IMG/VR virus record: IMGVR_UViG_3300030329_001258
Span: 1 to 32,246 of that record
Length of the DNA: 32,246 nt
Source of the DNA: a virus
Strand: one strand, 5' to 3'
The position numbers and the translations under genes were made by a program. Below, in pieces: positions 1-32,246 of the stretch; position 1 is the stretch's first letter; each line of letters starts with the position of its first letter. The notes below the pieces were generated by a model. That model was not told where the DNA came from and did no database searches. It worked only from the letters and a program-made list of their open reading frames with translations.

Positions 1-100
1 TACCCGATACCACACCGCTATTTTCGTATGAGGTAATTGCACCTTCGCCGTATGCTCTTGCGGTTTCTGTTCTGGCGATCATCTTGGCCCGTGCGTATGA
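1..100. repeat. Terminal direct repeat, left copy (assembly overlap)
   Basis: The first 100 bases match positions 32147-32246 at 99 of 100 positions. The one difference (a at 2, g at 32148) is a silent change in a Gly codon of the portal-MuF gene. The reading frame runs through the join without a break, so this is most simply an assembly overlap of a circular or circularly permuted genome of about 32,146 bp. A true short terminal repeat is less likely because it would cut a gene. Confidence 0.9.
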
Positions 101-2629
101 GCCTGATTCGTAATCACCTTTGATGCCATTCCAGTCGCGGATGTCCTTAGCTATTTCGTCGGTTGTCTTACCTTGACTAATGCCGTCCTTGATAATCTTT
201 GTGACCCTCTTGCTTGTCGTGCCGGCAACGCTTCTGGATATCTTGGCTGTATATTTGTCCAAGTTTGCCTTGAGCGCCCCGGATGTTTGCTTCGCAAGCT
301 TATCCTTTTCAATGCCGCTTGCGCCGATGGATAACATGCTGTTTATCCCCTTGGCGGCACCTGCTTCTTGGATCATTTGAATTGGCTTTTGTGACTGTCC
401 ACTGATTTGCTTGGCAAGATCGGCACCCATGGATGAGCCAAGTATTTCCCTCAAGGCCTTTCGTGCCTCGATCCTACCCATCGTGGTCAGGTCCAAGTTG
501 GCTTTGGCAATCTTGCTTGCGATTTTGGATATGTCCGCGAACAAGACGGTTCCCATTTTCCTCTGCCAGCTTTTGATCTCATCAATTAATTCTTCGGACA
601 GCTTAGAGTATGATTCCCCGCTTGGGGTGGCTTCCTTGATATTGATAGGCGAGTCCCAGTCGTACAAATCCGATTGCTTGATGGTCTTTTGGTCTGCCAA
701 ATATTCGCATCCACACTTCTGACCATCGCTGAGTTCTTCGTATTCTTCCATCGACTCACATGGCATGTATACGATTTGCCCATCAACGGTATGTGTATGG
801 TAGCCCTCGCAGCCAAGCCGCTCTGCTTCCTCCTCGGCCGCTTCCGGGGTTGCAAAGTATTCCACCTCTTCTTGTATGACTTCGGCGGTTTCTTCTTCTG
901 CGGTTGGTGTTGCCTGTTGTTTGTTGGTGTTTTCACACATCCTGTAAGCGATTGCGGTCGCCTGTTCTTCGGAATAGCCCTCTTCAATCAAGATGGAAAC
1001 CTTGTCGCTGATGCAATCGTCCGACGATTTATCACATCCGCAGGAGTTGCTTTCGATTTCCTGTTCGTCGCTGTCTGCTATTGAGCTAATCAGAGCTTGT
1101 GATCCCACCATCCTCTTGGCACGGTCAATTGGTATTCCGGTTGCGGCGATTAGTTCAATGGCAGAATCGATGGTCAAAGTACCTTTGCTAACATTTTCAA
1201 GGATCTTCATCACGTTTGATACATTCGTGTGCGAGAATGATTCGATTGTATCTGTTGCCTTTTCTTGGCCCATTGAAAGTTGATAGTCACCAAGATCGCC
1301 ATCAAGACCCATTGGCTGAGCCTGTGCGCCCAATGGCATTCCGTTGATGAGTGGCTGGTCGGCCAGTTCATTATCGAATGGTTCAAGTCCTTGCGTTGCC
1401 CTTGCTTCGTTAATCGACATCCATCCACCTGCCACGGCAGTCTGTGTTTCCTGTAGCTTGAAGGCTTCATCATCTGGCACAGGATTGTCATAAGCCAATA
1501 CAGCATCGTCAGACAAGCCAAACATTGGCAGTAGCACTTGATTCAACACGTCCTCGTCCATGCGCAACAATGGCAGAATGGTTCCTTCTCTCCATTGGCT
1601 ATAACCGACCCTAGCTGACGCAAGGTTTGGATCGTTGGCTTTCATAAGTGATACGGGGACACCAAATACCGCGCTGATCTCCTCCACGACTTCTTCCCTG
1701 CCAGTTAGATCCTTTGGCGGGAAGTTCAGTGGCGTTAGTGTCACATCGCCGGTCATGGTAAGGAACTTCCCTGCCTGATGGTTCCCACGAAGCCTGTCGT
1801 TTACATGCTGCTCAAATCTATCAAGCGTGGTTCCGCTTGCTCCGTTCTTGACAACGACTGCGTAGTCGGGACGAGCGTGATTCTCGTAAGTAGCAAGATC
1901 CATCTCATGTATGCTTTGGTTGATGGACACGGTTCCCCATGCTGCTTCGACCTTGCCCATTCCGTAGAACAGGTCATTTGGATTTGGTCGCTTGAAGTGG
2001 ATGACTTCATCAGGTGCGTATTCGAGTTGTTCGTTTCCGGGTGAAGCATAGACATACCCCTTGATAAACTCCTCCCTGTCTGGAACGATCCAAGTCCACT
2101 GTGATGGCATTGGCCAAAGCTCTGTCGGTATGCCAAGCCCCTGATCCCAAATGACGGCCATGTAGGCATTGCCGGTAAGCTCGCCGTACAGGATGCGAAG
2201 CAGGGTCAAGTCAAAGCCGTTGAAGATCTTATTGCTTGTCGAAAGCATGTCGATAAGCGGATGACTGTCTGTGATTTCCTCGAAGTTGGTTCCAAGGTCA
2301 TTCATTTTCCTGATGGTATTCACGGATGGGCCCGCATTGCCCGGACCGTCACCAAGCAGATATGACTTGCGGTGTGCAGATGGTTTCTTGGTATTAAATA
2401 GCTTTGTTCTTGATTGATCGTTGCGCATGTATAATCGCAACGGTGTCGCCGCGCATGCTTGTGCGTTAATGTTGGCTGCTGCATATACCCATGAATGAAA
2501 TGCACGGACGGCAGCCCGCTGATCGAATGGGTATTGCTTCGCACCATGCCGACCCATTCCTTCGATCAGCTTGATGGAGGATTCGTTGTACTTATCGGTA
2601 TTGAACAGACGCTTGATAAATTGGATCAT
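1..2629 (-). CDS. Portal-MuF fusion protein, N-terminal part (gene continues at 32246-31926)
   Basis: This is the 5' part of a 949-aa fusion of an HK97-type portal with a Mu gpF-like (MuF) head morphogenesis protein. The portal forms the DNA entry ring at one capsid vertex; MuF proteins are minor capsid components that often sit inside or near it. The frame is open from ATG 2629 to the left edge and resumes at 32146. Residues about 1-440 are portal-like, with the family signature FGVPVSLM. A linker of about residues 450-650 holds Cys clusters (SCGCDKSSDDC near 528; further Cys around 603-641). Residues from about 690 form the MuF part. The ATG shares one base with the TerL stop (TGATG), so translation is probably coupled. 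Confidence 0.9.
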   Translation of the reverse strand, partial: MIQFIKRLFNTDKYNESSIKLIEGMGRHGAKQYPFDQRAAVRAFHSWVYAAANINAQACAATPLRLYMRNDQSRTKLFNTKKPSAHRKSYLLGDGPGNAGPSVNTIRKMNDLGTNFEEITDSHPLIDMLSTSNKIFNGFDLTLLRILYGELTGNAYMAVIWDQGLGIPTELWPMPSQWTWIVPDREEFIKGYVYASPGNEQLEYAPDEVIHFKRPNPNDLFYGMGKVEAAWGTVSINQSIHEMDLATYENHARPDYAVVVKNGASGTTLDRFEQHVNDRLRGNHQAGKFLTMTGDVTLTPLNFPPKDLTGREEVVEEISAVFGVPVSLMKANDPNLASARVGYSQWREGTILPLLRMDEDVLNQVLLPMFGLSDDAVLAYDNPVPDDEAFKLQETQTAVAGGWMSINEARATQGLEPFDNELADQPLINGMPLGAQAQPMGLDGDLGDYQLSMGQEKATDTIESFSHTNVSNVMKILENVSKGTLTIDSAIELIAATGIPIDRAKRMVGSQALISSIADSDEQEIESNSCGCDKSSDDCISDKVSILIEEGYSEEQATAIAYRMCENTNKQQATPTAEEETAEVIQEEVEYFATPEAAEEEAERLGCEGYHTHTVDGQIVYMPCESMEEYEELSDGQKCGCEYLADQKTIKQSDLYDWDSPINIKEATPSGESYSKLSEELIDEIKSWQRKMGTVLFADISKIASKIAKANLDLTTMGRIEARKALREILGSSMGADLAKQISGQSQKPIQMIQEAGAAKGINSMLSIGASGIEKDKLAKQTSGALKANLDKYTAKISRSVAGTTSKRVTKIIKDGISQGKTTDEIAKDIRDWNGIKGDYESGSYARAKMIARTETARAYGEGAITSYENSGVVSG

Positions 2630-3810
2630 CAGAGAACCTTAAATGAGAACATGGTTCTGGCCTTTATATTTTGACCGTGGAGTGCAAGTGCCAAGGCACA
2701 AACACCATCGTCGTGCATGCCTTGGGGCGCTTCATACCTGACACCCGTGCGGGTGTAGTTGTATTCAAATATCTCAAGCTCGTTCCGTAGCCAACCGTCT
2801 GGGAATGTAACTTGCCTTGTTTGAATCGCAACGGTAAGACCTTCCATGATTTGCTGTTTACTTTGCGATGTAAACTTGAAGCCTTCGACAAGTGGGCAGT
2901 TGGCTTGTAGCTGTTCCAATACGGGGTCACCGACTCCCGTACTATCAACAAGAGCATAGGTTTCCCCGATCATTTCCGAAAGCCTTCTTTCGGTAGATCT
3001 CCAGTCCGACTGCCATCGTTCCAATCGGCATACTGAGCCATTTTCGTCCAGTCCTACAGCCACCGTATAATCTTGACTCTTTGCGAGATCAATACCCCAG
3101 TACATGGGTTCGTTGGATGTAAGTGGGGCAATGCATTCGCCTATGGCTTTCAAGTTGAATGGGCAACCGCCATCATCTGCCGGCACGCCTTCATATTCTT
3201 GTGCAAATATCTCTGGAGGTAGATCAGCACGGGCTGATTCAACCTCATCTTTGTCCATGTAGGGATTGGACAGTGTTGGCAGTCGCCAGCTTGACCAGTC
3301 CTTTCTTCCATCTATGCCGTGTGAGAATAGCCGGTGAAAGTATCCTCTGCCCTTGGGCGTACCAAGAAACCATGCGGACCCCTTCAGATCGGTCAGGGTT
3401 GGTCGCAATGTACCCTGCCATACATGCTCTAGGTCGCGTATGATTCCCGCTTCGTCAATGATGATTGTGTCATATTTCTTGCCACGGCCCGAGTCAGGAT
3501 TATCGACCGACCACACTTCAAGCAGACCGCCAGTGAGAAACTCCAGCCTCTGCTCCATTTTGCTGGCTTTGATAATGATTGGCTTGAGCGTATTGCTCAT
3601 GAATCGCCAAACGTCTGCGCTGTATTTGAATGTAGGTGCGAACCAACCAATCTGCTTGCCTTGCAGTATTTGCTCCAAGGCTATGATTTGGCCCAGAGTG
3701 GTCTTGCCAAACCTTCTGCCACACATGATGACATTGAAGCGGGATGCACCATCCAGTACAGAGATTTGTCCGCTGTGTGGTCTTGGAATTGTGACTTCAA
3801 TCGTCGTCAC
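2629..3810 (-). CDS. terL: Terminase large subunit (TerL)
   Basis: This is the DNA-packaging motor: an N-terminal ATPase drives DNA through the portal and a C-terminal RNase H-like nuclease cuts the concatemer. Walker A CGRRFGKT is at residues 30-37, Walker B IIIDEA at 115-120 and the coupling motif LGTPKG at 148-153. The nuclease acidic residues are visible in GIDLAKSQDY (Asp240), in VDSTGVGD (about 288-294) and in HDDGVCAL near 367. At 393 aa it is a compact but complete member. The start is a GTG that overlaps the small-subunit gene by 14 nt, and its stop overlaps the portal start, so packaging and portal genes form one tight unit. Confidence 0.95.
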   Translation of the reverse strand: MTTIEVTIPRPHSGQISVLDGASRFNVIMCGRRFGKTTLGQIIALEQILQGKQIGWFAPTFKYSADVWRFMSNTLKPIIIKASKMEQRLEFLTGGLLEVWSVDNPDSGRGKKYDTIIIDEAGIIRDLEHVWQGTLRPTLTDLKGSAWFLGTPKGRGYFHRLFSHGIDGRKDWSSWRLPTLSNPYMDKDEVESARADLPPEIFAQEYEGVPADDGGCPFNLKAIGECIAPLTSNEPMYWGIDLAKSQDYTVAVGLDENGSVCRLERWQSDWRSTERRLSEMIGETYALVDSTGVGDPVLEQLQANCPLVEGFKFTSQSKQQIMEGLTVAIQTRQVTFPDGWLRNELEIFEYNYTRTGVRYEAPQGMHDDGVCALALALHGQNIKARTMFSFKVL

Positions 3811-4126
3811 GATTGTTTGCGTACCTCACCAGTACCTCGACTTCACCCTGTGATTCGATCATGTCAGGCACCTTGCCGTCTAGTCTCTCCACAACAAGCT
3901 GATAGAACTTGTAGTCGCCATTCAAGGCCCGTTGGATTGCGACCGTGGCCAAGGCTTTTTCCAGATCCCTGCCATTGAGTCCTTCCGCTACAAGGTCTCT
4001 GATGGCACTGGATATGCTTACCCCCTTGGGCCTTCCCTTGGGGTTGCCGGATTTACCCGGTCTGAATTGATGTTCCTTTGGCGGTATATTAGACACGCTG
4101 TTCTGTTCCTCATTACTTGCCCGCAA
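3797..4126 (-). CDS. Terminase small subunit-like protein (DUF5681 type)
   Basis: The N-terminal half carries the sequence QFRPGKSGNPKGRPKG, typical of DUF5681 proteins that sit in the terminase small subunit position. The small subunit recognises viral DNA and loads the large subunit. The rest is predicted helical, and the C-terminus ends in NRDDD. The annotated start is TTG (AGGA about 10 nt upstream); an alternative is the in-frame GTG at 4096, preceded by GAGGA. The function rests on the domain and on the position directly before TerL, with which it overlaps by 14 nt. Confidence 0.75.
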   Translation of the reverse strand: MRASNEEQNSVSNIPPKEHQFRPGKSGNPKGRPKGVSISSAIRDLVAEGLNGRDLEKALATVAIQRALNGDYKFYQLVVERLDGKVPDMIESQGEVEVLVRYANNRDDD

Positions 4127-4160
4127 ATACTAATGTTCCTATTAGAAAGTCGGCTTTTTC

Positions 4161-5015
4161 CTATAGCTTTTTATGCTTTTCATTCAGGATCTTTGGTTCT
4201 ATCGCATTCCAGTCAAGCCTGTGATGCAATCTTCTGTCCGTTACTCCCATTGGCTGAACGGTGCAGGTAGATGGCTCATACATGATTGTGTAAAAGCTTT
4301 TCACATAGGTGCCAGCGTCCAAATATAGCTCTGTAAGACCTCCAGCATTTGTTTGTGTTGGCCTTTGTAGCAACGAGAGCATTGTGTACGTGAAGAAGAG
4401 GTCGCCTTTTCTGGTCAGCGATGTATATGTATTCACATCATCATTTAGTTGGCCCATGAACCAGAATCGCCGTTTTGTAGAACACAAGAAGGAGTTCATG
4501 GCTTTTCTTGTTAATTGAACCGCTAATCCATACTTTCCATTCTCGCCACCAATGAAGTCTCCATCCTGTGCAAAGGCGATCGTCTTGGTTGGCGTGTTCT
4601 GGTAAAACTCAATCAGCTTTTCCAATACTTCATCCAGCGATCTGATTGGTATCCTTGATGTGTAGTGGCCTTCCGGGGTTGATTTGTAATGAAGGCTTGT
4701 ATAGTCATCATCCAGTTGCATGAAGTATTCGCATCCGACCTGCTCGGCCAAGTCAAATGATGCGTTGCGTGCAAATACCACGCTGCGCTTAGAAAAGTTG
4801 TCCCCCTGATCCATCTTTTGGGCTATTTCATCCTTCGAGAATACAAGCACTTTGTCCTGCCCGTACCGCTCAACATATTCGGGTAGTGTCTCGTCCTTAT
4901 CGTCAACAACCAAATAAGTCTTGCCAGTATAGCCGCAATTGGATAATGTTTGATATGTTGCGACATTATCCGGTCGGCCGTGAGTAAGTATGAATATGCA
5001 GAAGTCATCCCGCAT
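4161..5015 (-). CDS. GT-A-like glycosyltransferase, possible DNA-base modifier
   Basis: The 284-aa protein looks like a single-domain GT-A nucleotide-sugar transferase. It has an N-terminal strand with THGRPDN at residues 11-17, a VVDDKDE segment near 37-43, FARNASFDLA at 81-90, and an LDDDY metal-binding DxD-type motif at 101-105. This layout recalls the glycosyltransferases found with phage DNA hypermodification genes (TAGT group), but I cannot prove membership. ATG 5015 has a strong site (GGAAAGG) and is preferred over the upstream TTG at 5033. It overlaps the ParB-domain gene by 11 nt, and that pairing supports a role on phage DNA. Alternative: glycosylation of a virion protein. Confidence 0.7.
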   Translation of the reverse strand: MRDDFCIFILTHGRPDNVATYQTLSNCGYTGKTYLVVDDKDETLPEYVERYGQDKVLVFSKDEIAQKMDQGDNFSKRSVVFARNASFDLAEQVGCEYFMQLDDDYTSLHYKSTPEGHYTSRIPIRSLDEVLEKLIEFYQNTPTKTIAFAQDGDFIGGENGKYGLAVQLTRKAMNSFLCSTKRRFWFMGQLNDDVNTYTSLTRKGDLFFTYTMLSLLQRPTQTNAGGLTELYLDAGTYVKSFYTIMYEPSTCTVQPMGVTDRRLHHRLDWNAIEPKILNEKHKKL

Positions 5016-5763
5016 GGTGGTCCTTTCCAACAAGCTTTACGATGTCTTCGGTCATATTGATGAACCCATTTTCGATGGCTTTATCAAAGTCGATAATTAC
5101 CAAAGCTGATTCTTCCATGAACTCCTGCATTTCTTTATTGCAGTGAGCATAAAACTCAGCGATCTTGGCGTGATTGAATTGTGTGTGTCTGCCAGCCGCG
5201 GTTAGAAGAAAAGCTTTTTCTTCGCCATCCAAGTCGCTGCTTTCGATTTTCTTAACTAGCCTGTCTGTGTTGAATTTGTCATACAGTTCGTGGATTTCAG
5301 GCTTGGGTCCAGTTGGCTCATAGATCGGAGCCTCGATCTTTCGTGTATATAGGCTGTCATCTGACAAGCCGTCTGCCAACTCTGCTATTTCGTCTTGGCT
5401 AAATCCTGTCGCATCGGCTAGCTCTTGGCTCTCCTTTGCTATTTCTTCTATTTGCAATATGAGTGTATCAATATCCCATTCAGCCAATTCAGCAGTACGA
5501 TTATCGGCAATCGCGTATGCTGATGCTTCTGTTCCAACTAGATCTGTTTCAACTACATCAACATATTCCCATCCAAGTAAGCGTGCGGCTTCTAATAGTC
5601 CATTGCCAGCCAGTACCACATTAGCGGCATTTACCACAATTGGCTTTTGCTGTCCAAATCGCTTCAGGCTTTCCAGTATCGCGTCGATGTTGTGTTCGCT
5701 GTGGAGTCTGGCATTCTTTGGATCGTGCTTAAGATCCTCCACTTTCTTGCTTTCCGTTTTCAT
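5005..5763 (-). CDS. ParB-like nuclease/CTPase-domain protein
   Basis: The N-terminal 95 residues form a ParB/sulfiredoxin-type domain: KHDPKNARLHSEHNIDAILESLK is followed by QQKPIVVN at about 38-45, the box II-like LAGNGLLEAAR at 51-61, and ADNRTAELAEW at 86-96. In phages such domains usually accompany DNA methylases or other DNA modifiers rather than a partition system; there is no ParA here. The C-terminal 150 residues are helical and unrecognised. ATG 5763 follows a clear AGAGGA site. The gene overlaps the sigma-like gene upstream (35 nt) and the glycosyltransferase downstream (11 nt). Confidence 0.8.
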   Translation of the reverse strand: MKTESKKVEDLKHDPKNARLHSEHNIDAILESLKRFGQQKPIVVNAANVVLAGNGLLEAARLLGWEYVDVVETDLVGTEASAYAIADNRTAELAEWDIDTLILQIEEIAKESQELADATGFSQDEIAELADGLSDDSLYTRKIEAPIYEPTGPKPEIHELYDKFNTDRLVKKIESSDLDGEEKAFLLTAAGRHTQFNHAKIAEFYAHCNKEMQEFMEESALVIIDFDKAIENGFINMTEDIVKLVGKDHHAG

Positions 5764-6274
5764 TGTGCGTTCCTCTAGGGTTGTGCGTTCTTAGTAGCCA
5801 GCGTGCGTATTTGATTCTTTCGTGAATTGTGCTTACGGAACAATACATCGCATTGGCTATCTGTTGAATGGTAAAGCCTCTGGCCAGCATTTCAAGTATG
5901 GGACGCAGCTTGTTTGACAGGTTGCCAATTGGCAGGCACTCGATCGGCTGTGATTCTATGACTGCGATACACTTTGCAGCGAGCTTTTCTTTGCTTCGCT
6001 TACGCTTGTCTTTTCGGTATTTGTCTATCATGCGGAATCGGATCATTTTGAATAGATACTTTTCCGCAGTCAGAGTGCCGCCGCACTGATACTTTGGCAA
6101 TAGCTCGCATTTGGCAAGTACATAAGCTTCGTTGGCTATCTCATCCATTTGAGCATTCCACACTAGCCCTTGCTTAATCATGTACTTGGCGAACTTGATT
6201 GTTAATGTGTGTAGGTCTATGTCGCTAATAGCCTCTTGTTGCGAATCTTTCTGCGACAGAGAAGAAGTCGGCAT
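5729..6274 (-). CDS. Sigma-70-like / late transcription regulator
   Basis: The 181-aa protein resembles small sigma factors. A region 2-like helix (EKYLFKMIRFRMIDKYRKDKRK, about residues 71-92) is followed by a basic segment and a region 4-like helix-turn-helix (LARGFTIQQIANAMYCSVSTIHERIKYAR, about 130-158). It could direct host RNA polymerase to late promoters. Many phages keep an ArpU/RinA-type regulator with a sigma-like HTH just before the terminase genes, so an activator is an equally good reading. ATG 6274 (AAGG about 8 nt upstream) is preferred over TTG 6301. It overlaps genes on both sides. Confidence 0.7.
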   Translation of the reverse strand: MPTSSLSQKDSQQEAISDIDLHTLTIKFAKYMIKQGLVWNAQMDEIANEAYVLAKCELLPKYQCGGTLTAEKYLFKMIRFRMIDKYRKDKRKRSKEKLAAKCIAVIESQPIECLPIGNLSNKLRPILEMLARGFTIQQIANAMYCSVSTIHERIKYARWLLRTHNPRGTHNENGKQESGGS

Positions 6275-6785
6275 AGTCGTACCTTGTTCCAAAGCCTTCA
6301 ATTACTTCGGCAAAGCTGGCATAGTAGACCCATATATTGAAGTATCTGATCTTATAGTTCCGTCCGTCAATTGGTACCGAGACATTCACAGCCAATTGCC
6401 TATCTTTGTCAGCACTTATTAATTTGTGTGTCACGCCTTCATTTAGATATGCTTCGACCTTTGACACAGGATAGTTGTCAACCGGAAAGTTGACTTTAAT
6501 TTGGCCTTGTATCACTTGGGACCAGCTTAGATTTGCAATAACCACCATGCCTTGACAATAAAAGTATTCGCGGTTGTTCTCTCTATTGTCAATGGTTTCT
6601 ATTAATGCGGCTTGGTTTTCGTCTACGACGATTTGTTCTTCCCAGTTCCATTCCAGATAGTAAGAGCTATCGCCTATGTAGAGTGTGTCGCCAAAGCATG
6701 AGCATATTGTCATTGTCAGATACAAGACTGCCCGTGTAATGTGGCTATTCTTCTTCTTCTTCGTCGTCGTCTTCGTAGTCCTCAT
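6225..6785 (-). CDS. Predicted secreted or membrane-anchored protein, unknown function
   Basis: From ATG 6785 the 186-aa product begins with a lysine/threonine-rich segment, then a hydrophobic stretch AVLYLTMTICSCFG at about residues 19-32. This resembles a signal peptide or a degenerate lipobox. The mature part is rich in aromatic residues and beta-type sequence. I do not recognise a family. The start is uncertain: 6785 lies inside the preceding gene, no good ribosome site is visible, and translation probably depends on coupling. A longer frame begins at 6941, and 6713 is a shorter alternative. It overlaps the sigma-like gene by 50 nt. Confidence 0.55.
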   Translation of the reverse strand: MRTTKTTTKKKKNSHITRAVLYLTMTICSCFGDTLYIGDSSYYLEWNWEEQIVVDENQAALIETIDNRENNREYFYCQGMVVIANLSWSQVIQGQIKVNFPVDNYPVSKVEAYLNEGVTHKLISADKDRQLAVNVSVPIDGRNYKIRYFNIWVYYASFAEVIEGFGTRYDYADFFSVAERFATRGY

Positions 6786-7005
6786 CGCGTTCTTCTGCTT
6801 CAAATGTGCGTTCGTATGCCCATTCCAAAAGTCCCTTGACGGCAAAGTGGTTGCCCCAGTGAGTCGCCCTGCTTTTCGTTTGGTTATTACTGCTCCATGT
6901 CCACAATACCAGCACAGCATCCGCACCGACCTCTTCGACAAATCCGGTCACCAACCTTTTCTCTGGATTTCCCGCTGGCTTTAAGTTGCCCGGATCGCTT
7001 CCCAT
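6745..7005 (-). CDS. Small protein with polyacidic C-terminus
   Basis: This 86-aa protein has a folded-looking core (VEEVGADAVLVLWTW, THWGNHFAVKGLLEWAYE) and ends in a run of about 16 mostly Asp/Glu residues. An AAGGA site lies about 10 nt before ATG 7005. The first 25 nt overlap the end of the phosphoesterase gene. The acidic tail could mimic nucleic acid or bind a basic partner. No family is recognised. Its last 40 bases are also the start of the next gene in another frame, where the same trinucleotide-rich DNA encodes Lys/Thr. Confidence 0.6.
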   Translation of the reverse strand: MGSDPGNLKPAGNPEKRLVTGFVEEVGADAVLVLWTWSSNNQTKSRATHWGNHFAVKGLLEWAYERTFEAEERDEDYEDDDEEEEE

Positions 7006-7871
7006 GCCAGTGTATCCTTATCGGTAAAGTAGAATCGTAACCACCATGCTCCCGGTGTTGGCTTAGGTGGTCCAAATCGTTCAACGTGCCAACCCGAGTG
7101 CCCTCCAACACCGCCGTGTTCAAAGTATTCGTCTTTGTATGTACCTGATCGTAGGTGTAGCTGTTCGTCGGCTTTGACATTGCCGTGTGCCGTTAGTCTT
7201 TCGCGAGCAATTGGAACCATCCATTGATCGTGTGTATGACCCGTCAGTATGATGTCGGCATCAGGTAGATAGACCGCCATACGATTGGTTTGAATCACGC
7301 CTCGCGTAACCGGACCACCGCCTCCCGCACCGTGAAAGAACTTGAGTCGGCAAATGAATGTGGAGGTGGTTCGTTTTATTCTAAATATGACCCATCCCCC
7401 GTATCCTCCTGAAACAACTGGAGATTCGGGACTGGTCATTTTGATTGCTTGTACCGTTCGTTCGGTTAGGTCGGTTTGGTGCCTGCTGTAGATGGATGTC
7501 TCGTGATTTCCCCTACCAATGACAATCCAATGCGGGCCATATTCGGTACCATAAAAGCTTGCGGCCTCTCTGACTAATGCGTCTAAGTAATCCCCGCCTC
7601 TATACTCGTCTCGAAGCTGTGATCTATCTTGTCTTGGATCAAATTTGCCTTGCATTGCGCAGTGCATGTCGCCTGCATCAATGATTCCCGCACCTCGCTG
7701 CTTTACTTGATTGAGGTGTTCTTTCTCTTTGCTCCAGTTGGTGTGTGCGTTGTCGTGATGCCTGTCTGACGATAAAAGAAACCACTGTTCCCATCCTGTG
7801 ATCCTGTCAACATTCATGTTGACCCTGCATACGCTCTTGTTGAGTTTTTCGACCGTCCAGTCTGGTTGCAT
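6981..7871 (-). CDS. Calcineurin-like metallophosphoesterase
   Basis: The 296-aa protein contains the full set of metallophosphoesterase motifs: SDRHHD at 35-40, DAGDMH at 65-70, GRGNHE at 119-124, a His in FFHG at about 180, and GHTH at 211-214. These bind a two-metal centre that hydrolyses phosphomono- or diesters. A possible substrate is a nucleotide, cyclic nucleotide signal, RNA end or phosphoprotein; sequence alone does not decide. It is cytoplasmic by sequence. It begins a block read after a 153-nt spacer and overlaps the following acidic-tail gene. Confidence 0.85.
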   Translation of the reverse strand: MQPDWTVEKLNKSVCRVNMNVDRITGWEQWFLLSSDRHHDNAHTNWSKEKEHLNQVKQRGAGIIDAGDMHCAMQGKFDPRQDRSQLRDEYRGGDYLDALVREAASFYGTEYGPHWIVIGRGNHETSIYSRHQTDLTERTVQAIKMTSPESPVVSGGYGGWVIFRIKRTTSTFICRLKFFHGAGGGGPVTRGVIQTNRMAVYLPDADIILTGHTHDQWMVPIARERLTAHGNVKADEQLHLRSGTYKDEYFEHGGVGGHSGWHVERFGPPKPTPGAWWLRFYFTDKDTLAWEAIRAT

Positions 7872-8024
7872 GTTTGAAAGCCCCTAGTGTTTCGACCCCA
7901 TTCTTCTATCGGTTGCTTTGTTGATATGGCTTTCACTTTTCCAATAGGCGACCAAGCGCAATGTTAGCGCGTAGACATATTGTGCTGGCTAACAGCACGG
8001 TTGTTTTTGTCTTGGTTGGCTTGT
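7872..8024. other. Spacer with an inverted repeat
   Basis: This 153-nt gene-free stretch contains the hairpin GTGCTG-GCTAA-CAGCAC (7982-7998). On the + strand it is followed by a T-rich stretch, but no + gene lies upstream, so it is not a convincing terminator. No clear promoter is visible on the - strand. Confidence 0.35.
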
Positions 8025-8141
8025 TTACTTGTTCTTTCTGAACAGCGGAAAGCACTGTCCAAGAATGAATCCCACCGCACCGAGAAGAAGAGCAAACCAG
8101 ATTGATCCAAAGAAGGAGCTAAGACTTGCAATAGTCAGCAT
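8025..8141 (-). CDS. 38-aa single-span membrane protein (possible small holin)
   Basis: The frame runs from ATG 8141 to TAA 8025: MLTIASLSSFFGSIW, then a hydrophobic span FALLLGAVGFILG, then QCFPLFRKNK with a basic C-terminus. The site ACAAGGAAAT is about 8 nt upstream and overlaps the end of the preceding gene. Small single-span proteins of this shape occur in phage lysis cassettes, and neighbouring genes encode other membrane proteins, so a holin or holin regulator is possible. That role is inference from topology and position. Confidence 0.6.
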   Translation of the reverse strand: MLTIASLSSFFGSIWFALLLGAVGFILGQCFPLFRKNK

Positions 8142-8143
8142 TG

Positions 8144-8446
8144 TTATTTCCTTGTAGCCAATTCCAAGGCTGCCGAGAGTTCGACAATCCTATTAAGCAT
8201 GGCTTTTATATCGTCCTTTTCTCGTCTTTTGATTGACGGGTTTTCCATGATGTGAATTATTACAACTGTGCAGCCGTATATTGCTCTAGCAAGGTGCTTT
8301 GGTTTGGTCTCATTCAGACTGTGTGCGGACGGTTCCGTCTGACGCAATTCGGTTATCCGTCTGTGTTCGCCATGCGGCATCGAAGGCAGGATCTGCCGCG
8401 CGTTTGTATGCGACTGCTTCCCTTGCTTCTTTTTCGCCACCGCCAT
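8144..8446 (-). CDS. 100-aa basic protein overlapping the lipoprotein gene
   Basis: ATG 8446 has a strong site (AGAAAGGTG) 5-6 nt upstream, even though that site lies inside the preceding gene. The product starts MAVAKKKQGKQ, is basic in its first half, and ends in a helical segment (RREKDDIKAMLNRIVELSAALELATRK). It overlaps the last 137 nt of 8310-8876 in another frame. A shorter version could start at the internal ATG 8248, but that has no ribosome site. No family is recognised. Confidence 0.55.
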   Translation of the reverse strand: MAVAKKKQGKQSHTNARQILPSMPHGEHRRITELRQTEPSAHSLNETKPKHLARAIYGCTVVIIHIMENPSIKRREKDDIKAMLNRIVELSAALELATRK

Positions 8447-8876
8447 GAATCACCTTTCTAAGTAATTTGGCTTCATCTTTCGATTTCTTTGGTATGGCGT
8501 AACCAAGCCTCATGAATGCTTGGCGTATAAAGAATCCAACTCCAGTCTGCCATAACAAGACGATTCCCACAATGCCGCATATTGCAACGGCAACCCATAT
8601 AACCATCCTCATCCAAGACGGTATCTGATCTTCTACCGATGGTAGTGTCGCCTGAATGGTATCAATTTGTCCAATTATCTTCTCTTGATTAGCAATACCC
8701 GCATTGGCCAAGCCTTCGACAGCAGGGATTTCATTCTTTATTTCTTCTAACTGCTCAATTGTTTCGAGCGATAGGCTGCGGATATGGTTCGCGCTGTTTG
8801 CAATCTTCTTGGTACCGCTACATGCAGTGGCGGCAAGCAGAAGTGCTACTGCCCCAATTGTTCTAATCGGTTCCAT
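8310..8876 (-). CDS. Lipoprotein-like protein with second membrane span (possible lysis/envelope protein)
   Basis: The N-terminus MEPIRTIGAVALLLAATAC is a signal sequence with a lipobox-like end (ATAC; the -3 position is Ala, so it is relaxed). Residues about 25-85 are helical and probably coiled coil. A second hydrophobic span, VIWVAVAICGIVGIVLLW, follows at about 93-110, then a 75-aa soluble tail. It overlaps the preceding coiled-coil membrane gene by 31 nt. The overlapping pair recalls inner/outer spanin pairs of Gram-negative phages, but the second span is not typical of an outer spanin. An envelope protein with another role is possible. Confidence 0.5.
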   Translation of the reverse strand: MEPIRTIGAVALLLAATACSGTKKIANSANHIRSLSLETIEQLEEIKNEIPAVEGLANAGIANQEKIIGQIDTIQATLPSVEDQIPSWMRMVIWVAVAICGIVGIVLLWQTGVGFFIRQAFMRLGYAIPKKSKDEAKLLRKVIHGGGEKEAREAVAYKRAADPAFDAAWRTQTDNRIASDGTVRTQSE

Positions 8877-9082
8877 AGCTGATCGATTCTTTCATCCTGC
8901 ACCCTGTCTGTAGCCATGTTGGTTAATTGGGTCTTGACAAGATCCGTTGTAATCTGCTTTAGATCCTGAACCGAATACTCAAGGGTTTGTACGGCGTGGT
9001 CGCGTTGTCCAAGCTTAAGAGCAACGGAACCAAATCCAACAATCAGAGCTATGAGTTGCAGTGTACTAATCAAGGTTGTCAT
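8846..9082 (-). CDS. Small membrane protein with coiled coil (possible inner spanin)
   Basis: From ATG 9082 the 78-aa product starts MTTLISTLQLIALIVGFGSVALKLG, a membrane span, followed by a helical heptad-rich segment of about 50 residues. This N-terminal anchor plus coiled coil is the shape of inner spanins and of some holin-associated proteins. ATG 9109 would add nine polar residues; neither start has a strong ribosome site. It overlaps the nuclease gene before it and the lipoprotein-like gene after it. Confidence 0.55.
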   Translation of the reverse strand: MTTLISTLQLIALIVGFGSVALKLGQRDHAVQTLEYSVQDLKQITTDLVKTQLTNMATDRVQDERIDQLWNRLEQLGQ

Positions 9083-9419
9083 TGTTTTGTCTTTGTCTGA
9101 AGAGGACATCAGCTAAGCTTTCAAGATTTTCTGGTCGAAGTACCAATTGCCACTTTCCGTTATCTTCTCGCATCAAGACTATTGGTATATGATCCTTGGC
9201 CGCATCTCGCTCCGCTTGCATTAAGAAGGCCGTTGATGCAATTTTCTTTCGTCGTTTGACCTCGACGTGTATCGGCAAACCGATGTCAACATCTGGAGTT
9301 TGGTCGCCACGGCGTTGGGATGTGCGGGCCGCTTCCTTGCAGCCCCACATCTCCTTGCACACTAGGTTCACTGCTTCGCGCTCGCCTACTTTACCCTTGT
9401 TCCGACTGTGAATCGTCAT
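9066..9419 (-). CDS. PD-(D/E)XK nuclease, Holliday-junction-resolvase-like
   Basis: The 117-aa protein has KGKVGEREAVNLVCKEM at residues 8-24, then a Gln/Arg-rich segment, then PDVDIGLPIHVEVKRRKK at 42-59, which fits the catalytic D-(x)n-ExK core. LMQAERDAAKDHIPIVLMREDNGKW follows. Such small phage nucleases resolve branched DNA made during recombination or before packaging. The neighbouring ERF and replication genes fit that role. The start overlaps the previous gene by 29 nt. Confidence 0.75.
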   Translation of the reverse strand: MTIHSRNKGKVGEREAVNLVCKEMWGCKEAARTSQRRGDQTPDVDIGLPIHVEVKRRKKIASTAFLMQAERDAAKDHIPIVLMREDNGKWQLVLRPENLESLADVLFRQRQNNDNLD

Positions 9420-9597
9420 CGGACATTAGCCTGTCTTTAAGTATTTGCTTGGCTTTTTCCATACCTGCTTCACTCAATTTGTAGTGGAAGTTTCCTTCCT
9501 CGTCAACGACTAGGTCTATTAGTCCCTTGGTAACTGACTGTTCTATTAGCTCTTCGAGATTGATGACCAAATCATCGCCGTTGTCGTCCTGTTCCAT
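9391..9597 (-). CDS. Small acidic protein, unknown
   Basis: This 68-aa acidic protein has a strand-turn-helix pattern (GLIDLVVDEEGNFHYKLSEAGMEKAKQIL) and a Ser/Asp-rich tail. It overlaps the genes before it (52 nt) and after it (29 nt). An AAGGA lies about 13 nt before ATG 9597. The LSEAG segment recalls winged-helix ends, but no family can be named. Its position suggests a role in DNA replication or recombination. Confidence 0.55.
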   Translation of the reverse strand: MEQDDNGDDLVINLEELIEQSVTKGLIDLVVDEEGNFHYKLSEAGMEKAKQILKDRLMSDDDSQSEQG

Positions 9598-9983
9598 TCT
9601 TGTGTCTTCCTTGATATTTGCTTGGACAGGATGCGTTCGACCTGTTCTATGGCCTGCTCCCTCTCGGCAGCCGAGTGAGAATCTATATCCTGTCTCATCC
9701 TTTCAATTTCCCGATTCAAGGCATATTCATCCAGTGCTGCCAGCTTGTAGGGAACCTTGTTGACCTCGTCTTTGTGCATTGATTTAATTATCGTCAACAA
9801 CTCTGGCAAGCTTGGAGTTTTATTTAGCCGCTTGCGATGTAGATACTTAATTGCCTTTGCAAGAATGTCGGATGGGTACTGTGCCAATGTCTCTTTGAAT
9901 TGATTTCGTAGTTCATCCGTGAACTTGGCTTCCGGCCACAGTCCTCTCAGAAGTCCAATGCAGTTGTCATCCAGCCCACTCAT
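9546..9983 (-). CDS. Possible helicase loader (G39P/DnaT-like position)
   Basis: The 145-aa helical protein contains FKETLAQYPSDILAKAIKYLHRKRLNKTPSLPELLTII at about residues 28-65. This resembles the loader/inhibitor family of phage replicative helicases (G39P type), with its 'need for an x-P-T-L-x-E-L' end. The C-terminal part is basic. It follows the replisome-organizer-like gene with its start 1 nt inside that gene's end, the usual place for a loader. No phage helicase is present, so it would act on a host DnaB. The assignment is tentative. Confidence 0.5.
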   Translation of the reverse strand: MSGLDDNCIGLLRGLWPEAKFTDELRNQFKETLAQYPSDILAKAIKYLHRKRLNKTPSLPELLTIIKSMHKDEVNKVPYKLAALDEYALNREIERMRQDIDSHSAAEREQAIEQVERILSKQISRKTQEWNRTTTAMIWSSISKS

Positions 9984-10804
9984 CAGAATGCGCTTTCAGC
10001 GCTTTCACGCTTTCTGGATTCCCATGTGGATTCGTCCTCCAGATAGCCCATTTGTTCTATCCAAGTCAGTGGCTGTCTCCAGAATCCAGATTGTCCCTCT
10101 GTGCTTTCGTAATATGCTGTAATCTTTTGGGACAAGTATTCCGCTGCTTGAGGCCTGTCTTTCATCTGTGCATCGTCAGGATTGTTTTGGATTAGATCCG
10201 ATAAGGCATCGTCGATTGCAAAGCATGTCTCTTTGTACTTCGTAAGCCTGCTTTTGGGTATCTTGTTGACCACCTTGGCAACATCCTGATCTTGCCTAAC
10301 TCGAAAGAATCTTGATGCGCTTATGTCTTTTGAAGTTGAAGTTGAAGTTGAAGTTGAAGTTGAAGCCATTGAAATTGTTTGGGTGGGGCTTTCGCTGACC
10401 ATTGGCTCAACCATTGACTCGCGCTCCATTGCCCGCTTGGCTTGAGTGATTGACCCACCCTTGCGTCCACCATATCCCATTTTCTGTCGAGCGGTTTCCT
10501 CACGGCACATTCTGCGACATACGAATGAGTTATCTGACTCCCGGCGTTCGGTCACACCAGTGTTAAGTAGTTCCAATATGATTTGCTCCGCATCTTCGCC
10601 TGATATTCGAGACAGGTGGTCTGGTGTTATCGGCAGTCCATTTGAATGAAGCAGCACACCTCGTTCTGGCGATTCGTGCATAAGACACAGCATGGTGATC
10701 CATAGCCCTTTCGCTGCCAATGACACACTTTGTAGGGATGGGTCTTTCATCCAATCGCCGGGGTAGAATTGGAATGCCGGCAGCTTCTTTGATTTAGACA
10801 TCAT
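9983..10804 (-). CDS. Replisome organizer / replication initiator-like protein
   Basis: The N-terminus (residues 8-90) holds FQFYPGDWMKDPSLQSVSLAAKGLW and a helix-rich region, typical of the winged-helix domain (DUF1376-like) of phage replication initiators. A linker at about 147-158 is an alternating Thr-Ser run encoded by a hexanucleotide repeat. The C-terminal region (QKITAYYESTEGQSGFWRQPLTWIEQMGYL) may contact the loader or helicase. Proteins of this type bind the phage origin and recruit replication proteins. An origin may lie in or near this gene, but I could not locate iterons. ATG 10804 follows GAAAGGATGA. Confidence 0.7.
   Translation of the reverse strand: MMSKSKKLPAFQFYPGDWMKDPSLQSVSLAAKGLWITMLCLMHESPERGVLLHSNGLPITPDHLSRISGEDAEQIILELLNTGVTERRESDNSFVCRRMCREETARQKMGYGGRKGGSITQAKRAMERESMVEPMVSESPTQTISMASTSTSTSTSTSKDISASRFFRVRQDQDVAKVVNKIPKSRLTKYKETCFAIDDALSDLIQNNPDDAQMKDRPQAAEYLSQKITAYYESTEGQSGFWRQPLTWIEQMGYLEDESTWESRKRESAESAF
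10331..10365. repeat. Hexanucleotide tandem repeat (TGAAGT)n
   Basis: Almost six copies of TGAAGT lie inside the replication gene and encode an alternating Ser-Thr linker on the - strand. Because the unit is six bases, copy-number changes would lengthen or shorten the linker without a frameshift. Confidence 0.95.
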
Positions 10805-11138
10805 TCATCCTTTCGATTAGCTTGGACTTGGCCGCATACGACAGACCCTCGTTGGTAATTCGGCAGATTCTTGCAGTGCCTCCGGACTTGGTCTTTTTGG
10901 TTTTGCCGGTTGGCTTTATGTATCCCATATTGCGCAGTTCACTACATCGCTTCCATCCGTGTTTAATATGGGCCAAGTCGGATGCCTCCTCGTCAGTCAT
11001 TGCACCAAGTCGCCAATATGTCATCAGGAGCTTGTGTCTCTGTGTTTCCCTTGCTCCCTTGTTAAGTTTCGATGCCGCTTGACTTGTCTCTGGATCACTG
11101 GTGCGTGCCAATTCCGAAAAGTTTATTTGACTGTTCAT
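10794..11138 (-). CDS. Winged-helix DNA-binding protein
   Basis: The 114-aa protein reads like a small winged helix: a helix RHKLLMTYWRLGAMTDEEASDLA, a recognition-type helix GWKRCSELRNMGYIKPTG, and a basic wing KTKKTKSGGTARICRITNEG. The first 20 residues (ARTSDPETSQAASKLN) resemble the N-terminus of other phage proteins of this class. It could be a regulator or a replication accessory factor. The start has two tandem GAAAGGATGA elements upstream and an 11-nt overlap with the next gene. Confidence 0.65.
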   Translation of the reverse strand: MNSQINFSELARTSDPETSQAASKLNKGARETQRHKLLMTYWRLGAMTDEEASDLAHIKHGWKRCSELRNMGYIKPTGKTKKTKSGGTARICRITNEGLSYAAKSKLIERMNDV

Positions 11139-11150
11139 CCTTTCATCCTT

Positions 11151-11645
11151 TCATTTAATACGAAGATGTGACTTTCGTTTCCCAAGCCGAGCGAATGGCA
11201 ACGTTTCGCCCTTCTCAAGTATTTGACGAATCCTGCCGGTATCCGGTGTCCACTTGGCTTCCTTGAATACATGAGGCACATCATCCTCGTGTATCTCCAA
11301 GGGCAGCTTACCGCCGTTCTCGCAGACACTGATGGTGAATAGGCGTGTTTGCACATTGGTTTCACCGCATTCGATTAGACGCTGCTTGAGACGTTCTTGG
11401 AGCCCCATTGCTGTCCGATGTATTGATTCAGCGGATTCTCTAAGTCTTGCGGCTTCCATTGATCGTGCCGCGGATTTTGCCTTCAGGTCTTTGATTAACA
11501 TCACATACGCTTCTGTTTTGTCAGCCAGCGCATCCTTCAAATTGTCAAGGTATTTCCCAATCTCATGATCGAGATGACTTTCGTCCGTATCTGCCTCGAC
11601 CAGCTTTGATATTGCCTTGATCTCTTCGGTCAGTTGATATAGCAT
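11151..11645 (-). CDS. Siphovirus Gp157-like protein
   Basis: The 164-aa protein follows the Gp157 pattern: MLYQLTEE at the N-terminus, a long coiled-coil region with EAYVMLIKDLKAK and a Glu/Arg-rich part, LKQRLIECGETNVQT, then a short beta domain ending in LGKRKSHLRIK. Gp157 proteins are common next to phage recombinases; a link to phage resistance has been suggested, but the mechanism is not known. ATG 11645 follows GAAAGGATGAGAAC. A large RNA hairpin lies just upstream. Confidence 0.8.
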   Translation of the reverse strand: MLYQLTEEIKAISKLVEADTDESHLDHEIGKYLDNLKDALADKTEAYVMLIKDLKAKSAARSMEAARLRESAESIHRTAMGLQERLKQRLIECGETNVQTRLFTISVCENGGKLPLEIHEDDVPHVFKEAKWTPDTGRIRQILEKGETLPFARLGKRKSHLRIK

Positions 11646-11663
11646 GTGTTCTCATCCTTTCGT

Positions 11664-11734
11664 AAACAGGTGTGCCTATATCTCCGTCCCGCCTCCTTGC
11701 AGGCATTTCTTCATGGGACAAGGCACACCTGTTT
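11664..11734 (-). promoter_or_regulatory. 71-nt two-tier RNA hairpin before the Gp157 gene
   Basis: A perfect 13-bp outer stem (AAACAGGTGTGCC at 11664-11676 with its complement at 11722-11734) encloses inner pairs GTCCC/GGGAC (11686-11690 with 11715-11719) and GCCT/AGGC (11691-11694 with 11701-11704). The element starts 2 nt after the upstream stop and ends a few bases before the Shine-Dalgarno site of the Gp157 gene. No T-run follows, so it is not an intrinsic terminator. It is probably a structured mRNA leader, a processing or protein-binding site, or a small RNA. Confidence 0.75.
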
Positions 11735-11736
11735 CA

Positions 11737-12063
11737 TTAGATTGGCATCTCGTCCGTGTTCTTCTTGTCGCTGTTGCTATTGGATTCGATTGGATCAAAC
11801 ACATATCCAATTTCCTTCAGCACATAATTGCCATCAATATATTCTTGCTCCGTTCTGCATGGAAGTCTTTTGCTTTGTGCGATGACGGCAATATACATAA
11901 TCATCTTGTCTTTGGTCATGTATGCGCTGCTGCTTCGTTGGATGAAGTCGTCTTGCTTTCCGCAGTATATTGGCATCGAAAGTGTAATTAGATATTCGTT
12001 GTCGCTTATGCCGTTCTTTTCGACTGCTTCTACATAGGTGTGTTCGTTTAGTGGAAAGTTCAT
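11737..12063 (-). CDS. Unknown 108-aa protein of the recombination module
   Basis: No family is recognised. The sequence is mixed alpha/beta, with ITLSMPIYCGKQDDF, IQRSSSAYMTKDKMIMYIAVIAQ and an acidic/Ser/Asn-rich tail ending DEMPI. That end is loosely like the acidic tip of single-strand binding proteins but lacks the final Phe. The site GAAAGGACGAAAGATG precedes ATG 12063. It lies 14 nt after the ERF gene, so it may work with it. Confidence 0.6.
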   Translation of the reverse strand: MNFPLNEHTYVEAVEKNGISDNEYLITLSMPIYCGKQDDFIQRSSSAYMTKDKMIMYIAVIAQSKRLPCRTEQEYIDGNYVLKEIGYVFDPIESNSNSDKKNTDEMPI

Positions 12064-12077
12064 CTTTCGTCCTTTCG

Positions 12078-12872
12078 TTAGAATGGAATTTCTTCATCCG
12101 TGAATGGTGTATGTGTTTGTGACTCCTTTTCCTTGGAGTCACTTTTGATGATTGGAACCAAAGTCTCGTCTTTCACATTTGTCCAATCGCCCTTTGTTTC
12201 AAACTCAACACTGACCGGCACGTTGTCGCTGTGGCACTTGCACGCGACTGACAGGTCGTTTTGGTTGAATATGTTGCATGTCACTTCCTCACCTCCGGGC
12301 AAGGCAAAGGTGACTCGACGGAAGATCGATCCCTTCTTGGATGTCTTCTCATCACCGATTTCGATGACCCTAACTTCGTCTCCCTTCGAATTGCTTGGTT
12401 CCTTTGTGGTTACCTTCGGCCTAGTCTGTCGCGGCTTAGAAGCGGTCTTCTTTGGTTCGTAACTCCTGTCATCCCGCTTGTCCACCTCATCCTCATCGAC
12501 GCGAGGGATTTGCAGCAAGTCGCGGTACAAATAACTAAGCCCTGTTGTCCGTGAAGAAAAGGATGACTTGTCCTCCGGTCGGCCTTTGCCCGGACAAACC
12601 GGGACTTCCGATTCGAGCTTCATGGTTTCTCCGGACGTTGCATGTGCGAGTTCAAACTCCTGCTTCATCAACGATTGGCCTGCATCGCTTTCGATCCATG
12701 TTGATGATTTTGCAAATAGAACCAGATTGTTTTGATTCAGTGCCGCGCGTCCCATCGTGACCATGTCTTCACTACTCGTGTAGTCGTAATGCTGATGATC
12801 GTTTCGGGATGTTCGGCCAATGCTGGTTATTGACTTCTGTGCTTCAAGTAGTGCTGCAAGTAGATTCTTCAT
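12078..12872 (-). CDS. erf: ERF-family single-strand annealing protein with SSB-like tip
   Basis: The 264-aa protein begins MKNLLAALLEAQKSITSIGRT, then the ERF-type segment HQHYDYTSSEDMVTMGRAALNQNNLVLF and FSSRTTGLSYLYRDLLQIPR. ERF proteins anneal complementary single strands in phage recombination. A basic linker (about 137-175) leads to a C-terminal region with beta-type sequence and the end TDEEIPF. That matches the acidic DDDIPF tip used by bacterial SSB to recruit partners. ATG 12872 follows AAAGGA; the upstream GTG at 12899 has no such site. No separate SSB gene is visible in the window. Confidence 0.8.
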   Translation of the reverse strand: MKNLLAALLEAQKSITSIGRTSRNDHQHYDYTSSEDMVTMGRAALNQNNLVLFAKSSTWIESDAGQSLMKQEFELAHATSGETMKLESEVPVCPGKGRPEDKSSFSSRTTGLSYLYRDLLQIPRVDEDEVDKRDDRSYEPKKTASKPRQTRPKVTTKEPSNSKGDEVRVIEIGDEKTSKKGSIFRRVTFALPGGEEVTCNIFNQNDLSVACKCHSDNVPVSVEFETKGDWTNVKDETLVPIIKSDSKEKESQTHTPFTDEEIPF

Positions 12873-12900
12873 GCTGTTCCTTTCTTTTAGGTGTTGCACC

Positions 12901-12922
12901 CCATCCCCCTCACGGGGGATGG
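12901..12922 (-). promoter_or_regulatory. Strong hairpin upstream of the ERF gene
   Basis: A perfect 9-bp stem (CCATCCCCC with GGGGGATGG) has a four-base loop. On the - strand a smaller hairpin GGTG-CAA-CACC follows, then the ERF ribosome site. There is no T-run. It may protect or regulate the ERF message, or act as a pause or processing site. Confidence 0.6.
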
Positions 12923-12982
12923 CCGGGATTGTCGGAGACCAGATTGGTTACCCGGACACACTGTGCGCGGTGCGTGTTGTGA

Positions 12983-14047
12983 TTAGACCTTCATCTCGTC
13001 TGCATATTCAAAGACGATACGCTTCTGCTTTGCTGTTGTACCGAATAGGTTGGATGACATCCTCATGTCCTCTTGCGACATGCTCGATCTGCTGTTGGTT
13101 GTTAGCGGCTTCCTCTTATCCAGCCAATTCGTGAATGCGTTTGCTACCGTCCATGCGTTTCTTCCGAGCCTGTGTTCCGTAACTTCCTTGTCAAAGATCT
13201 CGGTGACTTCGGCAAGTCGATGGGTGGCTCGTTCAAGTCTTGCCAGCTTGTGACCGCAAGGACTACCATCGGGGTTGTATGGATCGGTTGGTATTGGTCC
13301 GTAGAACTTCATGTAGACGTTAGTCCACAGTTCCTGCGTGTCCTCCTTGGTAAGCCTCTTGGCTGCAAGTCTAAGAGCCTGCTTGCGCATCTCTGAAAGC
13401 TGGTGCAATCCATTGCTTAGAAGCATCTTGGCATCCTGTATCTGCTTTTCGATGTTAAGCGTATGCCGCAGGCTAATGATTGACCCCTGCTTCTTGGCCC
13501 TGTTCAGTGCGTATGTTCTTGTGTTCGCACACACGACCCGTATGTCCGTAGGCATAATCTGCAACGGTTGAGAGCCGTCATGTCCGTTGGCCATGAATAG
13601 GTATGGGATTGTCTCGTCGTTTGCTGTAACCCTGAACGGCTCGGCCCTCAATAGGAACCAGACCTTCTTGCCTCCACCCAACGAGCCCGCCGTTTCGACC
13701 TTAAGACTTGTTTTGTCGTATTTGCCTGCCAGTTCATAGGCGAGATATGCAAGCTGGTCGTTTTGGATTGGCTTGTAGTGCCTGCCGACCAGTCCAAGAA
13801 TGCTTTTGTCATCACTGCGAATGAGCAGCTTGTGGGTATCAAATTTGATTCCGTTCTCGTAGTCGGGTTCGGTTGTCCCATTGAAGTTAGCGGACAAGCC
13901 ATTGGATTCTTCCACCATCCATTGCAGCCCCGCCTGCTTGATTGCTTCGTATGGTGTCGGTGCCTCCTCAACCACATTTCCAAGATTGTGCCATGCCCGC
14001 TTTTCTGCAAGCACCAGCCCGTCATTCTTTTCGATCATGTGCGCCAT
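12983..14047 (-). CDS. DUF932 phage/plasmid-type protein
   Basis: The 354-aa protein matches the DUF932 (phage/plasmid-related TIGR03299) pattern: MAHMIE near the start, AWHNLGNVVEEAPTPYEAI at about 19-37, a central region with SILGLVGRHYKPIQN, and the conserved FLMANGHDGSQPLQIMPTDIRVVCANT near 148-174. The family is widespread in phages and plasmids near recombination genes, but its biochemical role is unknown. ATG 14047 has GAAAGGAATAACCG upstream. A 121-nt AT-rich spacer precedes it, and an 83-nt spacer with a hairpin follows. Confidence 0.85.
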   Translation of the reverse strand: MAHMIEKNDGLVLAEKRAWHNLGNVVEEAPTPYEAIKQAGLQWMVEESNGLSANFNGTTEPDYENGIKFDTHKLLIRSDDKSILGLVGRHYKPIQNDQLAYLAYELAGKYDKTSLKVETAGSLGGGKKVWFLLRAEPFRVTANDETIPYLFMANGHDGSQPLQIMPTDIRVVCANTRTYALNRAKKQGSIISLRHTLNIEKQIQDAKMLLSNGLHQLSEMRKQALRLAAKRLTKEDTQELWTNVYMKFYGPIPTDPYNPDGSPCGHKLARLERATHRLAEVTEIFDKEVTEHRLGRNAWTVANAFTNWLDKRKPLTTNSRSSMSQEDMRMSSNLFGTTAKQKRIVFEYADEMKV

Positions 14048-14168
14048 CGGTTATTCCTTTCGTTGAATTGATGGTTTGCTATGCGGCCAAATTAATTTGA
14101 CCTCAATCATTTGTAAACACGCTCCTATTTACCAATTCATATTTTATTGTGTTTTCTATTTCTCTTGC
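14048..14168 (-). promoter_or_regulatory. AT-rich spacer with possible promoter
   Basis: On the - strand, TTTACA is followed after 17 bases by TAATTT, a weak sigma-70-like promoter for DUF932 and the downstream recombination genes. The nine bases CGTGTTTAC around the -35 also occur in the + strand promoter at 16334-16341. The palindrome-like CAAATTAATTTG overlaps the -10 and could be an operator. Confidence 0.35.
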
Positions 14169-14483
14169 CTAATGCCCTGTTGCATAGTCGTAATTAGACT
14201 CGTCGTCGTATTGGTCTTTCGCATATTCAATAAACCTCTCGTGGTCGTGTTCAACCATGCCGTATGCGTCAGTGCCGTTGCTTTCCACGCCGGTTACTTC
14301 TTTGCCATCGTCGTAGATATATGTGTACTCCACTCGACACGAATCGGTGTCAAGGTAAAGGCACACGTTCTCGGATTCCTTTTCAAATTCGATTCTGTAA
14401 TCGAGGGTGTACTGCAAGGTGAAGTCCTTTGCCTCGATTGTTCCTTCGTACCTGTAGTCCTGCCAATAGCGATTGATTTGCAT
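14169..14483 (-). CDS. Unknown acidic 104-aa protein
   Basis: The product is strongly acidic and rich in Tyr/Asp (YRYEGTIEAKDFTLQYTLDYRIEF, VCLYLDTDSCRVEYTYIYDDG), with a beta-strand-like alternation and a C-terminal helix. No family is recognised. ATG 14483 has an AAGGGGATAACAA site. The opposite strand has an overlapping 163-codon frame rich in Val/Phe/Cys, which looks like its shadow. A DNA-mimic or inhibitor role is possible from charge alone, but that is inference. Confidence 0.6.
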   Translation of the reverse strand: MQINRYWQDYRYEGTIEAKDFTLQYTLDYRIEFEKESENVCLYLDTDSCRVEYTYIYDDGKEVTGVESNGTDAYGMVEHDHERFIEYAKDQYDDESNYDYATGH

Positions 14484-14520
14484 TTGTTATCCCCTTGTGT
14501 TGCTAGTGATAGTTCTTTGT

Positions 14521-14547
14521 GTTCATGTTCTGGCATCCGGCCACAAC
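14521..14547. repeat. Inverted repeat, left arm (flanks GHKL gene)
   Basis: This 27-nt arm (GTTCATGTTCTGGCATCCGG followed by CCACAAC) is the reverse complement of 16063-16089 with one difference. It lies 37 nt downstream of the stop of the GHKL-metalloprotease gene. Confidence 0.95.
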
Positions 14548-14583
14548 GTGTCATATTGTTGCTTTAACTCGTGCGTGTTCTTG

Positions 14584-16047
14584 CTAACGCAGCAAGAACG
14601 TGTCGGGCTCATCAAGCGCGATCTTAGCGATGCGCGCTCCAATCTTTGTCAGTGCCTTGTAATAGCTATCTGATAGATGATTGGATTCGTAATGGTGTCC
14701 AAACTCGTGAATCAGTAGGTCAAGTATGTCTGTCATGTTGGTTGAATTGAAAAACTTGCGTCCCAGTCTTCCAACATTGAATACCAGACAACCAGTCCCA
14801 TAAGTGGCCGCGAATGGCCACGTTACGTCATTCACGAATCTTACCGATACCGAGCAGGCCAAGATCTTGCTTGCAAGTCTTTTAGCAAGACCTGCTACCG
14901 CCTCCATTTCCGGAGTGATCTTCTCCATGTCTTTAAGTGGAGTGCCATCTTCGGAATATGGCTTTGGCGAAGGCGTAACTTGCCCGGCAGGACTAACCGA
15001 TCCGTATTCCTTGGCATTCCGATGCTGGTCAGCCGTTAGACTTCTGCCATAGATCACAGCATATCCTGCTGACTGAGCACGGGCGTTTGCCTCTGGATCA
15101 GACGGATCAAACATGACCCGCTTCTTTCCATACCGAAGATCGAGAACTTTGTTAACAGATTCCTTTGACGCTTCCGGATGACCCGTTGCTTCGGATACCC
15201 AATTTGCTGCCGAGTCTTCTTTTGTGAGAAGTTCCGTTGTGTTATTCACAACGGACATTCGAAGACGGCGAAGGTACGAGGGTTGGACATTGTCCCGATC
15301 CATATTTAGCGGCACCTTTTGTTGGATATCAACATGGAAACGGTCTTCTTCAAGGGAGACAATTGGAATCCCCATCTCGTAGATCGTTGCCTGTTCATCG
15401 TCCTTGGTTTCGTAAATATTGACCTTCGTACTACGCTTTGTCGAAAATAGATTGCCTTCGCTATCTGTTCCGACTGTCGGCATCTGAATCTCGTAAGACG
15501 CGACTGACTTGCGTTCCAGAAGCGGGACATCATTAAGTGTTGTCTCGATTCCTTCAGGCGGGATCAAACGTGAACATCCTGCGATGATCTCTTCACGTTC
15601 CGCTTTTGTCATCTTAATGATGGCAGTGAAACGTGAACCTTGACTTCGATCGTTCTTGCATTTTTGACGCTTGCCTTCTGATGTGAAGACAATTGTTCTT
15701 CCTACAGTCTCGATCTTGGCTTCCTTACACACGGAAAGCACGAGCTTTTCGCCAAGGTTGAATCTGCCACGCTTGGTGGCATCGCTTTTCTTTTCTGATT
15801 CAGCAAAGAGGGTGAAAGCGTGAGCCATGTCGGAAAAGCCATTAGGGTCATCATCCTCGACAATCAGCGTGGAATATCCTCGCGTATCTGAACTATCAAG
15901 ACGAATGTTGACTTTCGTCACGTTCTGATCCCATGCGTTCTGGATCAGTTCGTTAATAACAAATGACTTGTCACGATTGGCAACTAAGCTTGAAAGACCC
16001 TTGCGGTCTACTTCAAACCAGTTATCGCTAGTGTGGCTAGTGTGCAT
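14584..16047 (-). CDS. GHKL ATPase fused to HExxH metalloprotease-like domain
   Basis: The N-terminal half of this 487-aa protein is a GHKL (Hsp90/MutL/MORC-like) ATP-binding fold: VINELIQNAWDQN (residues 30-42) is the N box, VEDDDPNGF (63-71) a degenerate G1 box and GRFNLGEK (94-101) the G2 box. A middle region with ALNDVPLLERK-like and IPLNMDRDNVQPSYLRR-like sequence follows, as in transducer domains. Near the end, LIHEFGHHYESNH (about 445-457) is a HExxH zinc-protease motif. I know of no well-described phage protein with this pairing. It could disable a host or defence protein, or remodel a target with ATP. ATG 16047 follows AGAAAGGATGTCAAC. It is the first gene of the - strand transcript. 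Confidence 0.8.
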   Translation of the reverse strand: MHTSHTSDNWFEVDRKGLSSLVANRDKSFVINELIQNAWDQNVTKVNIRLDSSDTRGYSTLIVEDDDPNGFSDMAHAFTLFAESEKKSDATKRGRFNLGEKLVLSVCKEAKIETVGRTIVFTSEGKRQKCKNDRSQGSRFTAIIKMTKAEREEIIAGCSRLIPPEGIETTLNDVPLLERKSVASYEIQMPTVGTDSEGNLFSTKRSTKVNIYETKDDEQATIYEMGIPIVSLEEDRFHVDIQQKVPLNMDRDNVQPSYLRRLRMSVVNNTTELLTKEDSAANWVSEATGHPEASKESVNKVLDLRYGKKRVMFDPSDPEANARAQSAGYAVIYGRSLTADQHRNAKEYGSVSPAGQVTPSPKPYSEDGTPLKDMEKITPEMEAVAGLAKRLASKILACSVSVRFVNDVTWPFAATYGTGCLVFNVGRLGRKFFNSTNMTDILDLLIHEFGHHYESNHLSDSYYKALTKIGARIAKIALDEPDTFLLR

Positions 16048-16062
16048 GTTGACATCCTTTCT

Positions 16063-16089
16063 GTTGTGACCGGATGCCAGAACATGAAC
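16063..16089. repeat. Inverted repeat, right arm (flanks GHKL gene)
   Basis: This is the 27-nt partner of 14521-14547. It lies in the 5' leader of the GHKL gene and ends about 2 nt before its Shine-Dalgarno site. The single mismatch becomes a G-U pair in RNA, so the mRNA could pair along all 27 positions around the gene. A shuffled partial copy (CGGATGCCA, GAAC, GTTGTCAC) lies at 16137-16161. Confidence 0.95.
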
Positions 16090-16101
16090 TAGATGATCTG
16101 T

Positions 16102-16125
16102 CTAGGTCAGGTCAGTCCTGCCTAG
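16102..16125 (-). promoter_or_regulatory. Leader hairpin in the - strand 5' UTR
   Basis: CTAGG/CCTAG and CAGG/CCTG pair with one bulged base and a five-base loop. It sits between the - strand promoter and the GHKL ribosome site, so it is part of the long leader of about 160 nt. Confidence 0.6.
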
Positions 16126-16217
16126 CGATCGGTATTCGGATGCCAAAGAACCAGTTGTCACGAGGCTTATCTGCCTACTGGGTGATGTACAGAACTGCGT
16201 GCGACCATCACACCACC

Positions 16218-16246
16218 ATTATATCACAAATCTTCCAAATATGATT
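16218..16246 (-). promoter_or_regulatory. Probable sigma-70 extended -10 promoter, - strand
   Basis: On the - strand a perfect TATAAT (16223-16218) is preceded by TGA, giving the extended -10 TGATATAAT. The -35 region is weak (AATCAT at a 17-base spacing). Transcription would start near 16211 and read the GHKL gene and the recombination module. Confidence 0.7.
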
Positions 16247-16336
16247 CAGAAAGTAAGATTATTCTCAGAACGCTAAGTGTTTGCTATGGAATGGCTTATG
16301 CGGCAACAAAAAATGTGCTTTTCTAGCGACAACGTG

Positions 16337-16364
16337 TTTACTTGTGATAGATTTATGTTAGTAT
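16337..16364 (+). promoter_or_regulatory. Probable promoter of the + strand early operon
   Basis: TTTACT (16337-16342) and TAGTAT (16359-16364) are separated by 16 bases, a fair sigma-70 match. It points at the + operon and lies 115-120 nt from the divergent - strand promoter, so both can be controlled together. Confidence 0.55.
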
Positions 16365-16379
16365 GTTCTATGTGGGGAT

Positions 16380-16535
16380 TGAGGTTCCTACCCGGACCAA
16401 GCATTTACGCTTCTGTGTGACAGGCAGCCGGTGATCTTTGGCAAGTGAATAATCACTCCCACGCGACACTGGTTCGACGTGGGTGCAAATCCTTTCATCC
16501 TTACAAATCCCGTGCTGCTTCCTTAATTGGATGCA
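16380..16535 (+). promoter_or_regulatory. Structured leader of the + operon
   Basis: This leader RNA shows adjacent hairpins AGTGA-ATAA-TCACT (16444-16457) and CCCACG...CGTGGG (16458-16483). TTCATCCTT (16494-16502) follows and is complementary to the Shine-Dalgarno region AAGGATGAA (16571-16579) of the first gene. A perfect 8-bp stem (16511-16518 with 16533-16540) lies between them. The arrangement could hide or expose the ribosome site. No known riboswitch class is recognised. Confidence 0.5.
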
Positions 16536-16540
16536 GCACG

Positions 16541-16578
16541 ATTTACCGCTTACTCGGAGCGGCTCATTGAAAGGATGA
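16541..16578 (+). repeat. Leader repeat, copy 1 (hairpin plus Shine-Dalgarno)
   Basis: This 38-nt unit is repeated at 16813-16850 with one mismatch. It holds CCGCT-TACTCGG-AGCGG, a 5-bp stem with a seven-base loop, and then the ribosome site GAAAGGATGA. It is preceded by a strong GC-rich hairpin. Confidence 0.9.
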
Positions 16579-16581
16579 ACA

Positions 16582-16776
16582 ATGATTGATTTTGACCCAG
16601 AAATTTTCTTGAACGCAATCAAAAAGGTTGATCGAGAGATTGAAAAACAAGAAGCGATACACGTAAGGCCTTCAGATCAACTGTGTTGGCGAAGTCGTGT
16701 TCGCGAACTCAAGGCACAAAAGAAGCTGCTTGCCGATACCCTTGCTGCCTTTATAGCTGATTCAAAGACATGGTAA
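16582..16776 (+). CDS. Small early protein, unknown (64 aa)
   Basis: The 64-aa product is helical and charged (NAIKKVDREIEKQEAIHV, SRVRELKAQKKLLADTLAAFIAD) and probably forms a helical hairpin. It is the first gene of the + operon, translated from ATG 16582 after the repeated GAAAGGATGA leader. No family is recognised; position and size suggest an early host-interaction role. Confidence 0.65.
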   Translation: MIDFDPEIFLNAIKKVDREIEKQEAIHVRPSDQLCWRSRVRELKAQKKLLADTLAAFIADSKTW

Positions 16777-16812
16777 GTAACACCACTTCAACCCCTACCG
16801 GGGTTGTGGTGG

Positions 16813-16850
16813 ATTTACCGCTTACTCGGAGCGGCTTATTGAAAGGATGA
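16813..16850 (+). repeat. Leader repeat, copy 2 (hairpin plus Shine-Dalgarno)
   Basis: This is the second copy of the 38-nt leader unit, 37 of 38 bases identical to 16541-16578. It is preceded by the hairpin CAACCCC-TACC-GGGGTTG (16789-16806). The preceding hairpins differ in sequence between copies, but both are perfect stems. Confidence 0.9.
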
Positions 16851-16854
16851 GAAC

Positions 16855-17142
16855 ATGCTAGTTGACACAATGACGACCCACTGCTTTCGCACACCAGAGG
16901 ATTTATGTGAGGCGTTCGAGAGATTGGAATCGGTTGGGATCACGGACTACTCATGGAGTATTACGAAGAGAATGTTTTGGCGTGGCGAGCGAATCTTCAA
17001 TGTCGCGATCACTGCAAAGTATCTCGACCCACGCGCACAACGGAAAGGTCAGCAGACAATATTGTTGATCACTAAAGAACAACTGCACGATTTCGTGATT
17101 TCGCACGACTTCGCCAACACAGTTGAAAGGATGAATGTATGA
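16855..17142 (+). CDS. Small early protein, unknown (95 aa)
   Basis: The 95-aa protein has a mixed fold with CFRTPEDLCEAFERLESVGITDYSW, a basic middle and a strand ILLITKEQLHDFVI. No family is recognised. ATG 16855 lies 4 nt after the leader repeat; the in-frame ATG at codon 6 is an alternative. It overlaps the next gene by 4 nt (ATGA). Confidence 0.6.
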   Translation: MLVDTMTTHCFRTPEDLCEAFERLESVGITDYSWSITKRMFWRGERIFNVAITAKYLDPRAQRKGQQTILLITKEQLHDFVISHDFANTVERMNV

Positions 17143-17264
17143 TTGATTTTGTAATTGCGTTGATTGGCTTGCCAATCATGTACTTTTCTCTCAAGTATGC
17201 AGATGCATTTGTTGATCTGCACAAACGAATTGATGAAAGGATGAACCATAATGACCATTCATAA
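17139..17264 (+). CDS. 41-aa membrane peptide of the early operon
   Basis: MIDFVIALIGLPIMYFSLKYA is one hydrophobic span followed by a charged tail (DLHKRIDERMNHNDHS). The site GAAAGGATGAATGT precedes ATG 17139. It overlaps the genes on both sides by 4 and 14 nt. A small inner-membrane peptide of an early operon could act on the host envelope or exclude superinfecting phages, but nothing in the sequence shows this. Confidence 0.6.
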   Translation: MIDFVIALIGLPIMYFSLKYADAFVDLHKRIDERMNHNDHS

Positions 17265-17646
17265 TGAATCAGAGTTGTTGCGTGTCGATGAAGATGATTT
17301 CTTTGGAACGATTGAGGAACTTGGACGACTGAACCCCGATGGTTACAAAAACAACACTCTTGAACCGAAACGTGAAAGGGCGATGAGAGGCACGGTTTTC
17401 CATATCATGGACGACTTCGGATTAACCGCAATGCAGGCGGGGCTCAATCGCTGGCATTACGAACGTCAGGTTATGCTTGGCACTCTTCAAGCAGTGAAAG
17501 AGGAGTGGCATCGTGTGTGCGATGTTGCACCCTTGGACATTGAAACCACAAGGGCCCTCCAGAGAATCAGTGGGATGCTGGCCCACCTTGAGGACACCGG
17601 ACTTTTGACTGAAGGTGAAACCGATACAGAGGAGACCAATTCATGA
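17251..17646 (+). CDS. Unknown 131-aa early protein
   Basis: The acidic, mostly helical product has LRVDEDDFFGTIEELGRLNPDGY at the N-terminus, an HTH-like middle (DDFGLTAMQAGLNRWHYERQVMLG) and a C-terminal helix (RALQRISGMLAHLEDTGLL). No family can be named. GAAAGGATGAACCATA precedes ATG 17251. It overlaps the next gene by 4 nt. Confidence 0.6.
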   Translation: MTIHNESELLRVDEDDFFGTIEELGRLNPDGYKNNTLEPKRERAMRGTVFHIMDDFGLTAMQAGLNRWHYERQVMLGTLQAVKEEWHRVCDVAPLDIETTRALQRISGMLAHLEDTGLLTEGETDTEETNS

Positions 17647-17795
17647 AATGCCAGACTCCAATAAAAGACCTGAAGCCGGATGAGCAACTGCATGTGCTCT
17701 ATAACTTGGTTAAGGGTAGGGTTCCTCTCGAAGAAGATGACTACGTTGCATTGCAATTCATCTTGGAGCTTTTGGTTCGGGCCAATCCCAAGTAA
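17643..17795 (+). CDS. Small early protein, unknown (50 aa)
   Basis: The frame runs ATG 17643 to TAA 17795 and is coupled to the previous gene by ATGA. The product (KDLKPDEQLHVLYNLVKG, DDYVALQFILELLVRANPK) is two helices. It is the last gene of the operon before the structured RNA region. Confidence 0.6.
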   Translation: MKCQTPIKDLKPDEQLHVLYNLVKGRVPLEEDDYVALQFILELLVRANPK

Positions 17796-17804
17796 GCTAC
17801 ATCA

Positions 17805-18010
17805 AGCTGACGGCCGCAAGGAGTTAATCATCACTGCGGTTGTACCGGACGGTAACGTCCGCGCAGCTACCCTCGCACGGTTCGCAAGATGGGGATTCGG
17901 AGAGAGACCGGATCGACGCTTGGAACTGCTGGAGCCCGGTTTATGCGAGGTTTCACGCACGGCAAAGCGTGATACAGCCCTCGGAGCAACTTTTGCTCCG
18001 GGGGCTTTTT
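17805..18010 (+). ncRNA. Candidate structured non-coding RNA with terminator
   Basis: This region of about 200 nt follows the last gene of the + operon and is packed with helices. CGGACG-GTAA-CGTCCG (17846-17861) is a GNRA tetraloop hairpin. CCTCGCA (17871-17877) pairs with TGCGAGG (17944-17950) and encloses GATTCGG-AGAGAGA-CCGGATC (17894-17914). CACGC...GCGTG (17954-17971) follows, then the terminator. No known family (tmRNA, tRNA, riboswitch, intron) fits. The region also lies in a 110-codon open frame ending at 18012, but that frame has no ribosome site and its stop lies in the terminator T-run. Confidence 0.65.
17976..18010 (+). terminator. Strong intrinsic terminator of the + operon
   Basis: A 13-bp stem (AGCCCTCGGAGCA with TGCTCCGGGGGCT, one G-U pair) has a five-base loop and is followed by a T-run. 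It ends + strand transcription and forms the 3' end of the candidate RNA. Confidence 0.9.
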
Positions 18011-18182
18011 AGTGCGCCAAGCGGCCAACTCCTGCCAGCCACATGGCATTCTGTCCACCATTGACCACGCTTTGGGTCAGGTACTGCGCAAGAACAGCCC
18101 CCCGGCGGTGGATGAAAAGTACCGAGGGGCTGCTAAAGGGGTCAAAAAGAGGGGTGTCCTCTCAGAGGCTCTAGAATCGCCT
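18011..18182. other. Convergent spacer between the two transcription units
   Basis: Apart from the - strand terminator, this stretch holds a 7-bp stem CAGCCCC/GGGGCTG (18095-18132) with a 24-base loop containing inner CGG/CCG pairs. I see no supported gene in it. Confidence 0.5.
18143..18163 (-). terminator. Intrinsic terminator of the late - strand unit
   Basis: On the - strand GAGAGG-ACAC-CCCTCT is a short stem followed by five T (18148-18144). A second hairpin AGAGGC...GCCTCT lies just before it (about 18161-18187). Together they would stop transcription of the tail genes before it meets the + operon. Confidence 0.7.
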
Positions 18183-18509
18183 CTACGGCGTTTCTTTTTC
18201 CGGTACCATTCCACCCCAATGGAAGGCTGCCATCGCCTCACAGGCCGTCCAAGCGGCCCCTGCGCGGTCTTGCCACACACTATTGGTTAATCCCTCGGCT
18301 CCTGCCTTGTGGGCCAGTTCGTGCAACCCTTTGATGATTTGCCGCCGGCTGATTCGGTGAACCTCTGGTATTCGACATTGAGTATTCTCGCTTTGATCAT
18401 CCAAACCAAGGCGAAAACTAATTACATTGGCCAGCACCTTTTGGTCAATGTTGAAAGAACTTCGGATACGAAAATCAGACGGGTTCTTGCTTTGTGAGTG
18501 TTTGCTCAT
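18183..18509 (-). CDS. Unknown 108-aa protein, last gene of the late unit
   Basis: ATG 18509 (AAGG about 10 nt upstream) gives 108 aa and is preferred over the TTG at 18539. The product has a basic N-terminus (KHSQSKNPSDFRIRSSFNIDQ), a helix SRRQIIKGLHELAHKAGAEG and a Trp/Ala-rich end. No family is recognised. It overlaps the HTH gene by 35 nt. It could be a DNA-associated partner of that protein. Confidence 0.5.
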   Translation of the reverse strand: MSKHSQSKNPSDFRIRSSFNIDQKVLANVISFRLGLDDQSENTQCRIPEVHRISRRQIIKGLHELAHKAGAEGLTNSVWQDRAGAAWTACEAMAAFHWGGMVPEKETP

Positions 18510-18753
18510 GCTCGTCAGCCTTTTGGATAAGGTAATCAAGTTCGTCCTGAAGCTTCTTTTTGAGGATCGTAAGCCCGTGACCGGGATTGCCCCGCTGCCG
18601 TGGCTTTAACCGACGAGCCTCGTCTTCAGTCCACACTCGCATCCTACCAATCTTGTTGCCTTTTATCTCGCGGGACTTAGCCAGAGACAAAATTCTCCTT
18701 GAGGTGACCCCGTATCGTTCTGCAATCTGTTTGGTGGTCAGCCACATGCTCAT
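18475..18753 (-). CDS. Helix-turn-helix protein (excisionase/MerR-like)
   Basis: The 92-aa product starts MSMWLTTKQIAERYGVTSRRI, then LAKSREIKGNKIGRMRVWTEDEARRL. This is the winged HTH_17 fold of excisionase-type and MerR-type proteins, usually used to bind DNA. The C-terminal half is a coiled-coil-like helix. No integrase is nearby, so it is probably a regulator rather than an excisionase. It sits 5 nt after the fibre gene. Confidence 0.75.
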   Translation of the reverse strand: MSMWLTTKQIAERYGVTSRRILSLAKSREIKGNKIGRMRVWTEDEARRLKPRQRGNPGHGLTILKKKLQDELDYLIQKADEHEQTLTKQEPV

Positions 18754-18758
18754 TCTCG

Positions 18759-20168
18759 TTAGCTGATGAGGGTGTCCGCTACTGTCGGAGAACTGGCCGC
18801 ACCCGGAAGAAGATAGCCGTTTCCGTGGAAGTCAAAGAACCTGTCCATGTGCTTGAAGACCAAACCCTCGTGATTGTTGGTGATTGGAACCGAAACCCGG
18901 TCATCCATTGTCCAATCGTTGTCGCCCGCAATGATGCCAAGGTAGATGCCACCCGGAGCGGTCTGGTACATCTCTGACAGGAACACGTTGTCAATGAACA
19001 GATCGTGCGTATTGGAAAGTGCCGTTGACAGTCTGATGGTGAAGTAGATGTCACCACGAATGTCCTTCGGAGTCCTGACGGCAACGAAATTGGTTCCCGC
19101 CGTTGAATAAGTGGTCGTAAGACCGGTGCAGTCCACTTCAAGTCTACAATTGATGCTCTTGGCCGCAAACACAGTACCCGCTGAGTTCTCAAGCTGTACA
19201 CGAAGCACACCGGCAGTAATGGCCGACGATTCTCGTCGCAGATTGGCACCGATCATGTACACCGTGTCTGGTTTGATCGTTCCAAGTGTGCCTGTTGTAG
19301 TGCCAAGCTTCTGCCGCAGTGATATGAGCGTTGAACCATCGCCCTTGAGTTCGAGTGCCTTTGATCCTCGATACGCCGTTGTTGTGCTGCCCGTATGTGT
19401 GGATGCTGAACCAGTCTGCAATTCCCATTGATCCGGCACATCGCTGGTAAATCGCTCAAAGCTAGAGTTTACCAATATGTTGCCACCTACCGACATATCT
19501 CCATCAACGTCACCGCATGTTGATGGAATGCGACCATAAACCCCGCCGCCGCCCGGCCATCGGTAATCGAAAGGCGAGTAAACCGTACCGCCCTCGCACA
19601 AGAAGATTTCCTTACCTGATCTGACATGCTTGTCTTGTGCGTCACGCACACACGTCACCTTGATTGTTTCAGACCTTGCTGCCGGGAAGTTAGTAAGCGT
19701 TGACCCGAATACTGCGCTTGGAGAGATATGCGTCTTAATCGTTCCGTTGCCGTCATTGCTTCCATCTGCTGTAAGGCTGCCGACTGTAATCGTTGATCTT
19801 TCAAGCGTCGATCCCGAATCCATTTGATGAAACAACTCACGCATGGCATCCTGAACTGTTCTAATTTGCGTGGACGCATCTTCGTCAACCATGTTGACCA
19901 GCGTTTGTGCAGCCGCATTTTGGATGGCGGGGCCAATTCGGCCCATCGCATAGGCGGCAGATTGGATTTCATCGCTCAAGGAGTTCATGAATCTGATGTC
20001 TTTTCCAAGGGCAGCACTGGCAGCGTAGGCACCGACCGTATCGTTGAAAGACTTGCCTGATCCATCGGATAGCAACAGGGCTTGGGTTGTGAGAATCTTG
20101 TCCGTAAGACCCATCAATTTCCCGAGCCTTGTAAACAACCCACCTGTACCTACTAGAGTTACTGCCAT
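18759..20168 (-). CDS. Tail tip/fibre protein with CBM-like domain
   Basis: Residues 1-130 are helical, starting MAVTLVGTGGLFTRLGKLMG, probably virion attachment or a trimeric stalk. Residues about 228-395 begin GGNILVNSSFERF and contain VPDQWELQTG and YRGSKALELKGDGS, the pattern of a CBM_4_9-like jelly roll that binds sugars. The C-terminus (NNHEGLVFKHMDRFFDF) is unrecognised. It may bind a host surface glycan. The gene overlaps the preceding Zn-ribbon-like gene by 10 nt. Confidence 0.6.
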   Translation of the reverse strand: MAVTLVGTGGLFTRLGKLMGLTDKILTTQALLLSDGSGKSFNDTVGAYAASAALGKDIRFMNSLSDEIQSAAYAMGRIGPAIQNAAAQTLVNMVDEDASTQIRTVQDAMRELFHQMDSGSTLERSTITVGSLTADGSNDGNGTIKTHISPSAVFGSTLTNFPAARSETIKVTCVRDAQDKHVRSGKEIFLCEGGTVYSPFDYRWPGGGGVYGRIPSTCGDVDGDMSVGGNILVNSSFERFTSDVPDQWELQTGSASTHTGSTTTAYRGSKALELKGDGSTLISLRQKLGTTTGTLGTIKPDTVYMIGANLRRESSAITAGVLRVQLENSAGTVFAAKSINCRLEVDCTGLTTTYSTAGTNFVAVRTPKDIRGDIYFTIRLSTALSNTHDLFIDNVFLSEMYQTAPGGIYLGIIAGDNDWTMDDRVSVPITNNHEGLVFKHMDRFFDFHGNGYLLPGAASSPTVADTLIS

Positions 20169-20494
20169 TTCTTAAATCCTTTATTCCATCTGGCACGCCT
20201 CTGTAGACATGCTACACATGGCTTCTTTCGGCCAAATGTCAATATGTGAATGAGTTTGTGGGCCACGTCACCAAGCCCCCTGATTGGGCCTTCGTAGTCC
20301 GGGCAAGTCTCGCAATATCTGGATGAGACCACATTGCTTGATCCCTTTACCGCTGGCTTGCCGTGACCCTTTAAGCACGAACCAATGCTTGTCATCACCG
20401 GCACGAAGTGTTTGCATTTCGAGTCATTCGCTATGACCTTCAAGCCGATGTGATTTGCTTTGAATTTTCTTTTAGACTTGCACTTACATCCCAT
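20159..20494 (-). CDS. Small Cys-rich, probably zinc-binding protein in tail region
   Basis: ATG 20494 shares bases with the upstream stop (TAATG) and gives 111 aa: MGCKCKSKRKFK, later DSKCKHF, SIGSCLKGHGK, SSRYCETCPDYEG and FGRKKPCVACLQRRARWNKG. At least three Cys pairs could bind one or two zinc ions. A His-rich helix (VAHKLIHILTFG) lies before the last CxxC. The product is basic. Its role is unknown; it may assist fibre assembly or DNA handling. A longer in-frame start exists but overlaps the previous gene. Confidence 0.55.
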   Translation of the reverse strand: MGCKCKSKRKFKANHIGLKVIANDSKCKHFVPVMTSIGSCLKGHGKPAVKGSSNVVSSRYCETCPDYEGPIRGLGDVAHKLIHILTFGRKKPCVACLQRRARWNKGFKKWQ

Positions 20495-21654
20495 TACTGA
20501 AGCCCCCATGACACCACGACGAGACCGCCGTTCTCTTCGTACCCGGCATAGTTGGTAGGTGGTGGCGTTGCTGGATATTCCTGTGATGGAGAGTTGTAAC
20601 AATGTGTGTACGACCTATTTACCGCACCGGTAGTTGAACCCGCTACCCTCCAGTAACACGGCTCCACATTGTCAACGGTGCCGCCCAACATGCTTGGAAA
20701 CAGCCCCGGAGTAACAGGCAGTGGGTCATTTGGCAGTATTTCAAACGGGTTCCCTTGGGCATCAACAAGTATATCTCCCACCAGTGCTGCCGCTCTGGTT
20801 GCGAGTGTATTTGGCAATGTGTTTCCACTGCAATCTTCTGACGGTAGGTTAATGCTTACGCATGGGAAGTTGGATGCACAATGAGTGTACATTGCGGCAC
20901 CATCACACAACAAACTGGCGTTGCTAGGGGACACCCACTGCATTGGCATTGTGGTATCAAAGTTCCATGTTGGATTTAATGACCCCTGCATGTACTCAAT
21001 AAATGGCACATCTATTGGAGTGATTGTTGCTCTCCATATTGGCATACACCCCTGCGGGCTTTCCACAATCGAAACGCTGGCATTGATGTTTACTTGATGA
21101 AGTTGGTATCCAACCTGCTGTATACCATCTTCTTGATATTGGAAGCCACCTTGCCCACACCATGGACTTGTCTGCGAGTAATAAGATTGCAGGTAGGGCC
21201 AAAGTACATCTACATCTTGCTCCCATTGCCCACCTTCGCCATAAGGATCAAGTGTAACTTGCCAGTTGAATATGCCGGGCTGACTGTTGTAACAGGTGGT
21301 TCCCAATGGTTGTGCTGTCGGGCTTTGTGTACATGATCCGTTGCAACAATCACTTGTGCAACTGCCTTGAGTCATTGGCATTCCGGGTGGAGGAGGACAA
21401 CAAGTACAGTTGCACGAACAATTTGATGATGTTGTCGCTGGTGTTTCGGACCACGACACGTTGTTATATAAAAACGATTGAAGCCCGAATAGCAATGGGG
21501 CATCGTAGTTCATTACCTCGCCGCAACAGTTGGTTTCTTCCCCGCCGCCACCGGGCGGGTCGCCTCCACCACCGGGAGGATCGCCACCGTCACCCGGCGG
21601 CTTGCCATCGTTGTTTGGATTGAAGCAGCAACAAGCGGCTGTAAGAATGCCCAT
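20494..21654 (-). CDS. Cysteine-rich structural protein with Gly/Pro repeat
   Basis: The 386-aa product contains 23 cysteines, a Pro/Gly repeat near residues 19-38 (DPPGGGG units), and a dense cluster NCSCNCTCC followed by PPPPGMP. The C-terminal two thirds look like beta-rich domains with isolated Cys. It sits between tail proteins and is probably virion-exposed, with disulfides or metal binding stabilising it. MGILTAACCCF at the start could be lipid-modified or a signal-like segment. No family is recognised. Confidence 0.55.
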   Translation of the reverse strand: MGILTAACCCFNPNNDGKPPGDGGDPPGGGGDPPGGGGEETNCCGEVMNYDAPLLFGLQSFLYNNVSWSETPATTSSNCSCNCTCCPPPPGMPMTQGSCTSDCCNGSCTQSPTAQPLGTTCYNSQPGIFNWQVTLDPYGEGGQWEQDVDVLWPYLQSYYSQTSPWCGQGGFQYQEDGIQQVGYQLHQVNINASVSIVESPQGCMPIWRATITPIDVPFIEYMQGSLNPTWNFDTTMPMQWVSPSNASLLCDGAAMYTHCASNFPCVSINLPSEDCSGNTLPNTLATRAAALVGDILVDAQGNPFEILPNDPLPVTPGLFPSMLGGTVDNVEPCYWRVAGSTTGAVNRSYTHCYNSPSQEYPATPPPTNYAGYEENGGLVVVSWGLQ

Positions 21655-22055
21655 TACGCCATCCCATAGAACCGGTTGCCTTGATTGTTGACCACGGCAT
21701 CATTAAGCAGGGATTGTGTTGGCGATACCGCCGTGTATTCAAGTCCGTAGGCCGTAACAGTAATCGAGTCCACCGTACCGGCCATTCCAGTTAGTGTGCT
21801 TGCGTTTGTAACTACAATGTTTGGCCTTATCAACGTGGTTGACCTTCCAGTCACCGCTTGTGCTGAGTACAACGCGTATTGGTTTGCTGCGGCCTCCCCG
21901 TTTGGCAAATCCCAAAGCGTAAACCTTGCGTCACTGGAATTGCTGTTCATTACAAAGATGGTTGTAATGACGGCTGCCTTGCCCGGCGGTGGTTGATAGA
22001 TGGTGATCTCTGTGCCGGGAAGTCGCACCTGTCCGAGTTTCATGGGCATAGCCAT
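21654..22055 (-). CDS. Putative tail/virion protein (133 aa)
   Basis: The product (GTEITIYQPPPGKAAVITTIFVMN, ARFTLWDLPNGEAA, TAYGLEYTA) has the alternating pattern of a beta sandwich. It is frequent in small virion decoration or tail-tip proteins. It overlaps both neighbours by one base (stop/start), so the three genes are translated in series. The exact role is not known. Confidence 0.55.
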   Translation of the reverse strand: MAMPMKLGQVRLPGTEITIYQPPPGKAAVITTIFVMNSNSSDARFTLWDLPNGEAAANQYALYSAQAVTGRSTTLIRPNIVVTNASTLTGMAGTVDSITVTAYGLEYTAVSPTQSLLNDAVVNNQGNRFYGMA

Positions 22056-23233
22056 TAGCCGCTACCTCCGTTCATCATCGTATTAATCACGCCGGGATCA
22101 AACTTGCGTCTGAATGCGGAACGCTTCTGAACCTTGCCAATGCTTTGACCGGTCAAGGGGTCCATCAAAGGTTCGGGATCGCCCGGATCACCCGGATCGC
22201 CCTTATCGTCCTTGTCTTCTTCTTTGCAAGCACACACTACCAGCGATGGATTCTTGAGATTGAATCCGAAGAACGGAACTCCACTTTGGTCTGATCCCGT
22301 TTCTGTTGATGTGTTGTTGTAGCCAAGCACGTTCATCATTACGGTTGTTCCGCGCTTAATCGGCTCATATACCCATGTGACTCCGCACTCTGCATTCTCA
22401 ATTCTGTCGCCATGCGTTTTGTTATTGAGTCCATGTCCAAATTCAGGCATGTTGTATGCGAATGCCCTGATTGGTTGGCCGGATTGTGTACCTAAACTCA
22501 TTTTGACTTCTGATGATGTATCAATGTCAGTTGCATAGTCATATACTTCAACAAGATATGGTGCGACTTCTCCGGTCTGATCTGCACCGGTCCACTCTAA
22601 TATCCTGCCAACGTAAGTTGCCGTGGTCGCCGTGTGGTAATACCCGTAGTAGTTAGGTGCAATGTTGCTGGTATCTTCGTTTCTGACTGACAACGGAAAC
22701 AACTGTACGGGTTGATTTGATAGTTCCGGTCCTGATTCTTCTGGTATTTGGTCGCCAAATAGACCGCCAACAGTTGGATCGTATGGGTTGGCCAAATTGA
22801 TTGCGTAGTTGTGGGACTCCCCCCTTGACGGGTCGCCGCTGTCTGGATCTTCGTATGGGCCAAATCCACCGACAGCCGGATTGTTGCTTGTTCTCCTTCG
22901 ACCCAAATCGTCAAAGGAAAACCCTGAAAAGATACCCTTGTCACGCCAATATGAAACTTCGGCCCAGTTGCACCCGTACACTTTGCGGGGTGCTGTTGGA
23001 GGAGATATGACTCGTGGTCCCCATGTTAGATAGGCGGTGATCGGCATGATCTGTCCGGTCTTATCGCCGCCCATCTGATTGCTAATGCTGTCCAGCTTGC
23101 CAACAGTTGTCAAAGTGTCCATCTGTGATTGCAATTCATTGAGCTTGTCAATAATTGCGTTCATGTCGGCAAAGGACATGCGGCCTAGCTGGCCAGATGT
23201 AAACTTTGGAATGTTGCTTGTGTCTTGGCCCAT
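22055..23233 (-). CDS. Putative tail protein with short collagen-like segment
   Basis: The 392-aa protein has an N-terminal coiled coil (SFADMNAIIDKLNELQSQMDTL), a large beta-type body, and near residue 345 a short collagen-like run (DKGDPGDPGDP) that could trimerise. The C-terminus is basic (KVQKRSAFRRKFDPG). The layout fits a trimeric tail or tip fibre. The start ATG 23233 shares its first base with the upstream stop. Confidence 0.5.
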   Translation of the reverse strand: MGQDTSNIPKFTSGQLGRMSFADMNAIIDKLNELQSQMDTLTTVGKLDSISNQMGGDKTGQIMPITAYLTWGPRVISPPTAPRKVYGCNWAEVSYWRDKGIFSGFSFDDLGRRRTSNNPAVGGFGPYEDPDSGDPSRGESHNYAINLANPYDPTVGGLFGDQIPEESGPELSNQPVQLFPLSVRNEDTSNIAPNYYGYYHTATTATYVGRILEWTGADQTGEVAPYLVEVYDYATDIDTSSEVKMSLGTQSGQPIRAFAYNMPEFGHGLNNKTHGDRIENAECGVTWVYEPIKRGTTVMMNVLGYNNTSTETGSDQSGVPFFGFNLKNPSLVVCACKEEDKDDKGDPGDPGDPEPLMDPLTGQSIGKVQKRSAFRRKFDPGVINTMMNGGSG

Positions 23234-23613
23234 TATGCGCTCATGATGAGGTATTGCAGATCGGTTGCACCCGTAACAGCTTGCGCAAATATGTTAACCG
23301 TACTCATGCGGGTAACGCAAAACTCGCCGGGCTTGAGCGTGAGGAAACTGTTGTATGTGCCGCTCAGTGATCCATCAGAAGTAGGACCGATGGTCACATT
23401 GTATTGAGTACCAACATTCCTGAAGTACGCATATCCAACGCTAGAGACTTCGCCCTTTGCCAGTTGCTCGTGCGACGATGTGCCGACATTCTGAACGCCG
23501 CCACTTGATACGGTGCTAGACAGGTCTGCTTTGATGGTTGGCGGCTTGAAATCCTCTTTGAAGTTTCTCTTGAGAACAGTAAAGCTGCCGTGGTGTGTGA
23601 TTTCGTTTGCCAT
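23233..23613 (-). CDS. Putative structural protein (126 aa)
   Basis: This 126-aa protein is Ser/Thr/Val-rich and beta-type (TISHTG-like start MANEITHHGSFTVL; VTIGPTSDGSLSGTYNSFLTLKPG). It lies between a larger tail protein and the coiled-coil fibre gene. It is probably a small tail-tip or decoration protein. No family is recognised. Confidence 0.5.
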   Translation of the reverse strand: MANEITHHGSFTVLKRNFKEDFKPPTIKADLSSTVSSGGVQNVGTSSHEQLAKGEVSSVGYAYFRNVGTQYNVTIGPTSDGSLSGTYNSFLTLKPGEFCVTRMSTVNIFAQAVTGATDLQYLIMSA

Positions 23614-23622
23614 GTCTATTGC

Positions 23623-24438
23623 CTAGAAGTATTGTGAAAGCTCTGTGAAGTCAGAGAGTTTGTTGAATGGTTGGATGTGACAGACGATCTTTGGTCTTGA
23701 TTCAGAGGATGTTCCTATGTCGCCTGATGGCAGTCGATATGGTTGCTGAACCAAGTGCTTGAACTGATCGTATTGGAACTTGTGCGACACCGATACATTG
23801 GTCAGAGATACCCTTTGTGCCGTAGCCCCAAGATAGACAGCGTATTCGGCTTCCAGTCCCTCAAAGTCGCTTTCGTTCCTTGTGCCGGTCATCGTTCGGA
23901 TCTTTGTCCATTCAATCTCGTCGATGTTTTCTACGACACGCACTACAAAGTCTATCTTAGACCTTGGTGCGCTGATTGGGTGCGGGCCTTGACTGATCGG
24001 TGTGCCACCAATGTGTTCGCTAGGAAGCATGCCTTCCTTGTTTAGATTTACTGTTTGCGGGTCCATGTAGAAGTTGTCAAACGATCCGCTAACGGTCGCA
24101 GAATATTCGATATAGCCCGGAGTGGTTGGCAGCGTTGGATCTTCTTTGTCATCGCCCGGCAGTGTACCGCCTTCACCTTGGTCGTAGTTGAATGCGACTT
24201 TCCACAAGTCGGAATGATTGGTGACCAAGTTAATTTCGAATCCAGCCACCGATATGCTGTCAAGTGCTGGATGCACGGAACCAATGTAGGGAAGCACATC
24301 GGTTTCTTCCACAGACATAAGATCAATCACGTCCGCTTCGCTGGTGGCTTCTTTCACATGAAAGGTGCGTGTCGCGGATAGACCGTTTTCGGAAACCGAC
24401 ATCCTGCGTTCGCCCATAAGTTCAATTGCGATTGCCAT
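23623..24438 (-). CDS. Putative distal tail protein
   Basis: The 271-aa product follows the tape measure directly, the usual place of the distal tail (Dit) or tail-tip hub protein. It is beta-rich, with RTFHVKEATSEADVIDLM and a middle with VSHKFQYDQFKHLVQQPYRLPSG. The assignment is by position, and a baseplate or adaptor role is equally possible. AAGGGATTACT precedes ATG 24438. Confidence 0.5.
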   Translation of the reverse strand: MAIAIELMGERRMSVSENGLSATRTFHVKEATSEADVIDLMSVEETDVLPYIGSVHPALDSISVAGFEINLVTNHSDLWKVAFNYDQGEGGTLPGDDKEDPTLPTTPGYIEYSATVSGSFDNFYMDPQTVNLNKEGMLPSEHIGGTPISQGPHPISAPRSKIDFVVRVVENIDEIEWTKIRTMTGTRNESDFEGLEAEYAVYLGATAQRVSLTNVSVSHKFQYDQFKHLVQQPYRLPSGDIGTSSESRPKIVCHIQPFNKLSDFTELSQYF

Positions 24439-24447
24439 AGTAATCCC

Positions 24448-25557
24448 TTAGAAGAATCCGACCGTTGTAGCTCTCATTGCGGCAAGAATCGGTCCCCGTA
24501 TAATTTCCAACATCTGAGATTGGATGTTTTTCATCTCGTCGTTGACTTTAGCTATTCTTTCTTGAACACCTGTACCAAACGTGAATGACCCCATCGCTGT
24601 AGATGCGGTTGCGGTGCTTGGTCCCAGTCCACCAAGTTGTGATTGCGCTGCGGCCATTTGTGACTTTAGACCTTCCATTTGCAATCGTTTCATGTTGGAT
24701 GTAATCCGAACTTCCTCGTCTTTCTTGGCTTTCTTTTCGGCGGCTATTCTTTCTTGCAGTGCCTTCATTTCTTCTTCACGTCTATCGCGATCCGCGCTTT
24801 CACGCATTGCGATCTCGATTTCCATGATTGTTCTCTTGGCGTGATGCTCCTCCTTGATCAATTGGAGCTTGGCTCGCCCTTCTCGCTTAAGTTCCTTGAG
24901 GGCTTCTTGCTTCTTTGCTTCGCGCAGGTCGGAATCAAGAATCACTTGCCGCTTTGCCTTGTGTTCGGCTAACAGATTTTCTCTTGCTATCTCTCGTCGT
25001 ACATCAATTGACTTAAGCGTTTCGCCACCGGCTTGTGACTGTGCCTTTCTTAACTTGAGTTCTTGCTCGGCCTTAAAAGCACCTTCTCGTGCAGCCACAA
25101 GAAGTTTGGCTGCTTCGGCTTGCTTTTTAATTGTTTCGGCCAGTTTGCGTGAGTCCTCTTCCATCTTGCGTATGCTAGATGACACGCCCAGTATGTTGTC
25201 AGCCAAGTTTTCTACTTGAGTGACAACGGCACCGAGTCCCGGCAAGTTTTTCAACACATCGGCTATCCCGCCCATGTGTTTGGCGACACCTTTGGCGTCA
25301 CCTTCCCAAGCTGCGGTAATCGCTCGCACGGCTTCGGTGGCCGTTCCGATTGCCGCCACAGTAACTTCCATTAGAGCATAGACCGATACAATCTTGGCAC
25401 CAATGTTGGCGACCTTTTCAAAGCTGCCGCCAGCTTTGCCCATTGACCTGTCCATCTTGTCGGCGGTTTGCTTGGTTTTCTTTTCTGCTTGATTAAGTGC
25501 TTTCTCAAGCTTGTCAATTCGTGCGACAATATCAACTTGTAGTTCACCTGATGCCAT
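24448..25557 (-). CDS. Tape measure protein (short)
   Basis: The 369-aa product starts MASGELQVDIVARIDKLEKAL, then a Lys/Ala-rich coiled coil, a hydrophobic span (VSVYALMEVTVAAIG at about 57-71), and a long charged helical region (about 130-310) of the type that sets tail length. It follows the tail chaperone genes as expected. At about 1.5 angstrom per residue it predicts a short tail of about 55 nm. It starts 14 nt inside the preceding small frame. Confidence 0.8.
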   Translation of the reverse strand: MASGELQVDIVARIDKLEKALNQAEKKTKQTADKMDRSMGKAGGSFEKVANIGAKIVSVYALMEVTVAAIGTATEAVRAITAAWEGDAKGVAKHMGGIADVLKNLPGLGAVVTQVENLADNILGVSSSIRKMEEDSRKLAETIKKQAEAAKLLVAAREGAFKAEQELKLRKAQSQAGGETLKSIDVRREIARENLLAEHKAKRQVILDSDLREAKKQEALKELKREGRAKLQLIKEEHHAKRTIMEIEIAMRESADRDRREEEMKALQERIAAEKKAKKDEEVRITSNMKRLQMEGLKSQMAAAQSQLGGLGPSTATASTAMGSFTFGTGVQERIAKVNDEMKNIQSQMLEIIRGPILAAMRATTVGFF

Positions 25558-25720
25558 GTTGCTTCCTCATTTGGTGTTCTACGAAACCTCGATTGTCGTT
25601 TGGTGGTGGTTCGCTTTCTGTGGCGAATGCGTTTACCAGTTCGTCAATCCAGATGAATGGCCATCGGAGCGGGTAATCGCCTTCTGCCATTCTGCATAGT
25701 GCGGCGGCAAGTTCGAGCAT
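25544..25720 (-). CDS. Tail assembly chaperone second part (possible frameshift product)
   Basis: This frame encodes MLELAAALCRMAEGDYPLRW, PFIWIDELVNAFATESEPP and a basic end, 58 aa from ATG 25720. In most long-tailed phages the two tail chaperones (lambda G and GT type) are joined by a -1 frameshift. Here the second frame is in the -1 frame of the first gene and stays open back through its stop, so a slip near the end would give PYLGGGEKK in its place. No ideal slippery heptamer is visible, so independent initiation at 25720 is possible. Confidence 0.6.
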   Translation of the reverse strand: MLELAAALCRMAEGDYPLRWPFIWIDELVNAFATESEPPPNDNRGFVEHQMRKQHGIR

Positions 25721-25746
25721 CGTTTGCTCTTTCTTCTCGCCACCGC

Positions 25747-26142
25747 CTAAGTAGGGTCCGTATCTTCACCTTCCTTATCAGTGAGAATGTCTAAGTCGAA
25801 TCCAAGAACCCTCAGTGCCACTTCAACGATGCTGTCTGCTGACAGTTCCATGAGCTTTTCATAGTCGCTTTGGTCTGCGACCCTTTTAATAATGAAGCAA
25901 GCGTTTTCGAGAACGAATGCGTATTTCAATGTGTGGCTTGCAAGCCCACGCTTTTCAGATAGTTCAGCTAGTTCCTTTGCTCGCACTTCCGGAGTGAGCT
26001 CGGCGTCCTTCATGTCTTGCAGCTTTGCTTTTCTTTCTCTTTGATAGAAAACCTCACCAAAGTTAATCATGTCCTCTACCGTTGGCCGCCTGAGAGTAAC
26101 TTCGTTGCCGCTTTTATCTTCGACAATCACTTCCGTATTCAT
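25747..26142 (-). CDS. Tail assembly chaperone, first part
   Basis: From ATG 26142 (site GGAGGATGCGAT; ATGA overlap with the previous gene) the 131-aa product has an N-terminal beta part (VIVEDKSGNEVTLRRPTVEDMINFGE), a charged helix (QRERKAKLQDMK), and helical C-terminal sequence ending in an acidic tail (DKEGEDTDPT). It lies between the tail tube and tape measure genes, the standard place of the tail chaperone that coats the tape measure before tube polymerisation. Confidence 0.7.
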   Translation of the reverse strand: MNTEVIVEDKSGNEVTLRRPTVEDMINFGEVFYQRERKAKLQDMKDAELTPEVRAKELAELSEKRGLASHTLKYAFVLENACFIIKRVADQSDYEKLMELSADSIVEVALRVLGFDLDILTDKEGEDTDPT

Positions 26143-26396
26143 ATCGCATCCTCCATTTTGAAAATTAGGGTGTTCCACTCCCACCGCCGCCGAATATCAA
26201 CATTGGTGGGAGCGTAGTGCTTACCGGTTCTTTTAAACATATCAGTATTGGCATCTCTGATCGCATAACCCTGCGCTTGCTCTAGTGGCGTTTCGGGTGA
26301 CACGCCCTTTTTGATGATTGTGCCATCGTGGTATTCGATGCGAACAACCCAGTCATCGCTACCCGGAACATGCAAAAGGTTATGGTCGTGATCCAT
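26139..26396 (-). CDS. Small protein in the tail module, unknown
   Basis: The 85-aa product (WVVRIEYHDGTIIKKGVSPETP, AIRDANTDMFKRTG, RRRWEWNTLIF) is a compact alpha/beta protein between the tail tube and the chaperone gene. No family is recognised. It is coupled to the chaperone by ATGA. It may be an accessory tail protein. Confidence 0.5.
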   Translation of the reverse strand: MDHDHNLLHVPGSDDWVVRIEYHDGTIIKKGVSPETPLEQAQGYAIRDANTDMFKRTGKHYAPTNVDIRRRWEWNTLIFKMEDAI

Positions 26397-26398
26397 TC

Positions 26399-26848
26399 TT
26401 AGCTTTCATCCCATGTTTCAGAAGCCACAACTCCGTTGCTTTGCTCAAAGTTGAATGTTACTGTCTGGTCGCCATTCTTGTCGACATTGACAGCGATTGA
26501 GTTAATTACTGCCGTAAGTTGCAGCTTGCAAACCGATCCACCGCCATAACCAGCGACAGCATTAGTTAGTGTGATTGCCACGCCGTCAGCGTCAGTATTG
26601 ACTGCACCACCCGCAAGGAAGCCAGCGTATGGGCTACTGTTGCCACTGTTGGCCTTGAGGTGCCCTCCGACAGAACCAGTGACATCGGAGATTCCAAGTC
26701 TACGCCTAGTACCCGTGTCGCCAAATCCCGTCATAACCGTTGACGTTCTGGTCAGAGTTGCGGCCCATGTCTTAATGTGTCCGGCATATTCGGTGCTAGA
26801 ATCAAATGCAAAGTCACCATCATTGCCCGTCAGATAAATCGTCGCCAT
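26399..26848 (-). CDS. Major tail (tube) protein
   Basis: The 149-aa beta-rich product (ATIYLTGNDGDFAFDSSTEYAG, KTWAATLTRTSTVMTG, AVNVDKNGDQTVTFNFEQSNGV) has the size and position of a tail tube subunit, after the tail terminator and before the chaperone. The strand pattern fits the HK97/lambda gpV-type fold. No signal peptide or membrane span is seen. Confidence 0.65.
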   Translation of the reverse strand: MATIYLTGNDGDFAFDSSTEYAGHIKTWAATLTRTSTVMTGFGDTGTRRRLGISDVTGSVGGHLKANSGNSSPYAGFLAGGAVNTDADGVAITLTNAVAGYGGGSVCKLQLTAVINSIAVNVDKNGDQTVTFNFEQSNGVVASETWDES

Positions 26849-26851
26849 TTT

Positions 26852-27262
26852 CTATACCCTTGTTGAAGTGACCGTAAAGGTCGTGTCGCTAGTAAGTTCT
26901 TGATCGTCCAGTGCCACCTCGCCAATGCTGGACATTTGCAAACATATTCTGTCTACGCCAGTTCCGACCGCAGCTTGGTACTCTCTTAGATCGGCCATCT
27001 GGTTGATAATCGTTAGATGATCTTCCACGCCCTTTGTAAAGTCCGTTCGTAGGGTAACGACCAGACTGGCTGTCACCCTTTCGTTGCCGTCAAAGCCTAT
27101 CTCCACTGTCGATCCCGCCATTTTCCATACCACATAGGGCTTGGTTGCGTTGGCCGTAGCAATTGTGTCGTAAATCCTGCTGCCGACAAGTGTGGTAAAC
27201 TCGCCAGTCCCCGTGCGGCTGAATAACGCCGCTTTGATTTGTTCATGCATCTCAAGAATCAT
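26852..27262 (-). CDS. Tail terminator-like protein
   Basis: The 136-aa product (ILEMHEQIKAALFSR, YDTIATANATKPYVVWKMAGS, LVVTLRTDFTKGVEDHL, RICLQMSS) fits the DUF3168/tail terminator pattern: helix, then strands. It would cap the tail end that joins the head. Its start shares one base with the stop of the neck gene upstream. Confidence 0.6.
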   Translation of the reverse strand: MILEMHEQIKAALFSRTGTGEFTTLVGSRIYDTIATANATKPYVVWKMAGSTVEIGFDGNERVTASLVVTLRTDFTKGVEDHLTIINQMADLREYQAAVGTGVDRICLQMSSIGEVALDDQELTSDTTFTVTSTRV

Positions 27263-27798
27263 TACTTCGATCCTTTGTAAAGCTGATTAGCTTTTTTGCT
27301 TGCAATGGCCATGTGGTTTTTGATGTGCTTATATGCCTTGCTATTGGTTGTAATTATTGCACGCAGCTTGTACTGGCCTTTCTTTATCGGGTTCGTGCCC
27401 GATACGGCTTTCATTGCGGGTTGCAAATACGGTCTTGGTAGCAGGTTATTTGGTCTGTATCCCCACTGAAGTGCCATAGCATATTTGAGAACATTACCTA
27501 TTCGCTTTTGACCCACCGTGGTCTTAATTTCTTTGCCGGGCTTTCCTTGATTGGGCTTTATGTATGCCCAAGACCTGCCAAGCGTTCCGGTTTGTTTGAA
27601 TGGCGGGCTGCCCGGTGGACTGTGTACGCGATTCTTTCCAGTTCCTCCACCACCCCTATTAAGTACCAGCTTAATGTTAGTTACGAATTCAAGTGAGATT
27701 TTCTGTGCGGCTTCCTGTAGCTCGTCTTGAATGATTTGCATGACCTGATCGACATCGAATTTGGCCGTTGCTTTTACGCTGACCTGCTTCTTTGCCAT
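27262..27798 (-). CDS. HK97 gp10-like tail completion/neck protein
   Basis: The 178-aa basic protein has the hallmark SPPGSPPFKQTGTLGRSW near residues 60-77 and RPYLQPAM near 121-128, as in HK97 gp10-like neck proteins. The N-terminus is helical. It completes the head-tail interface. It shares the head-closure module with its neighbours, and one-base stop/start overlaps join it to both. Confidence 0.8.
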   Translation of the reverse strand: MAKKQVSVKATAKFDVDQVMQIIQDELQEAAQKISLEFVTNIKLVLNRGGGGTGKNRVHSPPGSPPFKQTGTLGRSWAYIKPNQGKPGKEIKTTVGQKRIGNVLKYAMALQWGYRPNNLLPRPYLQPAMKAVSGTNPIKKGQYKLRAIITTNSKAYKHIKNHMAIASKKANQLYKGSK

Positions 27799-28151
27799 TA
27801 ACTTGCTCCCACATCAGAAGTGGCCGCAACGATGGTGTATGCCAATGCACCGGTGGTCTTGAAACCCGGATATGTAATGGTGTCGATTTGATAGATCACG
27901 CTGTCGATTTTCAGTCTTGCTTTGAGCGTCACGTTTGTATTATGTGACGGGATGTAAACAGTGACCGATCTTGGTGCTTGCAGCCCCTCGTCCATCATTT
28001 GTACCGCTTGTCCTGCGTCAGCTACATACGCTCTCACGGTTTCGGTATCCGAAAAGGTATATGCATCCGTGTTTACATCATCCGCGCTTACGGATGCTGT
28101 CTGGATGGTTACGTCCTTTCCTCTGGTATTTGCCAAGCCCAGTATTGTCAT
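27798..28151 (-). CDS. Head closure / head-tail adaptor protein
   Basis: The 117-aa beta-type product (ILGLANTRGKDVTIQTASVSADD, VTVYIPSHNTNVTLKARLKIDSVIYQIDTI) fits the SPP1 gp16/HK97 gp7-like head-closure group, with its 'measured value plus uncertainty' loop. It lies between the connector and the gp10-like gene, the order seen in many siphoviruses. It overlaps the connector gene by 4 nt (ATGA). Confidence 0.65.
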   Translation of the reverse strand: MTILGLANTRGKDVTIQTASVSADDVNTDAYTFSDTETVRAYVADAGQAVQMMDEGLQAPRSVTVYIPSHNTNVTLKARLKIDSVIYQIDTITYPGFKTTGALAYTIVAATSDVGAS

Positions 28152-29017
28152 CTGATATCCCTGTGCGATGCCAGAGTTTCCATCACATCCTCAATTGCCG
28201 ATGCCGATTCTCTGAGGCTGTATGAGTAATCGCCAAGCGATTCGCTGGACACATTCGGATCATGGTCCCTAGTCGTAAACAGCTTTTGGATCACTTCGAG
28301 GCACGCTTGTTGAATGTCTGCCGGAATGTTGACATAGCCCGCCTTGTACCAAACCAAGATTGACTGGAATGTGTTGGGAAAGTCAACCGGATAGTCTCGG
28401 TACTCGCCCATCCACAGTGGCGAAGATCGAAGATGAACAACACCCTCGACCGGATCAATTCGGTATTCGTTCTCTGCCTCTGGCGGGTAGGTGAATGTTG
28501 CCGATGTTGTCTTGACATCTCGGCCCTCGTACCTGTGAAGCCATTGTGCTGGCACGTTGTTTTGCAAAGTCGAGTTGAACCCGGTGGTCAAACTAATCGT
28601 GGCCGATAGTTTGCTTGCCGTGTCGTTTGCCCCTGCTGTTATGTCAAGCGTTGTAGTGGTGACAGTTCCAGTGCTGGTAATTCTTGTCAACACGCAGGAT
28701 TCTTCGTTGATGCTTACGGTCGTTGACAGATCAGTAGCGTCTGTGCTGGACACGGTAAAGGCATTGCCCACCCCGTAAGCGATTAGTCTGGTGTGGATGA
28801 CGGGAAAGTTCTTGAGTCGTATGTCTCTTTGTCCCGTTCCATCATGCCATTCGTAGTATTCTCTGGCAGCAAACTTTCGATCACAGTAGCCTTCAAGATA
28901 ATAAGTGGCCCTGTTAATCGTATTGGTCAGGATATCGTCGTATGTGCTGCCAGTGATGTTCAGATACTCTTTGGTATCTGAAAGGTTTACCAAAGCGTAT
29001 GTGTCGAGTGATGGCAT
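28148..29017 (-). CDS. Head-tail connector protein with beta insertion
   Basis: N- and C-terminal parts (LVNLSDTKEYLNITGSTYDDILTNTINRATYYLEGY and ADIQQACLEVIQKLF) are the helical core of the HK97 gp6/SPP1 gp15 connector that caps the portal. The 289-aa length exceeds the usual 100-130 aa because a Ser/Thr-rich beta domain (about 90-190) sits between them. That domain might be surface-exposed. The ribosome site AGGT lies inside a perfect hairpin (29020-29037). The start is ATG 29017. Confidence 0.7.
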   Translation of the reverse strand: MPSLDTYALVNLSDTKEYLNITGSTYDDILTNTINRATYYLEGYCDRKFAAREYYEWHDGTGQRDIRLKNFPVIHTRLIAYGVGNAFTVSSTDATDLSTTVSINEESCVLTRITSTGTVTTTTLDITAGANDTASKLSATISLTTGFNSTLQNNVPAQWLHRYEGRDVKTTSATFTYPPEAENEYRIDPVEGVVHLRSSPLWMGEYRDYPVDFPNTFQSILVWYKAGYVNIPADIQQACLEVIQKLFTTRDHDPNVSSESLGDYSYSLRESASAIEDVMETLASHRDIR

Positions 29018-29019
29018 TG

Positions 29020-29037
29020 TTTACCTCGTTAGGTAAA
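29020..29037 (-). promoter_or_regulatory. Hairpin sequestering the connector ribosome site
   Basis: On the - strand TTTACCT-AACG-AGGTAAA is a perfect 7-bp stem with a tetraloop; the 3' arm contains the Shine-Dalgarno AGGT of the connector gene. Translation of this gene could depend on opening the hairpin. Confidence 0.7.
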
Positions 29038-29074
29038 AGGGGCCAGCGGGAGCGCACATATTCCCGCCGACCCC
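29034..29074 (-). terminator. Intrinsic-terminator-like hairpin after the 153-aa gene
   Basis: On the - strand GGGG-TCG-GCGGGA pairs with TCCCGC-TGG-CCCC around a short loop and is followed by TTTTA. It would reduce read-through from the capsid genes into the connector and tail genes, setting their ratio. Confidence 0.7.
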
Positions 29075-29090
29075 GGAGGATGAAACCGTA

Positions 29091-29552
29091 TCAGACACGG
29101 AGAATGTCACCGGCAGAACCAAGCCTACCAGCGGCAGTATCCGTAAGATCCTCGGCTCGGCCAAGGACTGCGACCGCAGCCATAAACGTACCAGCAGCCC
29201 CATCGCCAGCAGTTGCGACCAGATCGAGGTAACGCTTACGACCCTTCAGGTCGATTTCAAACAAGAAAGTCTTGTTGTCATCGGTTGCACTTGGCAGCGC
29301 ACTTGTGCTACCTGCAATGTTGCTGCTCGTGCCGTACACGAGACCCGTAATATCTGCGTGGCCTGAACCGGAGGTATCCGACTCTTGCATCTTAAGTGCA
29401 GTCATTGCAATATCAGATGCTCCAAGCTGAACAATGACCGTGCAGTAGTCGAAACCAAGCGTGTCGATTTCCGCAGTGGTGTAAGACGCATCATCAACGA
29501 TTGCTGCCGGGACAGTTACGGCAACGACCTTAGTTCTCTGTTCGTGAATCAT
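29091..29552 (-). CDS. Putative head decoration/minor capsid protein
   Basis: The 153-aa product follows the major capsid gene. It has KVVAVTVPAAIVDDASYTTAEIDTLGFDYCTVIVQLGA and FEIDLKGRKRYLDLVATAGDGAAGTFMAAVAVLG, a beta-sandwich pattern seen in small phage head proteins of this position. It could decorate the capsid or fill the head fibre role. No catalytic motif is seen. ATG 29552 has a GAAAGGAAATATAA site. Confidence 0.5.
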   Translation of the reverse strand: MIHEQRTKVVAVTVPAAIVDDASYTTAEIDTLGFDYCTVIVQLGASDIAMTALKMQESDTSGSGHADITGLVYGTSSNIAGSTSALPSATDDNKTFLFEIDLKGRKRYLDLVATAGDGAAGTFMAAVAVLGRAEDLTDTAAGRLGSAGDILRV

Positions 29553-29575
29553 TTATATTTCCTTTCTACCTGCTC

Positions 29576-29606
29576 GTGGTGAGTGAGCCAGAAGCCCACC
29601 CACCAC
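29576..29606 (-). promoter_or_regulatory. Hairpin between capsid and decoration genes
   Basis: GTGGTG...CACCAC with inner GTG/CAC and GC/GC pairs forms a bulged hairpin in the 75-nt spacer after the capsid gene. No T-run follows, so it may be an RNA processing or stability element. The rest of the spacer holds the ribosome site of the next gene. Confidence 0.5.
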
Positions 29607-29627
29607 AAGGAGGAGACTCTAGAGTGA

Positions 29628-31160
29628 TTAGAGAGTGAGCTTCAGCATACCGCCTGCGCTCGAAGAATCGCCAACATTGGTGTTAACGATGTCAAACCGC
29701 TCGGTTGAGCGGACAGCGATCTCGTCCTGCTCGAAAGCATTCAGAGCCGAGTTGCTGAACTCGATGGTCGTTGACCTGCGATCACCGAAGTAACCACAGA
29801 GGGAAAGATCACCGAAGTACATCAGGGTCGATGCTGCACCGGCAGCAGACGAGGTAGTCATAACCTGACTAAACTCGACAGGGTAACCGAATGCGGAAGT
29901 GCCTTCGACACCCATTGAGATTTCGCGACCCGTAACACCACCAGATGCGTAGACGATGCGCTCGATGACTGCGTTGTACATCGACTTGTGCATGTACCAC
30001 TTGGTGTTTGGCGTATCTGCCCACGTTGGCAGCTTGGCCATCAGGTCGTGAAGGTCCTGAAGCACAACATCAGAAACGGCAGAGTGTGAACCGCAGTCAA
30101 CCACACCGGCAGAGCCGATTGCGCTGTTGAGTCCGGTGATGCCACCGTAAGTGCTGGTGCCATCGCCGTTGAAGCCTGCTTCGTCTTCCTTGTTGGCGAA
30201 TGCGTATGCCGCTTCGCCAGCAATGGTGTCGCCAAGGTTGATGAGAGCGTCTTCCTGAAGCTCGTTGCTGATCGTCGTAAGGACGGCAAGCTTTCGAGCA
30301 ACCAACTCGACCTGACTAAAGCCCTGCGTGCTTTCGGTAATCGCAGATGCTTCACCAGTGAAGTAAGCGGTCAGGGTCGAATCACGCCTTGGGATGCGCT
30401 TGGTGTCGGAACCCATCGGCTCGATGTGGGCGTTTCGACGATACACGCCGTACTGCTCACGCAAGCTGATAAGCTGATCCGAGAACTCGTCGGGAACCAG
30501 ATAGCCACCGGCAGTGTTCACACCTTCGGTGTGTGCCTTGGTGATGACACCGTAGTCCCTGCACCAGTTCATGCTCGACTTCGAGCCAAGCATAGCAGCG
30601 GCCCAATGACCGAAGCGCAATGCGCTTTCCTCTGCACCTTCGCCCCTGAAGTGCTTAAGCTGGCCATAACGATACTGACCAGACATGACATTAACAGCCT
30701 TCTGAGTTGGCTGTGACCTAAGTTCCTTCTTAACCATTTCTCGAATCTCGCTATTCTTCATTGATCGACCACGACCACGGCCACCACGTTCGGTTCGTGG
30801 CTTGCCTGCACCAGCACCACCGCGAGCACCGCCGACACTCATGCCGATACGCACTCGTCGCTTGGGTGAGTCGCTTTCGTTTTCGTCGGCTTGCTTGACG
30901 TATGACTTCTCTTCCATTTCTTCGTCATCTTCGTCGGCCTGCTTTTCTTCTTCCATTTCCATGTCCGCAGCTTCTTCTTCTGCGGGCTTTTCCAAGGTAA
31001 TGGTCACGTCAACATCTTCGGCATCAATGGGCTGGCCTTCAGCGTCAACAATGTCCACATCCTTGAGATACAGGGCCTTGGCCCTCATAAATTCTTCTTC
31101 CCCAACATCGTTGAGGATGTTTTGCAGATCCTGATGGACCTGATTGATGTTCTTAGCCAT
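29628..31160 (-). CDS. Major capsid protein (HK97 fold) with acidic/RGG N-terminal region
   Basis: From ATG 31160 (CAGGAAC site) the 510-aa product has a 150-residue N-terminal scaffold-like part: coiled coil (1-35), an acidic stretch (about 59-98), a Gly/Arg-rich stretch (about 110-132) and NSEIREMVKKELRSQ (136-150). The mature HK97-like part follows, with GYLVPDEFSDQLISLREQYGVYRRNAH and a DEAGFNGDGTSTYGGITGL loop, and the C-terminal FERFDIVNTNVGDSSSAGG-like end. The N-terminal part is probably removed by the prohead protease. A longer start at 31265 would overlap the protease end, so 31160 is preferred. Confidence 0.85.
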   Translation of the reverse strand: MAKNINQVHQDLQNILNDVGEEEFMRAKALYLKDVDIVDAEGQPIDAEDVDVTITLEKPAEEEAADMEMEEEKQADEDDEEMEEKSYVKQADENESDSPKRRVRIGMSVGGARGGAGAGKPRTERGGRGRGRSMKNSEIREMVKKELRSQPTQKAVNVMSGQYRYGQLKHFRGEGAEESALRFGHWAAAMLGSKSSMNWCRDYGVITKAHTEGVNTAGGYLVPDEFSDQLISLREQYGVYRRNAHIEPMGSDTKRIPRRDSTLTAYFTGEASAITESTQGFSQVELVARKLAVLTTISNELQEDALINLGDTIAGEAAYAFANKEDEAGFNGDGTSTYGGITGLNSAIGSAGVVDCGSHSAVSDVVLQDLHDLMAKLPTWADTPNTKWYMHKSMYNAVIERIVYASGGVTGREISMGVEGTSAFGYPVEFSQVMTTSSAAGAASTLMYFGDLSLCGYFGDRRSTTIEFSNSALNAFEQDEIAVRSTERFDIVNTNVGDSSSAGGMLKLTL

Positions 31161-31233
31161 CGTTATAGTTCCTGTTTGTGTCCATTCGGCACGCTTCATC
31201 TTCTTGATAAGCATGAATCGGCTTTGCCACTGG

Positions 31234-31926
31234 CTATATCCAAAGTTGTCCCCGTGCTCGGCCAACTTCGGCCCTCACGGCTTTCTGTATTTCGTCTCTT
31301 TCAATTCTTTCACTTGAATCCACAAGCTCCAGAATGTACTTCTTGTTCGGTCGGTGTAGCTTAATATGATTGACGCATGGGCTTTTCGGCAGTTGGATTC
31401 CCAAGAACTTCTTTACGCCAATTGCTGTCACCAGCCCCTTGCCGACAGCTTCAATCAATGCGTCTTGATTTGCGGGCAACGGTGCAAGCGATACTTCGAG
31501 CAGCTTCCACTGATTAAAGACCTTCTTGCACTTGTTACCGTATTTGTCCCTGTCGCTCTTGGTTGCGACTCGCATCCCGCCTTCTTCCGGTATGAAGCCA
31601 ACGCTTACGCCCTTGACAATGCCCTGCTTGACCAGTGTTTCCGCAAATTGAGGAAAGAACTCGCCTTCATAGTCCTTTGGTCGTTGGGCAAACTCAAGTG
31701 TGCCGTATACAGCATCGCTGCCACGCTTGATCTTGCTTACACGGCCAATTGGTTGTGTGTAGTCATGATTCCAGAACAAGATGGGGTTGCTCATATACTC
31801 TTTGGCATTCATGCCCTGAGGCACAAGCACTTCACCATCTCTGTCCAGTGACTCGGTTGTAATCTTTGCAACAATGCTTTTGTCGCTTGTCGCGTCTACT
31901 GTTGCTTGTAGTTCTTTGGTTTTCAC
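31234..31926 (-). CDS. Prohead protease (HK97 family)
   Basis: The 230-aa serine protease carries TESLDRDGEVLVPQG at residues 25-39, NPILFWNHDYTQPIG with the likely catalytic His54, and VKGVSVGF with the likely catalytic Ser108. A conserved WKLLEVSLAPLPANQDALI follows. It processes capsid and other head proteins during maturation. The GTG start shares one base with the portal-MuF stop (TAGTG), so translation is coupled. The extra C-terminal 60 residues are unrecognised. Confidence 0.9.
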   Translation of the reverse strand: MKTKELQATVDATSDKSIVAKITTESLDRDGEVLVPQGMNAKEYMSNPILFWNHDYTQPIGRVSKIKRGSDAVYGTLEFAQRPKDYEGEFFPQFAETLVKQGIVKGVSVGFIPEEGGMRVATKSDRDKYGNKCKKVFNQWKLLEVSLAPLPANQDALIEAVGKGLVTAIGVKKFLGIQLPKSPCVNHIKLHRPNKKYILELVDSSERIERDEIQKAVRAEVGRARGQLWI

Positions 31927-32246
31927 TAGGTACTAATCTCCGGTATCATGTCACATCGGCAGTTTGGATGTAGTGTTCCAGTCTGCACGCTTTCGTAGTC
32001 CAATATCATTGGTGGCTTTCCGGCCACCTTAAGCTGATAGCCCTTCTCGAAGAATGGATCGCGCAGGTTGGTCGTCCCTCGCTTTTCAAGTAGGTGCGAT
32101 GCCGCTCTGCAATACTCACATGCATTGGGGGCGAGTAGCCACTTCTTGCCCGATACCACACCGCTATTTTCGTATGAGGTAATTGCACCTTCGCCGTATG
32201 CTCTTGCGGTTTCTGTTCTGGCGATCATCTTGGCCCGTGCGTATGA
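31926..32246 (-). CDS. Portal-MuF fusion protein, C-terminal MuF part (continues at position 2629-1)
   Basis: This is the 3' end of the gene whose 5' part is at 2629-1; bases 32147-32246 duplicate 1-100. It encodes the conserved MuF end: KMIARTETARAYGEGAI, CEYCRAASHLL, DPFFEKGYQL and HPNCRCDMIP. The Cys/His pattern (CEYC, HPNCRC) is a usual MuF signature that may bind metal. The stop TAG overlaps the protease GTG start. Confidence 0.9.
   Translation of the reverse strand, partial: SYARAKMIARTETARAYGEGAITSYENSGVVSGKKWLLAPNACEYCRAASHLLEKRGTTNLRDPFFEKGYQLKVAGKPPMILDYESVQTGTLHPNCRCDMIPEIST
32147..32246. repeat. Terminal direct repeat, right copy (assembly overlap)
   Basis: This is the copy of bases 1-100 with one mismatch, as described for the left copy. 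Confidence 0.9.

Follow-up and report, generated by a model that had tools for sequence, protein, structure and literature searches.

Locus and genome setting

The window (the whole stretch of DNA analysed, 32,246 nucleotides) is a 32-kb viral record that encodes a major head protein, a head maturation protease, a head-tail adaptor and a terminase large subunit. It comes from a tailed phage, and the record is probably incomplete. On its minus strand, at 14584..16047 with the stop codon included, a gene with an ATG start encodes a 487-aa protein in which a GHKL (Bergerat-fold) ATPase domain is followed by a transducer domain and a zincin domain, an architecture that we regard as practically certain. 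The start and end of this ORF match the coordinates in the first-pass annotation exactly, and the strand, which that annotation did not give, is minus.

A ribosome-binding site, AAAGGA, was read from the sequence at 16055..16060 (minus strand), and a weak extended -10 promoter-like element, TGATATAAT, lies at 16218..16226 (minus strand), 171 nt upstream of the ATG. This is the sole exact copy of the element in the window, where 0.66 copies are expected by chance. The ORFs upstream of the gene, 16582-16776 and 16855-17142, run in the opposite (plus) direction. The earlier proposal that this is the first gene of its transcript, which would read leftward, is plausible because the upstream ORFs are divergent and both a ribosome-binding site and the weak -10-like element are present. 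The genes that follow on the same strand comprise a 104-aa ORF and genes for a DUF932-type protein (phrog_1221), an Erf-like annealing protein, a Gam-like protein, a replisome organizer, a RusA-like resolvase and an exonuclease. The GHKL-zincin gene thus probably heads a DNA-metabolism operon and, judged by its position alone, is probably expressed early.

A 37-nt leader is duplicated on the plus strand of the window (16542-16578 and 16814-16850), with copies that differ at one base. It contains an inverted repeat and a AAAGGATGA ribosome-binding site, it stands directly before two small plus-strand ORFs, and no such duplication is expected by chance. A gene at 4161-5033 (minus strand) strongly matches phrog_842 (E 5e-63), annotated as a beta-glucosyl-HMC-alpha-glucosyltransferase, and adjoins a ParB-like/DNA-methyltransferase-like gene at 5005-5763; DNA modification is possible. 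RNA families and tRNAs were sought across the window and none was found.

The ATPase module

Conservation was assessed in 91 members of the family, which share 29-50% identity with the window protein, and in a 96-row alignment. The N, G1 and G2-type GHKL boxes were recovered early in the protein, as had been claimed, and all lie within residues 1-101. The N box ELIQNAWD (residues 33-40; 15928..15951, minus strand) retains E33, N37 and D40 in 95/96 relatives, with E33 the expected general base and N37 the expected Mg ligand. In the G1 box DDDPNG (residues 65-70; 15838..15855, minus strand), a DxGxG variant, D65 and G70 are kept in 95/96 rows and P68 in 91/96. The G2 box GRFNLGEK (residues 94-101; 15745..15768, minus strand) keeps G94, N97, G99, E100 and K101, again in 95/96. 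Among the 91 members E33, N37, D40, D65, G70, G94, N97, G99, E100 and K101 are invariant, and so are R205, E224, Q243, R251, H447, E448, H451 and H457.

The first-pass annotation had called the G1 box degenerate and ATP use uncertain. The box is instead a lineage-conserved variant, DDxPxGF, with invariant Asp and last Gly, and one relative (L014) reads DNGP-GF. These two observations weaken the doubt: ATP use is likelier than had been feared, and the conserved boxes make ATP binding by the GHKL domain likely. Pfam HATPase_c_3 matched the 487-aa protein with 33.5 bits against a cut-off of 25 (E 5e-8) and was matched by 76/91 relatives. With N, G1 and G2 in order on a Bergerat fold, and G1 as a variant, the protein falls among the GHKL ATPases.

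An S5-like transducer domain, comparable to the Hsp90 middle domain or the second domain of MORC, was placed at approximately residues 160-290 (15178..15570, minus strand) by AlphaFold2 and Foldseek. Conservation within it singles out QKVPLNMDR (residues 243-251; 15295..15321, minus strand) as the segment with the candidate phosphate-sensing Lys/Arg; Q243 and R251 are kept in 96/96 rows and K244 in 93/96. By its motif, R251 may be equivalent to the Hsp90 middle-domain Arg; a profile-profile comparison with HtpG, using a low-diversity HtpG set, gave no signal for this equivalence. A small alpha/beta connector, delimited by secondary structure at approximately residues 295-357 (14977..15165, minus strand) and modelled with pLDDT >90 over most of its length, leads to the C-terminal domain.

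The C-terminal zincin domain

Residues 379-487 (14587..14913, minus strand) form a zincin domain of the WLM/YgjP-like minigluzincin kind, as judged by fold order and profile match. The HEFGHH that had been reported near residue 447 is found at 447-452, within the zinc-site motif HEFGHHYESNH (residues 447-457; 14677..14709, minus strand), whose H447, E448, H451 and H457 are invariant in 91 sequences. From knowledge of the family, H447, H451 and H457 are the predicted zinc ligands and E448 the predicted base. The AlphaFold2 model has a helix at 379-395, strands at 401-405, 414-417 and 420-424, and helices at 435-450 and 460-479, so that the last ~110 residues show the zincin order alpha-beta-beta-beta-alpha-alpha. 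This is the same core order as in the zincins of phage polyvalent proteins, which have three strands with one helix before and two after (PMC5512222). The HExxH ends helix 435-450, the penultimate helix of this order, and H457, a third conserved His 6 residues on as in Wss1, lies in the following loop.

In an hhalign comparison with 30 YgjP proteins the domain scored 95.9% (E 6e-9) with the HExxH and the third His in register, whereas column-shuffled controls stayed below 2%. Matches to Pfam were weaker: individual relatives reached E 1.5e-4 for WLM and E 1.6e-4 for YgjP at best, and the 487-aa protein itself scored 12.4 bits against the WLM cut-off of 26. Weak profile matches to Wss1, abylysin and myroilysin fell at the correct place. 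The H447/E448/H451/H457 spacing (HExxH-x5-H) is identical to that of Wss1, whose zinc ligands H115, H119 and H125 stand beside E116 (PMC5557861). Wss1 also has an Asn near the zinc on its third strand (PMC5557861); N424, on the third strand here, is kept in 87/96 relatives, and YgjP carries Asn at the aligned position.

The HExxH, the His six residues after the second His and the zincin order of strands and helices place the domain best with the WLM/YgjP/SprT minigluzincins. The earlier description of it as zinc-protease-like was right; the type, for which gluzincin domains had been named, needs amending. A thermolysin-type gluzincin was rejected, as helix 460-479 has no invariant or near-invariant Glu while H457 is invariant. 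A metzincin was likewise rejected, since position 454, their Gly, is mostly E, S or A and is G in only 7/96 rows. HExxH by itself is a common motif; HExxH-x5-H appeared in just 4/4800 shuffled family members. A chance HExxH in a plain GHKL protein is ruled out, for practical purposes, by the conservation, the third His, the fold and the profile match.

H447 and E448 are kept in 93/96 aligned relatives and H451 and H457 in 94/96. The three rows without H447/E448 are one at a contig end (L045), one whose match stops at about residue 375 (L113) and one truncated copy (L099). The last, from Candidatus Desulfobacillus denitrificans (L099:5998-7329), stops at 443 aa, ahead of the HExxH, and is flanked by two 317-aa transposase-like ORFs with the same start (4698-5651 and 10416-11369).

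Predicted fold

Structure prediction with AlphaFold2 from the 91-row alignment (pLDDT 92.9, pTM 0.84), followed by a Foldseek search of structural databases, confirmed a GHKL fold. Against the PDB, TRAP1/Hsp90 ranked top (E 1e-13) in an alignment that spans the N and middle domains, with overall TM-scores of only 0.36-0.45 for the TRAP1 matches. MORC2/3/4, Topo VI-B and a PMS1-type N-terminal domain followed, and the alignments to TRAP1, MORC, TopoVI-B and PMS1-type N-terminal domains cover 300+ columns. Against viral models, two unnamed proteins came top (E 4e-35 and 5e-17), together with several phage RIIA proteins. The N-domain and transducer stand in a Hsp90-like arrangement, as in the Hsp90-type N+M module; on the model, the ATPase is of the Hsp90/MORC/MutL type with a transducer domain, more than a bare GHKL domain.

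Distribution and neighbourhoods

Full-length relatives (>100) were found in viral contigs and plasmids and, here and there, in contigs from bacteria and archaea. Of 50,697 annotated phage records only one has a gene for a relative; it belongs to an uncultured phage of 485 kb, and the identity is 48%. In IMG/VR a first scan found 17 relatives and an alignment scan 150 stretches, of which the best 80, on contigs of ~4 to 435 kb, were used. Relatives were present on 29 genome contigs (Pseudomonadota, Planctomycetota, Chloroflexota, Actinomycetota and others, some of them archaeal) and matched six plasmid records, three over most of their length. These three near-full copies, from Methylibium petroleiphilum PM1 (WP_011831646.1), Bosea and Rhodovastum, are each annotated as a hypothetical protein. 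In the Rhodovastum atsumiense plasmid (L230:1770-9449) the homologue stands beside a DEAD/DEAH-box helicase, with a HerA-SIR2 anti-phage pair a few kb away.

A core host gene was rejected: among 198 relatives of a Burkholderiales carrier genome, a full-length copy was present in one, the carrier itself. Viral and cellular rows were interleaved in a quick 91-row tree with long branches, which implies 13 changes, at least 8 of them forced by starred branches. The GHKL-zincin gene is an accessory gene of mobile elements. No conserved partner gene emerged from neighbour clustering or from a scan of 137 neighbours against Pfam and PHROGs; DNA-modification genes (Mom, DNA methylases) surround some relatives. 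Among known anti-phage defence systems (PADLOC), the match was limited to TmtA, a much longer protein, and covered its GHKL part alone.

Related phage families

Near relatives of the gene, two more phage families, A3 and A4, were met whose proteins have a comparable layout. In A4 (L034:4070-5383, L046:3498-4874, L052:825-2129, L090:3020-4357 on the minus strand, L239:1986-3326, and CDS173 of Moorella phage MTATph1) the GHKL boxes stand in the usual order with HExxH in the C-terminal part, and the ATPase and protease parts each match the window protein's family by profile (~95%). Some A4 cousins, in phages of Pseudomonas and Escherichia (e.g. phage Ab18 ORF34 and 4MG_173), are shorter and without the zincin domain. 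The joining of GHKL and HExxH protease domains in one phage protein, as first noticed, thus stands; its supposed rarity does not, since the combination is widespread in phages and has two cousin families.

A3 (L116:4001-5443, L027:7759-9201, L022:7241-8677, L042:4445-5947, and gp29 of Pseudomonas phage YuA, L238:2498-3676) aligned with A4 along the whole length (99.8%, E 8e-29) except in the N-box segment. In A3 this segment, REFISNAID, follows G1 and G2 and lies within a stretch inserted with respect to A4, and the AlphaFold2 model (pLDDT 91.4) shows the G1 strand, the G2 helix, strands and then the N-box helix at 112-130. From this alignment and model, the GHKL domain of A3 appears to be circularly permuted. 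When a rotated A3 was compared with the N-terminal profile of the window protein's family, a shuffled control scored equally high. A sequential Foldseek search of the A3 model gave no significant Hsp90 match (E 5e-3), which is expected of a permutation and is not proof of one. For the C-terminal domain Foldseek returned abylysin, with probability 0.89 but E 0.27. With EExxH in place of HExxH, this domain may have lost its activity or be altered. An A3 or A4 gene is also present in 12/85 viral contigs that carry the window protein's family, far above expectation for families so rare, and large contigs favour such co-occurrence.

Discussion

Like TRAP1 and HtpG, the phage protein has a GHKL N-domain followed by a middle/transducer domain, and the best Foldseek matches span both; the N, G1 and G2 boxes also align in order with those of HtpG, at low probability. 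It differs from Hsp90 in having a minigluzincin where Hsp90 has its C-terminal dimerisation domain, and with this zincin and no Pfam HSP90 (PF00183) match at E <= 1 it is not a member of the Hsp90 family. The ATPase-transducer-effector layout is shared with MutL/PMS1 and MORC, whose effectors are an endonuclease or a CW/chromatin domain rather than a zinc protease. T4-type RIIA is likewise a phage GHKL and transducer protein with a differing C-terminal part, from which our protein differs in length and C-terminal domain; its PHROG matches were confined to phrog_6203 and phrog_6077, both unnamed, and the likeness to RIIA is thus one of fold only. Phrog_6077 matches residues 31-331 weakly and neighbouring cousin-type proteins strongly, and its 366 positions equal the length of the short cousins without a zincin domain. 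In contrast to WLM/Wss1, YgjP and SprT, the protease domain is here fused behind an Hsp90-type ATPase, with a sequence below the Pfam cut-off. We conclude that this is a new architecture made from known parts and widespread in phages and plasmids. A search of open-access literature turned up no account of a GHKL-zincin fusion, and priority is to that extent provisional.

In the named families, dimers of GHKL-transducer proteins close in response to ATP, and enzymes of the WLM type act as zinc proteases. The best explanation, which we favour by a modest degree, is that the accessory protein of phages and plasmids is an ATP-operated clamp that bears a zinc protease. Its N-terminal Bergerat domain would bind ATP and, together with the transducer, bring about closure of a homodimer, as happens in Hsp90, MORC and MutL. 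A client protein, or a stretch of DNA with its bound proteins, would be caught by this closure, and the C-terminal WLM/YgjP-type minigluzincin would be brought into place or activated and would cut the trapped protein. The likeliest clients would be host proteins that the phage meets early in infection, either DNA-bound ones or ones that act in defence, because the gene is read from the front of a DNA-metabolism, probably early, operon. It is quite probable that both the ATPase and the zinc site are functional; ATP binding, dimer closure, zinc binding and peptidase activity we infer from knowledge of the families. That ATP gates proteolysis is a hypothesis with even chances, and a host or defence protein as client is a tentative one. 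The DNA-metabolism operon and the mobile distribution favour such a client, with a DNA-clearing role close behind.

In a DNA-clearing role the protein would be a MORC/MutL-like DNA clamp, and its WLM/YgjP domain would free phage DNA of proteins stuck to it, a Wss1/SPRTN-like task in replication or recombination, instead of serving as a counter-defence weapon. WLM proteases, which attack DNA-protein crosslinks (PMC5557861, PMC4559962), belong to its closest protease relatives, the operon contains recombination and replication genes, and the fold matches include N-terminal domains of the MORC and MutL types. Yet most phages do without the gene, its neighbours are not conserved, no DNA-binding domain was identified in the 487-aa protein, and the fold is matched most strongly by Hsp90/TRAP1, which is a protein chaperone, and not by MutL; we consider this role unlikely. 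The patchy, mobile distribution in phages and plasmids, the N-terminal fold in common with phage RIIA and the Mom and DNA methylase genes around some relatives would also suit a counter-defence protease, a rIIA-like factor with a protease effector that cuts a specific host immune protein. Iyer et al. (2021) discussed rIIA proteins in counter-defence as GHKL proteins whose C-termini vary and, apart from these, zincins of jumbo phages, SprT-like ones among them (PMC7824862). However, no consistent link to anti-defence genes was found, and the Rhodovastum plasmid copy near HerA-SIR2 genes fits a role in defence equally, so that so specific a function seems somewhat improbable.

Hsp90 being the best fold match, the protein might also be an Hsp90-like phage chaperone or scaffold, with a zincin domain that merely binds clients or processes the protein itself; the EExxH of A3 and the lack of the whole domain in the short A4 cousins point the same way. 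Against it, 91 diverse sequences share the four residues of the zinc site without exception, a constancy seldom needed for mere binding, and we judge a pure chaperone to be distinctly unlikely. The main weakness of the favoured reading is that the zincin domain persists without HExxH in A3, which leaves binding without cleavage some probability, though the zinc site is strict in the family studied here.

To our knowledge, known ATP-dependent proteases use AAA+ motors. The ATP-operated clamp favoured here could represent a new class of ATP-gated proteases, in which Hsp90/MutL-like Bergerat clamps carry a WLM/YgjP effector, with at least three sister families, one of them permuted; we put this a little short of an even chance. 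If ATP closure does gate proteolysis, a GHKL-powered protease would join the known ATP-dependent proteases, and phages would gain a switchable, single-gene means of removing a chosen host protein. The apparent permutation of the ATPase domain in A3 would amount to a Bergerat fold circularly permuted in nature. The function of rIIA-kind phage GHKL proteins would also become directly testable, because the cleavable substrates of a protease can be trapped.
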